The notes under the pieces are model-generated. The model searched no databases and was not told the DNA's origin. It saw only the letters and a program-made list of their open reading frames with translations. This document shows, piece by piece, positions 1-64,000 of a stretch of 64,000 nucleotides of DNA (the first letter of the stretch is position 1; every line of letters begins with the position of its first letter). The position numbers were made by a program, and so were the translations under genes. Source of the stretch: Bryobacteraceae bacterium (GTDB lineage Bacteria; Acidobacteriota; Terriglobia; Bryobacterales; Bryobacteraceae); NCBI GenBank assembly GCA_025928545.1, contig JAICJH010000014.1, forward strand, positions 51,992 through 115,991, written 5' to 3'.

Positions 1-610
1 CATTCTCATCCAGGCCCGCAGTGACGCCGCGCAGCTTGCCATCCACTTCCACTGCTTTGCCGCGCGGCCAGGTGGAGCATTCTTCGAAGCGTTTCAGGAT
101 TTCCCGCTTCGACAGCGTTGCGTAGCGCAGGCTCTCGACTATCACTCTGTCTGCCAAAGCGTTCTTGCTGTGCTCCCTGCCCGTTTCGATCTTCAGTGAA
201 GTTGCGACATCGCTGAGATCGGGCGGGAATGCGTCTTGATTTACGTTCAGGCCGATGCCCGCAATCAGGGCGCCCTCCGCCGCCTGCACCAGGATTCCCG
301 CCAGTTTGCGTTCGCTCAGCATGACGTCGTTCGGCCAGCGCAGATCGGTGGATACCTGAGCCAGATCGTTCACGGCCCGCTGGACAGCGAGCCCCAACGC
401 CATGGTCAGAATCGGCGGGGAACCAAACAATCGGAGGATGATGGAAATGTAGAGCCCGCCGGTGTCGTCCGATTGCCAGGTGTGCCCCTGTCGTCCGATA
501 CCCGCTGTCTGGAGTTCCGCGATTACGGCGGTGCCGTGCGGTTCACCCTTCGCGGCGAGCGCCGCCGCATCCTTCATGGTGGACGTTGTGGTGTGGACGC
601 GGACGATCAT
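1..610 (-). CDS. birA: biotin--[acetyl-CoA-carboxylase] ligase, partial (runs off window start)
   Basis: Manual reverse-strand translation MIVRVHTTTSTMKDAAALAAKGEPHGTAVIAELQTAGIGRQGHTWQS...LRWPNDVMLSERKLAGILVQ matches BirA catalytic motifs; overlaps nadC start-to-stop. Confidence 0.85.
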   Translation of the reverse strand, partial: MIVRVHTTTSTMKDAAALAAKGEPHGTAVIAELQTAGIGRQGHTWQSDDTGGLYISIILRLFGSPPILTMALGLAVQRAVNDLAQVSTDLRWPNDVMLSERKLAGILVQAAEGALIAGIGLNVNQDAFPPDLSDVATSLKIETGREHSKNALADRVIVESLRYATLSKREILKRFEECSTWPRGKAVEVDGKLRGVTAGLDEN

Positions 611-1401
611 GCCAGCTCTAGTCTGAAGCTGATATCGACCGCCCGGGCGGAGTGTGTGATGGATCCGACCGAGACGAAATCGGCTCCGCATTCGGCGTAT
701 GCGCGAACAGTTTCGAGGGTGATGCGACCTGAGAGTTCCACTTTCGCCCGGCCCGCGATCCTGGCAATCCATTGCTTCGCTTCGTCGGATGTCAGGTTAT
801 CCAGCAGTAGATGGTCGGCTTTCGCGGCGAGGGCTTCTTCCAGTTCCGATTCTGTGCGAACCTCAATCTCTATCGGCATGCCCGACTGGCGCGCGGCCAC
901 GATTGCTTCGGTGACTCCACCGGCGGCGGCGATGTGGTTGTTCTTGATCAGAATCGCGTCGTAAAGCCCCATACGATGGTTAACGACGCCTCCGGCGGCG
1001 GTTGCCGCTTTTTCAAGGTGGCGAAAACCAGGCGTGGTTTTGCGGGTGTCGAGAATGCGGCATTTGGTGTGCGCGACAGCTTCGGCATACCGGCGCGACA
1101 AAGTCGCCACGCCTGAGAGGCGCTGGAGAAAATTCAGGGCCGGGCGTTCGAATCTGAGGAGATCGCGCGCGCTGCCCTGGACACTCGCGATGATCTCGTT
1201 CGCTTCGAGGAGGTCACCGTCGCAGTGATTCAGCTCCAGATCTTCGTAGAGTTCGGCGAGAACTTCCGTGCCAGAGAGAACCAGCGGTTCGCGCGACAGA
1301 AAGACACCCCGGGCTTGCCTGTCCGCAGGCACGCAGGCGTTTGACGTGACGTCGCCGCTGCCGATGTCTTCGGTCAGGGCGAGCTGGATGATGGGGTTCA
1401 T
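607..1401 (-). CDS. nadC: nicotinate-nucleotide diphosphorylase (carboxylating)
   Basis: ORF 264 aa; NFLQRLSGVATLSRRYAEAV, LDTRKTTPGFRHLEKAA, GGVVNHRMGLYDAILIKNNH motifs. Confidence 0.95.
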   Translation of the reverse strand: MNPIIQLALTEDIGSGDVTSNACVPADRQARGVFLSREPLVLSGTEVLAELYEDLELNHCDGDLLEANEIIASVQGSARDLLRFERPALNFLQRLSGVATLSRRYAEAVAHTKCRILDTRKTTPGFRHLEKAATAAGGVVNHRMGLYDAILIKNNHIAAAGGVTEAIVAARQSGMPIEIEVRTESELEEALAAKADHLLLDNLTSDEAKQWIARIAGRAKVELSGRITLETVRAYAECGADFVSVGSITHSARAVDISFRLELA

Positions 1402-3956
1402 GCGAGGCTCTCTGAGACCTTTTGCAACTGGGCTTCGTATTCGGCCTTTTTGGCCCGAATGGAATCTACTACTTTTTGCGGCGCTTTGCCGAGGAAGACA
1501 TCGTCGTTCAGCTGGCGCTCGGAATTGGCGATGTTTTTGATGAGCTGATCGCGCTCTTTTTCGAGGCGTTTGCGCTGCACTTCCAACTGCGCGGTCGGAA
1601 CGTCGATTGAGACCGTAAAGCCAGACATCGATTTCACGGCTCCCGTTTTCGGGGTTTCGCCGGCTCGAAGTGTGACGCGGGTCAGCTTCTGAATCGCCAC
1701 CTCGTGGGCCGCCATATCGGCGCCGGAAATCAGCCCTTCGAGCGGCAGTTTCGGATCGAGGCTGAGATCGGCGCGCAGGTTTCGCAGAGCGGTCGCGACA
1801 TCCTGGAGAAGCCTGATCTCGGCTTCGGCCGCGGGATCGTTGTGGGCTTCATCGTATACGGGATAGGCCTGCACCGAAATCGACTCGCCTTCGCGCGCGC
1901 CCAGTCGGTGCCAGAGCTCTTCCGTAATGAAGGGCATCAGCGGATGGAGCAGACGGAGGGTCTGTTCGAAGACACCCGCAATCCTGTTCCAGTCGCCGCG
2001 GGCTTTCTTGAGTTCGATGTACCAGTCGCAGAAGTCATCCCAGATGAAATGCCAGATGGTCTGCGCGGCTTCGTGGTAACGGAATGTCTCGATGGCCTGG
2101 CTCATCTGGCGCGCGCATTGATTGAGGCGCGAGGCGATCCATCGGTCCTCCACCTGCGGCGGGCCGATCGGATCCCCGATACTTTGGCCCTCCAGATTGG
2201 TCAGGATGAAGCGGGCGGCGTTCCAGATCTTATTGGCGAAGGCTTTGGCGCTATCGAGACGTTCCGGGCTGAAAACAATGTCGGTACCCGGCGCCGCACC
2301 GATCAGGAGCGCCATGCGGACGGCATCGGTGCCGTATTGTTCCGTGACGACGAGCGGATCGATGACGTTGCCTTTGGTCTTCGACATCTTCTGTTTATCG
2401 GCATCGCGCACAAGGCCGTGAATGTAGACCTGGCGGAACGGGACGTCGCCCATGAATTCGATGCCGAGCATCGCCATGCGGGCGACCCAGAAGAAAAGGA
2501 TGTCAAAGCCGGTGATCAGGGTTGTCGTGGGATAGAAGTGCTTCAGGTCTTCTGTCTTGTCGGGCCAGCCCAGAGTTGAGAACGGCCAGAGACCGGAGCT
2601 GAACCAGGTGTCCAGCACGTCGGGATCCTGGCGGAGCGTGCCTTTGCACTTCGTGCACGCGGCAGGGTCTTCGCGAGCGATGATCGTTTCGCCGCACGCA
2701 TCGCAATACCAGACCGGAATTCGATGGCCCCACCAGAGTTGTCTGGAGATACACCAGTCGCGAATGTTGTTCATCCACTCGTTCCAGGTTTTGAGCCAGA
2801 CTTCGGGGACGATTTCGATGCGCTTTTCGTCGACAGCTGCGATGGCTTTTTCGGCGAGCGGTTTGGTGCGGACGAACCACTGTTTCGACACCAGAGGCTC
2901 CACCACGCTTTTGCAGCGCTGGCATTTGCCGGGGTTGACGGTGTACGGCTCCACGCGTTCGAGCAGGCCCAGCGCATCGAGATCGGCCACGATCTTCTTG
3001 CGCGCCGCATAGCGATCGAGCCCGGCGTATGGGCCGCCGCTGGCCGTGATCTTGGCATCGCGGCCGATCACTTCAATCAGCGCGAGCGAGTGGCGTTTGC
3101 CGGCTTCGAAGTCGTTGGGATCGTGCGCGGGAGTGATTTTGACCACGCCGGTGCCGAACTCGGGATCGGCCATTTCATCCAGAATGATGGGAATTTCGCG
3201 ATCCATCAACGGCAGCCGGACAGTGCCGCCGTGAAGCTCCGGATAGCGTTCATCGCGCGGGTTGATGGCGACAGCGGAATCGCCCAGCATGGTTTCAGGA
3301 CGAGTGGTGGCAACCGTGAGGAAGCGGTCGGTGCCGGTCACCGGATACTTGATGTGCCAGAGGCTGCCTTCCATTTCCTCGTGGACGCTTTCCAGGTCGG
3401 AGATGGCGGTATTGCAGCCGGGGCACCAATTGACCATGTACTCGCCGCGATAGATCAGGCCCCGTTCGTGCAGGGTGACGAAGACTTCGCGGACGGCGCG
3501 GGAGAGGCCGGAATCGAGAGTGAAGCGTTCACGGGACCAGTCGCAGGAGGCGCCGATCTGGACCATTTGTTTGAGAATGGTCCCGCCGGATTCCGCTTTC
3601 CATTTCCAGACACGATCGATGAATTGTTCGCGGGTGAGGTCGCGGCGATACTCGATGCCTTCGGCTCTCAGCTGGCGGGCGACGATCATTTCGGTGGCGA
3701 TACCGGCGTGATCGGTACCTGGAAGCCAGAGGGTTACATCGCCGCGCATGCGGTGCCAGCGGACGGTGACGTCGATTTCGGAATGCTCCAGCATGTGCCC
3801 CATGTGGAGGTTGCCGGTGACGTTGGGGGGCGGGATGACAAGCGAGAATACGGGCTTGCCTTCCGAGTGTTTCGCCGTGTAGATGCCGGATTCGACCCAC
3901 CACTGAGCCCAGCGGGGCTCGAAGCGCCCGGGCTCGTAGACTTTTTCAATTTCCAT
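1398..3956 (-). CDS. valS: valyl-tRNA synthetase
   Basis: 852 aa; PPPNVTGNLHMGHMLEHS (HIGH region), KMSKTKGNVIDPL (KMSKS), C-terminal coiled coil. Confidence 0.97.
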   Translation of the reverse strand: MEIEKVYEPGRFEPRWAQWWVESGIYTAKHSEGKPVFSLVIPPPNVTGNLHMGHMLEHSEIDVTVRWHRMRGDVTLWLPGTDHAGIATEMIVARQLRAEGIEYRRDLTREQFIDRVWKWKAESGGTILKQMVQIGASCDWSRERFTLDSGLSRAVREVFVTLHERGLIYRGEYMVNWCPGCNTAISDLESVHEEMEGSLWHIKYPVTGTDRFLTVATTRPETMLGDSAVAINPRDERYPELHGGTVRLPLMDREIPIILDEMADPEFGTGVVKITPAHDPNDFEAGKRHSLALIEVIGRDAKITASGGPYAGLDRYAARKKIVADLDALGLLERVEPYTVNPGKCQRCKSVVEPLVSKQWFVRTKPLAEKAIAAVDEKRIEIVPEVWLKTWNEWMNNIRDWCISRQLWWGHRIPVWYCDACGETIIAREDPAACTKCKGTLRQDPDVLDTWFSSGLWPFSTLGWPDKTEDLKHFYPTTTLITGFDILFFWVARMAMLGIEFMGDVPFRQVYIHGLVRDADKQKMSKTKGNVIDPLVVTEQYGTDAVRMALLIGAAPGTDIVFSPERLDSAKAFANKIWNAARFILTNLEGQSIGDPIGPPQVEDRWIASRLNQCARQMSQAIETFRYHEAAQTIWHFIWDDFCDWYIELKKARGDWNRIAGVFEQTLRLLHPLMPFITEELWHRLGAREGESISVQAYPVYDEAHNDPAAEAEIRLLQDVATALRNLRADLSLDPKLPLEGLISGADMAAHEVAIQKLTRVTLRAGETPKTGAVKSMSGFTVSIDVPTAQLEVQRKRLEKERDQLIKNIANSERQLNDDVFLGKAPQKVVDSIRAKKAEYEAQLQKVSESLA

Positions 3957-3992
3957 GGAAGTTTTCAGTTTAGCGTAGAGGCGATAAACGCC

Positions 3993-5390
3993 TCAGCTGA
4001 GGAGGCCGGTGATTACGTTGCCCTGGTTGCCTACTCCGGACAATCTGGCGTCGAGGCCCGAGTACTTCACGGTCATCTTCTTGTCGTCTATGCCCAGCAC
4101 CCGCAGCATGGTGGCGTGGAAATCGTGGATGCTGACGGGGTTTTCCACGGCAGCATAGCCGAGTTCGTCGCTTGTGCCGTAGCTGAGGCCTGGCTTGATG
4201 CCTCCTCCGGCGAGCATGTAGGAGAAGGTCTTGATGTGGTGGTCGCGGCCGTCGCCACCCTGCGACATGGGAGTGCGGCCAAATTCTCCTCCGAAGACTA
4301 CGAGGGTATCGTCGAGCATCCCTCGCTGTTTGAGGTCGTTGATCAGGGCGGCGGTCGGACGGTCGGTTTCTTCCGCTTTGAATTCGATGCCGTCTTTGAT
4401 GGCGGAGTGGTGGTCCCAATCGCGGTGGTAGAGCTGGATGAAGCGAACTCCGCGCTCGGCGAGGCGTCGCGCCAGGAGGCAGTTCGAGGCGAAGGATCCG
4501 TCGCCTGGCTTGGCTCCATAGGCATCGAGGACGCTTTGCGGTTCTTTGCTCATATCCACCAGATCGGGGACGCTGGTTTGCATCTTAAACGCCATTTCGT
4601 ACTGGGATATGCGGGTTAAGATTTCCTGATCCTGGGTGGTTTTGTAGCGGGCTTTATCGAGCTGGTTGATGGCGTCGATGGATTGGCGCTGGAGTTTGGC
4701 GTCGATACCTTCGGGGTTATCGAGATAGAGGACCGGGTTGCCGAAGGAGTTCAGTTTTACTCCCTGAAATTTGCTTGGGAGGAAACCGGAGGACCATTGG
4801 CGGGCGGAGATTGGCTGCATTTGTCCGCCTTGTCCGGCGGAGAGCATGACGACGAAGCCGGGCAGGTTTTCGGTATCGGCTCCGAGACCGTAGAGGAGCC
4901 ACGAGCCCATGCTGGGCCGTCCGGCGATAATGGAGCCCGTGTTCAGGAACATGTGGGCAGTATCGTGGTTGATCTGTTCGGACCACATGGAGCGGATGAC
5001 GGTGATGTCGTCGGCCACGCTGCCGAGGTGGGGAAAGAGATTGCAGATGCGCTGGCCGGATTTGCCGTAGGTGGAAAACTCGTGTTGCGGGCCGTAGCAG
5101 GTCAGGGCTTTGCCCTGTAGTTGGGCTATTTGCTGGCCCTTAGTGAAGGATTCCGGCATGGCCTGGCCGTGCATGGCGCGGAGCTTCGGCTTGTCGTCGA
5201 AAGTTTCGAGGTGGGAAGGACCTCCCGCCTGATAGAGATAAATGACTCGTTTGGCTTTTTGGGGATAGTTCAGGGGCGAGATGGCGCCCTGGTATTTTTC
5301 CTGCTGGGCGTTCAGGAGTTGATTGACCGCGATGAGGCCCAAGCCTCGTCCCAGAAAAGCTCTGCGGTTTAGTAGTGGATCGAGTGTCAT
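3993..5390 (-). CDS. DUF1501 domain-containing protein
   Basis: 465 aa; RRAFLGRGLG N-terminus, YLYQAGGPSHLETFDDKP, GGEFGRTPMSQGGDGRDHH; directly follows a PSD1 gene. Confidence 0.9.
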   Translation of the reverse strand: MTLDPLLNRRAFLGRGLGLIAVNQLLNAQQEKYQGAISPLNYPQKAKRVIYLYQAGGPSHLETFDDKPKLRAMHGQAMPESFTKGQQIAQLQGKALTCYGPQHEFSTYGKSGQRICNLFPHLGSVADDITVIRSMWSEQINHDTAHMFLNTGSIIAGRPSMGSWLLYGLGADTENLPGFVVMLSAGQGGQMQPISARQWSSGFLPSKFQGVKLNSFGNPVLYLDNPEGIDAKLQRQSIDAINQLDKARYKTTQDQEILTRISQYEMAFKMQTSVPDLVDMSKEPQSVLDAYGAKPGDGSFASNCLLARRLAERGVRFIQLYHRDWDHHSAIKDGIEFKAEETDRPTAALINDLKQRGMLDDTLVVFGGEFGRTPMSQGGDGRDHHIKTFSYMLAGGGIKPGLSYGTSDELGYAAVENPVSIHDFHATMLRVLGIDDKKMTVKYSGLDARLSGVGNQGNVITGLLS

Positions 5391-8300
5391 TTAGTCTCTG
5401 GTGATTGCTTCGTGCAGATTCAGGATTACTCTGGCTACCGTTGTCATGGCGGCCAGATCAGATTCGTTCATGGTTTCCGGAACCGGGGCTTCTCCGATTT
5501 CCAGCAGGGCTTTTGCTCCCTTTTTATCGGTTTCGAAGTGGATTGCGGCGTCCTTGTGCAGGTCTCGCAAAACCTTCAGCTCGGATTCGGAGGGAGCTCG
5601 CTCCAGACTTCTTTCGAAAGCCCAGGTTAGTCTGGCGTCTTCGGTCTTGCCTCCTTTATCCAGGATGTTTTCGGCGAAGACGCGGGCTGCCTCCACGAAG
5701 ATCGGATCGTTTAAGAGATCCAGGGCCTGGAGCGGCGTGTTCGAGTTGATTCGGTTTACGGTGCACTCTTCGCGGGTGGGGGCGTCGAAGTTCAGCAGCG
5801 ACGGGTGGAGGAAGGTGCGCTGCCAGTGGGTGTAGACGGCTCTCCTATAGAGGTCATTGCCGTGGCTGGCGGACCATTCCCGCTTGGGGAAGTTCAGAGC
5901 GGCCAGGTAGCCTTCCGGCTCATAGGGTTTTACGCTTTGTCCTCCGAATTGCTGGATCAAGAGGCCGGAGATTTCGAGAGCCGTGTCCCGCACCGATTCG
6001 GCTTCTATGCGGAAGCGGCTTTGCCGCGAGAGGAGGCGGTTTTCGGGATCGCGGTCGTCTGTGGCGATTGACGATTGTTTATATGTTGCGCTGGTCACGA
6101 TGGTGCGGAGCAAGTGCTTGACGTCCCAACCGTTCATAAAGTCCGCTGCCAGCCAGTCGAGGAGTTCGGGATAGACGGGGGCTTCTCCCTGCGATCCGAG
6201 ATCTTCGAGGTTTTTGGAAAGGCCCGTGCCGAAGAATTGTCTCCACATACGGTTGACGAAGACTCTGGCCGTCAACGGATTCGAGGGGGACACCAGCCAA
6301 TTCGCGAGATCGAGGCGGGTGGCTCGCTTGCCTCCGGTTTCCAGTTTGCCGAGAAATTCGGGGATGGCCGGTTGGACGACGTCGCCGGTTTCATCCATCC
6401 AGTTGCCGCGAGGCAGGATGCGGACTTCGCGCGGCTCTACGGATTCGGTAATCATTACTTCGGGAACTTTGGCGATCAGGAGACTTGCTTTTGCTTCGAG
6501 CTGCGCCAGTTCTATGCGGGCGGGCTGTAACTCCGGATTGGAATATTCGAAGTAATCGAGAACCAGATTCTTTTGATTTTCGGAGCGTTTATCCGGGGAG
6601 AGGAAGAGCGCGGACGCCAGATTTGCGGCTAAGCCATCGTGCTGCGGAGGTGGCGGAGCTACTACCGGCGTATCCAGTCCCGCCGCGGTTGCGGGGGCCG
6701 CCGGTTTTGGATCGAGGCGCGCTATCGCCGTCCTGATGGCGTTGCGGCCTCCGGTGCCCGGCCACGTGCCGGAGTTGGGCGCTAACGCGATTCGGAAACG
6801 GCCGAGCGTGGCTTTGCGATCATCCGAGTCCTGGTGGATTTTTATTGTGATCTTCGTGTCGGGTTCGGTGACGACCGGAGTTGCGAAGCGCAACATCAGC
6901 ATGGTCCTGGGGCCTCTGGCTACTCCTCCGATTGCCCAACCGGTTTGGGGATCGCCGTCGATTACAGCCATGGCGGGGAAGCCGGGGATGGGAGCAACGT
7001 CGCTGAACGTGAACGAAAACGGCAGTTGTTTTCCGGCGGATTCGGCGTCCACCTCGGTAACGATGAAACGCTCGGAACCTCTGGCAATGTTGGCGCCGGC
7101 TAAGCTATCGTCCTGTCCGGTTTCGATGCCTAAGCCGGCCCACTTCCCCGCTCCGGGCTGAATGGTCACTGTGTAGGTTTCGTTATCCGGATTGGGGCCG
7201 TCTACGGAGATCATGCCTACGCCCATCGACACCGAGGTGGAGAGAGTGCGCGGATCCTGCTTGATTGGCTCCTTCTGAATGGTGAGGAACGCTTTGGTTG
7301 CGGAGGCTGCGACGGGTACGGGGAACTGCCAGGCGAGATCGCCCGACATGTAGCGAACCAGTTCCTCTTTTTCCCACTGGCGCTGCTGGTCGACGAAGGA
7401 CCCGGCGCGCTGATTGAGAACCTTCTTCGCGGCATCCACCTGCGCCTGCGCGGCGTCGATTGCTTCCTTCTGGCCAGGGCTGTAAACCAGCATTTTGGGC
7501 TGGAAGGCGGTGGGGCCGACATCCTGAATGAGCCCATCCTCTTTGATATCGGCGAAGAAGGCTTTGAGGGCGTAGAAATCTTTGGTGAGGACGGGATCGA
7601 ATTTATGGTTGTGGCACTCGGCGCAACCCATGCTGGTGCCGAGCCAGACGGTGCTGAGGTCGCGCACGCGATCGGCGCCGTATTTCGCGTAATACTCCTT
7701 CGGCTGGAGGCCGCCCTCGGCGGAACTGCGGCTGAGGCGATTGTAAGCAGCGGCGATTTTCTGATCGACCGTGGCGTTGGGCAGCAGGTCGCCGGCGAGT
7801 TGCTCGCGGGTGAAATCGCTGAACGGCTTGTTGTCGCGAAAGGCCTTGAGGACGTAATCGCGATAGAGCCAGACGGGGCGGGTACCGTCGCTGTGGAAGC
7901 CGGCGGAATCGGCATAGCGGACGGCGTCGAGCCAAAGGACGGTCTGCTGTTCCGCGTATTCGGGTGAGGCGAGGAGGCGATCGACGAGTTTTTCGTAAGC
8001 GTCGGGCGAGCGGTCGGCTATGAAAGCTGCGACTTCTTCGGGTTTGGGGAGGAGACCGGTGAGGTCGAGGGTGACGCGGCGGATGAGGGTGCGGCGGTCG
8101 GCTTCGGGCGCGGGCTTCAGGTTTTCCTTTGCCAGGCGCTGCTGGATGAAGGCATCGATCGGATGCCCCGATTTCGGGACGGGCGGCTTCACTATGGGCT
8201 GGTAGGACCAGTGGCTTTCGTACTTTGCGCCTTCGGCGATCCAGCGGCGGAGGGTGGTTTTCTGAGCGTCGGTCAGTTTGTTGTTGGAGGCGACGGGCGG

Positions 8301-8615
8301 CATGAGCGCGTTGGCGTCCGGGGAGAAGATGCGCGACAGGAGTTCGCTGCGGTCGGGTTGGCCGGGAACGATGGGCGTGCCGAGGATCTGGGGTTTGGTG
8401 GCTTCCTCGCGGAGGTCGAGACGGAAGCCGCCGATGCGCGAGCTTTCGTCGGGTCCATGACAGCGAAAACAGTTGTTGGAGAGGATGGGGCGGACTTCGC
8501 GGTCGAAGTTGACCGGAGTCTGGGCGTGCAGGGTTAGTGCTATGGAGGCGAGGGTCAGGAACCGCGCGGGCGACAGACCCCGATGCGCGCCGATATAAGA
8601 AGAGTTAGAAAACAA
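5391..8615 (-). CDS. PSD1-type planctomycete-like cytochrome c protein (DUF1549/DUF1553)
   Basis: 1074 aa; FDREVRPILSNNCFRCHGPDE heme motif, DUF1549 (HPIDAFIQQRLAKENLKPAPEADRRTLIRRVTLDLTGLLP), DUF1553 (NPLTARVFVNRMWRQFFGTGLSKNLEDLGSQG). Confidence 0.92.
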   Translation of the reverse strand: MFSNSSYIGAHRGLSPARFLTLASIALTLHAQTPVNFDREVRPILSNNCFRCHGPDESSRIGGFRLDLREEATKPQILGTPIVPGQPDRSELLSRIFSPDANALMPPVASNNKLTDAQKTTLRRWIAEGAKYESHWSYQPIVKPPVPKSGHPIDAFIQQRLAKENLKPAPEADRRTLIRRVTLDLTGLLPKPEEVAAFIADRSPDAYEKLVDRLLASPEYAEQQTVLWLDAVRYADSAGFHSDGTRPVWLYRDYVLKAFRDNKPFSDFTREQLAGDLLPNATVDQKIAAAYNRLSRSSAEGGLQPKEYYAKYGADRVRDLSTVWLGTSMGCAECHNHKFDPVLTKDFYALKAFFADIKEDGLIQDVGPTAFQPKMLVYSPGQKEAIDAAQAQVDAAKKVLNQRAGSFVDQQRQWEKEELVRYMSGDLAWQFPVPVAASATKAFLTIQKEPIKQDPRTLSTSVSMGVGMISVDGPNPDNETYTVTIQPGAGKWAGLGIETGQDDSLAGANIARGSERFIVTEVDAESAGKQLPFSFTFSDVAPIPGFPAMAVIDGDPQTGWAIGGVARGPRTMLMLRFATPVVTEPDTKITIKIHQDSDDRKATLGRFRIALAPNSGTWPGTGGRNAIRTAIARLDPKPAAPATAAGLDTPVVAPPPPQHDGLAANLASALFLSPDKRSENQKNLVLDYFEYSNPELQPARIELAQLEAKASLLIAKVPEVMITESVEPREVRILPRGNWMDETGDVVQPAIPEFLGKLETGGKRATRLDLANWLVSPSNPLTARVFVNRMWRQFFGTGLSKNLEDLGSQGEAPVYPELLDWLAADFMNGWDVKHLLRTIVTSATYKQSSIATDDRDPENRLLSRQSRFRIEAESVRDTALEISGLLIQQFGGQSVKPYEPEGYLAALNFPKREWSASHGNDLYRRAVYTHWQRTFLHPSLLNFDAPTREECTVNRINSNTPLQALDLLNDPIFVEAARVFAENILDKGGKTEDARLTWAFERSLERAPSESELKVLRDLHKDAAIHFETDKKGAKALLEIGEAPVPETMNESDLAAMTTVARVILNLHEAITRD

Positions 8616-9108
8616 TTTTGTTCCCCTGAATTTTCTTTGTGTCCAGGCCTGGCACTTTGGTCAGGTCATTGAAATCTTTGTAGGCTCCATTGGCTTGCCG
8701 CCAGGCGACGATTGCGTTGGCTTCGGCGGGGGTGAGCTGGAGATCGTCGGCGAGTTGCCGGGCGGTGGCGGTGTTGACGTTGATTTTGGGGCCGAAATTC
8801 CGGACGAGATAGGCTACGACGGGTTCCCATTCGTCGGGATTGAGGGAGGCGCCGTTTTCGATCATGGTGCGGAGCTCACTGCGCCACTGGTCGACGGTGA
8901 GGGACTGTTTGGTGATGCGGTCGGCGGTGTGGCAGACGGTGCAGGCGTTTTCGACTTGTTCGCGGCCCTTGCCATCGGGGAGAACGGTGTCGTCGGCGAG
9001 GGCCGGTGTGGCCAGGATGCGGCTGGCGAGGATCAGGATGGCGGCTATCCCGATGGACGTAGCGATGGCTGTAGGTACAGGTCTACCTGAGGATGGGACC
9101 CGGGGCAT
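8605..9108 (-). CDS. heme-motif (CxxCH) protein with C-terminal helix-hairpin-helix (ComEA-like) domain
   Basis: Start re-assigned to internal ATG (MPRVPSSGRPVP...) preceding a hydrophobic segment; ENACTVCHTADRITK plus INVNTATARQLADDLQLTPAEANAIVAWRQANGAYKDFNDLTKVPGLDTKKI. Confidence 0.8.
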   Translation of the reverse strand: MPRVPSSGRPVPTAIATSIGIAAILILASRILATPALADDTVLPDGKGREQVENACTVCHTADRITKQSLTVDQWRSELRTMIENGASLNPDEWEPVVAYLVRNFGPKINVNTATARQLADDLQLTPAEANAIVAWRQANGAYKDFNDLTKVPGLDTKKIQGNKIVF

Positions 9109-9753
9109 GGACGGTTTAACGCTATCACCGGTTGGGGGCTGGGTCAAGGTGGCGGGGAGGCGATGGGTTGGGGAGTGCCTCGGACGGGGGTTCGATGGAC
9201 TGCCCGGGGGCGTTGAGCAGCGTTTGATTGTGCTTCGCCGAGGGTGTCGGGGGTTACCGGGGCCGGGTTTTTGCGCCCGGTCAGCGGGCCCGGCGGGGTG
9301 TCTTCCCGGGTTCGTCAGGCCTCTAAATGGGTTTGTGGATTTCAGGAGTTCCTTTGTTTTGTTCAGGGTGGCGGGTTCGCTTGGCACCGGCATTTTTTTT
9401 GCGGCTGGATGCGGCCGATTGGCTGGGTGGGTTGGGATAGCCTGGGAGGTCTTGTTTGTCGCGGGCGCGGTTGGTGGGGCGAGTTTCGGGGTGGCGGTGG
9501 TTAGGTGCAGGGGTCGCATTGTCATTATCCGATTCGACTCTACATGATGGTGTCAAGAAATCGGGGTTGCAGGAGAGGGGTTTCGGCGGTAAGGTCTTTG
9601 GGTTGAGGTGGATCGGGGGATTTTATTTTGTTGTCACTGCAAAAGGTCTCATCAGCGGGCGGGAGGGTATGCTGAATTCTGTGTAAACGGCTATTCCGCC
9701 GAACCAAAGTGCACTGCCAGCGGCGACTGCTGGCTAGTCTTGGGCGATGATAG

Positions 9754-9870
9754 CAATCGGCCAGAGCGCCAACGCATGTGTTACCGGCTATCCGGCTATC
9801 GAGTTCAGGCTATGATTCAAATGGAAATGTGCTGCCGGGCCTGAGCGCGACACTGACACACAACGAATAG
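9754..9870 (+). pseudogene. possible C-terminal remnant carrying a YD-repeat-like motif
   Basis: Open frame ends ...RLSSSGYDSNGNVLPGLSATLTHNE* with no start or intact upstream domain; motif resembles RHS/YD repeats only loosely. Confidence 0.22.
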
Positions 9871-9887
9871 AACCGGGTGACTTCGCG

Positions 9888-10409
9888 ATGAGAAATGACT
9901 GCACACAAGCATTTTTGCGCTATAGGGAGTTGGCGCGCGTTGTTTGGAATATTGGTTTCTGGCCGATTCCGGAATTGCGGGAATGGCCATTCATTTCAAC
10001 CTACGAAGAAGCCATGGCGAGGCTGTTTGAGGGAATGATTCTTCTGCCTAATGGCTATGACGAAAAGATCATAGAGAAACATCTTCCTGGTAACAAGGGT
10101 GATTTTCGCGTGATTATTGGCGCGCTCGGAGGGGACTTAATGGTAAATAAACATCTCCCTGCAGAACCAGGTGGCCTTTGGGGCAATCCAACAATCCATA
10201 TTGAAGGCGATCGCGATGTCAATTCGTATCAGCTGAGGTTCCTGGCTTTCTTTGACTGGTCCCAGCAGACTCCGCGAGATTATCGTTTTATCAGGGTATT
10301 GATCGAGCGAATGGACGACCGTGAAGATTTACTGGGACGGCATGCGATCGTTGACACGGCTGAATGCTCGATCCTGGGCCCGGAGGTACAAAGCGCACTT
10401 AGCGTGTGA
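9888..10409 (+). CDS. hypothetical protein (immunity-like)
   Basis: 173 aa ORF in an accessory region; stop overlaps next start; no family recognised with certainty. Confidence 0.55.
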   Translation: MRNDCTQAFLRYRELARVVWNIGFWPIPELREWPFISTYEEAMARLFEGMILLPNGYDEKIIEKHLPGNKGDFRVIIGALGGDLMVNKHLPAEPGGLWGNPTIHIEGDRDVNSYQLRFLAFFDWSQQTPRDYRFIRVLIERMDDREDLLGRHAIVDTAECSILGPEVQSALSV

Positions 10410-10642
10410 AAATGACTGATCCCTCCAACATGTGGAAAGGTCATGGGGCTGCATCCCGCTGCCCGGCATCTGTTGCCCGATCGGTCGACACGGCAACGCT
10501 CGACCTGCTGTCGGTCTGGCAGCATGAGGACGCGACATCGGACCCACGGCAATTAAAGGCGGCGGAAGAGGAACTCGCCGTGTTCATGAATTCCGTCAAT
10601 GAGGCTCGCAGAGCATCAGGTGAACCGCCCGTCTACCCGTGA
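10406..10642 (+). CDS. small hypothetical protein
   Basis: 78 aa, GTG start overlapping upstream stop; C-terminal ...LLSVWQHEDATSDPRQLKAAEEELAVFMNSVNEARRASGEPPVYP looks like a conserved small-protein tail. Confidence 0.5.
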   Translation: MKMTDPSNMWKGHGAASRCPASVARSVDTATLDLLSVWQHEDATSDPRQLKAAEEELAVFMNSVNEARRASGEPPVYP

Positions 10643-10786
10643 ACGACATTCTTTTCCTCGATTCCCGGGCCGATTGGTGATAACGAATCGTGAGCTGGAA
10701 TAGCGATTGACCGACCAGTTACCTGCTCAGCCTGGAACGCTTGAAAAAATCCCACTCGCAATCCACTGTCATGCTTCCATTCCGGC

Positions 10787-11296
10787 CTAATAACCGATGA
10801 GAAGAATCCCTTTTAACGGGAGTTGCAATCTTCCGCTAACGTATAGCGTTTCGAGAAAATTCTCAACCTTGCTGAAATCGTCTGAGCCCCGATAGTCATT
10901 GCGAACAGCAATAGCGAGATGAAGGACGTCGTGCATCATGCACGCCTGAAAAATATCCTTTAAGAACTGATTGTTGTCTACCGCGCGACCAGCCTCCACT
11001 TCAAGGACCCATCCTGCGTCTGAAGCGTGAGCATCGGCATTGAAGCATTTCAATATCGCTCCCTTGCGACCGAACAGAACGGGCACTACGATCTTGTCGT
11101 CGTGACTTTTTCCCTTCTCAACAACGAACCCAATCTTCTCCAAACCGGGTCGGAGCCGCGCCATGACGGCGTTGCTATGTTGACTGGCAGATCTACGGGA
11201 ATCGATCTCCTCGGCAATCTCTTCAAAGACTGAGACGATATGGAGTCCGAACATCGGAGGTGGCGAGGATTTCGGGAAATAAACCCAATCGATCAT
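10787..11296 (-). CDS. conserved hypothetical, possible PD-(D/E)XK-like fold
   Basis: 169 aa; PVLFGRKGAILKCFNADAHASDAGWVLEVEAGRAVDNNQFLKDIF and C-terminal LYVSGRLQLPLKGILLIGY; nuclease assignment is inference. Confidence 0.6.
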   Translation of the reverse strand: MIDWVYFPKSSPPPMFGLHIVSVFEEIAEEIDSRRSASQHSNAVMARLRPGLEKIGFVVEKGKSHDDKIVVPVLFGRKGAILKCFNADAHASDAGWVLEVEAGRAVDNNQFLKDIFQACMMHDVLHLAIAVRNDYRGSDDFSKVENFLETLYVSGRLQLPLKGILLIGY

Positions 11297-11302
11297 CGGA
11301 TC

Positions 11303-11530
11303 TCACTCGTCGAAATCATCGAATCTCGCCTCGTGACTGCACGCTTGACAGGTAGTCGGCGAGTCGTCTTCGAACTCGGTATCGCCGTCCTGGTCAACGC
11401 CGCCGTCGCGCACGAGTACTCGCTTCGAGATCAGGATCGCGAATGGGCCGTACGACCCGCATTCCGGACAGCATTTTCCATGTAGGAAGCCGGTGTTGGG
11501 ATTAGATCTATATTCTGTCGTAGTTGACAT
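11303..11530 (-). CDS. small zinc-ribbon protein
   Basis: 75 aa with CCPECGS...CQACSHEA Cys pairs; 7 bp from the adjacent ORF. Confidence 0.6.
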   Translation of the reverse strand: MSTTTEYRSNPNTGFLHGKCCPECGSYGPFAILISKRVLVRDGGVDQDGDTEFEDDSPTTCQACSHEARFDDFDE

Positions 11531-11923
11531 GAAGAGTGCACCATAGGATAACTTAAAGTCGCCAATCGGCTAAGCGGATAATGATAGCGGATGATTGGCA
11601 CGGAATCGCCACGCTACTGCATCAGCACCCGGTTCACGCTGGTTAATGTACTACTGAAGCGGCACTTCCTTTCTGGTACCAGGTTCCCATTCGCGTGCTC
11701 GAGGCTCCGCAGTTCGCCAAGGTGTGCCTCGCCGAAGGCCTCCTCGCACCAGGAGGCGAAGTTCATCACCGCACAGGGATCGCGGTGATCCAAACGCCCA
11801 CCGGGCGGTACTTAGTCCTGGCCAATAGGGACAGTATGCCCGAGAGCAACGTTTGCCTGCCGGGGTCAAACGGGAGCGACACAAGATGCTTCACCCCGGC
11901 GTCAATATGCAATCGTTCTTCCG

Positions 11924-13747
11924 CTAATCACCCATTTTCGCCACCCGTTCATGCGCCAGTTTCCGGGCCTCGCTCAAGTTGATGTGTGCGCCGGTGCCGT
12001 GTTTCTCCAGGAGATGAAGCAGGTTCGCACCGTTCAGCAGGCTGATCGGCTTTCCCTTTGCGAACTCGTGGGCGTCGGGTCCATAGTCCGAGGTGGTCAC
12101 CAGAATGCCTTTCGTTGCGCCTTCATTCATCAAGGTTCCATAGAGATCGCGGACCGCGGACACTCCAACCGTATATGCATACCGCTTGGCCTGGATCACG
12201 ATCTTGCCACCTGTTATCGGATCGGGATCGAATGCGATGGCGTCGACGCCCCCATCGCGGCTGGCTTGAGTGACCTTGACTTCACCACCACGTGACGAAA
12301 ACTCTTTGGCAAAGATTTCGCGGATCAGGTGCTCGAACTCTTCCCAGTCCATGGTTGCAAGATTGGAGCCCACGTTCAGATTTTCGGCAACAGCATGAGA
12401 CGGAACAAAGCGTTTATCGTCACGGCTGAGTTCCACGATAGGCGCGACCGGCGTCACGCTATGCAACTTCGGACTGCCCACGCCGCGGAGCTGTCGAAAG
12501 CAAGCCTTCGGATCAACCATGGCTAAGTTGATTGTCAGAAATGGATCGCGGGAAGCTTGCACGGAAAGGATGCAGGCTGTCGCCTGGTTGCCCGTGCTCT
12601 TGTCCGTTGACGTGACAATTCCGTTCAGGACAATGGCCGAAATTGCTCTTGTCGCATCGCTCTCGAAGAGCTCGTGCAAGGTTCGCAGAACAATCTGATA
12701 GACGAGATCGTCGTAAAGTTTGGCTGTCTGGGTTTCGGAAAGAATTATCTCCTTGAATGTGTCCGTCGTCTGGACGTATTTGATTTCCGAAAGGGTCGGC
12801 AAATCCTCTGGAGCGGGTAGCTGGCAATTCAGCAGCAGCATTCCGGTTTCGGCGTTCCACTCGAAATCGAATTTACGGGATATGCACGACGGGTAATCCG
12901 AGCGGGAGAGAACCTGCTCGCAGTAATCGATTACAGACTCAGGCGATTTAGCCAAATAGCGATCGCGGGCCTGGTCGATTTCCCTGCTCTGCTGCGCCAA
13001 CTCCTCTTCGTAGCGGCCCTTGTCGCTGGTCCACTGCGACAACTCCAAGGCATGTTGGCCGTCTTGTTTTGAGCAGAGTGCGCGGTAGCTTTCGAAGGTG
13101 GCCTGATTGTGCGCGGTAACGTCTCTACAGGCACGTTCCCAGACGCTGAAATCGGTCTGCAATTGGCTGGCAAGTTCTGCAAGTTTGGCAGTCTTTCGGG
13201 AGGCCAGCAGCTTATCGAGGATGGAAAGCTGTGGGTGGTATTTGTAGTCCGACGGCAGCGGCTGGACTGGGAATTGTTGGTATAGCGGAGGGGTGGGAGG
13301 AACAGGCCTGACTGGGGCCAATGTCGGAAAAGGGGCTTTGTTTTTGAGTGCTTCCCAATCGAGTGAGGGGTCTATCTCGATTCCGCGAACCAGCGTATTT
13401 CTGAGCGAATCGAGTAGTTGCTGTGCCTCAGCCGTGCGTTCCTGAGCCAGTTCCTTCTGGTTTTCGAGGTGGAGCCTGCGGGATTCTTTTGCGTCGTGTG
13501 TGCGCCTGATGCGGTCGTGTGCCGCGGTCTGTTTCTGCCCTGCGGTGTTCCACTGAAGGGCGATTGCCTGCGCCTTATTTGCGAGCACGTTTCTATCGGC
13601 GGCCTGGAGCAAGGCGTACTTGTGCAGTCCGTCATGAAAGGCTTCCAGATAATATCTGGGAACGCCCCGAGGACTGCGCACAACCGATGCGTTACCAAAA
13701 CGCGTTTCCATTAATAAATTCGTCGCCGGAATTTGAGAGTCTACCAT
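11924..13747 (-). CDS. Mrr-type restriction endonuclease with long N-terminal coiled-coil region
   Basis: Start moved to internal MVDSQIP; C-terminal MDWEEFEHLIREIFAKEF...VTQASRDGGVDAIAFDPDPITGGKIVIQAKRY (D-GGVDA...QAK nuclease motifs). Confidence 0.85.
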   Translation of the reverse strand: MVDSQIPATNLLMETRFGNASVVRSPRGVPRYYLEAFHDGLHKYALLQAADRNVLANKAQAIALQWNTAGQKQTAAHDRIRRTHDAKESRRLHLENQKELAQERTAEAQQLLDSLRNTLVRGIEIDPSLDWEALKNKAPFPTLAPVRPVPPTPPLYQQFPVQPLPSDYKYHPQLSILDKLLASRKTAKLAELASQLQTDFSVWERACRDVTAHNQATFESYRALCSKQDGQHALELSQWTSDKGRYEEELAQQSREIDQARDRYLAKSPESVIDYCEQVLSRSDYPSCISRKFDFEWNAETGMLLLNCQLPAPEDLPTLSEIKYVQTTDTFKEIILSETQTAKLYDDLVYQIVLRTLHELFESDATRAISAIVLNGIVTSTDKSTGNQATACILSVQASRDPFLTINLAMVDPKACFRQLRGVGSPKLHSVTPVAPIVELSRDDKRFVPSHAVAENLNVGSNLATMDWEEFEHLIREIFAKEFSSRGGEVKVTQASRDGGVDAIAFDPDPITGGKIVIQAKRYAYTVGVSAVRDLYGTLMNEGATKGILVTTSDYGPDAHEFAKGKPISLLNGANLLHLLEKHGTGAHINLSEARKLAHERVAKMGD

Positions 13748-13820
13748 TCGGCTGCGACTCCAGCGGCGGATTTGTTGCGCTCCCTGCCCCACCGATTAGA
13801 ATTAACAAGATGGCGTTCGC

Positions 13821-14801
13821 ATGATCCTCGTGACTGGAGGGACTGGCTTTATCGGGAGCCACCTGGTGGAAAGACTAGTTGCGCGCGGCGAGTCTGTTCG
13901 CGTGCTGGTTCGTCGACCGGGGCTGTTCGAAAAAACTCCTGTCGAAGTTTTTCGCGGCGATCTTCTCAGCGGCGACGGACTGGCGCGCGCTGTCACCGGG
14001 GTCGATACCATTATTCACCTGGCCGGCGTCACCAAGGCGCTCTCGGCCTCCGACTACTATTCCGGCAATGTCACGGCAACAGAGAACCTGGCCCGCGCGG
14101 TCGCAACTGCAAATGCCGGCGCGGCGCGGCCGATCCGCATGGTTCACGTGAGTTCTCTGGCGGCCGTTGGTCCGGCGCCGGACAGCACTCCTCTCACGGA
14201 AGATGCGGGGCCGCATCCGGTCGGCCATTACGGAAAGTCGAAGCTGGAGGGCGAACGGCGCGTGCGGGCAATTCTGCCGGAGGCCGTGATCGTGCGTCCC
14301 CCGGTGGTCTACGGACCACGCGATACGGATGTTTTCCAGATGCTGAAATCGATCAGTCAGGGTCTGGTGGTCCAGATCGCGGGCGGAGAGAGATGGTTCA
14401 GCGCCATCTACGTTACCGATCTGGCGGACGGCATCATGGCGGCTGCTAAAGAACCGAAGGCTGCCGGCCGCACCTTCTTCCTCGCGCATCCGGAAGCGGT
14501 GTCCTGGACCGAACTCGGCAAGATCGCAGCGGGAATCATGGGAAGAAGCGCGCGGGTGGTCAACATTCCTCAGCCTGCCGCGTATCTGGCCGGGTATTGC
14601 GGCGAGTTGTGGTCGCGGCTGACACGAAAGCCGGGAATTGTCTCGCGAGAGAAGATCCGCGAAGCCATCTGCCCCTGGTGGCTGTGCGACCCGCGGCGCG
14701 CGCAGCAAGAACTCGGCTTTACGGCGGCGACGGGAATTCATCAGGGTCTCGCAACTGCACTGGACTGGTATCGAGAGGCAGGCTGGTTGAAATGGGCATG
14801 A
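13821..14801 (+). CDS. NAD-dependent epimerase/dehydratase family protein (CerR-like candidate)
   Basis: MILVTGGTGFIGSHLVERL Rossmann motif, VHVSSLAAVG, HYGKSKLEGE (YxxxK). Confidence 0.9.
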   Translation: MILVTGGTGFIGSHLVERLVARGESVRVLVRRPGLFEKTPVEVFRGDLLSGDGLARAVTGVDTIIHLAGVTKALSASDYYSGNVTATENLARAVATANAGAARPIRMVHVSSLAAVGPAPDSTPLTEDAGPHPVGHYGKSKLEGERRVRAILPEAVIVRPPVVYGPRDTDVFQMLKSISQGLVVQIAGGERWFSAIYVTDLADGIMAAAKEPKAAGRTFFLAHPEAVSWTELGKIAAGIMGRSARVVNIPQPAAYLAGYCGELWSRLTRKPGIVSREKIREAICPWWLCDPRRAQQELGFTAATGIHQGLATALDWYREAGWLKWA

Positions 14802-15691
14802 GCCATTCCAAATACAAATTCTGGCCGGTGGACAAGGTGATTCTGGCGTATTTCGCGTTCACCGCCGCGATTGAGCTGATCTGGTTCCGCGAGATACCCT
14901 GGGCAGGGTCATGGCTCGGGCTGCATGTGCTGGGTGTGGCGCTGATCCTGCTGGCTGCGCGCAACGTGGAAACAAGAGGGCTTCTGGCCGAGGCCATCCG
15001 GATATTCCGTCACTGGTATCCACTGCTCTTCGTGGCGTGCTGCTACCGGGAGATGGCTACCCTGATTCCCGCAATTCGCCATGCGCGCTTCGACCGCGCT
15101 TTGGCCAGTCTCGATTACGGATTCTGGGGTGCGTATCCGACCGTTTGGCTGGAGAGAATATACACGCCTTTCTTAACGGAATTCCTACAAATAATTTATA
15201 CCTTATTTATACCCGTGGTTTTAATGGTTCCGGCGGTGAACTGGCTGAGCCGGCGTTATGCCGATTTCCGCTATATGGCGTTTCTGCTGGCGCTGGGCTT
15301 TCTCGCATCGTATCTTGGCTACCTGATGGTGCCGGCACGCGGGCCCCGCTTCCTGCTGGACCATTTCCAACACCTGTCTTTACAGGGGCTGTGGGGATTC
15401 GGCGCGATGCAGACGACTCTCAACCAGCTGGAGCACGACCATTACGACTGTTTTCCCAGCGGCCACACGGAGCTTACAGTACTAGCCTGCTGGCTCAGCC
15501 GATCCATTTCCCACAGGCTGTTTTGGGTCTACTTTTTATACACTCTTTGCATTGTTTTTGCTACAGTTTATCTACGGTATCATTACACCGCCGACCTCCT
15601 CGCCGGTGTTGTGGTTGCGCTTGTTTTGATTCTCACAGCGCCGTATCTGTACCGCGCATTAACTGAAAAAGGGGAAGCGATTGGCAATTGA
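14798..15691 (+). CDS. PAP2-superfamily membrane protein, Aur1/inositolphosphotransferase-like
   Basis: Multiple TM helices; CFPSGHTELTVL and VYLRYHYTADLLAGV catalytic motifs; ATGA overlap with previous gene (alternative ATG at 14792). Confidence 0.85.
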   Translation: MSHSKYKFWPVDKVILAYFAFTAAIELIWFREIPWAGSWLGLHVLGVALILLAARNVETRGLLAEAIRIFRHWYPLLFVACCYREMATLIPAIRHARFDRALASLDYGFWGAYPTVWLERIYTPFLTEFLQIIYTLFIPVVLMVPAVNWLSRRYADFRYMAFLLALGFLASYLGYLMVPARGPRFLLDHFQHLSLQGLWGFGAMQTTLNQLEHDHYDCFPSGHTELTVLACWLSRSISHRLFWVYFLYTLCIVFATVYLRYHYTADLLAGVVVALVLILTAPYLYRALTEKGEAIGN

Positions 15692-16820
15692 AGTCTCGGC
15701 GATCAGTGGCAAGAGCGGATTAAAAGAGTTCGTGAAGTTGCCCTGGTCGATTTACGGGAGCGACCCGCACTGGGTGCCTCCGCTGCAGATTGCCGTCAAG
15801 GAACTGCTGGACAAGGCCAAGCATCCGTTTTATGCCAATGCCGATGCCGAGTTCTTTATCGCCCGGCGTGATGGCAAGGCGGTGGGTAGGATCGCGGCAA
15901 TCGTCGACCGGAATCACGACAAGTTCCATGAGGAGAAGGCCGGATTTTTCGGATTTTTCGAATCGATTGACGATGCCGAAGTTGCCCGGGCACTGCTTGG
16001 CAAGGCCAGGGAGTGGGTGGAAGCCCGCGGCGCCGAATTCCTGCGGGGGCCCGTGAATCCTTCAACAAACTACGAGTGTGGTCTTCTCGTAGAGGGTTAC
16101 GATTCCAGTCCGATGGTGATGATGACGTACAATCCGCGCTATTATCCGCGGTTGCTGGAGCAGGCGGGGCTGCGGAAGGTCAAGGATCTCTATTCGTTCG
16201 TCAACACGGCGGATGGCGTGGACGTTCAGAAAATCGGCCGGGTTTCGGACAGGGCGATGAAGCGGGCGGGTGTCACGATCCGGCCGGTGAACATGAAAGA
16301 CTTTCAGGGCGAGGTTTCGCGCATCTGGGATGTGTACAACGCCGCCTGGAGCCGGAACTGGGGTTTCGTGCCCATGACGAAGGAGGAATTCTACCTGATG
16401 GGCAAGGAAATGAAGCAAATTCTGAACCCGGAGATGGTTTTGATCGGCGAAACCGCGTCCGAAGATGGCAAATCACGTATGATAGGGTTTGCTCTGGCTC
16501 TGCCGGACGTAAACGTGGCGCTGAAGCCGGCCAACGGGCGACTGCTGCCAACGGGGCTGTTGAAGATACTGTACTATCAACGGAAGATCCGCGCGGTGCG
16601 CGTGATTGCGCTGGGAGTAGTGGAGGAATTCAGGACAACGGGAGTGGCGGCCGGCTTTTACGCGGCATTGGTTCGGAATGCCCGCAGGCTCGGCTATCAC
16701 CAGGAATGCGAGATGTCGTGGATACTGGAAGATAACGTATTGATGACACGATCCCTGGAATTGATGGGAGCGAAGCGGTCGAAGACTTACCGTCTATATC
16801 AAATGGAACTAAGAGCATGA
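15681..16820 (+). CDS. GNAT-like acyltransferase family protein (bacterial ceramide synthase candidate)
   Basis: 379 aa; TTG start with upstream AAAGGGGAAG; LPWSIYGSDPHWVPPL...HPFYANADAEFFIARRDGKAVGRIAAIVDRNHDKFH...GPVNPSTNYECGLLVEGYDSSPMVMMTYNPRYY. Confidence 0.8.
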   Translation: MAIEVSAISGKSGLKEFVKLPWSIYGSDPHWVPPLQIAVKELLDKAKHPFYANADAEFFIARRDGKAVGRIAAIVDRNHDKFHEEKAGFFGFFESIDDAEVARALLGKAREWVEARGAEFLRGPVNPSTNYECGLLVEGYDSSPMVMMTYNPRYYPRLLEQAGLRKVKDLYSFVNTADGVDVQKIGRVSDRAMKRAGVTIRPVNMKDFQGEVSRIWDVYNAAWSRNWGFVPMTKEEFYLMGKEMKQILNPEMVLIGETASEDGKSRMIGFALALPDVNVALKPANGRLLPTGLLKILYYQRKIRAVRVIALGVVEEFRTTGVAAGFYAALVRNARRLGYHQECEMSWILEDNVLMTRSLELMGAKRSKTYRLYQMELRA

Positions 16821-18055
16821 GCGCATCGATAGCACGTATTGCCGAGATTCAACGGAAAACCGGCACCAACGACGTCTTCGAGAAATGCCGCACCTTTACC
16901 CGACCGGCCCAGTTGCAGGCGGCGGGATTGTACATGTATTTCGAGACATTCGGCGACCGCGAAGGCTGCGGGCCCGGCGAAGTCCGCCGAGGCGACCGAA
17001 AGATCCTGATGTTCGGGTCGAACGATTATCTGGATCTGATCCGGCACCCGGAAGTGATGGAAGCGGCGGCGAACGCAGCCATGAAGTACGGAAGCGGCTG
17101 CAGCGGTTCACGCCTGCTGAACGGCACGCTGGATATCCACGTGAAGCTGGAAGCGGAACTGGCGAAGTTCGTTCGCAAAGATGCGGCGATCATCTTCGGC
17201 ACGGGTTTCCAGGCCAACTATGCCACCCTTTCAGCCCTGACGGATAAGGGCGATACGCTGATCTGCGATCACAACCTGCACGCCAGCCTGGTAGAGGGCG
17301 CGCTGCGATCCGACGCGCGGATGGTTCGTTTCCGGCATAACGATCTGGACCACTTCGAGCGGTGCCTTGAAAACTGCAAGTGGGACGAACGCGTGCTGGT
17401 GGTTTCCGAAGGCGTTTTCAGCATGGAAGGCGATGTGGCCGAACTGCGGGGCCTGATCCCGATGGCGAAGCAGGCCGGAGCGCGTACGTTCGTGGATGAA
17501 GCCCACGGTATCGGCGTGCTGGGCGAGACTGGCGCGGGAGCCGCAGAGCATCTGGGTGTTCTGGACGATGTGGATCTCATCATGGGCACGTTCAGCAAGT
17601 CGCTGGCGTCCGTGGGTGGGTTTATCGCGGGCGAGAAGACGGTCATCGATTTCCTGAAGCACACGGCCAGGGCATTTGTTTTCTCGGCGAGCCTGCCGGC
17701 GGCATCGGTTGCGGCTGCGGCGGTGGCATTGCGGATTATTCAGACCGAGCCGGAGCGGCGGCAGCATCTGTTGCGGATCGCGGGGCTGCTGCGGGAGGAA
17801 CTTCGATCGCGCGGCTTTACGCTGCTCGACGGGGAAACAGCGATTGTGCCGGTTGTGTTCAACAGCGATTCGGATTTGTGCCGTCTCAGCAAGACTTTGC
17901 TGGAGGAAGGCATTTATATCAATCCGATTCTTCGTCCGGCGGCTTCACAGAATCTGCTGCGGATTTCCTGCACGGCCGCACATACGGAAGCGCATGTGGA
18001 GCGGCTGGTGAGTACGATTGAGAAGGCTGTTCAGAGTCTGGGGATCGAACGGTAG
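16817..18055 (+). CDS. PLP-dependent alpha-oxoamine synthase, serine palmitoyltransferase-like
   Basis: LMFGSNDYLDLIRHPEV, GSGCSGSRLLNGTLDIHVKLE, FVDEAHGIGVLGETGAG, GTFSKSLASVGGFIAG (PLP-Lys); ATGA overlap with previous gene. Confidence 0.88.
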   Translation: MSASIARIAEIQRKTGTNDVFEKCRTFTRPAQLQAAGLYMYFETFGDREGCGPGEVRRGDRKILMFGSNDYLDLIRHPEVMEAAANAAMKYGSGCSGSRLLNGTLDIHVKLEAELAKFVRKDAAIIFGTGFQANYATLSALTDKGDTLICDHNLHASLVEGALRSDARMVRFRHNDLDHFERCLENCKWDERVLVVSEGVFSMEGDVAELRGLIPMAKQAGARTFVDEAHGIGVLGETGAGAAEHLGVLDDVDLIMGTFSKSLASVGGFIAGEKTVIDFLKHTARAFVFSASLPAASVAAAAVALRIIQTEPERRQHLLRIAGLLREELRSRGFTLLDGETAIVPVVFNSDSDLCRLSKTLLEEGIYINPILRPAASQNLLRISCTAAHTEAHVERLVSTIEKAVQSLGIER

Positions 18056-18064
18056 GTTTGAAGA

Positions 18065-18137
18065 GTAACCGCTCCCTTGCGGTCGCGGCTCAGTAAGGCG
18101 GTTCGGTGACGGGATTTGGTAAGGCGGTTCGGTAATG
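18065..18137. repeat. REP-like intergenic element: short hairpin plus two direct copies of GTAAGGCGGTTCGGT
   Basis: ACCGC-tccctt-GCGGT at 18068-18083; GTAAGGCGGTTCGGT at 18093-18107 and 18119-18133. Confidence 0.6.
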
Positions 18138-18159
18138 ACGGATAAGGCTGGCGAATTCA

Positions 18160-19572
18160 TTATTTGCCCGTTGCTCCGAGCACTGGCTTCTTCTCCACCG
18201 CTTTCGAGTGCCGCGTGATCCACTCCGAGATCAGGTTCAGCACCGACGGCGCGATGGTTTCTTCAATCTCGCCGTACTCGGACGGAGCGCCGGTGGTCGC
18301 GGTCTGAAAAAAGTGATTCAGGCCTGCGAGCTTCACCACCTCATAATCCTTGTTGGCGCCAGCTTCGAGTTCCCATGTAATCGCGGGCAAGTTCTGCGCC
18401 GGCGGCACCTGCACGTCCAGCGCGCCGTTTAACGCCAGCACGGGCTGCTTCAAGGCACGCAATGCGGGACCGGGATCGTAATTCGCGATAAACCGAAACC
18501 ACGGTGTGGAGGCTTCGTCGAACCGGGAGTTCAGCAGATTCAGCGGTCCCCCGCCCCCGAACTCGCCGACCGAGGCGCGCATCTTCGATTTCGCCAGGCT
18601 CGGATCGGCCTCGTTCCGCGCAATCGAAAGAATGGTCTGTTCCCTTTCGCGGTTGCGTTCAATCAACGCTTCCGATATGCCCATGGCACGGCTCACCAAA
18701 ATCTGCTGTTCGATGATGACCTGATCGCCCGGCACTCCAGGGGCGGCGAGGAGTACGAGAAAATCGACGTCCTTCGCGCCTAACGCGGGATCGCTTGCCA
18801 CCATAGGCGCGACCAGACCGCCTTCACTGTGACCTATGAGTCCAATCCTGCCGACAAACTCGCGGGAGCGCAGAAAACGAACCGCGCCGGCAATATCGTC
18901 GGCAAAATCCCGCGTGGTGGATCCGTTGAAGCTGCCGCTGGATTTTCCCGTGCCCCTGTCGTCGGCGCGCAGCACAACCACACCCCGGCGGGAAAGATAG
19001 TCGGCAATGACCCAGAAAGGCTTGTGGCCGAGATTGGTTTCATCGCGGTCCTGCGGGCCGGATCCGGTGATGAGCACGACGGCTGGAAACGGACCCGAGC
19101 CGGGAGGAATGGTCAGTGTCCCGTCGAGGAAGACGTTGCGCGCAAAACTGGAGAATTTCACATCCTGCTCGGCATAGGGAAAAGGCGGCTGCGGCATTTG
19201 CGGCCGTTTGACTTTCGGTGCAACGCCATCGCGAGTGAGCACGAACGGCAGCGCGGTGCCCTGATACCAATCGCCATCCAGACGATTGCCATCGTCCATC
19301 ACGATGCCGCTGAATTGCCCATCGACTGAGTCCACGCGAAAATTCACACGGTAGCCCTGCACGCGAACACCGGTAACAGGAATGCCGGTGACGTGCTGAT
19401 CCAGGCTGTCGAGTTTGCCGGTACCGTTCCTATCGAAATGAATCGCTACCCGCAGGTTCAGAATGCCCTGGTTGAGGGTGCCGGTCCAGAGACCCTGAAG
19501 TTTTGTGAGCGAGAAATCCTGGGCGAAAGCGGCGGCGGAAAACAGCAGCAGCAACGAGACAGACCGAAACAT
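18160..19572 (-). CDS. secreted alpha/beta hydrolase
   Basis: Start moved to MFRSVSLLLLFSAAAFAQ (signal peptide); VLITGSGPQDRDE, GLIGHSEGGLVAPMVA nucleophile elbow. Confidence 0.85.
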   Translation of the reverse strand: MFRSVSLLLLFSAAAFAQDFSLTKLQGLWTGTLNQGILNLRVAIHFDRNGTGKLDSLDQHVTGIPVTGVRVQGYRVNFRVDSVDGQFSGIVMDDGNRLDGDWYQGTALPFVLTRDGVAPKVKRPQMPQPPFPYAEQDVKFSSFARNVFLDGTLTIPPGSGPFPAVVLITGSGPQDRDETNLGHKPFWVIADYLSRRGVVVLRADDRGTGKSSGSFNGSTTRDFADDIAGAVRFLRSREFVGRIGLIGHSEGGLVAPMVASDPALGAKDVDFLVLLAAPGVPGDQVIIEQQILVSRAMGISEALIERNREREQTILSIARNEADPSLAKSKMRASVGEFGGGGPLNLLNSRFDEASTPWFRFIANYDPGPALRALKQPVLALNGALDVQVPPAQNLPAITWELEAGANKDYEVVKLAGLNHFFQTATTGAPSEYGEIEETIAPSVLNLISEWITRHSKAVEKKPVLGATGK

Positions 19573-19806
19573 TGAATTGATTGTACTGGGTTGAGGCGGG
19601 AGCTGTTGTTTGGCTATTCGACGGCGGCGGTAATATATCGCAGTTATCACTCCACTCCATTTGTAAGAGATCGGAGTGACAGAAATGAGAATGACAGACG
19701 GCACAGACGGCACGAAGACTTGCGTACTTCCACCCCGGTTGCGGTTGGCACGGGCGGCGCATGAACGGCCGAACAAGACGGGCCGCATAATGTTATCCTG
19801 CCGTGC

Positions 19807-21435
19807 ATGACTGTTAAACCCGGGCTTGTTGCCTCTGTTTCGCTCGTGCTGGGGCTGAGCGCACTGGTTTCAGCGCAACAATCGGAACATGTCGACCTGA
19901 ATGTGCTGCACCGCATCAAAACCGCGGAACTGGGTTCGGGGGGACGTGGAGGACCGCCCGCCAAAGTCATGGATACGCTCTGGAATCTTACGGACCGCTA
20001 TGGCCCTCGTCTGACAAATTCATCCCAATTTCGCGCCGCGGGCGATTGGGCGGTCGGCCAACTGAAAGAGTGGGGGCTCAGCAACGTGGCGCTCGAAAAA
20101 TGGTCTACGGCGGAACTCCCGACGGGCCCGATTCCGGGCTGGCAGGTAACAGGGTATTCGGGCGCGATGGTAGAACCTTCCTGGATGCCGATTATCGGAA
20201 TGCCGGTAGCCTGGACCGCCGGGACCAATGGTCCGTTGACCGCGGTGGCAGTTCTGGCGCCGATCGCCACGGCCGCCGATTTCGAAAAATTCAAAGGCAA
20301 GCTGAAGGGGAAGATCGTTCTGACTTCGGCCATTCCGGACCTTCCATTGCCGGTGACCGCTCCCGCCAGCCGTTACACACCGGAACAACTCAACGATATG
20401 GCCGCGGAGCTGATCCCCGTGCCGGCCAGGAACCTGGGAGCTCCCGCCACTCCGGTTCTCACGCCCGCGGAACGCCGTGAATTTGCCGAAAAACAGCGCA
20501 AGTTCCTGATCGACGAAGGCGCTTTGCTGACCGTGCAGGCGACCGCCAGAGGGGAAACAGGCTTGCTGTTTGGCGGCGGAGCGTCACGGACGGGCGACGT
20601 CACTCATAATCTGCCGCAGGTTTCGATCACCGCGGAAAATTACACCCGCATTGCAAGGCTGCTGCAGCATGAAGTCCCGGTACAACTCAGCTTCGACATC
20701 AAGACGGAATTTACGCCCAACACCGAGTCGTTCAACGTAGTGGCGGAGATTCCGGGCGCTGCCAAACCGCAGGAAGTCGTGATGGTGGGCGCACATTTCG
20801 ATTCCTGGCATTACGGCACAGGGGCGACCGACAACGCCGCAGGAAGCGCGGTGGCGATGGAAGTCATGCGCATCCTGAAGAGCCTCAATCTCAAAATGGA
20901 TCGAACCGTGCGCCTTGGGCTCTGGAGCGGCGAAGAGGAAGGGCTTTACGGGTCCGCCGCCTATGTCAAAGCGCACTTTGCCGACCCCGCCGTGATGAAA
21001 CCGACGGCCGAGCACGCGAATCTTTCAGGCTACTTCAATATCGACAACGGTACCGGCCGCATACGGGGCGTATACCTTCAGGGCAATGAGATGATGCGGC
21101 CGGTCTTCGAACAATGGTTCGCGGCACTGAAGGACCTGACGCCGGGGATCATCACGATTCGCAATACAACGGGTACGGACCACCTGTCGTTCGACGCGGT
21201 GGGTCTGCCAGGTTTCCAGTTTGTGCAGGATCCTCTCGATTACGACTCGCGGACCCACCATTCGAACATGGACGTTTACGACAGAGTGCAGGCCGCCGAC
21301 CTGGAGCAGATGGCCATCGTGGAAGCAATGTTTGTATACAATGCAGCCACGCGAACCGATAAGTTGCCGCGAAAGGAACTGCCTGCGCCGACGCCGCCAA
21401 CTCCGGCCGCGACGCCGGCTGCCGCACCAAAGTAA
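19807..21435 (+). CDS. M28 family peptidase (PA insert)
   Basis: VVMVGAHFDSWHYGTGATDNAAGSAVAMEVMRIL, LWSGEEEGLYGSAAYV. Confidence 0.92.
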   Translation: MTVKPGLVASVSLVLGLSALVSAQQSEHVDLNVLHRIKTAELGSGGRGGPPAKVMDTLWNLTDRYGPRLTNSSQFRAAGDWAVGQLKEWGLSNVALEKWSTAELPTGPIPGWQVTGYSGAMVEPSWMPIIGMPVAWTAGTNGPLTAVAVLAPIATAADFEKFKGKLKGKIVLTSAIPDLPLPVTAPASRYTPEQLNDMAAELIPVPARNLGAPATPVLTPAERREFAEKQRKFLIDEGALLTVQATARGETGLLFGGGASRTGDVTHNLPQVSITAENYTRIARLLQHEVPVQLSFDIKTEFTPNTESFNVVAEIPGAAKPQEVVMVGAHFDSWHYGTGATDNAAGSAVAMEVMRILKSLNLKMDRTVRLGLWSGEEEGLYGSAAYVKAHFADPAVMKPTAEHANLSGYFNIDNGTGRIRGVYLQGNEMMRPVFEQWFAALKDLTPGIITIRNTTGTDHLSFDAVGLPGFQFVQDPLDYDSRTHHSNMDVYDRVQAADLEQMAIVEAMFVYNAATRTDKLPRKELPAPTPPTPAATPAAAPK

Positions 21436-21474
21436 ACGGATTGCCGTGCGCCTGCGATGGATTGCGAAGGGCGG

Positions 21475-22956
21475 TCAGGCCGGTCGCCAGCGGAGGATTG
21501 GTCTTCGCGCAGCCGTCACTTCATCGACCTTGGTGGTGCGGGTCATGTGCGGCGCTTTCAGGACTGTCTGGGGCTCGGTATCCACTTCGGTCGCGATCGC
21601 GATCATAGCTTCCACGAATTGATCGAGTTCCAGCTTCGATTCTGTTTCCGTCGGCTCGATCATCAACGCTCCGTGCACAATGAGCGGAAAGCTCACCGTG
21701 TAGGGGTGAAAGCCGTAGTCGATCAGACGCTTGGCCATATCGCCGGTGCGCACGCCTTTATCCGCCTGGCGGTCATTGCTGAAGACGACTTCATGCATGT
21801 TGGGCCTGTCGTAAGGCAGGTCGAAATAGGGACGCAGGCGATGGCGCAGATAGTTGGCGTTGAGTACAGCGTCAACCGTGGCATTGCGCAAGCCGGGCCC
21901 GCCGTGAGCATAAATATACGCCAGCGCGCGCACGAGAACTCCGAAGTTGCCGTAGAAAGCACGGACTCTGCCGATCGATTGAGGCTGGTCGTAATCCCAG
22001 GTGAAGGCGTCCTTCACACGCTTGAGGCGAGGCACCGGCAGGTACGGCTCCAGATGCTTCTTGACCGCAACGGGACCGCCGCCCGGACCACCACCGCCGT
22101 GCGGTGTCGAAAACGTTTTGTGCAGATTCAGATGCATTACATCGATGCCGAAATCGCCGGGTCTGGCGATGCCGACCAGCGCATTCATGTTGGCGCCATC
22201 CATGTAAACCATCGCGCCTTTGGCATGCAGAATGTCGGCGGCCTGCATGATGTTCTCTTCGAAGACGCCGAGAGTATTGGGATTCGTCACCATCAGCGCG
22301 GCGACATCGGAATCCACGGCGCGTGCGAGTTCTTCCAGATCGATCATGCCCTGATCGTTGGAGCGGATATTCTGTACTTCGTAACCCGCAATGCCGGCAG
22401 TGGCCGGGTTGGTGCCGTGGGCCGAATCGGGCGTCAGGATACGCTTGCGAGGGCTGCCCTGAGCTTCAAGGAATGCCCGCACGAGCAGGATGCCGGTCAA
22501 TTCGCCATGAGCGCCGGCGGCCGGCTGAAGAGTGATGGCATCCAGGCCCGTGATTTCGAGAAGAGCCTCTTCGAGACGCGCGGTGATTTCCATCACGCCC
22601 TGTGAAAGCGACTCCGGCTGATATGGATGTGCCCAGGCGAGGCCGTCGATGCGCGCCACCGATTCATTGATGCGCGGATTGTATTTCATGGTGCACGATC
22701 CCAGCGGATACATGCCGAGATCGATGGCATAGTTCCAGGTGGAAAGGCGCGTGAAATGGCGGATCACTTCCACTTCGCTCACTTCGGGAAAATCTTCAAT
22801 CGTGGATCTTATGTTGCCTGCGCCGAGGGCAGCTACCGGATCGACTTCGGGAACATCCAGTTCCGGAAGCTGGTAGCCCTTCTTGCCTGGCGAACTGCGT
22901 TCGAAGATCAGGCCTTCGTTCTGTACGAGATGACTGCGGACTTTGGTGGGAATCAT
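21475..22956 (-). CDS. gcvPB: glycine dehydrogenase (decarboxylating) subunit 2
   Basis: [49 protein letters not shown]. Confidence 0.95.
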
Positions 22957-24275
22957 GCGTTCACCTCGGAGTTCAACACCTCGGTGAGCGTGTCCATATC
23001 GGCCCGCTTTGTCATCTCGGTGGCACAGAGCAGCATCGCATCTCCGAGTTCAGGATAGTATTTCGCGAGTGGCAGACCACCGATAATTTTTCGTTCCAGC
23101 AAGCGGCGGTTCGCCTCCTCGGGTTGAGGAACAGAGGCAACGAATTCGTTGAAGACCGGACCGGTAAACCTGCGCTTCAAATTGGAAGCAAGGTAGTGCG
23201 TCTTGGCCAGATTCTGCGTGGCAAGCTCCCGCAGGCCCTGCTTGCCGTAGAGTTCCATGAAGACTGCCGCCATGAGGGCGATGAGTGCCTGATTGGTACA
23301 GATGTTGGACGTGGCTTTCTCGCGGCGGATGTGCTGTTCGCGCGTAGCCAGGGTGAGGCAAAAGGCGCGATTACCGTGCGAATCCTTCGTTTCGCCCACC
23401 AAACGGCCGGGCAACTGACGAATGTACTTTTCTTTGGAAGCGATAATCCCGGCGAAAGGCCCGCCGTAGCTTGGCGAAATGGCGTACGACTGCAATTCTC
23501 CGGCGACGATATCGGCGTCATGAGGAGGTTCGAGCAAACCCAGCGAAACTGCCTCCGCGAAAGTGAAGACCAGCAACGCGCCGCGCGCGTGGGCCAGATC
23601 GGCCGCCGCTTTTGAATTCTCCACAATGCCAAAAAAATTCGGCGACTGGATGATCACACAGGCGGTTTCATCGTTCAGTTTGGCTTCGAGATCCGCAAGA
23701 TCCACCTGCCCGGTTTGCGGATCATAACCGAATTCCTCGACCGGCAGCCCCTGATTCTTCGAATAAGTACGCAGCACTTCGCGGTATTCGGGATGCACCG
23801 ACCGCGCCACCAGAATGCGCGGCCGTTTGGTGACACGGACCGCCATCATCGCCGCTTCGGGAACGGCGGTTGAGCCGTCATACATGGAAGCATTGGCAAC
23901 ATCCATGCCCGTCAGCTGGCAGATCATCGTCTGGAATTCAAAAATCGAAACCAGAGTGCCCTGGGAAATTTCGGATTGATAAGGAGTGTAGGAAGTGAGG
24001 AACTCACCGCGCGATACAACCGTATCCACCACGATGGGCCGGTAGTGATTGTAGACACCGGCGCCCAGGAAACTCGCATAGCCTGTCGCGTTCTTTGCCG
24101 CCAGATCGCGAAAGGTGTCGGCAATCTCATATTCGGAAAGACCGGGCGCGATCTTCAGCGCATGGTCGATCCGGGTGGATGCGGGAATCTGATGGAATAA
24201 CTCTTCGGCGGACTGCAGCCCGCAAGCGGCGAGCATCTCCTGCCGTTCGCTGTCCGACTTCGGAAGGTATCGCAA
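22953..24275 (-). CDS. gcvPA: glycine dehydrogenase (decarboxylating) subunit 1
   Basis: [41 protein letters not shown]; operon position. Confidence 0.95.
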
Positions 24276-24277
24276 AC

Positions 24278-24664
24278 TTAGCTTTCCGCCCCCACGTAGG
24301 TTTGATATTCGGAAGCCGGCATGAGTTGGGAAAATTCGTCGGCCCCTGAAACGCGCACGCGGATCAGCCAGGCGGCGCCGTGCGGATCTTCGTTGAGCTT
24401 TTCGGGATGGGCCGACAGCAACTCATTCGCTTCGGTCACTTCGCCCGAGACCGGCGAGTAGATATCCGAGACGGCTTTCACAGACTCCACCGAGCCAAAG
24501 GTCTTGCCCTTTTCGACGCCTGCGCCGGGCTTCGGGAGGTCGACGTACACGATATCGCCGAGTTCGTGCTGGGCATGAAACGTGATGCCCACGGTGGCGA
24601 TCCCGTCGGCGAGCGCGACCCATTCGTGCTCTTTGGTGTAGCGATAATTTTCCGGATAGTTCAT
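24278..24664 (-). CDS. gcvH: glycine cleavage system H protein
   Basis: [31 protein letters not shown] (lipoyl-Lys site). Confidence 0.96.
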
Positions 24665-25764
24665 TTCGACCTCTTGTAGAACGGAGTCGGCACAACCACG
24701 GCCTCGACCGTCTGATTACGGATCAGAATCCCGATTTTCTCACCCACCTTCGCGCGGTCGGCCGGGAGCAGGCAGAGTCCGATATTCCTGTTCAGGGTGG
24801 GGGCCGGCGAACCGCTGGTAACCCAGCCCGTCGGGGCGCCGTCGAGGGTCACCTCGTAGCCATCCCGGGCGATCCCGCGACCCTGCATTTCAAAGCCTGC
24901 GAGGGCCCGTGTCAGGCCCTTTTCGCGCTGTTTCGCGAGTGCAGAACGGCCGATAAAATCGCCTTTATCCATCTTGACGATCCAGCCGAGACCGGCGTCG
25001 AACGGCGTGATCGATGGGCCGATCTCGTGTCCGTAAAGGGACATGGCGGCTTCGAGCCGCAGCGTGTTGCGCGCACCGAGACCGCAGGGTTTGATGCCGA
25101 AAGATTCCCCCGCATCCATAATCGCTTTCCACACCATGACGGCATGTTCCGGCGCTATGTACACTTCAAAGCCATCTTCGCCGGTGTAGCCGGTGCGGGC
25201 CATTCTGGCAGTCACTCCGGCGAACTCACCATCCACAAACCAGTAATAACGGACTGCCGCCAGGTTCGATGCGGTCAGCTTCGATGCGACTTCAATCGCT
25301 TTGGGACCCTGAATGGCAAGCTGCGCGTAGCGGGGGCTGGCGAAATCCACTTCGCAGTCGAAAGTATTGTTGGCGCAAATGTGCTCGAAATCTTTCTGCT
25401 GATTCGAGGCGTTCACGCACAGGAAATACGAATCGTCGGCAACCTTGTGAACCAGAATGTCGTCGACAAATCCGCCGTGGTCGTAAAGCAGACCGGAATA
25501 CTGAATCTGTCCGAGAGCGAGCCTGGAGGCGGCATTGGTGGTGACGTAATCGACGAGCCTGATAGCTTCCGGACCGCGGACCTCGATCTCGCCCATATGG
25601 CTGACGTCGAACAGGCCGACGGCGGTCCGCACGGTGTTGTGCTCATCGACGATTCCGGAATACTGGACCGGCATATCCCATCCGCCGAAATCGACCATGC
25701 GGGCACAGCATTCGCGGTGGACGGCATTCAGGGGAGTGCGGCTGAGCGGCTGGGTTTCAGACAT
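24661..25764 (-). CDS. gcvT: glycine cleavage system aminomethyltransferase T
   Basis: [46 protein letters not shown]. Confidence 0.96.
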
Positions 25765-25850
25765 AGAATGGGTTTGAAAAAGGGTACAGAAATCAGTTTA
25801 CCCGGTGTTCCCGGACACGCTACCACCTGGGCGATGATATTCATAATCAG

Positions 25851-27695
25851 ATGAATTCCGCCGAGCGCACGCATTCCGCCACCCGCACGCCCGGATACGG
25901 AACCCTTCTCGCCGACAGCCGCTTCGAAGGCTTCCTGTGGGCGCAGTTCCTCGGTGCATTCAACGACAACGTCTACAAGATGATCGTATCGTTCACGGCG
26001 GTCCGAATCGCCGTGGATGCCGCCACCAGCGGACGCTATCTCGCGTTATCCGGCGCGGTGTTCATCCTGCCTTTCATTCTGTTTTCAGGGTATGCCGGTC
26101 AGCTCGCCGACCGGTACTCGAAAACCCGCGTCCTTCAGATCACGAAAGCGCTGGAGATTGTCACGATGCTGATGGGAATCGCAGCGCTGGTGGCGGGCAG
26201 CATCAATCTGCTGCTGGTCGTGCTATTCCTGCTGGCGACGCAGGCCACATTTTTCAGCCCCGCCAAATACGGCATTTTGCCGGAGGCCGTGGGCGGCGAA
26301 CAAATCTCGCGGGCCAATGGTCTGCTTGAGCTGACCACGTTCGTCGCAATCGTCGTCGGCACCAGCTTCGGCTCGGCTCTGTTCGAAAACTGGAAGACAG
26401 AGCCGCTGCGACTGGGGCTGGTGATGCTGGGCATCGCAATTGCGGGAACGCTGCTTTGTCTGCACATCCCGAAAGTACCGGCGGCGGGCCGCCTCGGTAA
26501 ATTCGACTGGAATCCGTTCGGTGAAATCGCCAAAGGTCTCCGCGAACTGCGTGGACGCCGGCCGCTTGCACTCACCATGCTCGGTATCTCGTGGTTCTGG
26601 TTTGTGGGCGCGCTCTTCCAACTCGCCCTGGTTCTGGAAGCCAGCGAGATTCTGCACGTAGCCGAAACGAGGGCGGGCCTGCTGTTCACGGCACTTGCAA
26701 TCGGGATCGGCATCGGCAGTCTGATGGCCGGGCGAATTTCCGGTAATCACATTGAACTGGGTCTTGTACCCGCGGGCTCGCTCATCATGGGCGTGTTCGC
26801 TTTGATTCTCGCGATAACCACTGAGTACGGGGTCGCGCTGGCTACTCTCGCGGTAATCGGCTTCGGCGGTGGTTTCATGGCGGTGCCCCTCAATGCGTAT
26901 TTGCAGGAGGAGCCGGCGGCGGACGAGAAAGGCCGCATGATCGCAGCCAACAACCTGATGAACAGCGTGGCCATGATGATCGCTTACGTTCTGCTGGATG
27001 TGATGCACGATCTGCTGCACTGGAATCCGCGCACGATCTTTGCCGCGCTGGGTATCGCGATGCTTTTGGGGGCCGCCGTTGTGACCTGGGTGATGCCGGC
27101 GTTCGTGGTGCGGTTCGTGCTTTCGATCCTGGCAAATCTTTGCTTCCGGATCAGGATCACTGGTGCAGAAAACATCCCCGCCTCGGGGCCCGCGCTGCTG
27201 GTATCGAATCACGTCTCTTATGCGGATGCCGTGCTGGCCGGCTATGCGACTAAACGATTCATCCGCTTTCTAATGTGGAGACCGATCTACGAGATTCGAG
27301 GGGCGCGGACGATTTTCGATCTGCTGAAGGCAATCCCGATCGATAACGGCACGCCCAAAGCCACGGTACGCGCGCTCAAAGCCGCGCATGAGGAACTGCA
27401 AAAAGGCAAGCTGGTGGGCATCTTTCCAGAAGGGCAGATTACGCGCGATGGGGAAGTCGCGGCTTTCGAACGCGGCTATGAGCGAATCATCCGCGGCCTT
27501 GAGTGTCCCATTATTCCGATGCACATCGAAGGCATGTGGGGACATCCCCTCAGCCGCAAAGGCGGCAGCGTGATGAAATCCTGGGAAGTCTGGTTACGGC
27601 CGCGGATCGATGTTCGTGTGGGCCAACCAGTGACAACAGAGAAGAGTCCAGAGGAACTACGGCAGATCGTGATTGACCTCGGGCACAATGTGTAA
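25851..27695 (+). CDS. MFS transporter fused to 1-acyl-glycerol-3-phosphate acyltransferase (LplT-PlsC-like)
   Basis: N-terminal MFS (FLWAQFLGAFNDNVYKM); C-terminal VSNHVSYADAVLAG (HxxxxD) and GIFPEGQITRDG. Confidence 0.9.
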   Translation: MNSAERTHSATRTPGYGTLLADSRFEGFLWAQFLGAFNDNVYKMIVSFTAVRIAVDAATSGRYLALSGAVFILPFILFSGYAGQLADRYSKTRVLQITKALEIVTMLMGIAALVAGSINLLLVVLFLLATQATFFSPAKYGILPEAVGGEQISRANGLLELTTFVAIVVGTSFGSALFENWKTEPLRLGLVMLGIAIAGTLLCLHIPKVPAAGRLGKFDWNPFGEIAKGLRELRGRRPLALTMLGISWFWFVGALFQLALVLEASEILHVAETRAGLLFTALAIGIGIGSLMAGRISGNHIELGLVPAGSLIMGVFALILAITTEYGVALATLAVIGFGGGFMAVPLNAYLQEEPAADEKGRMIAANNLMNSVAMMIAYVLLDVMHDLLHWNPRTIFAALGIAMLLGAAVVTWVMPAFVVRFVLSILANLCFRIRITGAENIPASGPALLVSNHVSYADAVLAGYATKRFIRFLMWRPIYEIRGARTIFDLLKAIPIDNGTPKATVRALKAAHEELQKGKLVGIFPEGQITRDGEVAAFERGYERIIRGLECPIIPMHIEGMWGHPLSRKGGSVMKSWEVWLRPRIDVRVGQPVTTEKSPEELRQIVIDLGHNV

Positions 27696-27785
27696 TTAAC
27701 GCCACCCCGCACGCGCAGGTGTTTCCTTGACTGCGCAGCGGCGCCTGCTGTTGGCAGGGAACATGCACTCGCACGCTGGATAAAT

Positions 27786-28472
27786 GTGGAGGGCGATTTG
27801 ACGGAAATCGATCTGACGCTCGATGATTCCGAGGTTGTCGTGCGGGTGCTGGGCGGCGAAAGCAGTCTTTTTGAAATCCTGATATGCCGTTATAACGGGA
27901 GATTGTTGCGGATCATTCGTTCCGTGATCGCAGACCATTCCGAAGCGGAGGACGCCTTACAGAACACGTGGGTTCTTGCGTTTGAGCATTTAGCCCAATT
28001 CGAAGGCAGATCCAGCTTTGTGACCTGGGCGACAAAAATCGCTCTCCACAGCGCGGTTCGGCGCGAACGGCAGGGCAGAAAGTTAGTTGCGCTGGAGCAT
28101 GCCGACGGGCGAATGAAATCAAGTGTCGAGCACCGGAACGTGAGAGCGCGGGATCCCGAGTCGCAAGCTCTCGATGGAGAAGTGAAGGCTATGCTTCAGT
28201 CTTCGGTGGACCGCCTGCCCGATAGCTGCCGTCCGGTTTTTATCCTGCGCGAAGTGGAACAGATGAATACAGCGGAAACCGCCGAATGCCTGAATCTATC
28301 GGAAGAGGCTGTCAAGACGCGTCTGCGCCGCGCGCGCCTTCTGCTGAGGAAAGATCTGGAGGATCGGCTCGGCGCGGCGATCGCAGACTGCTATCCGTTC
28401 ATCGGTCAACGAGGCGACTTCACGGTTGCGGCGGTTTCGGATGACCTGGCACTGAGCCCGCTCAACGTGTAA
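27786..28472 (+). CDS. ECF-type RNA polymerase sigma factor
   Basis: DHSEAEDALQNTWVLAFEHLAQFEGRSSFVTWATKIA (region 2) and LPDSCRPVFILREVEQMNTAETAECLNLSEEAVKTRLRRARLLLRK (region 4). Confidence 0.9.
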   Translation: MEGDLTEIDLTLDDSEVVVRVLGGESSLFEILICRYNGRLLRIIRSVIADHSEAEDALQNTWVLAFEHLAQFEGRSSFVTWATKIALHSAVRRERQGRKLVALEHADGRMKSSVEHRNVRARDPESQALDGEVKAMLQSSVDRLPDSCRPVFILREVEQMNTAETAECLNLSEEAVKTRLRRARLLLRKDLEDRLGAAIADCYPFIGQRGDFTVAAVSDDLALSPLNV

Positions 28473-28692
28473 TTCGCACGGACGGTCACACCGGTGGCCG
28501 GGACGAACACTAATGTTCCATCGCAAGGGCAAGTTATACCCACTCACTTAGTGAGCGACGCGACGCGCTGGTTTATTCCCCACACTCGTTACAACTTAGT
28601 TACATTTTTTTGACAGAGTTACCGCAACCCTTACTCGTTTTGAGTCTCTATTGGTTCAGGTGAGATGGTTTAACAACAACGGGGAATATATC

Positions 28693-30189
28693 ATGCGAAC
28701 ACGTGCTCTATTTAACGTATTCAGTATCAAACGCAGTGTAGTTGCCGTGTCGGCAATCGCTTTTCTCGGGCTGATGTTGCAGCAGGTGCGAAGTCAGTCG
28801 CCAAATAGTAATCAGGATCCGGTGGCAAGCAATGCTGTCCAGCTTGTCACACAGGGTCGCCAGATCTTTCGCTTCGACACGTTTGGCGACCAGACGTTTT
28901 GGGGCGACACGCTGAAGCTGCATCAGGCCATCGAAGGAGCGGCTCTCGGCGGGCAGGGTCCCGGCGTCAGTCCGAAGGCTGCCCTTACGGTTGGGTTGAA
29001 AGTCGATGTAGACGCCTTGCCCCGCAATCTGTTCGAGGACCTGCAGCACGGGAAAGTCAATCTGGACGATCCGGCGGTGACGGTTGCACTGCTGAAGGCC
29101 AACGCGGTAGTCGGCCTCACCGGCGTTTTCGATTCTTCCGGTGGCCTTCAATCCGTGGGAATTCAGTGCGCGCTGTGCCACTCGACCGTTGACGATTCCG
29201 TTCCGGCGCTGTGCGCGGGTGTGGTTCATCCGAACCCCGGCACCGGGTGTGTCGGACACCGTCTCGACGGCTGGCCCAATCGCGATCTTAATGTAGGCGC
29301 CATCATCGCTCTCGCACCCGATTTAAGCGTGGTTGCGAAACTGCTCTCCACCACGGAGACCGCGGTGAGAAGCGTGCTTAACACGTGGGGTCCGGGAAAA
29401 TTCGACGCTGAATTGTTCCTCGATGGTAAGGCTGCGAATCCGCAGCAAATGACCGACGGTGTCGTTACAGCGACGAACGTGCCAGGCGCAACATTGATTC
29501 CGCCTGCGTTCGGATTGGGCGGCGTGAATCTTCATACCTGGACCGGGTGGGGCTCCGTACCTCACTGGAACGCCTTTGTGGCAACGCTGGAAATGCACGG
29601 ACAGGGCCGGTTCTGGGATCCGCGGCTCAATGACGCCACCCAATTTCCAGTTGCCGCGGCCCACGGCTTCGGAGACTTGCGACAGCCCAACGGGCAATAC
29701 ATCAGTCCCGACGACGATATGGTGACATCGAAGCTCCAGGCTCTCCAGTTTTATCAGCTGGCAATTCCATCGCCGCAACCGCCTCCCGGGAGTTTCGATA
29801 AGGATGCGGCGGAGCGCGGTGACGAATTGTTCAGCGGCAAGGCGAAATGCAACAACTGCCACGTTGAGCCACTATGGAGCGATCCGGGCTGGAATCTGCA
29901 TACTCCCGCCGAAATTTGTATCGATAGTTTTCAGGCGAATCGAGCGCCGGATCATCGATATCGCACGTCTCCGATCGGCGATCTGTTTACGCACACGAAA
30001 GGCGGCTTCTATCACGATGGCCGCTTCCCCGCTCTGTCAAACGTGGTGGATCACTACAACTCGTGCATGTCGCTCGGACTCAGTGGTGCGGAAAAGAGCG
30101 ATTTGATTCAATACCTGCAAAGCCTGACGTTCGGCAGTCAGGATTCGGGAAAGAAGGCTACTGAAAAGTCACCGTCCAGACGCAGATAA
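28693..30189 (+). CDS. secreted di-heme c-type cytochrome
   Basis: Start moved to MRTRALFNVF; CALCH and CNNCH heme motifs; hydrophobic N-terminal segment. Confidence 0.8.
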   Translation: MRTRALFNVFSIKRSVVAVSAIAFLGLMLQQVRSQSPNSNQDPVASNAVQLVTQGRQIFRFDTFGDQTFWGDTLKLHQAIEGAALGGQGPGVSPKAALTVGLKVDVDALPRNLFEDLQHGKVNLDDPAVTVALLKANAVVGLTGVFDSSGGLQSVGIQCALCHSTVDDSVPALCAGVVHPNPGTGCVGHRLDGWPNRDLNVGAIIALAPDLSVVAKLLSTTETAVRSVLNTWGPGKFDAELFLDGKAANPQQMTDGVVTATNVPGATLIPPAFGLGGVNLHTWTGWGSVPHWNAFVATLEMHGQGRFWDPRLNDATQFPVAAAHGFGDLRQPNGQYISPDDDMVTSKLQALQFYQLAIPSPQPPPGSFDKDAAERGDELFSGKAKCNNCHVEPLWSDPGWNLHTPAEICIDSFQANRAPDHRYRTSPIGDLFTHTKGGFYHDGRFPALSNVVDHYNSCMSLGLSGAEKSDLIQYLQSLTFGSQDSGKKATEKSPSRRR

Positions 30190-30305
30190 TCGCCGGTACC
30201 GGTTCGGCTGGGATCAACAGCTAACTCCCCCCGCCAGGGAAAGCGGAGTTCTGGCAGGCTGAATGGCGGTGTGCACTTTCGGCCTGCCGAACCATGTGGC
30301 AATCT

Positions 30306-30533
30306 CTATGTAGCGGTCTTGGCGGCGCTGCCCTGCGCAATTGACGGATTGTGGCGCAGCGGCCGCGAGGGCACCGCAACCTTCGACTGGCTCGCGAGAT
30401 TCCCGGCCGCCCGGCTGGCTTCGCGATCGGCCTCAATCTGTTCGGGCGTGCGCAGATCCGGCTCCGAAACCTTCACGTTGGCCCGGGCGCGGGCCACCTG
30501 GCGTTTGTGTCGTTTTGCGAGTCGTTTATCCAT
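30306..30533 (-). CDS. small basic hypothetical protein
   Basis: 75 aa, highly charged MDKRLAKRHKRQVARARANVKVSEPDLRTPEQIEADREASRAAG; intergenic location. Confidence 0.45.
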   Translation of the reverse strand: MDKRLAKRHKRQVARARANVKVSEPDLRTPEQIEADREASRAAGNLASQSKVAVPSRPLRHNPSIAQGSAAKTAT

Positions 30534-30631
30534 TCTTTTACCCTAACATTGACGGGTATCCGGAAGTACGTTGTCCCATTCAGACCGCGCCCAACTACGA
30601 GAAGCGTCGTAGAATATGGGCGAACCTCCCC

Positions 30632-30660
30632 TTGACATACGAGCGCGCTCGTACTAGCAT
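30632..30660 (+). promoter_or_regulatory. promoter with operator: -35 TTGACA, 17-bp spacer containing 16-bp perfect palindrome TACGAGCGCGCTCGTA, -10-like TAGCAT
   Basis: Read directly; palindrome at 30638-30653, upstream of a BlaI-family gene. Confidence 0.75.
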
Positions 30661-30668
30661 GGCAGGCG

Positions 30669-31046
30669 ATGCCTCCTCTGCCAAGCGATGCCGAACTGGA
30701 AATCCTCGCGGTCCTCTGGAAACTGGGACCTTCCACTGTGCGCGACGTTCATGAAGCCATCGGCAAGGGCGGCGCTTATACAACTGCGCTCAAGCAAATG
30801 CAGGTCATGGCGGGAAAAGGCCTTCTTCTGCGCGATGACAGCGACCGGTCTCATGTTTACAAGCCCGCCGTATCGCGCGTCAGAACCCAGCGCCAGATTG
30901 CCGCCGATATTGTGCGCAGGGCATTTCAGGGCTCCGCCAAGAGTCTTGTTCTGGGCGCGCTCGGAACTAAAGAAGCGTCCAGCGAAGATCTGGCCGAAAT
31001 TAAGGCTGTTATTGCCGAACTCGAGGAAAGGAAGAAGCCGAAATGA
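30669..31046 (+). CDS. BlaI/MecI/CopY family transcriptional regulator
   Basis: PSDAELEILAVLWKLGPSTVRDVHEAIGKGGAYTTALKQMQVMAGKGLLLRDDSDRSHVYKP. Confidence 0.92.
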   Translation: MPPLPSDAELEILAVLWKLGPSTVRDVHEAIGKGGAYTTALKQMQVMAGKGLLLRDDSDRSHVYKPAVSRVRTQRQIAADIVRRAFQGSAKSLVLGALGTKEASSEDLAEIKAVIAELEERKKPK

Positions 31047-33814
31047 GTACGGATCTGATGTCTCAACCCTGGGTCGCACGCGCAGGCTGGACGCTGGTTC
31101 ACTTTCTCTGGCAAGGTACGGTGCTGGCATTATTCTATGCCGCCATCCGATGGCTCACAACGCAACGACTGTCCGCCCAGGTCCGCTATCTGCTTGGTTG
31201 CGCCACGCTGCTGCTGATGACGGTATCACCTTTTCTTACTTTCGTCCTCCTGGGGACCTCAGCGACCGGTCCGGCAAACGCGACTCTGTGGAGAATAACT
31301 CCGGCCAGCCTTTGGCAACAGGCCTTGCCATGGCTGGTTGTGGCGTGGATAGCCGGAGTGGGTGTCTCCTCGGCGCGGCTGTTGGCCGGATTCCGCGCGA
31401 CGGTTCGTCTGAGAACAAATAATGTCGTCGCCGCGCCGGCGGAGTGGCGTCTCGCTCTTTCGGAAATTGCGACGCGCGTGAGAGTGGCGAAGCCAGTCCG
31501 GCTGCTCGTCTCGTCGCTGGTTGCCGTTCCCACGGTCGTCGGCTGGTTGCGGCCGGTCATCCTGCTTCCGGCGACCGCGCTCACTGGTCTCGAACCTCAA
31601 CAACTCGAAGCGCTGCTCGCCCACGAACTCGGTCACATCCGCCGCCACGACTATCTCATCAATATTCTGCAGAATGTGGCCGAGGCCATATTGTTCTATC
31701 ACCCGGCGGTGTGGTGGGTATCGGAACAAATTCGCAGCGATCGCGAAATGTGCTGTGACGATATCGCGGTGGAAGCGAGCGGCGATGCGCTTCTGTACGC
31801 CTCGGCTCTGGCCGATCTGGAATCCCGCCGCTTCGCACCTGCCGGACTCTCGATGGCCGCGAACGGCGGTTCTTTGCTGAATCGCATCCGCCGCCTCGCA
31901 GGAAAACCCGAACGCGCCGCCGATAATCTGCCGGGCTCGGGCGCGGCCTGGGCGGTGGGCGTGCTGTGGCTGGTGGGCGTGGGCGCTATGACTCTACATG
32001 GAGCGCCGGCAAAGCCACCGGTGGTCTACCGGCAGATCGCAAACACGCCCCAGCCAATCGCCGCACCCGCGCCTCCTTCAAGGCAGGCACCGGTTCTGTT
32101 CGCGCAAAAGGTCACTAAAACCTTGCTGTTCGATCCCTTCTTCGATCAACCGCAAAACCAGCAGGCCAAGCCGGCATCTTCAGATGCAACCACGCCGGTT
32201 TCTTCGGAACAGGATCAGATCCATGTCTCGGGAACAGTGGTGGGCGGCGCGCACGAGCCTCTAAAAAAGGCGACGGTGCGCCTCGAAGTAATAGTTTCCT
32301 CCGGTCAGGCTGCGGCATATTCGGAAACAACCGACGAGACCGGTAAGTTCGTAATCGACAACATCGCACCGGGCAACTATCGGATGTCAGCCGCCAAAAC
32401 CGGTTTCGTCACCGCTCAGTACGGCGCCCGAACTATTGCCGCGCCGGGAGCCACTGTCGCGCTCAAAGCCGGTGCCAACCTGAAAGATCTCGAAATCGCT
32501 TTGAGCCCCCAAGGCACCATCGCCGGACGAATTACGGATCAGGATGGCGACCCCGTCGTCCGCGCGCCCATCACCATACTCCGCTCCGGATATGAGCACG
32601 GACGAAAACAACTGGTGAGTTCCAATCTTCGCGCGCAAACCGACGACACGGGCCGCTTCCGAATTGGCAATGTGCCGCCCGGGCGCTACTTCCTGAAGGC
32701 CGAACAACAAAATCAGCCGCCGGATCTGGAGCCAGGCACCGCCGATCTGCCCACGTTTTATCCCGCCGCGCGCGATGCCGCAAGCGCCGCGCCGATAGTA
32801 GTTGCCGCCGGGTCGCGCATCGAAGCCATCAATGTGAAACTGCGGCGCTCCCGCGCGTATTCGGTGAAAGGCACGGTCCTGCTGGATGGCGCACCGGTGA
32901 ATTCGATTCTCGACAAGAGACTGGCCTCCGAGACCTCGCAGCAGGCGGGCAGTATCGTTTCCGTACAGAACGGAGCGCTCGCGCTCAGTAACATGGAGCC
33001 CGGAACCTACAGCCTGAGCGTCGTTCCGAGCGGCACGGTGGCGCCTGGCTTGCCGTTCTCACTGGGCCTGACCGGGCAGGTAGAATTCACCGTCCGGGAT
33101 TCGAACATCGAAGGCCTCGTTCTGAACCTGGAACACGGAGTGGAACTTTCGGGCGCGTTCCAGGTGGAGGGAGCCGACTGGCAGACTCTCGTCGCTCCGG
33201 CCTCGCCAGGCGCACAACCCCGTCTCCCCTTCATCAATCTTGTGGCGGACCCGGCACTGCGTTTTACTCCAATCAACAGAGTCAACCCCGATGGAACCTT
33301 CCAGCTCAAGCCCATGGCTGTCGGCAGGTATCTTGTGGATATCACGTCCCTGCCCACCGGAACCTACGTGAAATCCGTGCGCTACGGAACGCTCGATGTT
33401 TCCAACTCACCCATTAACGTGGTGAACGGCGGCGGCGAATTACAAATCCTGCTTTCGACGAAGGCGGCCAGCATCACCGGCGCGCTCAAGAGCGTCACCG
33501 GCGACCCGCTCTACGGTATGCAAATTACAGCATGGCCGCAGAACCCGAATCCAGGGACCGTGACGCGCGGGATCGTGAGCGTCTATACCGATCAAAACGG
33601 AGCCTTCACAATTCGCGGCCTGGCGCCTGGAACTTATCACGTCGCGGCGTGGGAGGAAATCGATTCGGGACTCGCCCAGGATGCAGCGTTCCTGCAACAT
33701 TTTGAGGGCCAGGCGGCAACCGTTACGCTCGAAGAGAGCGGGCAGAAAACAGCCGACCTCAAGCCAATCTCCGCGGACGCCGTAGCCAAAGAAGCCGCAC
33801 AACTGCCGCAGTAG
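31043..33814 (+). CDS. M56 (BlaR1-like) metallopeptidase with C-terminal carboxypeptidase-regulatory-like repeats
   Basis: LLAHELGHIRRHDYLINILQNVAEAILFYHPAVWWVSEQIRSDREMCCDD (HExxH); several CarboxypepD_reg-like domains (GTIAGRITDQDGDPV...). Confidence 0.92.
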   Translation: MSTDLMSQPWVARAGWTLVHFLWQGTVLALFYAAIRWLTTQRLSAQVRYLLGCATLLLMTVSPFLTFVLLGTSATGPANATLWRITPASLWQQALPWLVVAWIAGVGVSSARLLAGFRATVRLRTNNVVAAPAEWRLALSEIATRVRVAKPVRLLVSSLVAVPTVVGWLRPVILLPATALTGLEPQQLEALLAHELGHIRRHDYLINILQNVAEAILFYHPAVWWVSEQIRSDREMCCDDIAVEASGDALLYASALADLESRRFAPAGLSMAANGGSLLNRIRRLAGKPERAADNLPGSGAAWAVGVLWLVGVGAMTLHGAPAKPPVVYRQIANTPQPIAAPAPPSRQAPVLFAQKVTKTLLFDPFFDQPQNQQAKPASSDATTPVSSEQDQIHVSGTVVGGAHEPLKKATVRLEVIVSSGQAAAYSETTDETGKFVIDNIAPGNYRMSAAKTGFVTAQYGARTIAAPGATVALKAGANLKDLEIALSPQGTIAGRITDQDGDPVVRAPITILRSGYEHGRKQLVSSNLRAQTDDTGRFRIGNVPPGRYFLKAEQQNQPPDLEPGTADLPTFYPAARDAASAAPIVVAAGSRIEAINVKLRRSRAYSVKGTVLLDGAPVNSILDKRLASETSQQAGSIVSVQNGALALSNMEPGTYSLSVVPSGTVAPGLPFSLGLTGQVEFTVRDSNIEGLVLNLEHGVELSGAFQVEGADWQTLVAPASPGAQPRLPFINLVADPALRFTPINRVNPDGTFQLKPMAVGRYLVDITSLPTGTYVKSVRYGTLDVSNSPINVVNGGGELQILLSTKAASITGALKSVTGDPLYGMQITAWPQNPNPGTVTRGIVSVYTDQNGAFTIRGLAPGTYHVAAWEEIDSGLAQDAAFLQHFEGQAATVTLEESGQKTADLKPISADAVAKEAAQLPQ

Positions 33815-33827
33815 AGGAGCCCGAGCC

Positions 33828-35564
33828 ATGCGCGAAACGAAATTGCTTGTGCGGTTGCTGCTGTTGTTTATTTGTGGAGCGGCGCAGGCCCAAACACCCC
33901 AGCCACCCGTTAAAGCCCGCGTTTCAGGACGCGTCACGAACCCAACCGGCGAAACACTGCGGCGGGCTGTGGTGCGCCTGCTGGGCAAAGAATCCTACAA
34001 ACAAACCGTAGATGCTAATGGCGGCTTCGCTCTGGAGGGCATCGCGCCCGGCTCGTATGTCCTGATCGTCCAGAGAACCGGCTACTCCGCGCAAAAGTAC
34101 GGAGCTTCCACTCCCCTGATCCGCGATTGCTTCAATGCCGAGCAAACCAGCATCAAGCCGGAAGACGTAGCCGCACTCCGGCAATGTGCGGCCCGGGCAC
34201 CCGGCACCGTGTTGTCGCTCAAAGCCGGCGCTGAACTGACAAACATCGCCATCAAATTGACGCCGCTCGGATACATCAGCGGACGGGTCACGAATCAGGA
34301 TGGCGAACCCGTACCTGCGTGGCAGGTGCAACCGATGCAGGCTGTTTTTGAGAACGGTAAACGGAGGCTGCAGACCAGAGGCGGAGGACGCACCGACGCG
34401 GATGGCTACTATTCCATCGGCAATCTGCTGCCCGGGAAATACATTCTGCGGGCCTACAATCTGACCGGGAGTATGTTTGCCGGCCTGAATACCGATCGCC
34501 AGGGGAAGGCCGAGACCGAAGCTGAGCGCACGACGTACTATCCAGGCTCCGGCGATCCGGCGGAGGCGTCATCCGTAGATGTAGGCTCCGGTGCGGAACT
34601 GACGGGCATGGACATCCGCCTGCTTCGCAAACGCGTTTACACAATCAGCGGAAAAGTCGACGTCCCGCCGGGTACCGCCGTGGGAGACCAGATTCTCAAC
34701 CTGAACGTCAGCGGCCAACGCAGAGCCGTTATGAATTTCATGACGGCTATTGTCCGCCCGGATGGCACGTTTGAATTCCGCGGCGTCGATCCCGGAACAT
34801 ACGTCATCTCGGGCAGTGGCGTTCTGACCCGTCCAGGAATTCCACCACCCGACCCGTTTACCGGACAGATGGAAGCGACGGTGACCACCGCGGACGTGGC
34901 CGGCCTGAAGATGACTGTTGGTACCGGTGCAACCGCCGTCGCAGTGGCCGGGATGGTGGTGAGCGAAGGCACCAAACCTCCCACTTCTCCGACGGTCCTG
35001 CTCAACGATCCGGACAGCACATATGGAAACCCGGCGGCGGCGCCGGATTCCACCGGGGCATTCCGCTTCGAGCGGAAGTTTCCTCGCTCGAAATACACCG
35101 TGAACATGCAGAGCCTACCAGCCGGATTTTTTGTGAAATCGATTCGCTACGGCAGGCAGGATGCCCTGCACAATATGCTGGACCTGACCGGCGGCGACGC
35201 AGCCATCCTCGATATCGTGCTTGCATCGAAGGTAGCGGTTATCGAAGGGGACGTGGCAGACGCCATGCCCGGGGTAGTCATTGCAGCGTGGCCCCGCATC
35301 CCGATTGCCGCGACCGACGGCGGAGTGAAATTCACCAGCCCGGATCAGAACGGAAAATTCGAAATCACCGACCTCGCGCCAGGTTCGTACTATGTCGTTG
35401 CATTCGACGACCTCGACCCCGGCCTTCTCCGCGATGCGGACTTCCTTGCACGCTTTAATGCTAACGCCGCCAACGTTTCGTTGGAGGAGGGCGGCCGCAC
35501 CTCGGCTGACGCGAAAGTGATTCCCCGCGAACAGGTAGCAGCGGAAATCGCAAAATTGCCGTAG
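33828..35564 (+). CDS. secreted carboxypeptidase-regulatory-like domain protein
   Basis: Signal peptide; ARVSGRVTNPTGETLRRAVVRLLGK, GYISGRVTNQDGEPVPAW repeats. Confidence 0.85.
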   Translation: MRETKLLVRLLLLFICGAAQAQTPQPPVKARVSGRVTNPTGETLRRAVVRLLGKESYKQTVDANGGFALEGIAPGSYVLIVQRTGYSAQKYGASTPLIRDCFNAEQTSIKPEDVAALRQCAARAPGTVLSLKAGAELTNIAIKLTPLGYISGRVTNQDGEPVPAWQVQPMQAVFENGKRRLQTRGGGRTDADGYYSIGNLLPGKYILRAYNLTGSMFAGLNTDRQGKAETEAERTTYYPGSGDPAEASSVDVGSGAELTGMDIRLLRKRVYTISGKVDVPPGTAVGDQILNLNVSGQRRAVMNFMTAIVRPDGTFEFRGVDPGTYVISGSGVLTRPGIPPPDPFTGQMEATVTTADVAGLKMTVGTGATAVAVAGMVVSEGTKPPTSPTVLLNDPDSTYGNPAAAPDSTGAFRFERKFPRSKYTVNMQSLPAGFFVKSIRYGRQDALHNMLDLTGGDAAILDIVLASKVAVIEGDVADAMPGVVIAAWPRIPIAATDGGVKFTSPDQNGKFEITDLAPGSYYVVAFDDLDPGLLRDADFLARFNANAANVSLEEGGRTSADAKVIPREQVAAEIAKLP

Positions 35565-35565
35565 C

Positions 35566-36486
35566 ATGAGTGAAGTGCCTTTTGCCAGAATTTGCGCCGT
35601 TGCATCACTGTGGGCGACGAGCCTCGCAATCGCCCAGATTGCCCCGCCGCCTGAGTTCGAAGTAGCCTCTCTCAAGCCAGCCGCGGGCGGGCGTTTGTCC
35701 ATGCGGGGCGGCCCCGGCACCGGCGAACCGGAGCGGATTGCTTTCGAGAATGTCGACCTTCGCAGGCTGCTCGTAAGAGCTTACGGCGTCGAAGTCGATC
35801 AGATCTCCGGACCCGGCTGGATCGATTCGGAAAAATACACGATCGCCGCAAAGCTCCCCGCGGGTACTTCTGTAGCGCAATTTCAAACCATGTTGCAAAA
35901 CCTTCTGACAGAACGTCTGACTCTCAAATTGCATCATGAGACGAAAGAGTTTTCTGCTTATGAACTGACGGTCGCAAAGAACGGTCCGAAACTGATACCG
36001 GCGGCTGCCCGGGACCCCAACGATACGGAACCGGATAGGCCACCCTACGGAACTCCCGCCACCGTGACAAAGGACAAGGAAGGCTGCCCCGTCGTCCGCC
36101 CAGGCGTGTCATCAGGCAGCGGCAGTTTCGGCCCCGGTGTCTCCTGCAGCCGCTTCAGCAAGACGACGCTCCCGGATTTTGCAAAAGCTCTGGAGAATTT
36201 TGTAGCCATGCAGGAAGGCACTTTCGGCACGCAGGACAAGACTCACGTTGTCGACAAGACCGGAATCCAGGGCGATTTCGACATTACTCTCAAATTCCAC
36301 TTTGCGCCACGATTTCCCGGGCAACAACCCTTAACCCCGGGCGTGGCCGGCGATCCTGACGTCGCCGAAGGCCCTTCACTCGCAACAGCACTCGAACAGC
36401 AGCTCGGCCTGAAGCTGCAAAGATCGAAAACCATACTCGACCGCATTGTGATCGACAGCGCGAACCGGGTCCCGGCTGAGAATTAA
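35566..36486 (+). CDS. TIGR03435 family protein
   Basis: PEFEVASLKPAAGG...ENVDLRRLLVRAYGVEVDQISGPGWIDSEKYTIAAKLPAGTS...ILDRIVIDSANRVPAEN. Confidence 0.88.
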   Translation: MSEVPFARICAVASLWATSLAIAQIAPPPEFEVASLKPAAGGRLSMRGGPGTGEPERIAFENVDLRRLLVRAYGVEVDQISGPGWIDSEKYTIAAKLPAGTSVAQFQTMLQNLLTERLTLKLHHETKEFSAYELTVAKNGPKLIPAAARDPNDTEPDRPPYGTPATVTKDKEGCPVVRPGVSSGSGSFGPGVSCSRFSKTTLPDFAKALENFVAMQEGTFGTQDKTHVVDKTGIQGDFDITLKFHFAPRFPGQQPLTPGVAGDPDVAEGPSLATALEQQLGLKLQRSKTILDRIVIDSANRVPAEN

Positions 36487-38184
36487 CTACCGGCTGGAGA
36501 GAAATTTCACCAACTCCGCATCAGACATCTTCCGCGCGTCCGGGAACAGATTACTAACGATTGAACGCACGTCCGCCTTCCATTCGCGCCCACCAATGGC
36601 ATCAATCGCAAAAGCAAACCCCGCCGGATCGTTGGCGCGCATGAGTTCCTCCGCGCAACGAATTCGCAGGCTCACAGGCCGGGCCTTCTCCAGAATCGTA
36701 CGCAACCAAGGTAAAGCCGCGTCGCCAAAAGAGTTTCGCATGGCGTAAGGCTCCCCAGTGAACACCTGATCGCCTTTTTCCCCGGCCGGCTGGGCCAGCA
36801 GGAACTCAGTTATCCGGGGAAGATCTTTCGGATCCTTATGCCATGCGATCGCGACCAGGGTCTGGTCGCCGCCCATGTGATGGTCAGCGAGATTCCAGAG
36901 CACCTCATGAGCCCGCTGCGTGTGTATCTGCCCCAGCAGCGACGTGACGTCCACGGCCGACTGCGGGTCAGCGCGTCCCAGGCTCCCCGAAGCAAACGAA
37001 ATCAGCCGTTCTTCTACCCGCGCCCGAAGCTGCTGATCGATCTGAGTTCCCTCAGCCAGCGCCACCCGGGCGGCAGCAATCGCCCCCTGAAACAGCACCG
37101 GATCGTCGGAGAAAAAATATTCAATCGCACCCGGCACCATTTCCGAAGCCCGGGAACGCAGTCGCTCCATAACAACCGGCGTCGGCCCGTTCACTCGCAG
37201 CGTCTCAATCAGTCGCGGCTCCACCACGGCATCCGGCCAGTAGTAGAGAACGGCCGCCGCATAGCTGCGAACTCTCGCGCTCGCATGATAAAGATATTCC
37301 AGCACCACGCTGAGATTTTCATCGTCGGGGCGCGCCACAAGATTTGGCAGAAAGTCCGACACGACAGCGGCCGGCTCCTGCGGGTGGGCCCCGATCGCAG
37401 TCTTCGCAGCCGCAGGCAGGACCTCGATCCTGGTCCACGCCGATTGCATACGAACGTCGTTTGCTCGGCGCGCGAAAGAGCCGTAATGCGTCAGACGAAC
37501 TTCATAAATCCCCGGCTCGCTGAATCGATACTGAAGGTGGAGCGGCAAGCGGCTCCTGACGTTCGCGTCACCCAGGCGCACTATTCCTGGACACGAGGGG
37601 CCGTTGCCCCCCATCCCAAGTTGTGGATGCGCCATTGGCGCGATCAACTTCCCGTCCCGCCGCACTTCGAAACCTCCGCACGCGAAGTCCCAGGGCAATC
37701 CCATCGATGGATACGACAAACCCAGCGATCGCGGCAGCTCGACATGAATCCACACCGGCCCATCCACCCGCGCGACGCCATCAAGCGAAATCAGCGCCGT
37801 TTCCGGCAACCGCCGCACGTCCACTGGGGCGCTCCGCAATCCGTTCGAGACAACCACCAGTTTCGAAACTGCCTGTGCCGGAGCCGCGTCCGGCATCCGC
37901 GCATTGATCAGCACGTCATTCGTGTACTGAACCTCAATCGGAGCGCCGTCGATCAGCACCTGCACTCCGCAAGCCTCGGTCCCCGCGCCCTTACATCCGG
38001 CATGCGGACCATACCCGTGCCCCCAAATGGAAAACACTATTCCAGGCGGCAAAATGCCCGGTAAAGGGGTATCCGCCCGCACGATCCCATCCGGATTAAT
38101 CGTAGGAACCGCCTGCCCAAAAGCTAAGATTGGCAGAGCGAGTAACAATAAGCCGCGGATCTGCATCTTGTTATCAGACGCCAT
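36487..38184 (-). CDS. secreted protein with TIGR03437-like N-terminal and HEAT-like C-terminal region
   Basis: PTINPDGIVRADTPLPGILPPGIVFSIWGHGYGP; C-terminal repetitive alpha-helical sequence. Confidence 0.6.
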   Translation of the reverse strand: MASDNKMQIRGLLLLALPILAFGQAVPTINPDGIVRADTPLPGILPPGIVFSIWGHGYGPHAGCKGAGTEACGVQVLIDGAPIEVQYTNDVLINARMPDAAPAQAVSKLVVVSNGLRSAPVDVRRLPETALISLDGVARVDGPVWIHVELPRSLGLSYPSMGLPWDFACGGFEVRRDGKLIAPMAHPQLGMGGNGPSCPGIVRLGDANVRSRLPLHLQYRFSEPGIYEVRLTHYGSFARRANDVRMQSAWTRIEVLPAAAKTAIGAHPQEPAAVVSDFLPNLVARPDDENLSVVLEYLYHASARVRSYAAAVLYYWPDAVVEPRLIETLRVNGPTPVVMERLRSRASEMVPGAIEYFFSDDPVLFQGAIAAARVALAEGTQIDQQLRARVEERLISFASGSLGRADPQSAVDVTSLLGQIHTQRAHEVLWNLADHHMGGDQTLVAIAWHKDPKDLPRITEFLLAQPAGEKGDQVFTGEPYAMRNSFGDAALPWLRTILEKARPVSLRIRCAEELMRANDPAGFAFAIDAIGGREWKADVRSIVSNLFPDARKMSDAELVKFLSSR

Positions 38185-38195
38185 CGGGAGGAGTA

Positions 38196-38735
38196 ATGTT
38201 GCACCGGCACCTGATTATGCTCGCGCTGACCATCATGCCGCCGCTCTGCTCCGCTGCGGACACTATCGCCTGGGGCTCGCCCCAAAACGGCATGCGAATC
38301 GGCATCACACCGAACTTCAAAGTTATTCTTGAGAACACCGGCGCGGTGGGTCAAACCGTCCTGATCGGCCGTACGACGGGCGTCGGCCCCATCTACTCCC
38401 TCAACCTGCTTGCAACCGCCCCGGACGGCAGGGAATTCAAGCTCTTCATGGGTGGCGTGGGAGGGGTCGCAGGATTCATGGGGCCACTGCCCCTCCGGCT
38501 GGCGCCAGGCGCGACACAGGAAGTCACTATCCCGGTGGATAAGATTTTCATGCTCGACGGGCCGGGCAGGGATCGCAAACTCAGCGAGATCCTCCGCCAG
38601 AAATATTCCGTGAGCGTTTCCCTCACAGTAGAGCAGAGCGAAGTCGATTGGGCCACTCGCTCCGACACCACATTTCGCGGACAAATCTTCTGGACGGGCG
38701 CCATCACATCCGGTAAATTCCGCGATCCTGCCTGA
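38196..38735 (+). CDS. secreted hypothetical protein
   Basis: ATG with GGGAGGAG RBS; MLHRHLIMLALTIMPPLCSA signal peptide. Confidence 0.65.
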   Translation: MLHRHLIMLALTIMPPLCSAADTIAWGSPQNGMRIGITPNFKVILENTGAVGQTVLIGRTTGVGPIYSLNLLATAPDGREFKLFMGGVGGVAGFMGPLPLRLAPGATQEVTIPVDKIFMLDGPGRDRKLSEILRQKYSVSVSLTVEQSEVDWATRSDTTFRGQIFWTGAITSGKFRDPA

Positions 38736-38750
38736 CGACGCTTTACTTCC

Positions 38751-39752
38751 CTACTTCGGAATGTTGTACATGAACGACATCTGGAGCACGATCCGGTCGC
38801 CCTTGAAATCCTTCGGCAGCGGCGGGAGCTTATTCGAAGCGCTGATCGCCGCAACGGAGGCATTATCCAAAGCCTTCGCGCCGGATTGCCCGTCGAAAAC
38901 AATCTTCGTAATGGTGCCATCGTTCGCGACCGCGAACTCGAGCGTCACCACTCCCCGCTGCCCCAGACGCGCCGCCGTCGGAAACACCGCCGCCCAGTTC
39001 GTCTTCACAGCAGCCAGCACCTGTTGCAGATAAGGCTGAAAATCCACACCCATCGGATCGCTCTTCAATTGAAAGCTGGACAAGCGGGCTGCCGACGGCG
39101 GGAGTTGCAAGCCGCCTCCCACCGACAAGTCCGACGATTCGCCAATCCGATTCCTCGCCGCCGACGCGCCGCCATTCGAAAGCGATTTCAATGCCTCCTG
39201 AATCGGATCGCCGGGCGCCGTCAACTTGCCGCCCCCGCGCGGCGCCGCATGAAGCTGCGGTGAATCCTCTATCACCATCTTCGGAGCGTCCGGCTTCGGC
39301 AAATCGACTGGCGGCAATGTCGCGGGCGGTGGCTGATTACGCGCCGTCTCACCCGGATTCTGCGGCGGCGGAGTCACGGGCGGCGCAACCTGAGGCCGTG
39401 GAGGCGCGATCGGCTGCGGTGCGGGCGCGGGCGGCGCAGCCTTCGCGGCTCTCGGCGCAGGCTCGGTGAGTTTAGGCGATGGCGCCGCCGGCGCCGACAT
39501 CATCAGCTTCGCCACAGGCCCCTTATTCGGGGCCTTCTGGGTCAGTTCTTTTGGAATGTAAAGCGGAGTGACATGAGGAACGTATTCGGGCTCCGGCGGC
39601 AAGGGCTCATACGTGCCGCCCTTGATCACAAACAACAGCGTGATCGCCACAACGTGAAAAGCGGCCGAACCAGCCGCGGCGCGTTTCCACCGTGGCCAGT
39701 CTCCGCTGTTATCGCGGACCAACAGGAAATTCGGTTCCTCTATGGTTTCCAT
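38751..39752 (-). CDS. TonB/TolA-like energy transducer protein
   Basis: N-terminal TM, Pro-rich linker, C-terminal QVLAAVKTNWAAVFPTAARLGQRGVVTLEFAVANDGTITKIVF. Confidence 0.8.
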   Translation of the reverse strand: METIEEPNFLLVRDNSGDWPRWKRAAAGSAAFHVVAITLLFVIKGGTYEPLPPEPEYVPHVTPLYIPKELTQKAPNKGPVAKLMMSAPAAPSPKLTEPAPRAAKAAPPAPAPQPIAPPRPQVAPPVTPPPQNPGETARNQPPPATLPPVDLPKPDAPKMVIEDSPQLHAAPRGGGKLTAPGDPIQEALKSLSNGGASAARNRIGESSDLSVGGGLQLPPSAARLSSFQLKSDPMGVDFQPYLQQVLAAVKTNWAAVFPTAARLGQRGVVTLEFAVANDGTITKIVFDGQSGAKALDNASVAAISASNKLPPLPKDFKGDRIVLQMSFMYNIPK

Positions 39753-40711
39753 CCTGTGGCTTGGGAGTAGGCCGCGAGTGTCTTGCCCACAACTCCCGCA
39801 TGCAGCTCAATTCTATCAAGCACCGCGAGAGCCACCTCTAATGTGCGACGCGCCACGGATCCGTTCAGTTTCGGCGTATTCCGCGTCGTGACCGCGTCCA
39901 GAAACGCATCGAACTGCAGCTTCAAAGGCTCGCCCGTCTTTACGGAAAGTTGATCGAATGCAAGCCCCGCGTCTCCCCCGACCGTACATACCGCCGCGGT
40001 CTGTTTCGCATAATCCACGGAAATATATTGGCTTGGCTGGAAGATTCGAAGCTTGCGGATCTTCTCCGTCGAAACCCGGCTCGCCGTCAGATTCGCCACA
40101 CAGCCATCCGCGAATTCCAGCCGCACATTGGCAATATCGACTTTCGGCGAAAGAATTGAGATTCCCGCTGCCCGAATTTCCGTCAACTCGGCCTTCGCCA
40201 GCGCCAGAACAATATCCAGATCGTGGATCATCAGATCCAGCACCACATCCACATCCAGACTCCGCAGCGTAAACATGCTCATCCGGTGAATCTCGAAAAA
40301 CAGCGGCAGCGTTGCGAGCCGCTCCAGTTCCATAACCGCCGGATTAAAGCGCTCCAGATGCCCGACCTGCAGTATCCGCCGATTCCGCGCCGCGGCATCG
40401 ATCAATCGATCCGCGTCCGCCAGAGAAGACGCGATTGGCTTCTCGATCAACACGTCGATCCCGGCTTCCAGCAACCGGCAGCCTATTTCCGCATGAGCCG
40501 ACGTCGGCGCGGCAATAATGGCTGCATCCACCTGACCGATAATCTCGTCGAGTGAAGTGGTACCGATCACCTGATACTGCGCCGCATGCTCGTTGGCGCG
40601 CCGCGCATTCAGATCCACCACGTGTGTCAGCCGGGCACCGGAGTTTTCCGAAACCACGCGCACATGATTGCGCCCAAACGCCCCCGCTCCGATCACCGCT
40701 ACCCGAATCAT
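39740..40711 (-). CDS. Gfo/Idh/MocA family oxidoreductase
   Basis: VIGAGAFGRNHVRVV, VLIEKPIASSLADADRLI. Confidence 0.92.
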   Translation of the reverse strand: MIRVAVIGAGAFGRNHVRVVSENSGARLTHVVDLNARRANEHAAQYQVIGTTSLDEIIGQVDAAIIAAPTSAHAEIGCRLLEAGIDVLIEKPIASSLADADRLIDAAARNRRILQVGHLERFNPAVMELERLATLPLFFEIHRMSMFTLRSLDVDVVLDLMIHDLDIVLALAKAELTEIRAAGISILSPKVDIANVRLEFADGCVANLTASRVSTEKIRKLRIFQPSQYISVDYAKQTAAVCTVGGDAGLAFDQLSVKTGEPLKLQFDAFLDAVTTRNTPKLNGSVARRTLEVALAVLDRIELHAGVVGKTLAAYSQATGWKP

Positions 40712-41520
40712 CCCAATGCCTCCATCCCGACTATCGCAATCCCGGCCACGTTTGCCTTCACCACCAATTCGTCGCGATCCAGCAACAATGTCCGTCCGGC
40801 ATCCACCGCAAGAGCACTGGCGTTCGTTTCCACCATGACATCGATCGTGTGCGGCCCGATGGCGGGCACATCGAAAAGCAAATGCCGCCGCCGCGCGGAA
40901 GCCTTCACCACGGAGAGCCGTTTGCCTTCCACCAGACTCGCGGCGCGCCGCAACATCGCATCCGTGCCTTCCATGGCTTCAAGGGCTACGCAGGCCCGGT
41001 CGGCAATCGCCACGCTCTGGCCTAAGTCCAGACTCGCCAGCGCATGCGCAATCCGACGCCCGTACGCAATATCGCGCTCTTCATCTGAGTTCACTTTGCG
41101 TTTCGTAATTGCGCCCATTTCGGCCAGCAGAGGCTTCAGCAGCAGTGTGGAATCCACCAGCGCAATGCCCTCGTCCAGCAAAACCTTCTGGATCGCGCCA
41201 ATCAGCGAATCCGTATTCTGCAACGGCAGCGCCACCAGAACCTTCACCAGCTTCCAATCAGGCCGAATCGAAGAAAATATTTTCGCGTGCTTCACCTGGC
41301 CGGCCATCATGATCTGCGTGATGCCTTCCAGATGGCAGATCTCGATCAGGCGGCTCAGTTCACCCAGCGAAACCCAGTAGCAACGCGCGGCCACCTGCTC
41401 CACTTCCTGCGACGCTTCTTCCCGGATGGCAATCGCGACAGCCTCATCGCCCTGCTTTCGCGCGGTCTCGAGCGCCAGCACCGGAAACCGGCCATTACCG
41501 GCGATGATCCCGTACTTCAT
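40708..41520 (-). CDS. lpxI: UDP-2,3-diacylglucosamine pyrophosphatase LpxI (DUF1009)
   Basis: YGIIAGNGRFPVLALETARKQGDEAVAIAIREEA; downstream of lpxA. Confidence 0.88.
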   Translation of the reverse strand: MKYGIIAGNGRFPVLALETARKQGDEAVAIAIREEASQEVEQVAARCYWVSLGELSRLIEICHLEGITQIMMAGQVKHAKIFSSIRPDWKLVKVLVALPLQNTDSLIGAIQKVLLDEGIALVDSTLLLKPLLAEMGAITKRKVNSDEERDIAYGRRIAHALASLDLGQSVAIADRACVALEAMEGTDAMLRRAASLVEGKRLSVVKASARRRHLLFDVPAIGPHTIDVMVETNASALAVDAGRTLLLDRDELVVKANVAGIAIVGMEALG

Positions 41521-42296
41521 CCCTTAATAACGCCGCGCTCCGACGACGCGATGAAATCGAGCAGCACCTGAAGCTCAGCCGAGGCAGGAACTTCTTCCCG
41601 AATACGCTCCACCGCCTGCGACGTATTCAGTCCCGCGCGAGTCAGCAGCCGCAACGCAGTCTGCAATCCCTCGATCGAAGACTTATCAAAACCGCGCCGC
41701 GTGAGCCCGATGGAATTCGCGCCGAACACCTGCACTTCGGGCTGGTGGCTTGTCAGCGAATACGGCATCACATCCTGCTTGATCACGCTGTAAGGCCCGA
41801 CAAACGCGTGCCGCCCGATCCGGCAGAACTGATGCACGCCGCTGTAAGGACTGACATCGGCCCACTCTTCCACGGTGACATGCCCGGAAAGGCCCACGCT
41901 GTTGCCGAGAATCACGTGATTCCCGATAGTGCAGTCGTGCGCGACGTGGGCATACGTCATCAGGAGGCAATCATCGCCAATCGTCGTGTAAAGGCCGCCG
42001 CCCACCGTACCGCGATGAATGGTCACGAACTCGCGGATCGTATTCCGGTTGCCTATTCGTGTGAATGCCCGTTCGCCCCTGTACTTCAAATCCTGCGAAG
42101 CCGCGCCAACCGAAGAATAGGGGTAAAAAAGATTATCTTCGCCGATGCTCGTCGGCCCCTCCACATACATGTGGGCCATCAGATTCGTCCGGGCGCCGAT
42201 TTCCACCTCGGCTCCAATCACGCAGAAGGGGCCGATTTCAGCGTCGGGATGGATGCATGCCGCCGGATCAACGATTGATGTCGGATGTACCGGCAT
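41517..42296 (-). CDS. lpxA: acyl-ACP--UDP-N-acetylglucosamine O-acyltransferase
   Basis: Start moved to MPVHPTSIVDPAACIHPDAEIGPF; hexapeptide repeats, GLNTSQAVERIREEV. Confidence 0.93.
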   Translation of the reverse strand: MPVHPTSIVDPAACIHPDAEIGPFCVIGAEVEIGARTNLMAHMYVEGPTSIGEDNLFYPYSSVGAASQDLKYRGERAFTRIGNRNTIREFVTIHRGTVGGGLYTTIGDDCLLMTYAHVAHDCTIGNHVILGNSVGLSGHVTVEEWADVSPYSGVHQFCRIGRHAFVGPYSVIKQDVMPYSLTSHQPEVQVFGANSIGLTRRGFDKSSIEGLQTALRLLTRAGLNTSQAVERIREEVPASAELQVLLDFIASSERGVIKG

Positions 42297-42738
42297 TCTC
42301 CTCCGGTTTGTCCTCAAGCTTGCACATGATCTCGGCCTCAGCCACCAGCACGCCATCGACGGTGACATGGCCGGCCATTTTGGCGACAGTCCCCTTGCGC
42401 CGGATGACTTTCATGTCGATGCGAAGCTGATCGCCCGGAACTACCGGTTTGCGGAAGCGCGCGGCATCCACCGACACGAGGAAGACCAATTTCTTATCGC
42501 GGTCGGGGATCGAGCTCAGCACCTGAACGCCGGCAGTCTGCGCCATGGCCTCAACGATGAGGACACCGGGCATTACCGGGATGTCGGGAAAATGACCGAG
42601 AAAGAACGGTTCGTTGATGGTGACGTTCTTAATTCCGACGATGTGATCGTCGTCCATTTCAATAATCCTGTCAACGAGGAGGAAGGGATAGCGATGCGGC
42701 AGAATCTGCCGGATCTGGTTAACATCCATGAGAGTCAT
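42268..42738 (-). CDS. fabZ: 3-hydroxyacyl-ACP dehydratase FabZ
   Basis: Start moved to MTLMDVNQIRQILPHRYPFLLVDRI; GHFPDIPVMPGVLIVEAMAQ. Confidence 0.95.
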   Translation of the reverse strand: MTLMDVNQIRQILPHRYPFLLVDRIIEMDDDHIVGIKNVTINEPFFLGHFPDIPVMPGVLIVEAMAQTAGVQVLSSIPDRDKKLVFLVSVDAARFRKPVVPGDQLRIDMKVIRRKGTVAKMAGHVTVDGVLVAEAEIMCKLEDKPEENAGTSDINR

Positions 42739-42827
42739 GATTTTGGGCCGGGAAAAGCTAAGTATACCGATAGTCCGTGGATGGGTTTCTGCTTCCACGG
42801 CTCCGGCAATGGCGGCTTCCCGCCAGC

Positions 42828-43562
42828 TTAGTTTGCCGATGGCTTCTCAGCCTTATCGATTACCAGCACTTCGACAGGACCGCGTGTTGAAGTCAACTGC
42901 AGACCCGCCTGCTCCTGCAAGGCGGTAAAAATCGTCGGGCCGCTTTCCGTTGCCCCGGAGGCGGCGGACGTATCGACCGGAGCAAACTTCAGGTCGATTA
43001 CGTAGCGGCCTTTCAGGCCCGTATTGTCTTTCACCTGCCGCTCCAGATAACTGCTGAGCTGGCCGGCGAGTTCGTCCATCGAAACGGACGTATACCGAAT
43101 CATGCGAGGGCCGGCGGACATAGAACCCGCCGGATCGGTTGTTTCTTTCAGCTTCGACCCGTCTTTACCGACCGTCAGACTGTATATCGGGAGGTTTCTG
43201 GTTTCCCTGTGCGTCACAAGGCCGAAACGCTCCGCCAGCAGACTCTGCATCATCTGACTCTTCTGCTCATTGGTCGAGTTAACCGGAAATGTCGCCTCAA
43301 TATCCCAGCCAGCAGATGTCAACCAACTCGGGCCACCAATCAGCTGAGCCGGGTTCAGTTTATAAGCGCCGAGTACAAGGCTCAGCAGCGTCAGGTTATG
43401 CGCCTCATAACGCCCGGGTGGCGATCTCACCATCTGGCCATGACTGGAAGGGTCTCCGGGTTTAACCGACGCTACGTCAAACTCGGGCCGCTTTGGTTCC
43501 TGCGAGCGAAGAAGCGTCAGCGTGACGGCCATCAGCGCGAATATGAGCCGGAGCAATTTCAT
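42828..43562 (-). CDS. TIGR03435 family protein
   Basis: PEFDVASVKPGDPSSHG...VLGAYKLNPAQLIGGPSWLTSAGWDIEATFPVNST...VLVIDKAEKPSAN. Confidence 0.88.
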   Translation of the reverse strand: MKLLRLIFALMAVTLTLLRSQEPKRPEFDVASVKPGDPSSHGQMVRSPPGRYEAHNLTLLSLVLGAYKLNPAQLIGGPSWLTSAGWDIEATFPVNSTNEQKSQMMQSLLAERFGLVTHRETRNLPIYSLTVGKDGSKLKETTDPAGSMSAGPRMIRYTSVSMDELAGQLSSYLERQVKDNTGLKGRYVIDLKFAPVDTSAASGATESGPTIFTALQEQAGLQLTSTRGPVEVLVIDKAEKPSAN

Positions 43563-43671
43563 AGGTATGAGCCCGATTATATACAAATCGCGGGGCGCTG
43601 AACGCAGGGCTCCCGGCTTAGCAAAGCCGCGGATGGAGCGGCTGATCGGTAAACGCGTTTGTACCCTTTTT

Positions 43672-44691
43672 TCAGGCAGCCAGATCAGGTTCGAAGAATT
43701 GGTCTACGAGATTCACGATCTGTTTTGCTTCGTGCACCTGATAGATGGAGGCGCGCAGGTGGGCGCCCCCGCGGATTCCGTGCGTGAAATAAGTCGCGAA
43801 CTGTTTCATCTTGCCGGCGGAATCGTCTTCGCAGCGGTCGAGCAACATTTTGTAATAAGTCCGCATCATGTCGTAGCGGTCCAGATGACTGGGCTGGTCA
43901 TAGCTGCCGGTAGCCAGATACTGTTCGATCTGCCGGAAGATCCATGGGTTTGACGAAGCGGTGCGGCCGATCATGACCGCATCGCAACCGGTTTCAGCCA
44001 CCATACGGACGGCGTCCTCCGGGGTAATGATGTCGCCGTTGCCGATTACCGGAATTTTGACGGCGTCTTTGACTGCGGCAATACGGGTCCAATCCGCGCG
44101 GCCGGCGTAGCCCTGCTCGCGGGTGCGCGGATGCAATGCCACGGCCTGAAGTCCGCAGTCTTCCGCCAGTTTCGCCATCTGGGTCATGACGAGTTCGTAA
44201 TCGTTCCAGCCTGCCCGAAATTTGCAGGTTAAAGGGATTTTGATGGCTCCCCGGACGGTGCGCAGGATTGTTTCGACAAGCGGCAGATCGCGCAGCAGGC
44301 CGGAGCCTCCGTTGCATTTCACGACCTTCTTTACCGGGCAGCCGAAGTTGATGTCGAGAAAATCGAAACCGAGGTCTTCACAGACTTTGGCGGCTTCGGC
44401 CATGACGATGGGATCGGACCCGAACAGCTGGGCGGAAATCGGGTGCTCTTCCGGTTCGAAAGCGAGATAGCGGGCCAGGGTTCGGTTGGTCTTTTTGAGG
44501 CTGCCGGACTCACTATCGAGCGCCGCACTGACGCCGTGCGAACTCGTGAACTCCGTCATAATGAGGCCGCAGCCGCCGAGATTCCGGATAAAACGGCGAA
44601 AAACGGTGTCGGTCACCCCGGCCATGGGCGCGAGGACGGTCGCGGGCGCAAGGGTGACGTTGCCGATGCGGAATGATTGGGGGAAACCCAC
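43672..44691 (-). CDS. dusB: tRNA-dihydrouridine synthase
   Basis: VLAPMAGVTDTVFRR, DINFGCPVKKVVKCNGGSGLLR, IGNGDIITPEDAVRMVAETGCDAVMIGRTA. Confidence 0.94.
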   Translation of the reverse strand: MGFPQSFRIGNVTLAPATVLAPMAGVTDTVFRRFIRNLGGCGLIMTEFTSSHGVSAALDSESGSLKKTNRTLARYLAFEPEEHPISAQLFGSDPIVMAEAAKVCEDLGFDFLDINFGCPVKKVVKCNGGSGLLRDLPLVETILRTVRGAIKIPLTCKFRAGWNDYELVMTQMAKLAEDCGLQAVALHPRTREQGYAGRADWTRIAAVKDAVKIPVIGNGDIITPEDAVRMVAETGCDAVMIGRTASSNPWIFRQIEQYLATGSYDQPSHLDRYDMMRTYYKMLLDRCEDDSAGKMKQFATYFTHGIRGGAHLRASIYQVHEAKQIVNLVDQFFEPDLAA

Positions 44692-44720
44692 ATGACCAGT
44701 TTAGCGTCTGCGATTGCAGG

Positions 44721-45092
44721 ATGCGACGCCGGCACGTTGGTTTACTGGTATTTGGACTGGTGGCGGTCGGCTGGATTGCATGGTTTCAGCAGCATAAAGG
44801 CGCCCAAACGCTGGTGTTGCCTGTGGTTCCCCCGGTTTCCCGTTCACCTGTAGCCGCGGGTACCGAAGCAGCACCCGCCCCGTCGCCGTTAATGGAAGGG
44901 GTAGTAACTCGCCAACATTTCCGGCGGCGACCTGCGAAGCGCAAGATGGAGATTGCCAAAGCGACTCAGAGGGAAGGGATCCCGCCGGAGCTTAACCCTG
45001 ATTTGGGGGGCTTCGCTCCGGTGGAAAGGCCTGTGCGCGGGATCTTCAGTGGCGCGGATCCGGCGGATCCGCGCATCTATCATCTTCAGTAA
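44721..45092 (+). CDS. small membrane-anchored hypothetical protein
   Basis: MRRRHVGLLVFGLVAVGWIAWFQQH single TM; ends 3 bp before a convergent gene. Confidence 0.55.
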   Translation: MRRRHVGLLVFGLVAVGWIAWFQQHKGAQTLVLPVVPPVSRSPVAAGTEAAPAPSPLMEGVVTRQHFRRRPAKRKMEIAKATQREGIPPELNPDLGGFAPVERPVRGIFSGADPADPRIYHLQ

Positions 45093-45095
45093 AGG

Positions 45096-46469
45096 TCAGG
45101 CTGAGGGGGCGCGGCGCTTGCGAGGCGCGGCCGACTTGGCGCGGGCCCGCTTTGGCGGGGCGACCACGTTGCCATCCACTTCCCTGCCCGTTGGCTTGCG
45201 GGCACCCTTCTTGGGCCGTTCCGAACCAGCAGTCGGCTGGCCGGGAACTACAGGTTGCGGGCCTTCATCTTCTTCTGTTTCGTCGGGAAGCGGGAGGGGT
45301 TCGGGTTCGGGCACGGCGGGCGGATGGAATTCGCCGCCGAGGTATACGAGCAGGCCCTGGGTCTCATCGGGGACAATGCGGACCACAGTTTTATCCTGCG
45401 AGAAGTTGAGGAATTCGCCGAATTCCTGGAAACCAAATGCTCTCCAGTCGAAAGTCGGGGATTCTTCGGCAACCCACTGCTGAAGATCGCTGGCGGCGAC
45501 CCCTTCTTCGAGTTCCAGACGATGGTTTTCGAGAACATCGCGGAGGAAAGGCAGGGCTTCTTCGGGCCGGACTGTCTTCTCCGGGGCGCCGCCGCGCTTG
45601 CGCGAAATCATGTAGCGGCCTTCGCCGCCGGTAACCAGAATCAGGTCGTTCTTGCGAAGCTTCTCGATGAAGTCGGTGAATGAGCCCGCGCCGTAAGCGC
45701 GTTCGCTGAAGCTGGAATCCAGCTGCAACATGGTCGACTTGAGAAGACCGAGCTGAGGACGAACTTCGCGGCGTTCCAGGACCTGGAGGGCGCGTTCGAC
45801 GAGCGGCATCGCCTGATGAAGATCGAGCGCCGGCCGACGGGCGCCTTGTCCGCCGCCACCCTCGCGCGGCGGATTCTGCTGGCCGCCTTCGCGGGGCTGG
45901 CGGGGTTCGACTGAGTGAGGTCCACGCTCGTGCCGTTCCCGTCCACCGCCTTCGCGGGACTCGCGGGGATGATCGCGATGCGGACGCGACGATCGGCTAC
46001 TGTCATCCAGCATCGATTCATAACTGATGAACTCGTGGCAATTCTTTTGCAGGATGGTACTGGTGAAGGCTTTGCCGCCGACCACGAAAACCGTCTTGTC
46101 GTATTGCTTCAGCTTGTTGACGAGCGCCATAAAGTCGCTGTCGCCGCTGACGATCGTGAAAGCGTTGATGTGGTCGTGGGTGAACGCCATTTCCAGCGCG
46201 TCGAGCGCCAGATTGATATCGCCGCCGTTTTTGTCGCCGCGGGGCGAGGGGTCGCGCTGTACCATCTGCACGGCGTACTCGGAGAGCTGGCGGGTGGAGT
46301 TTTCCATCCGGCCCCAGTTGGCGTAGGCGATCTTGGTGACGATTTCGCCGCGCTCCTTGAGGGCTTCGAGAACGACGGAGACGTCGAATTCCCGCTGCAG
46401 CGTCGATTTGACGCCTATTTCAATATTGTCGAAGTCGATGAAGACCGCAATCTTCAGATGCTTGTCCAT
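45096..46469 (-). CDS. NYN (LabA/DUF88-like) nuclease domain protein with OST-HTH/LOTUS-like C-terminal domains
   Basis: KIAVFIDFDNIEIGVK, KNGGDINLALDALEMAFTHDHINAFTIVSGDSDFMALVNKLK; ALQVLERREVRPQLGLLKSTMLQLDSSFSERAYGAGSFTDFIEKL. Confidence 0.88.
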   Translation of the reverse strand: MDKHLKIAVFIDFDNIEIGVKSTLQREFDVSVVLEALKERGEIVTKIAYANWGRMENSTRQLSEYAVQMVQRDPSPRGDKNGGDINLALDALEMAFTHDHINAFTIVSGDSDFMALVNKLKQYDKTVFVVGGKAFTSTILQKNCHEFISYESMLDDSSRSSRPHRDHPRESREGGGRERHERGPHSVEPRQPREGGQQNPPREGGGGQGARRPALDLHQAMPLVERALQVLERREVRPQLGLLKSTMLQLDSSFSERAYGAGSFTDFIEKLRKNDLILVTGGEGRYMISRKRGGAPEKTVRPEEALPFLRDVLENHRLELEEGVAASDLQQWVAEESPTFDWRAFGFQEFGEFLNFSQDKTVVRIVPDETQGLLVYLGGEFHPPAVPEPEPLPLPDETEEDEGPQPVVPGQPTAGSERPKKGARKPTGREVDGNVVAPPKRARAKSAAPRKRRAPSA

Positions 46470-46535
46470 GTTTGCCTTTTAGCGGCTCGCGCCGCGTTTC
46501 GCCTTTAAACAGCTCACGCCGTCATTCTTAATTTG

Positions 46536-46970
46536 TTAAGCCTTTACCGCGGAGCCAACTGCTTCGCGGACAGAAGCAACGACTGATTCCAGCGACGCGC
46601 CGGGCTGAAAGACTTTTGCCACGCCCTGACGCTCCAGTTCACGCGCATCGTCCCCCGGGATGATGCCCCCCACGATGACCTTCACATCGGCCATATCGTT
46701 TTTCCGCAAAAGCTCCATCACGCGGGGGACGACGGAGTTGTGCGCCCCGGAGAGCATCGAAAGCCCGATGACCTGCACATCTTCCTGCAGGGCGGCGCTC
46801 ACAATCATCTCAGGGGTCTGTCGCAAACCAGTATAGATTACCTCCATGCCCGCATCGCGAAGAGCTTTAGCGATTACCTTGGCGCCGCGGTCATGGCCGT
46901 CAAGGCCAGGCTTCGCGACGAGGACGCGGATGGGAGTCTTCATATTGCGGCTTGCGACCGCTGATTTCAT
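46536..46970 (-). CDS. stand-alone cobalamin B12-binding protein (methylmalonyl-CoA mutase C-terminal-like)
   Basis: [42 protein letters not shown] (DxHxxG), GLSMLSGAH. Confidence 0.92.
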
Positions 46971-47105
46971 GGTATCAGTGCGTGAACGCGGGATTTGGTG
47001 GAATTTACGCGGCCGGGATTTCAGACGGAGCTTTCCGGCGTGATGAATTGTCGCTCTGCCGCGGCTTCAGCGCCTCGGCAGAGCGACGGAATAACCGGAG
47101 TTCGA

Positions 47106-48230
47106 CTAGCGGCGGTTGACGTCAACGGAACGAACTTCGCCGCTTTGAAGATTAACCGAACAGGAAAAATCGAACCACAGAGGACGTCCACGTTCCAGCA
47201 CCGAAGCTGAACCGATCACCGAGTCATTTCTACCTGGCCGATCATCCAGACTTACCGATCCAAAATCCACACGTTGAAAACCGTCGCGAGTGAGGCGCCG
47301 CTCAACGGCGACTTCACAACCCTGAATGGCACGGCCGGATTCGGCGTTTCCATAGGCGGACTGGCCGTATGCCATGGGTTTGATATCGGCCGTGCGAACC
47401 GCGCCGGTGTCGAAGTTGACCGAACAGGAGAACTGAAAGTTTCGCGCCCGTCCCGCGTTGCGCGCACGAGCTTCGAAAAAGCCGGTGACCCAGTCGTTCC
47501 TTCCCGGCTGGTCGTCCATGCGGGTGCGGCGGAAGATGACATCCGGCGCGTTGAAGCGGCGGGCCGCCTGGGTCCGGACGTAGTCCTGGCAGGCACGGAC
47601 TGCGTCTTCAGTCATAAACCCACCACGGTATCCCCGGTTGTCACGATCGTCCCGGCCATTACCCTGCGGAAAATTCTGGTTCGGATACGCCTGGGCATTG
47701 GGGCCGTTACGCTGATCGTTGCGGGGTGGCTGATTCTGGTCATAACGCGGCTGCTGCCCCTGGTCATAACGGGGTTGCTGTCCCTGGTCATAACGGGGTT
47801 GCTGTCCCTGATCGTTACGCGAGAAGGGGCCCTGCTGACTGCCCCACGTCACCTCGAACGTGTAGCCTTCAGACCCGTTATCGGGATCTTCGATGCGAAC
47901 CAGAGCGACGCCGTTCTGCGGACCCTGCATCAATTGCTGCCTGCCGCGGCCATCAACTCCATGAAACTGAAAGTTTGGCGCGTTAGCCGGCATCGGACCT
48001 GTACATTCGAAACGGCGCCATTGCGGCGGCTGGCCATTGAGATTACGAAGGGTGCCGTTGTCACCGCGAATTTCCACCTCGGCAGCTCCATCGACGGTTA
48101 CTTCCACGACGCATCGGCCTGAGCCGGGACCGGCCCCAGTCAGGAAAGTCGCTTTTTTCTGAGTTGTCTGGGCCGAGGCCGAAATCGCCAGAGCTAGTAA
48201 AGTTGCTGATACCGCGTATCTTGGTGACAT
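47106..48230 (-). CDS. secreted hypothetical protein with Gln/Arg/Asp-rich repeat region
   Basis: Signal peptide-like N-terminus; (RYDQGQQP)n repeats. Confidence 0.65.
   Translation of the reverse strand: MSPRYAVSATLLALAISASAQTTQKKATFLTGAGPGSGRCVVEVTVDGAAEVEIRGDNGTLRNLNGQPPQWRRFECTGPMPANAPNFQFHGVDGRGRQQLMQGPQNGVALVRIEDPDNGSEGYTFEVTWGSQQGPFSRNDQGQQPRYDQGQQPRYDQGQQPRYDQNQPPRNDQRNGPNAQAYPNQNFPQGNGRDDRDNRGYRGGFMTEDAVRACQDYVRTQAARRFNAPDVIFRRTRMDDQPGRNDWVTGFFEARARNAGRARNFQFSCSVNFDTGAVRTADIKPMAYGQSAYGNAESGRAIQGCEVAVERRLTRDGFQRVDFGSVSLDDRPGRNDSVIGSASVLERGRPLWFDFSCSVNLQSGEVRSVDVNRR
47711..47819 (-). repeat. in-frame tandem repeat, about 24-bp period
   Basis: Consecutive near-identical CCTGGTCATAACGGGGTTGCTGTC units encoding RYDQGQQP. 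Confidence 0.8.
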
Positions 48231-48301
48231 TCGAGGGACCCTCCCGGGTCAAGCACGTAAGCTATTGATAAATAGGTTACAGCAATCCGCTGGCCAAACG
48301 G

Positions 48302-50074
48302 CTATTCCCATTCAATCGTGCCGGGAGGCTTATGGGTGAGGTCGTAGTAGACGCCGGCAATTTCCGTTATTTCAAGGAGTTCCGCCGCCATCTTCCGGAG
48401 CAGATCGTCGGGCATGGTGACAGAATCGGCCGTCATTCCATCGACCGAGAAGATGGGGCGCAGCACGACGGAATCGCGGGATTCGCCGGAACCGAGAGGA
48501 ATCAGGATAACGGGAAACTGCCAGACTTTCGCATCGAAGCCGGATTTGAAACAGAGATCGCGCACGATACCATCAGCGCGACGTAATAACGCCAGTCGGC
48601 CATGAGTGATGTAGCTGGAGAAGACGCGCTGATGGCTGAGGGGCTCGCGCGCGGCGACGCGGGCCATGACACGATTCACGCCCGCACTGCGATTCACGAG
48701 TTCGGTAGCTTCGTCCTGGAGGCGAGCGGCGGCCGAGGGGAATGCGTCGATGGCGAGAACGGGAGCGTAGCTGCGGGAATCGCCCTGGACGCCGACAGAA
48801 TGCACGGGAACAAGCCAGCCTTCGGGGACTCGGGTCACGGGATGTTCTTCGGCGGAGCAGAGGCAGCGGATGGCGAGACCTGGGCCGGGAAACGGATGCC
48901 GGTCAAGGAGAGCGGCGGAGAGGCCCATTTCGCGGCCGATCTCACGAACCTCATCCTTGTAAAAATCCGCCAGAGGCTCGACGATAAGTCCCTGCTCCAT
49001 CAGCTTCTGAATTCCGGGAACACGGTTGTGATGCGTCTTGATGGTGGCGGCTTTCGACTGATCGCGACCGCTCTGATGGGAGGATGTTCCACCGGATTCA
49101 ATAGTATCGGGATAAATGGTGCCCTGCCCGAGAATCCAGCGTCCGTCGGCAAGACCGCGGGCCGCCATGATACGCTCCTGAACTTTGACGAACTGCTCAC
49201 CGATGATGTGGCGCTTCAGCTCCGGCTCGTGCACACCTTCGAGGGGAGCGAGGAATTCTTCCTCCGCGCGCTCGATCTGGACGACGCCGTGGCCGAGAGC
49301 CGCAAAGGTCTGTTCCACGAATTCGGTTTCGCCTTCGCGCATCAGGCCGGTATCGACGTATACGCCGCAGACGCGTTCCGAGCCCAGCGCCGCCAGGCAG
49401 AGAGTGAAGGCGACGGTGGAATCGACGCCGCCGCTGACGAAGAAGAACACGTTACGGTCGCCTGCGCGTTCGCGGACCTGCTCTTCGACCTGAGCGATCC
49501 GGTCCGACGGGTTCCAGTCTTTGTCGCACCCGCAGATTCCGAACAGGAAGTTTTCGAGGATGCGTGCACCTTCGGTGGTGTGGACGACTTCCGGGTGAAA
49601 CTGGACGCCGTAGAGCCTGCGTGCCGGATCTTCGATAGCGGCGGTGGAGCAGGTGGACGTGGTCGCAAGAACGCGAAAGCCGGGCGGAGGTACGGCAACG
49701 AGGTCGCGGTGCGACATCCAGATCTTCTGGTGATCGGTCAGGCCGGCGAGGAGCCGCGAGTCCGACGCCTGAATATCGAGGAAGGCAAGGCCGAATTCGC
49801 CTTTGTCGCCCTTGCGAACTTCGCCGCCGAGCAACTGGGTGATGAGTTGCTGTCCGTAACAAATGCCGAGGGTAGGAACGCCGGCCGAGAGAACAGCCGC
49901 ATCCATGCTGGGGCTATGCGGATCGTAGACGCTGGCGGGGCCACCGGAAATAACGATTCCGCGGGCATGACACAGAGACTCCAGCCGCGCTTCGCTGGGG
50001 AAGACTTCGGACGAGACGCCGAGTTCCCTGACTTTGCGGGCAATCAGATGGCAGTACTGGCCACCTGTGTCCAA
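48302..50074 (-). CDS. guaA: GMP synthase (glutamine-hydrolysing), long eukaryote-like form
   Basis: GGQYCHLIARKVREL, LGICYGQQLITQ, FFFVSGGVDSTVAF, HHNRVP, C-terminal KPPGTIEWE; start TTG as called in the track. Confidence 0.93.
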   Translation of the reverse strand: MDTGGQYCHLIARKVRELGVSSEVFPSEARLESLCHARGIVISGGPASVYDPHSPSMDAAVLSAGVPTLGICYGQQLITQLLGGEVRKGDKGEFGLAFLDIQASDSRLLAGLTDHQKIWMSHRDLVAVPPPGFRVLATTSTCSTAAIEDPARRLYGVQFHPEVVHTTEGARILENFLFGICGCDKDWNPSDRIAQVEEQVRERAGDRNVFFFVSGGVDSTVAFTLCLAALGSERVCGVYVDTGLMREGETEFVEQTFAALGHGVVQIERAEEEFLAPLEGVHEPELKRHIIGEQFVKVQERIMAARGLADGRWILGQGTIYPDTIESGGTSSHQSGRDQSKAATIKTHHNRVPGIQKLMEQGLIVEPLADFYKDEVREIGREMGLSAALLDRHPFPGPGLAIRCLCSAEEHPVTRVPEGWLVPVHSVGVQGDSRSYAPVLAIDAFPSAAARLQDEATELVNRSAGVNRVMARVAAREPLSHQRVFSSYITHGRLALLRRADGIVRDLCFKSGFDAKVWQFPVILIPLGSGESRDSVVLRPIFSVDGMTADSVTMPDDLLRKMAAELLEITEIAGVYYDLTHKPPGTIEWE

Positions 50075-50097
50075 AACCGCGATCTGGGCCGGGGAAA

Positions 50098-51750
50098 CTA
50101 CTTTTGCGCCCTTTCGGCTCGTATTTTTGTAGCGGTATTCAGAAGCGTCTGTGCTTTCGGAAGAGCCGAAACGGCAGCTTCCACTTCGGGATCGGTTTCA
50201 AGGATGTAGCGCGTGGAATCATCCACGTTGAAAGCCGTTTTGTAGATCTCGCTCTGCATGCGGCGGCGAATGGCGTCGGACTCCTTAGCGAAGTTGGCCT
50301 CGTTCAGCTCGTACTTCTGGGACAACAGCCAGTTGTGGAAGTCCGCCATCTGGGCTGCATCAAACGTCCATCCCTTGGGCAGCGGATCTTTGTGCGTGGA
50401 AAAGAAATGTTTCGTGTAGGTCTGGAACATGTACTTGACGTACAAGTCCGTTTCGAGCGGACCCGGCTTTGCGACTTCGAACTTTTCATCGGGCGAGATT
50501 CCGCCGCCGCCGTAGACGGTGCGACCGCTATCCGTCATTTTGACGTCGGCCATGTTCCGGGTGGCGGTGTTGTTGCGGTAATAATAATCGAAGAAAGAAA
50601 CGCTCGAGTAATCGCGCTGGATGAGACGTCCGCTGGGGGTGTAGTAACGGGCGGTCGTCAGGGCGAGCCCGGTGTTTTCAACCAGGGGATAAACGGTCTG
50701 GACCAGACCCTTGCCGAAAGTGTTGTCACCCAGAATCCAGGCGCGGTCGTGATCCTGGAGGGCACCGGAAACGATTTCGGAAGCGCTGGCGGAATTGCGA
50801 TTCACGATGACGACGATCGGATAATTGCGTCCGTGATTGCCTTCAGTGGCTCTGTAGGACTTTTCCTGTGAAGCGCGACCGTGGTGGGAAACAATCTCCA
50901 CACCTTTGGGGAGAAGGTGCCCGGCGACATGAACCGCTTCGTTCAAAAGACCGCCCGGATTGCCGCGCAGATCGAGAACCAGGCCTTTGAGATTGTCTTC
51001 ATCCAGTTTCTTGAGAGCGGCGTCGAAATCGCTGCCGGTGGTCTCGATGAATTCATCGAGCTTAACGTAACCGATGCCGGGCTTGATCATGAAAGCCGAC
51101 GGCACGCTGGAACGATTGATTTCGTCGCGAATGATGTTGACCACCACGGCTTCCGCGCCTTCGCCGCGCAGAACCTTGATCTGGACCGGAGTGCCTCTGG
51201 GGCCTTTCAGCAGATCGGCGACTTCGGTGGAGGTCAGTCCGTCGGTGTCTTTTCCGTTGACGTTGTTAATAACATCGTTGGGACGCAGGCCCGCTTTATA
51301 GGCCGGGGAACCGACGAACGGTTCAACCACAATTGTCTGCATGACACCGGACTGGTTCGGTTTGCCCTCGACGCGCATGCCGACGCCATAATAGTGGCCG
51401 CGTTGATCTTCGCGCATCTGGGCCAGGGCTTTCGGATCGAAGAAATTCGAATGCGGATCGAGAGTCCGCAGCATGCCGGGAATGGCGCCCGCACCGGTGG
51501 AACCATAAATGGCTTTATCGGCATTGACGGGATCGGCAAAATTCTGCTCGACAGTGGAGTAGAGGCGCGTGAACTGTTTTACGCTGGCGCTGATATCGTC
51601 ATCGCCGCCGGCCGCGGAGGCTACCTGGCTGCTGGGTCCATAGATACCGCCGATCACGGCGCAGGCCAAAACCAGGAGGGGGATCAGAAAGAAAGACCGA
51701 CGTTTATTCGACATGCCAATGAGGGCCATAGCGGAGATAGACCTTTCCAT
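50098..51750 (-). CDS. S41 family C-terminal processing peptidase (paralog 1)
   Basis: PDZ domain, VLDLRGNPGGLLNEAV, NRNSASASEIVSGALQDHDRAWILGDNTFGKG. Confidence 0.93.
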   Translation of the reverse strand: MERSISAMALIGMSNKRRSFFLIPLLVLACAVIGGIYGPSSQVASAAGGDDDISASVKQFTRLYSTVEQNFADPVNADKAIYGSTGAGAIPGMLRTLDPHSNFFDPKALAQMREDQRGHYYGVGMRVEGKPNQSGVMQTIVVEPFVGSPAYKAGLRPNDVINNVNGKDTDGLTSTEVADLLKGPRGTPVQIKVLRGEGAEAVVVNIIRDEINRSSVPSAFMIKPGIGYVKLDEFIETTGSDFDAALKKLDEDNLKGLVLDLRGNPGGLLNEAVHVAGHLLPKGVEIVSHHGRASQEKSYRATEGNHGRNYPIVVIVNRNSASASEIVSGALQDHDRAWILGDNTFGKGLVQTVYPLVENTGLALTTARYYTPSGRLIQRDYSSVSFFDYYYRNNTATRNMADVKMTDSGRTVYGGGGISPDEKFEVAKPGPLETDLYVKYMFQTYTKHFFSTHKDPLPKGWTFDAAQMADFHNWLLSQKYELNEANFAKESDAIRRRMQSEIYKTAFNVDDSTRYILETDPEVEAAVSALPKAQTLLNTATKIRAERAQK

Positions 51751-51940
51751 TTGAGCCGGCGGACAGTTTTGGCTCTAATGCGAGTATAGCAAGCGTTGAA
51801 ATTCGGACGTTTCGTGGCGGGCTCGTTTTCGACGGATCAGACAAAAACAGAGTCGACGCGAACCGTCGGGCAGAGGCTAAGGAATACCAGAGCATTCGCC
51901 CACACCGCGCGCGGCACCGGCGACCGCCAGGGAGCCCGAT

Positions 51941-53566
51941 TTACTTACGGGCGCGTTCGGCCCGGACCTTGTCGGCGCTGGTCAGCAAAGCCTGAGCCTT
52001 CGGCAAAGCTGCAACCGCGGCGATGACTTCCGGATCGGTTTCGAGGTGGTACTTCGTCGATTCGTCCACGCTGAAAGCCGTTTTGTAGATGTTCTCTTCA
52101 AGGTTCCGGCGAATTTCGGGGTACTCTTTGGTGAAGTCGGCTTCGTTGAAGTCGAACTTCCGATCTTTCAACCAGGTGTGAAACTCGGACATCTGGGTGG
52201 CATCGAAATCCCAGCCAACGGGCAATTGCTCTTTGTGCAGCGAGAAGAAATGCTTTGTGTAGGTGGGGAAGATATCCTTCACGAGAAGATCGATTTCGAG
52301 CGGCCCGGGCGTGGGAACTTCGAATTTTTCATCCGGCGAAATGCCGCCACCGCCATAAACAGTTCGGCCGCTATCGGTTGTCTTAACGTCGTCCGGGTTT
52401 CGCGCTTCCGTATTGTTGCGGTAGTAGTAATCGAAGAAAGAGACGCTGGAGTAATCGCGCTGGATCAGGCGGCCGCTCGGCGTGTAATAGCGAGCTGTGG
52501 TGAGGGCCAGGCCGGTGTTTTCGACGAGCGGATATACCGTCTGAACCAGACCTTTGCCGAAAGTGTTGTCGCCCAAAATCCAGGCGCGGTCGTGATCCTG
52601 AAGGGCTCCGGAAACGATTTCCGAGGCGCTGGCGGAATTGCGATTGGTGAGCACGACGATCGGATAGTTGACGCCGTGATTGCCCTCGTTCGCTTTATAC
52701 GACTGCTCCTGGGAAGCGCGACCGTGATGCGAGACGACTTCAACGCCTTTCGGAAGCAGGTGACCGGCAACCGCCACTGCTTCGGTGAGCAAGCCACCGG
52801 GGTTGCCGCGAAGATCGAGAACGAGACCTTTCAGATTGGGTTCGTCGAGTTTTTTGAGGGCGGCCAGGAAATCCGTGCTGGTGGTTTCAATGAAGCCAGT
52901 CTTGTCGATGCGGACGTAACCGATGCCGTTCTTCAGCATGAAGGATGCCGACACGCTGGAGCGCGTAATCGCGTCGCGAATGATGTTGAACACCAGTTCA
53001 TCCGAGCCCTCGCCACGCTGCACTTTGATCTGGACGGGAGTGCCGCGCGGACCGCGCAACAGATCGGCGACATCGGCCGAGTTCAAACCGTCGGTGTCCT
53101 TGCCGTTGACGTTGACGATCACGTCGTTGGGACGCAGACCTGCTTTATATGCCGGCGATCCGACGAGCGGATCAACCACGATGGTCTGGATGACATGAGC
53201 GGCATTGAGCTTGCTCACCACTTCCATGCCAACGCCATAATAATGTCCGCGCTGATCTTCGCGCATCGCTTTCAAAGCTTTGGGATCGAAAAAGTGCGAG
53301 TGTGGATCCAGGGTGACCAGCATGCCGGGGATGGCGCCTTCGTAGATGGCCTGATCGGCGTTGAGCTTATCCGCGAAATTCTGTTCGACGGTGGAATAAA
53401 GGCGGGTGAAGTCTTTCACACTGGCGCTGATGTCGTCGTCATTGCCGGCGGCGGATGCCACCTGGGTGGCGGGTCCGTAAAGGCCGCCGACGGCCGCGCT
53501 CGTGAGGACAAGCAACGGAATAAAAACAAAGGACCGGCGTCTGCGAGACAGTTCGAGGTGGGCCAT
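51941..53566 (-). CDS. S41 family C-terminal processing peptidase (paralog 2)
   Basis: Start moved to MAHLELSRRRRSF; same motifs as paralog 1. Confidence 0.93.
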   Translation of the reverse strand: MAHLELSRRRRSFVFIPLLVLTSAAVGGLYGPATQVASAAGNDDDISASVKDFTRLYSTVEQNFADKLNADQAIYEGAIPGMLVTLDPHSHFFDPKALKAMREDQRGHYYGVGMEVVSKLNAAHVIQTIVVDPLVGSPAYKAGLRPNDVIVNVNGKDTDGLNSADVADLLRGPRGTPVQIKVQRGEGSDELVFNIIRDAITRSSVSASFMLKNGIGYVRIDKTGFIETTSTDFLAALKKLDEPNLKGLVLDLRGNPGGLLTEAVAVAGHLLPKGVEVVSHHGRASQEQSYKANEGNHGVNYPIVVLTNRNSASASEIVSGALQDHDRAWILGDNTFGKGLVQTVYPLVENTGLALTTARYYTPSGRLIQRDYSSVSFFDYYYRNNTEARNPDDVKTTDSGRTVYGGGGISPDEKFEVPTPGPLEIDLLVKDIFPTYTKHFFSLHKEQLPVGWDFDATQMSEFHTWLKDRKFDFNEADFTKEYPEIRRNLEENIYKTAFSVDESTKYHLETDPEVIAAVAALPKAQALLTSADKVRAERARK

Positions 53567-53666
53567 GAGTCTAAGATCTCTCCTGAGCCCTCCCGCGGTC
53601 AAGGGCATGTGTTGTTAAATGTAGACGGGACAATGGACAAGACGTTAGGAGTGTCCGGCTGGTTTC

Positions 53667-54953
53667 CTATTTCGGCGCCGCCGGCGCCGCTTTCGCAGCA
53701 GCCGGTTTGTAGGTTTTTGTCAGGTTCTCGGCGATAAATACTCCGCTCTTGCCTCCGGCGATGATATCCAGGTCCCCGTCGCCATCGATATCCGCCACCC
53801 TGACCTGCAATCCAGCGCCCATGCGGCTTCCATAATCGATCAGGTGCCTGACCCATTCAACACCGCCATTGCCTGCCGGTCCGCGGCCGGCGGGGGCAAC
53901 TTTCCGGTATTCATACCAATAAAGACCGAGAGGTTCCTTCTCACCGGGGTCGCTGCCATTGTGAGCCATATAACGTTTTCCGGTCACCAGGTCGAGTTGC
54001 CCGTCGCCGTTCAGATCGACGAGTGTGGTGGCGTGGGCCTGAGACCAGGAGCTGTCGATGGAGTGCCGGACCCACTGAGCATCTTTGGAAGAATCGGCAG
54101 TCATCTGCTCCAGCCAGAAAACGCCGTAATCATGGGCGGCGGAGGTGAGGATGTCCATGCGGCCATCGCCATTGAGATCGAGAACGTACATGAACCCGAA
54201 TTGAGTGCGGGCCGGGGGCGCCGGAGTTGCTGCTGCTCCACGGCCAGCGGGGGCGGGTGGCGTTTCCCAGTCGGTCGCGTGGAAAGTCCAGTGGGCGTCG
54301 CTCGCCGGATTGGTGGGGTCGGCAGGAGCTTCAAACCAGCCCTTCGGAGTCAGGATATCGTTTCGGCCGTCGCCATTGAGATCGCCGACTCCGATGCCAT
54401 GGCCGTAGCTCTGCTGGCTGATGACGTGTTTCACGAACTTATGATCTTTCAGCTCGAACCAGGCGAGGGGAACTGCCGGGCGGTCGAATTCGGGCAGAAT
54501 TTCGAACGCTTTGCCATCGTTATTGAGGTCAACAAGGAAAGCGAACTCAGTGGGTCCGCTGGCATCGATTTCAGTTTTGACCCACTCCTTCACGGCGGGC
54601 GAGGCTAACGTTTTGCCCGGGTTCTTCAGCCAGACGATATTGCCTGAGAAATAGCCGAACTGGACGATATCGGGATAGCCGTCGCCATCCACATCGAGGA
54701 TGAGGTCGCTGAAGTTGTCAACGTAATTCTGGGTGAAGTTGATCTCGCGGAGAGGGTGCTTTTTCCACGTGGGGGCTTCATACCAGCTGTCGCCCGAAAC
54801 GATATCCGGCAGTCCATCTTTGTTGATGTCCGCGATGGCGGTGGTCTCAGTCGCACCGGGGTCGATCATCCGGACGCGGAATGAGATGTCCGGCGGGCGG
54901 CTGGCGGCGGCGAGGAAAACCGCTGTAAAGACGGGAAGGAGAGCTCTGCGCAT
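53667..54953 (-). CDS. secreted FG-GAP/VCBS repeat protein
   Basis: Repeated DINKDGLPDIVSGD / DVDGDGYPDIVQFG / DLNGDGRNDILT calcium-binding repeats. Confidence 0.88.
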   Translation of the reverse strand: MRRALLPVFTAVFLAAASRPPDISFRVRMIDPGATETTAIADINKDGLPDIVSGDSWYEAPTWKKHPLREINFTQNYVDNFSDLILDVDGDGYPDIVQFGYFSGNIVWLKNPGKTLASPAVKEWVKTEIDASGPTEFAFLVDLNNDGKAFEILPEFDRPAVPLAWFELKDHKFVKHVISQQSYGHGIGVGDLNGDGRNDILTPKGWFEAPADPTNPASDAHWTFHATDWETPPAPAGRGAAATPAPPARTQFGFMYVLDLNGDGRMDILTSAAHDYGVFWLEQMTADSSKDAQWVRHSIDSSWSQAHATTLVDLNGDGQLDLVTGKRYMAHNGSDPGEKEPLGLYWYEYRKVAPAGRGPAGNGGVEWVRHLIDYGSRMGAGLQVRVADIDGDGDLDIIAGGKSGVFIAENLTKTYKPAAAKAAPAAPK

Positions 54954-55026
54954 GATGAAACCTCAGGTTCCGAACGTAATCATCATATCTCCGATATATA
55001 GTTATCGCGGAGTTACTATCGGGATT

Positions 55027-55842
55027 ATGTTCACGCTGAAATCGAAAGTTGCGCTGGTGACAGGCGCGGGGCGCGGAATCGGACGCGCGATCGCACAACA
55101 GCTTGCCGCCGCCGGCGCCGCGGTCATGATCAACGATCTGGACCCCGCGCCACTCGCCGAAACGGCTGGCCTCCTGCCCGCCAACTGCGCGCAAATGGCG
55201 GGCGATGTGACCGAGCCCGCGTTTCCGCAGCAGTTGATCGATGCGACCGTCGCCCGGTTGGGCGGCCTGGACATTATCGTGAATAATGCGGGGTATACGT
55301 GGGATAGCGTCATTCAGAAAACCACGGACGAGCAGTTTCAGGCGATGCTCGACATCCACTCGGTGGCCCCCTTTCGAATTCTGCGGGCGGCTTCGGGCTT
55401 TATCCGCGAATCGGCGAAACGGGAGTCTGCCGAAGGACGACGCGTGGCGCGGAAGGTGGTCAACATCACCTCGGTTTCGGCAACGGACGGCGGCGCCGGG
55501 CAGGCCGGGTATTCATCGGGAAAAGCCGCGGTCATAGGGTTGACCCGGACTATGGCGAAAGAGTGGGGCCGGTACAACGTGAACGTCAACGCGGTGGGGT
55601 TCGGGCTTATCGGAACTCGTTTGACTCAGGCGTGGACGGAAGACTCGAAAATAGAAGTGAAGGGGCGGGAGATTCAGGCAGGAGTGCGGCAGGCGGTGCT
55701 CGATCAGGTGATTGCCGCGAGTCCGCTGGGCCGGGTGGGAACCGTGGAAGAGGCCGCCGGAGCGGTGCTTTTCCTGTGCTCGCCGCTCAGTGATTTTGTA
55801 ACTGGAGAGATTTTGATGTGCACGGGCGGAATGCGGTCCTGA
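55027..55842 (+). CDS. SDR family oxidoreductase (FabG-like)
   Basis: Start moved to MFTLKSKVALVTGAGRGIGRAIAQQL; GLDIIVNNAGYTWD; YSSGKAAVIGLTRTMA. Confidence 0.93.
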   Translation: MFTLKSKVALVTGAGRGIGRAIAQQLAAAGAAVMINDLDPAPLAETAGLLPANCAQMAGDVTEPAFPQQLIDATVARLGGLDIIVNNAGYTWDSVIQKTTDEQFQAMLDIHSVAPFRILRAASGFIRESAKRESAEGRRVARKVVNITSVSATDGGAGQAGYSSGKAAVIGLTRTMAKEWGRYNVNVNAVGFGLIGTRLTQAWTEDSKIEVKGREIQAGVRQAVLDQVIAASPLGRVGTVEEAAGAVLFLCSPLSDFVTGEILMCTGGMRS

Positions 55843-55871
55843 AAGGGACTGATTCCGCCCGCGCAGCCTGA

Positions 55872-56264
55872 CTACTTGATTTCGAAGTTCGGGGGCGTGC
55901 CGCCACGGTGAGCCATGTGGCAGGAGTTGCAGGTGCCGGACAAAGTTGTCATGGCTGCAGCCTGAGCATCCGCATCCTTCGCATCGGCGATCGTTTTTGC
56001 CGCATCATGCGCGGTCGTGGCCAGTTTGATCGCGTCGTCAACCTTTTTAGCTGTCCAGTAGGCTTTGATTGTGTCGAAAGCCGCGGCGATCTTAGTTGCC
56101 TCGGCGGAGGCTGCGGCAACGTCTTTGCCCATCACCGCCATCCGGAGCGGTCGGTTGGAGGCATTGACGGCTTTCATCGCCGTCTTATACTCTGCGTCGT
56201 CCTGTGCGCTCCCCAGAGCGGCGAAGACGGTTATTGCTGAAATCAAGAGGAAGGTGCGTTTCAT
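55872..56264 (-). CDS. cytochrome c (c-556/c'-like) secreted protein
   Basis: Signal peptide; C-terminal GTCNSCHMAHRGG heme motif. Confidence 0.82.
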   Translation of the reverse strand: MKRTFLLISAITVFAALGSAQDDAEYKTAMKAVNASNRPLRMAVMGKDVAAASAEATKIAAAFDTIKAYWTAKKVDDAIKLATTAHDAAKTIADAKDADAQAAAMTTLSGTCNSCHMAHRGGTPPNFEIK

Positions 56265-56356
56265 GGGTTACAGGATAACTCATTTTCGGTTTGTAATGGT
56301 ACATCCTTTTTTGCCGGACAGTACTTTTGTTGTGCTGCCGGTGTGATCCCGCTACA

Positions 56357-56854
56357 ATGCTTAAAATGGTCTCGCGAAAGCCTGTTAAGGCGCGGAAGTC
56401 TATGGCGGTTAAGAAGAAAATCCCCTCAATCGATCCACGGTTCGCTTGTTTCAAACTGGAGGTCAGGCCGTCGAAAATTCACCGCTGGGGCGTTTATGCG
56501 GGTGAAGACATACCGGCGCGGCGCAAGGTTATCGAGTATACGGGCGAACGAATCAGCCGGAAAGAAACCAAGCGGCGGAGCGAAGAGCAGGACAGAATGA
56601 TATACCTGTTCACGCTGGATAATTACTGGACGCTCGACGGTTCGGTGGGCGGCAGCGGGGCGGAGTTCATCAATCATTGCTGCGACCCGAACATCGTCAC
56701 CGAAATTCGCCAGGGTCACATCCTATATATGTCCCGGCGGCCGATCCGCCGCGGCCAGGAACTAACGGTGGATTACCATTTCGGGAAAGATATCGAAGAA
56801 GTACCCTGCCGATGCGGCGCGGCGATTTGCCGGGGAACTATCAACCTGAAATAG
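56357..56854 (+). CDS. SET domain protein-lysine methyltransferase with post-SET Cys motif
   Basis: VRPSKIHRWGVYAGEDIPARRKVIEYTGERIS, EFINHCCDPN, ELTVDYHF, CRCGAAICRGTI. Confidence 0.9.
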   Translation: MLKMVSRKPVKARKSMAVKKKIPSIDPRFACFKLEVRPSKIHRWGVYAGEDIPARRKVIEYTGERISRKETKRRSEEQDRMIYLFTLDNYWTLDGSVGGSGAEFINHCCDPNIVTEIRQGHILYMSRRPIRRGQELTVDYHFGKDIEEVPCRCGAAICRGTINLK

Positions 56855-56988
56855 TTCCAAAACGGGACAGGACACCTGCCACCGGGAGGGGCAACTGATG
56901 CCCTCCAAAATTATTGAGATATTCCCCGCAATTCCGCACTAAAGGTCAGGCTATGTATTGCCGATTGCATACATAAGAGGACGACCTG

Positions 56989-57867
56989 ATGACCAACGAC
57001 TCTGCGGCATTCGCCTGCGTGAAGAAAGATATCCTGATTTGCGATACTCAACCGGTCGCTGTTGAGGGCATGAAGTGGCTGATCGAAAACTCCGGCGACA
57101 TGCAGGTGGCGGGTTGTGTCCCTACCCTCGAAGCGGTCTATTCCCTTCTCAATCCCGAGGCTGCGCGCGCGGCGAAGCTGGCTGAAAAGCCGGCGGCGGA
57201 ACTGACAGTGCCTGAATCGGCGGCAGTCGACCCTGTCGCGGTCGAAGATCGCGTCACGCCGGAAATGCAACTGGTTGCCGAAACTGTCGGGGAAGCAGAA
57301 ATCTCTCCCTTCAGCGATGCGGTGGAAGTGGGTGCGGGCGACCACGCTGCCCCACCAACGCATATCGATGCCGTGGTGATCGACAAGGGATTGGGTTTGC
57401 TCTGCGTAATGGATCTGCTGCAGAAATTAACCTCCATGTCTCATCCGACGCCTGTCGTTGTCTGGGGCGCGATTAATGAAGCAGAGGCTCTTCGCATGCT
57501 GCAGGCTGGGGCGCGCGGGGTTTTGCGGCGCACATCGGAATCGGGCACTTTGCTGAACTGTCTGCGCTCGGTAACCGCGGGAAATACATGGATGGAGGAT
57601 GGCATCTTCGGCTCCGCCGAAAGGCTCTTCAACCCGAATCGTTCTCAACTGACTTCACGGGAGAAAGAGGTTGTATCGCTGGTGGAGAAGGGCATGCGCA
57701 ACCGGGACATCGCGCGCACGATGGGGATTCAGACCGGAACGGTGAAAATCCACCTCAAGCATATCTTCGAGAAGACCGGGGTGCGTGGCCGCTACAGCCT
57801 CGCCTTTACCGGACTTCAGAGCAAAGGCTCGATTGCGGTGAACGCGCCACCGCAGTTCACTGCCTGA
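56989..57867 (+). CDS. LuxR/NarL-family response regulator with atypical, interrupted receiver domain
   Basis: ILICDTQPVAVEGMKWLIENSGDMQVAG...IDAVVIDKG...; HTH LTSREKEVVSLVEKGMRNRDIARTMGIQTGTVKIHLKHIFEKTGV. Confidence 0.88.
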   Translation: MTNDSAAFACVKKDILICDTQPVAVEGMKWLIENSGDMQVAGCVPTLEAVYSLLNPEAARAAKLAEKPAAELTVPESAAVDPVAVEDRVTPEMQLVAETVGEAEISPFSDAVEVGAGDHAAPPTHIDAVVIDKGLGLLCVMDLLQKLTSMSHPTPVVVWGAINEAEALRMLQAGARGVLRRTSESGTLLNCLRSVTAGNTWMEDGIFGSAERLFNPNRSQLTSREKEVVSLVEKGMRNRDIARTMGIQTGTVKIHLKHIFEKTGVRGRYSLAFTGLQSKGSIAVNAPPQFTA

Positions 57868-58077
57868 GCGTCCGGTAGCTGCGCAATGACACGCGGCGTG
57901 TCTGCGCGACAAGGCGCAGGTAGCGCTCCCGAACGCAATCAGGTGGGAGGGCATAGGCCTGCGCAAAGATGTATTCAAGGCCAAAAACATTCAATTGGCG
58001 TGGAGTTGGATGCTATCGCTATCCATTTCGGCGCGCGGGTGGAATTGGGCACCGATTTGCGCCCGGCTGGGAACGCT

Positions 58078-58197
58078 ATGAAATACCTTTTTCTCTTGCT
58101 GGCCATTTGCTCCATCTGTCTGGCTCTGCTCGCGCCTCCTTCGCTCGATCTGTTTCCCGACAGGCCCTATCACGGGGTTTACGCCACCGGCCGCTGA
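58078..58197 (+). CDS. 39-aa single-TM small protein (tentative)
   Basis: MKYLFLLLAICSICLALLAPPSLDLFPDRPYHGVYATGR; hydrophobic N-terminus, no independent support. Confidence 0.3.
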   Translation: MKYLFLLLAICSICLALLAPPSLDLFPDRPYHGVYATGR

Positions 58198-58280
58198 GTA
58201 GCGCAGAAATTCATTTCCGGAGGACTCCAGGCGCGAGTCTAACAGGGTGTAGGAGTTCGCTTAGCTCCGCATCTGCGCCA

Positions 58281-59252
58281 ATGAGTAATCCCGTCCGCGA
58301 AATCTTTCGGCTTATCAAGCGCTTAGCGTTTGGCGATTCGCAACTGCCCCAGCAGTTTACGGTGGGCATGCGCGACCCCCAATCCGAGGTCACGGTGTGG
58401 CTGCACGGGCTGGACAAGCCTTACGACGTGACCAGCCGTCACGTGATGGCGTGCGTCAAACCTCTCACCATCGGTGTGGTATTCGAACCGGAATGGAATT
58501 TTCCGCAGAATGGCAAGGGTCAGCGCCTTTCGCTCAGATTCCAGGAGCGCGGTGGGAATGGCAAGCTGGTCGGGGAGATTCTGCTGGAGGGTCCCGGGGT
58601 GCCGGCGCCCTCGCCCGGTCTGCTGCTTTTCGGAGTGCGGGGGAGCCGCAACTACTGCCTCGCCAAGCCCCGGCTCTGGCTGCATCAACTCCATCTTGCG
58701 TATCTGCGGTGGCGATTTAACAACAATCCCGAAATCAAGATCACCCCGCGAGAAGCCCACGCGATGATCGTTTTTTTTATCTGCCCTCGTCCCGTGGTGC
58801 TGGTGAGCGTTGTCCACGAGGGAGCGGGTAATGTCTTCCCCATGAATCTGATGGGGCCTGTGGGGGAAGGCCGGTTCGCATTTTCCCTGAACAGTACGCG
58901 ACATGCGGCGCCCATTGTCGGACGGGCCGGCCGACTTGCCATCAGCAACGTTCCGCTGGCGCAGGCGACGCTGGCGAGGCAGCTCGGGAAGAATCATCTC
59001 AAGGATTCCATCGACATGACGCAGTTGCCATTCGCGGCCCGCACCTCGCCCACTTTCGGATTCCCGGTACCGGAGTTCGCGGTTCGAGTTCGCGAATTAG
59101 AGATTGAGTTTCACGAACGGTTGGGCAGCCACACCTTTTTTATCGCCCGGCTGGTTGACGACGAACCAATGACCGCAGCTCCCGAGTTCTTTTACGTTCA
59201 CGGGATTTATCAGGCCTGGCGTATCCATAACCGGATCGCTGCGCCCGCCTGA
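58281..59252 (+). CDS. flavin reductase-like domain protein with N-terminal extension
   Basis: Start moved to MSNPVREIFRLIKRL; CPRPVVLVSVVHEGAGNVFPMNLMGPV...RHAAPIVGRAGRLAISNVP...FHERLGSHTFFIARLVDDE. Confidence 0.75.
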   Translation: MSNPVREIFRLIKRLAFGDSQLPQQFTVGMRDPQSEVTVWLHGLDKPYDVTSRHVMACVKPLTIGVVFEPEWNFPQNGKGQRLSLRFQERGGNGKLVGEILLEGPGVPAPSPGLLLFGVRGSRNYCLAKPRLWLHQLHLAYLRWRFNNNPEIKITPREAHAMIVFFICPRPVVLVSVVHEGAGNVFPMNLMGPVGEGRFAFSLNSTRHAAPIVGRAGRLAISNVPLAQATLARQLGKNHLKDSIDMTQLPFAARTSPTFGFPVPEFAVRVRELEIEFHERLGSHTFFIARLVDDEPMTAAPEFFYVHGIYQAWRIHNRIAAPA

Positions 59253-60235
59253 TGGATCCGCTGACTCCGGAAGCGCCGCGCGACCCGGTCTTCAACGCGG
59301 AGTTGAACGTCTGGGAGTTGAGCCGCTATGCCGATGTTCTGGCCGCGTTTCATGAACCGGCTCTCTGGCCCGTCGCCCCGCGCAAGACCCGGAACCTGAA
59401 AGTTCCGGACGAGGCTTCGCTGGCGGAGCTTCGTGCAAGGGTGCTCGACGCATTCTCATCGGCAAATCTCAATCGGTGGGCCGGGGAGATCCATGATGCT
59501 GTAGCGGATCTGCCGACCACTGGTCCTCTCGATCTGGTGGCCGAGTTCGCCGAACCGGCCTGCACGCGGGCCGCGATGATTGTGACCGGAGCAAAAGCCG
59601 GCGACGAGGAAGGCCTGCTCGGAGCGGCGCGTATTGTTTCCGAAGCAGCCGCCGAACCGTTCGATGAAGATCTGCGGCAACTGGCCACCAAAGCCGATGC
59701 CGATTTAGCCCGCTATTTCGAGGCTTCTGCGATCCCGATGGCGGGGCCGACCTTTGTTGCCCTGTCACGAACCCTGGCTTGTCTGCTCGGCAATAGCTGG
59801 CTGGCATTGCTCCGGCATCCAGGGGAGTTGGCAGCTCTGCACGGCAATCCAGACCGGATACCAAGGGCGATTGAAGAGATGCTGCGTTACGCCTGCATTC
59901 CCCAGTCGGTCTTTCGCCACGTCAGTAGGCCGATCCAGCTGTGCGGATTGCAACTGGAAGAGGGAAATCGGCTGATGCTGCGGCTTGCTTCCGCGAATCG
60001 CGATCCGGCCCAGTTTCCCGATCCCGACCGATTCGACTGGTCTCGTCGTGGTGTGTCCCACTTATCGCTCGGATTCGGGCTCCATTCCTGTGCCGGTGGC
60101 GCGCCGATCCGCATGGCGGCCACTGCGATCACGTGCGCTTTCGTGGAACGATTCCCGCAGGCTGAAATCGAGGAACCGGTGCAGTGGCAGGGAGGGTCGG
60201 GATTCCAATCACCGGCGGTTTTGCGCATTCGATAG
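59252..60235 (+). CDS. short cytochrome P450
   Basis: EEMLRYACIPQSVFRHVSRP (ExxR), HLSLGFGLHSCAGGAPIRM (heme Cys loop); overlaps upstream stop. Confidence 0.88.
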   Translation: MDPLTPEAPRDPVFNAELNVWELSRYADVLAAFHEPALWPVAPRKTRNLKVPDEASLAELRARVLDAFSSANLNRWAGEIHDAVADLPTTGPLDLVAEFAEPACTRAAMIVTGAKAGDEEGLLGAARIVSEAAAEPFDEDLRQLATKADADLARYFEASAIPMAGPTFVALSRTLACLLGNSWLALLRHPGELAALHGNPDRIPRAIEEMLRYACIPQSVFRHVSRPIQLCGLQLEEGNRLMLRLASANRDPAQFPDPDRFDWSRRGVSHLSLGFGLHSCAGGAPIRMAATAITCAFVERFPQAEIEEPVQWQGGSGFQSPAVLRIR

Positions 60236-60278
60236 TTTTCTGTGCCGCCGACCGGCTCCAAAGGGTCTTAAAAGAGGA

Positions 60279-62105
60279 ATGTTCTTCGTTTATCTTGCAG
60301 CCGGCGCGTTAGCACCCCTGTTGATCACACCCGGCCTGCTATTCCACTACGACACCGCGCCCAAAGTCATCGTTATTGTGATCGCTGCTGCGTGGGCGCT
60401 CCTGCGTTTCCGCGAACTGCCAGCCGAAGTAAACGCAATCTGGCGCCGCCCCACAGGCCGATGGCTCGCGATCGTGGCGGCGTTGCAGTTGATTTGGTTC
60501 GGGATCGCAACCGCCACATCGTCGCGACCCTGGTTTTCATTGTTCGGCTCGAACTGGCGGCGTTTCGGTCTGGTGGAGGCAGCGGGACTGCTGGTAGTCG
60601 GGATGGCGGCGGCAGCGGGATTATCTGCCCGTCCGGGCGGGATCAGAACACTGTTGCGGATTGTGGTGGGCGCGGGTCTGGTGGCGTCGCTCTACGGAAT
60701 CTGTCAGTATTTCGGCATCGATCCGCTCCAGCCGGTGGCCGCGTATCAGGCGCATGCAGGAGATTCCGTCATTGTCCGGCCGCCCGGCACCATGGGGCAC
60801 GCCGACTATTTCGGATGGTGGCTCGCAATTGAATTCTTCTGCGCGATCGCGCTTGCGCAGAACGAAACTCTGTTCTGGCGGCGCATCGCCACAGTTACCG
60901 TCTGCTGCACTTTCACAGCGGTCGTGCTCAGCGGAACCCGTGCAGCGCTGCTGAGCATTATCGTTGGACTCGTGAGCATGGCGCTGATGTCGACATCAGG
61001 TATCCGAATTCGCCGCAGGCACGTTGTCGTGGGTGCTTTGGCGGTTGCTCTGTTCGCCACTTTCGTGTTCTCGAACGCCGGAGCGCTGCTGCGTGCACGG
61101 GCCGTCTGGTCAGGCGACGAACCGGCGGGTGGAGCGCGGCCACTGCTCTGGAGAGATAGTCTGCGGATGGCAGCCGCACGGCCGGTATTCGGCGCCGGCC
61201 CGGACACATTTCTGACAGCGTTCGCAAAGTTTCAATCGGAGGATTTGTCGCGCCTGTTTCCGGATTTCCATCATGAATCGCCCCACAATCTGCTGCTGGA
61301 TGCGCTGACATCCACGGGAGCGCCGGGATTGCTGCTGGTGACGTGCTGGGCGGTACTCGCGGGATTCGCAGTCGTGCGGGCGCGTCGTGGTAACTCGCCC
61401 TTCGGGATTCCTCTGGGTGCGGCGCTGATCGCATCGGCGACGGCGGCTATGTTTAGCGCGGCTTCCATAGGGCCCGTGATGCTCAGTCTGCTGGTCATTG
61501 GGATTTTGGTGGCGCTGGATGATTCCGTGACTCCAGCGGGTAATCCAGCCAATATCGTGGTTAAATGGCCCGCGCGGCTGCCTATGATCGCGTTCGCCCT
61601 TTGCCTGGCTGCTTTCGGTACCGTGCTCGCTGTGGAGGACTTTCGCCTCCAGCTTTTTCGGACGCATCCGGATGAGACGAACTACCTGTCGTTACTGCAG
61701 GTATCGCTGCCCGGCGCGGGCGAAGATCTCTACGTTTCGCGAGTCATGCAACAGGAGTGCGGTAAGCGGGTGAATTTCGCATCCTATCTGGCCTGCAGAC
61801 AGCAAGCCATGCGTTCCGCAGGACGGGCGCTTGGCACCTCGGATGATACGGCGAACGCCTGGTACAGCCTGTCGATGATGAGCGCCGCACAGAATGAACC
61901 TGTCTGGACGCGCAAGGGTCTTGAGCAGGCGGAACTCGCTTCCCCGAACTGGTTTAAGCCGCATTGGTCACTCGCCCGCCTGTTGGCAGGCATGGGCGAG
62001 ACCGGACAAGCGGCCACAGAGGCAAGCCGCGCTGCCTTTCTGGATGCGAACCGGGACGCCGAAGTGGTGGAGACAGCCGGGCAGTTGACCGCGCAACGAC
62101 ATTGA
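60279..62105 (+). CDS. O-antigen ligase/polymerase (Wzy/WaaL-like) membrane protein
   Basis: Start moved to MFFVYLAAGALAPLL with AGAGGA RBS; many TM helices; LLWRDSLRMAAARPVFGAGPDTFLTAFAKFQ...SPHNLLLDALTSTGAPGLL. Confidence 0.85.
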   Translation: MFFVYLAAGALAPLLITPGLLFHYDTAPKVIVIVIAAAWALLRFRELPAEVNAIWRRPTGRWLAIVAALQLIWFGIATATSSRPWFSLFGSNWRRFGLVEAAGLLVVGMAAAAGLSARPGGIRTLLRIVVGAGLVASLYGICQYFGIDPLQPVAAYQAHAGDSVIVRPPGTMGHADYFGWWLAIEFFCAIALAQNETLFWRRIATVTVCCTFTAVVLSGTRAALLSIIVGLVSMALMSTSGIRIRRRHVVVGALAVALFATFVFSNAGALLRARAVWSGDEPAGGARPLLWRDSLRMAAARPVFGAGPDTFLTAFAKFQSEDLSRLFPDFHHESPHNLLLDALTSTGAPGLLLVTCWAVLAGFAVVRARRGNSPFGIPLGAALIASATAAMFSAASIGPVMLSLLVIGILVALDDSVTPAGNPANIVVKWPARLPMIAFALCLAAFGTVLAVEDFRLQLFRTHPDETNYLSLLQVSLPGAGEDLYVSRVMQQECGKRVNFASYLACRQQAMRSAGRALGTSDDTANAWYSLSMMSAAQNEPVWTRKGLEQAELASPNWFKPHWSLARLLAGMGETGQAATEASRAAFLDANRDAEVVETAGQLTAQRH

Positions 62106-62168
62106 TCGCACAGTCTCAACGGCTGTTTACACATTTTTTACAACTTCCGCATAACTGCCCGGGCGGGA

Positions 62169-63035
62169 GTGTCCGATACTGGTTACGAAATGACCCAGCA
62201 CTCTTCGCGTCAGATATTTTCCGGCCCGCAAAAATACGCCGCCGTAGCACTGGCCGCTTGTTGCGCGCTGGTCGCTCAGACCCCCTCGATCAACTCGGGC
62301 GGCATTATCGATGCTGCGAGTTCGTCCGTTGGCCGGCCGATTTCAGCGGGCAACATCGTTTCGATCTACGGAACGAATCTCGCATCGCAGGTCGCACTGG
62401 CGGACAGCGTTCCGCTCTCAACCAGCCTGTCTAACGTTTCGGTGAGTTTTAACGGCATCAATGCGGCATTGCAATTCGTAGCACCGGGACAGATCAATGC
62501 CCAGATTCCGTGGAACGTGCTTCCCGCGGGTCAGAATGGCACGGTCAATGCGGTCGTCACGTCCAATGGCCGGTCGTCGGCGCCGGAGCCGGTGGTCGTC
62601 AATCAGTTCGGACCCGGGGTTTATCAGGCGACCGTGGGCGGCGTGCAGCACGCTTTTGCCATCAACGCTACCGACCCCACCAGCCAGCGCTACGGATCGT
62701 TCGCCGCACAGACAGGTTCGGTCGGCAGTTACCCGGCGTTTCCCGCTCAGGTGAACGACATTCTGCTGATTTATGCCGGAGGTCTGGGGGCTGTCGACAC
62801 ACCGATGGCTACGGGTGCGGCCCCGACCACGACTGTCAATACGACGACGCGGCCAACTGTTCTGATCAACAACGTTCCCGCCGGATTCCTCTTTGCGGGC
62901 CTTTCGCCGGGATACCCGGGTGTGTATCAGGTAAACATCCGGGTGCCGCAGGTGGCCGCCGGCGTTACCTTGCCCTTCCAGATCCAGATTGGCGGGATTA
63001 CGAGTACGGCGAGCACGACAATCGCGGTTCAGTAA
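62169..63035 (+). CDS. TIGR03437 family secreted protein
   Basis: IIDAASSSVGRPISAGNIVSIYGTNLAS...VSFNGINAALQFVAPGQINAQIPWNV...FGPGVYQATVGG. Confidence 0.88.
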   Translation: MSDTGYEMTQHSSRQIFSGPQKYAAVALAACCALVAQTPSINSGGIIDAASSSVGRPISAGNIVSIYGTNLASQVALADSVPLSTSLSNVSVSFNGINAALQFVAPGQINAQIPWNVLPAGQNGTVNAVVTSNGRSSAPEPVVVNQFGPGVYQATVGGVQHAFAINATDPTSQRYGSFAAQTGSVGSYPAFPAQVNDILLIYAGGLGAVDTPMATGAAPTTTVNTTTRPTVLINNVPAGFLFAGLSPGYPGVYQVNIRVPQVAAGVTLPFQIQIGGITSTASTTIAVQ

Positions 63036-63056
63036 GCCCAGTCCACACGGGTTCAG

Positions 63057-63086
63057 GAGCCGGTCCTCGTCACCGGCTCTTTTTTT
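63057..63086 (+). terminator. intrinsic terminator
   Basis: GAGCCGGT-cctcgtc-ACCGGCTC perfect 8-bp stem followed by TTTTTTT, 21 bp after the TIGR03437 stop. Confidence 0.9.
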
Positions 63087-63202
63087 GCTGTGCCTCGCAT
63101 TTGTTCCGCGTTACCCGCCTGCCGTGTCCAATCCCAGTAGCAGGATGCTGAAAGCTCCGGAAACCGCTCGCACGGCGCCCGGCATCGGCCCGGAATATTG
63201 CC

Positions 63203-64000
63203 ATGAGCGATTCTTTCAATGCCATTGAATTCGCGCTTTATCTGCGCCGCCGCTGGCGGGTGGCTGCGATTTGCTGCGTTACCGCTGTTGCGGTTGCCGG
63301 GATCGCGGGCGCGCTGACGCCGAAGCGATATACAGCCAGCGCAACAATTATCATTGAACCGCCTGCCGGAATGGACCCCAGGGCCTCTCTGGCCGTCAGT
63401 CCTGTTTACCTGGAGTCGTTGAAAACATACGAAGAATTTGCCACAAGCGATACGCTGTTTGCGCGGGCGCTGAACGAACTGGGGCTTCGCCGGCGATATC
63501 CGGGAAGTAATATCGAATCGCTGAAACGTCGGGTGCTGAACGTCTCGAAGCCAACAGCGACCAGAATTATACAAATAGAAGCCACTCTGCCGGAGCCGTT
63601 GGAGGCGAAAAGGCTCGCGCAGTTCATTGCGGAGCAGACTGTTGCGCTGAATCGCTCGACGGAGCGGCATTCGTCCCAAGACGCAATTCAGGAAGCCGAG
63701 CACAGTGTACAACTCGCACAAACACAGCTCCAAAACGCTTTGAAGGCCGCCAATACGGGAGCGGGCACGGATACAGTGGAAGCGCTCACGGCGGAGCTGA
63801 AAAGCACGTCTGAACTGAAATACGATGTACAGCGGGATCTGGTTCGGGCCAAAGGGGATTTGGCCGATTTGACTTCCAAACATTTCGCACCGGGGGACGA
63901 AAAAGCCGAATGGACGGCTCAGGAAACCACTGCAACTCGGGCCCGGATCCTGGATCTGGAAGAGCAGGAAAAGAAATTGACCGCCACGGTAATCGAAAAA
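63203..64000 (+). CDS. Wzz/chain-length determinant family protein, partial (runs off window end)
   Basis: Manual translation MSDSFNAIEFALYLRRRWRVAAICCVTAVAVAGIAGALTPKRYTASATIIIEPP...; open to the window end, so absent from the ORF track. Confidence 0.88.
   Translation, partial: MSDSFNAIEFALYLRRRWRVAAICCVTAVAVAGIAGALTPKRYTASATIIIEPPAGMDPRASLAVSPVYLESLKTYEEFATSDTLFARALNELGLRRRYPGSNIESLKRRVLNVSKPTATRIIQIEATLPEPLEAKRLAQFIAEQTVALNRSTERHSSQDAIQEAEHSVQLAQTQLQNALKAANTGAGTDTVEALTAELKSTSELKYDVQRDLVRAKGDLADLTSKHFAPGDEKAEWTAQETTATRARILDLEEQEKKLTATVIEK

Follow-up and report, generated by a model that had tools for sequence, protein, structure and literature searches.

A 64,000-nucleotide stretch of DNA (the window) from an uncultured soil acidobacterium, a Bryobacteraceae bacterium, holds at 13821-18055 four plus-strand genes with overlapping ends (Table 1) that appear to encode a compact sphingolipid pathway, in which assembly of a ceramide backbone is combined with Aur1-type headgroup transfer (probability about 0.7). 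The ceramide-backbone part of this reading is very probable. The initial annotation had proposed the three ceramide steps known from Caulobacter plus a headgroup enzyme, a proposal supported by homology, tree topology and catalytic residues. The reactions, the substrates and an inositol headgroup are inferred; the underlying evidence is the set of genes present, their homology and phylogeny, the catalytic residues and predicted folds, and the conserved operon order and co-occurrence.

Table 1. Genes of the putative sphingolipid operon, in window coordinates.
Gene	Assignment	Position	Strand	Basis
1	CerR-type epimerase/reductase (putative)	13821-14801	+	ORF, 326 aa
2	PAP2_3 membrane protein, Aur1-like	14798-15691	+	ORF, 297 aa from ATG 14798
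3	bCerS/YghO-family tandem GNAT (putative)	15681-16820	+	ORF, 379 aa, TTG start
4	Spt-type alpha-oxoamine synthase	16817-18055	+	ORF, 412 aa

The four plus-strand genes and the overlaps at 14798, 15681 and 16817, described earlier, were confirmed in the open reading frames and in the sequence. The first and last overlaps are ATGA (14798-14801 and 16817-16820), and genes 2 and 3 overlap by 11 bases (15681-15691), an overlap at the TTG start of the ceramide synthase gene that was also found in congeners L012 and L014. All four starts are predictions, that of the PAP2 gene being 14798 or 14792, where there is a second in-frame ATG. Since the neighbouring genes (11924-13792 and 18160-19788) are both on the opposite strand, the four genes form an isolated unit. 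The dN/dS ratios against three congeners were 0.05-0.08 for bCerS and Spt, 0.12-0.16 for CerR and 0.18-0.22 for PAP2; judged by this divergence, all four genes are real and under purifying selection. Scans of the operon for promoters and terminators gave no signal exceeding chance. The four genes are presumably co-expressed.

The best PDB match of gene 4 was the serine palmitoyltransferase (Spt) of Sphingobacterium with 338 bits; Sphingomonas Spt reached 254, BioF and KBL no more than about 240, and SulA 226. In a maximum-likelihood tree gene 4 clustered with characterised Spts, with BioF, KBL and HemA outside (branches 97/97 and 92/91). The Spt residues N69, H155, K261, R382 and A291 are present, as read with a published key to the active site that includes SulA Lys281 (PMC9304779). 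By phylogeny and active-site residues gene 4 is assigned as an Spt, in agreement with the initial annotation, which had proposed Spt and named BioF and KBL as the alternatives to be checked; an identity as HemA was rejected on the same evidence. The SulA cysteate enzyme, and with it a sulfonolipid route, was rejected by the scores and by Ala291, where SulA has Lys281. The best NCBIfam model was the Bacteroidota-type Spt equivalog NF047600, to which gene 4 was not assigned because its 434.9 bits lie under the curated cut-off of 640. Inside the Spt clade, which is a polytomy, the Bryobacterales Spts formed a separate lineage on a long stem, and their PATP-type loop, in the active site near the substrate arginine, is 2 residues shorter. 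Because of the score below cut-off, the long-stemmed lineage and the shortened loop, the amino acid or acyl donor of gene 4 could differ from that of the usual Spt. A dedicated acpR gene before spt was looked for; there is no ACP gene within the operon, as had been noted earlier, and none of nine genomic ACP-domain matches is on the contig of the window. This absence is expected, since gene 4 does not belong to the proteobacterial, ACP-dependent kind of Spt.

Gene 3 aligned over its full length with YghO of E. coli BL21 (34% over 383 columns, E 1.6e-70) and matched the GNAT that lies in the Spt cluster of Sphingomonas (35%, E 2e-66). The tie to the bacterial ceramide synthase (bCerS) of Caulobacter runs through BL21 YghO, which is listed as the equivalent of CC_1154 (PMC9386255). 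The predicted fold is a tandem GNAT (AF2 pLDDT 93), which excludes the label of regulatory protein carried by K-12 YghO, and gene 3 clustered with Spt-adjacent homologues. The results support assignment to the bCerS/YghO family, as previously suggested for the GNAT-like protein, with a proposed function as N-acyltransferase.

The product of gene 1 belongs to the extended-SDR epimerase family (Pfam Epimerase, 1.3e-33) that is linked to Spt and bCerS. It matched epimerases of the Spt clusters of Aureispira (32%, 4e-54), Streptomyces (38%, 1e-45) and Rubrobacter (34%) and the epi product of E. coli BL21 (26%, 1e-24), matches that bear out its earlier designation as CerR. An identity as HpnA or a sugar epimerase was rejected, since the score of HpnA, although the best NCBIfam model, was 136 bits where the cut-off is 368. 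The results support gene 1 as an NAD(P)-dependent epimerase/reductase of the CerR type, with reduction of the 3-keto group as its proposed function. CerR in Caulobacter is periplasmic; the Rossmann motif of gene 1 starts from residue 2, and the predicted protein is without space for an N-terminal signal.

The headgroup enzyme, left unspecified in the initial annotation, is Aur1-like by profile and by fold. Gene 2 belongs to Pfam PAP2_3 (1.6e-20) and its profile aligned with AUR1 over residues 69-285, whereas phosphatases aligned at the C-terminal motifs only. The top Foldseek matches of the predicted structure (AF2 pLDDT 90) were Aur1 entries 9vj4 and 9ivc (E 7e-6 and 1e-5, TM 0.61-0.65), and the triad H223, H262 and D266 of the H...HxxxD pattern is invariant. 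As modelled, gene 2 clearly resembles yeast Aur1 more than any solved lipid phosphatase, and a role as the Aur1-type headgroup transferase of the pathway is reasonably likely. An AUR1 homologue, BT_1522, is needed for phosphoinositol dihydroceramide in Bacteroides (PMC9246714). Likeness to the Aur1 inositol phosphoceramide synthases of yeast and Bacteroides extends to a full-length fold match, the FPSxH and HYxxD motifs and a genomic route of inositol-phosphate supply, although identity to yeast Aur1 is about 17% and the donor of gene 2 is a prediction. The Bacteroides homologue lies inside an inositol cluster, whereas gene 2 lies inside the ceramide operon. Since the genome encodes myo-inositol-phosphate synthase (MIPS) and a homologue of PI-phosphate synthase, the Aur1 likeness makes inositol phosphoceramide the best guess for the product. 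MIPS did not discriminate as a test of the headgroup, being present in 53 of 61 relatives with or without the operon. PAP2_3 proteins were found also in relatives without the operon, and a second one (27% identity) in the same genome, so the Aur1-like form by itself leaves the substrate unfixed.

In the proposed pathway 3-ketosphinganine would be formed by Spt from serine and a fatty-acyl thioester, the acyl donor probably being acyl-CoA or housekeeping acyl-ACP; bCerS would N-acylate the base and CerR would reduce the 3-keto group to yield dihydroceramide, the sequence allowing either order of acylation and reduction. The Aur1-like protein would then move a phosphoryl headgroup onto ceramide from a glycerophospholipid; the most likely donor is phosphatidylinositol, with inositol-phosphate as the group transferred.

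It is also conceivable, if unlikely, that the backbone enzymes act as proposed while gene 2 encodes a lipid phosphatase, acting for example on ceramide-1-phosphate or phosphatidylglycerol-phosphate, with the headgroup supplied by another enzyme or by none. Gene 2 does belong to the PAP2 superfamily, and the best single PDB sequence match of its profile, through the C-terminal motifs, was a B. subtilis PAP2 phosphatase (5.3e-5); against this, whole-length alignment was obtained with Aur1 only, by profile and by fold, the next PDB match after Aur1 in the fold search had an E-value of 0.02, and a ceramide kinase was not found within the operon. Less probable still is a sphingolipid-like product made from another amino acid, such as 1-deoxyceramide from alanine or a lipid built on another base. 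The separate lineage and shortened loop of the Bryobacterales Spts are consistent with such a product, as is the finding that Spt can use alanine (PMC11334938), but the four canonical Spt residues are all retained, Ala291 argues against cysteate, and the top-scoring solved relative is a serine enzyme. A 1-deoxy base would moreover lack the 1-OH for Aur1-type transfer, which would leave the PAP2 gene pointless.

That gene 4 is instead BioF of biotin synthesis or KBL of the threonine pathway, with unrelated neighbours, is highly improbable. In favour of such a reading, it is the sole alpha-oxoamine synthase found in the genome, but the scores, tree and residues oppose both, bio or tdh genes are not among the neighbours, and the linkage to bCerS and CerR homologues recurs across many phyla. 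In support of gene 3 as bCerS, the same GNAT in Actinomycetota, Pseudomonadota and Bacteroidota has Spt genes close by, mostly along with epimerase genes. All nine Acidobacteriota genomes with an unlinked bCerS encode an enzyme of the Spt type at another site (44-51% identity), well separated from BioF/KBL-type matches.

Of about 30 Bryobacterales genomes, most have the genes in the order CerR-PAP2-bCerS-Spt, yet bCerS was present in only 10 of 61 relatives, so the sphingolipid operon behaves as a patchy cassette. Among these relatives nine of the ten bCerS carriers have an Spt of the window type (at least 541 bits, next 267) and nine have the PAP2 protein (at least 255 bits, next 84); one (G033, locus L019) kept PAP2 and bCerS without the operon-type Spt.

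The cluster of Caulobacter crescentus and E. coli BL21 (spt, acpR, epi/cerR, aasR, aca/bcerS = yghO) has homologous Spt, bCerS and CerR for the same three backbone steps, but the operon described here is without AcpR and AasR, differs in gene order, has an additional PAP2_3 gene and an Spt from another subgroup, and its products are 26-39% identical to the BL21 proteins. In BL21(DE3) the cluster comprises yghO, a fatty acyl-AMP ligase gene, epi, acp and spt; E. coli K-12 MG1655 is without it, an IS5 being all that its yghO-yghQ interval contains. Rhodobacterial Spt is acyl-AcpR dependent. The Sphingobacterium and Bacteroidota Spts (PDB 3a2b, 8guh) share the catalytic residues and the lack of a dedicated ACP with gene 4, but differ in lineage and loop length. 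In sphingolipid-producing Bacteroidota the three backbone genes are reported as lying apart (PMC11334938), whereas here they are joined in one operon. Adjacent Spt, bCerS and CerR genes, as here, were found in Streptomyces NBC_01001 (L032), Rubrobacter (L033) and Nonomuraea (L042), the last with an adjoining PAP2_3 gene; the actinobacterial order is instead Spt-bCerS-CerR, with bCerS and Spt 40-44% identical.

The backbone pathway is known biology; what is new is that an Aur1-type gene is built into the operon and that the Spt loop is shorter. A tentative and rather less likely reading is that the Bryobacterales operon is a patchy, all-in-one inositol phosphoceramide route, in which the bacterial ceramide steps are joined to a synthase of the Aur1 type and to an Spt of separate lineage whose shortened loop shifts acyl-donor or amino-acid preference. 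No report of sphingolipids in Bryobacterales was found in the searchable literature. One small operon would allow two questions to be tested jointly: whether acylation or reduction comes first, which is disputed, and which donor a bacterial Aur1-type enzyme uses. The inositol phosphoceramide headgroup is otherwise linked with fungi, plants, protozoa and some Bacteroidota, and Acidobacteriota are among the most abundant bacteria of soil. Should the predicted function hold, bacteria rather than fungi may account for some of the ceramide and inositol-phosphoceramide signal of soil, and such a bacterial share, if true, would alter the reading of soil lipid markers.

Inspection of the sequence confirmed four plus-strand open reading frames with overlapping ends, formed by ATGA at 14798 and 16817 and by an 11-base overlap at 15681, as described in the initial annotation; an additional in-frame ATG for PAP2 is present at 14792. 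This arrangement implies, short of proof, translational coupling of the four genes. The dN/dS ratios of all four were 0.05-0.22 versus three congeners. The nearest named GTDB relatives of the source organism are Acidobacteriota MAGs, many of peat or other soil origin, and include Bryobacterales, Bryobacteraceae and Candidatus Solibacter. The divergent gene preceding the operon across a 28-base gap lies in a local GC dip and encodes a Mrr_cat-type restriction endonuclease with a long N-terminal part lacking a domain assignment.

Features of the operon and its flanks
Feature	Position	Strand	Basis
Gene 1, CerR	13821-14801	+	ORF
Gene 2, PAP2	14798-15691	+	ORF
Gene 3, bCerS	15681-16820	+	ORF, TTG start
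Gene 4, Spt	16817-18055	+	ORF
Mrr-type nuclease, flanking	11924-13792	opposite to operon	domain match
Alpha/beta hydrolase, flanking	18160-19788	opposite to operon	domain match

The proposed identity of gene 4 as serine palmitoyltransferase (Spt) rather than BioF or KBL was upheld by a maximum-likelihood tree, in which it stands apart from BioF, KBL and HemA (97/97, then 92/91) and groups with the Sphingobacterium and Sphingomonas Spts and Spt-linked enzymes of many phyla. The top solved relative was the Sphingobacterium Spt (338 bits); the Sphingomonas Spt scored 254 bits, BioF/KBL-type enzymes approximately 240 or less and the cysteate enzyme 226. Spt and the cysteate enzyme SulA have Asn, His, Lys and Arg in common and differ in the active site only by Ala versus Lys (PMC9304779); the corresponding residues of gene 4 are N69, H155, K261, R382 and A291. 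At an E-value of 1e-3, no further alpha-oxoamine synthase, BioF or KBL was found in the source genome, a 6.7-Mb draft that is 95% complete. The best NCBIfam match was the Bacteroidota Spt model with a score of 435, under the cut-off of 640, and gene 4 is therefore not filed in that subfamily. The Bryobacterales Spts form their own lineage inside the Spt clade of the maximum-likelihood tree, with a long stem (1.03 changes per column). Their PATP-type active-site loop, which reads PPATP in the Sphingomonas Spt, has a shared two-residue deletion (gene 4 and loci L132-L160) that no other alpha-oxoamine synthase read shows. The stretch from GIY to the conserved His spans 25 residues in all Bryobacterales Spts with the whole motif readable versus 27 in other family members read. 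Dedicated AcpR/AasR pairs are a feature of the proteobacterial Spt subgroup, the Bacteroidota-type Spts making up the other one (PMC9386255). Since gene 4 scores highest against the Bacteroidota type, the lack of an ACP gene in the operon, correctly noted initially, is expected and not a gap.

Gene 3 gave only a weak GNAT match in Pfam; AlphaFold models it with a tandem-GNAT fold (pLDDT 93). Its full-length identity to YghO of E. coli BL21 is 34% (E 1.6e-70), and its identity to the GNAT of the Sphingomonas parapaucimobilis Spt cluster is 35%. YghO has been equated with Caulobacter CC_1154 (PMC9386255), the gene named bCerS by others. The same GNAT is a neighbour of Spt, and usually of an epimerase gene too, in Streptomyces, Rubrobacter, Sphingomonas, Pseudomonas, Aureispira and E. 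coli, and likewise in genomes of Zixibacteria, Eisenbacteria, Chloroflexota and Bacteroidota. A tree of 97 sequences places the Bryobacterales group amid relatives linked to Spt, away from distant unlinked paralogues, with unlinked Acidobacteriota copies as its sister. Each of nine Acidobacteriota genomes with unlinked bCerS, which take in such sister copies, encodes an Spt-type enzyme elsewhere (44-51% identity).

YghO, which the K-12 annotation calls a putative transcriptional regulator, is a bCerS-family tandem GNAT in both BL21 (L124) and K-12 (L206); of 5426 complete E. coli genomes, 4527 contain its gene. The yghO-yghQ interval holds IS5 in K-12 and a native spt cluster in BL21, making BL21 a poor host for tests of sphingolipid genes. 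The glc-yghO-spt region, chromosomal in BL21, is also carried by NZ_MG591698 (L037), labelled an E. coli plasmid, which is possibly mislabelled or integrated chromosomal DNA.

Gene 1 encodes an extended-SDR epimerase-family protein resembling epimerases from other Spt clusters. CerR of Caulobacter is periplasmic (PMC11087976). The Rossmann motif of gene 1 starts at residue 2, making a cleaved signal unlikely, and reduction by its product may be cytoplasmic.

Gene 2 belongs to Pfam PAP2_3. A profile of 13 sequences matched yeast AUR1 over residues 69-285 and phosphatases at the C-terminal motifs only. A structure search with the AlphaFold model (pLDDT 90) ranked Aur1 far ahead of other PDB matches (E 7.4e-6 and 9.7e-6, TM 0.61-0.65), the following one having an E-value of 0.02; H223, H262 and D266 are invariant. 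Bacteroides BT_1522, identified via AUR1 homology, is required for phosphoinositol dihydroceramide (PMC9246714). The source genome encodes myo-inositol-phosphate synthase and a protein with PI-phosphate synthases as best structural relatives; PI is thus plausible. The bCerS clusters of Nonomuraea, Eisenbacteria and several Acidobacteriota likewise have PAP2_3-like genes nearby. As a caveat, PAP2_3 proteins are also present in genomes without the operon.

The bCerS family was found in 112 of 396 genomes of the wider phylum and in 10 of 61 relatives. Nine of these ten carry a window-type Spt and nine a gene 2-type PAP2, each with a wide score gap below among the 61 relatives. The operon is present in only 4/19 genomes of the genus. 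Most Bryobacterales loci retain the order CerR-PAP2-bCerS-Spt; in two of them CerR is missing from that position. One relative (G033, locus L019) has PAP2 and bCerS in a genome without window-type Spt, which has possibly decayed or been replaced. In three relatives (L013:8109-8807, L014:5502-6521 and L018:11853-12512) the gene immediately upstream of CerR encodes a DUF3047 protein, a possible accessory factor.

The ceramide-backbone route of the operon is already known in Caulobacter and E. coli BL21; Black Sea MAGs from 38 phyla are reported to carry Spt-like genes (PMC11334938). A literature search, with subscription journals mostly outside its reach, found no report of sphingolipids in Bryobacterales. 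New are the recurrence of a four-gene operon that includes its own Aur1-type gene and a lineage of Bryobacterales Spts in which the loop is shortened.
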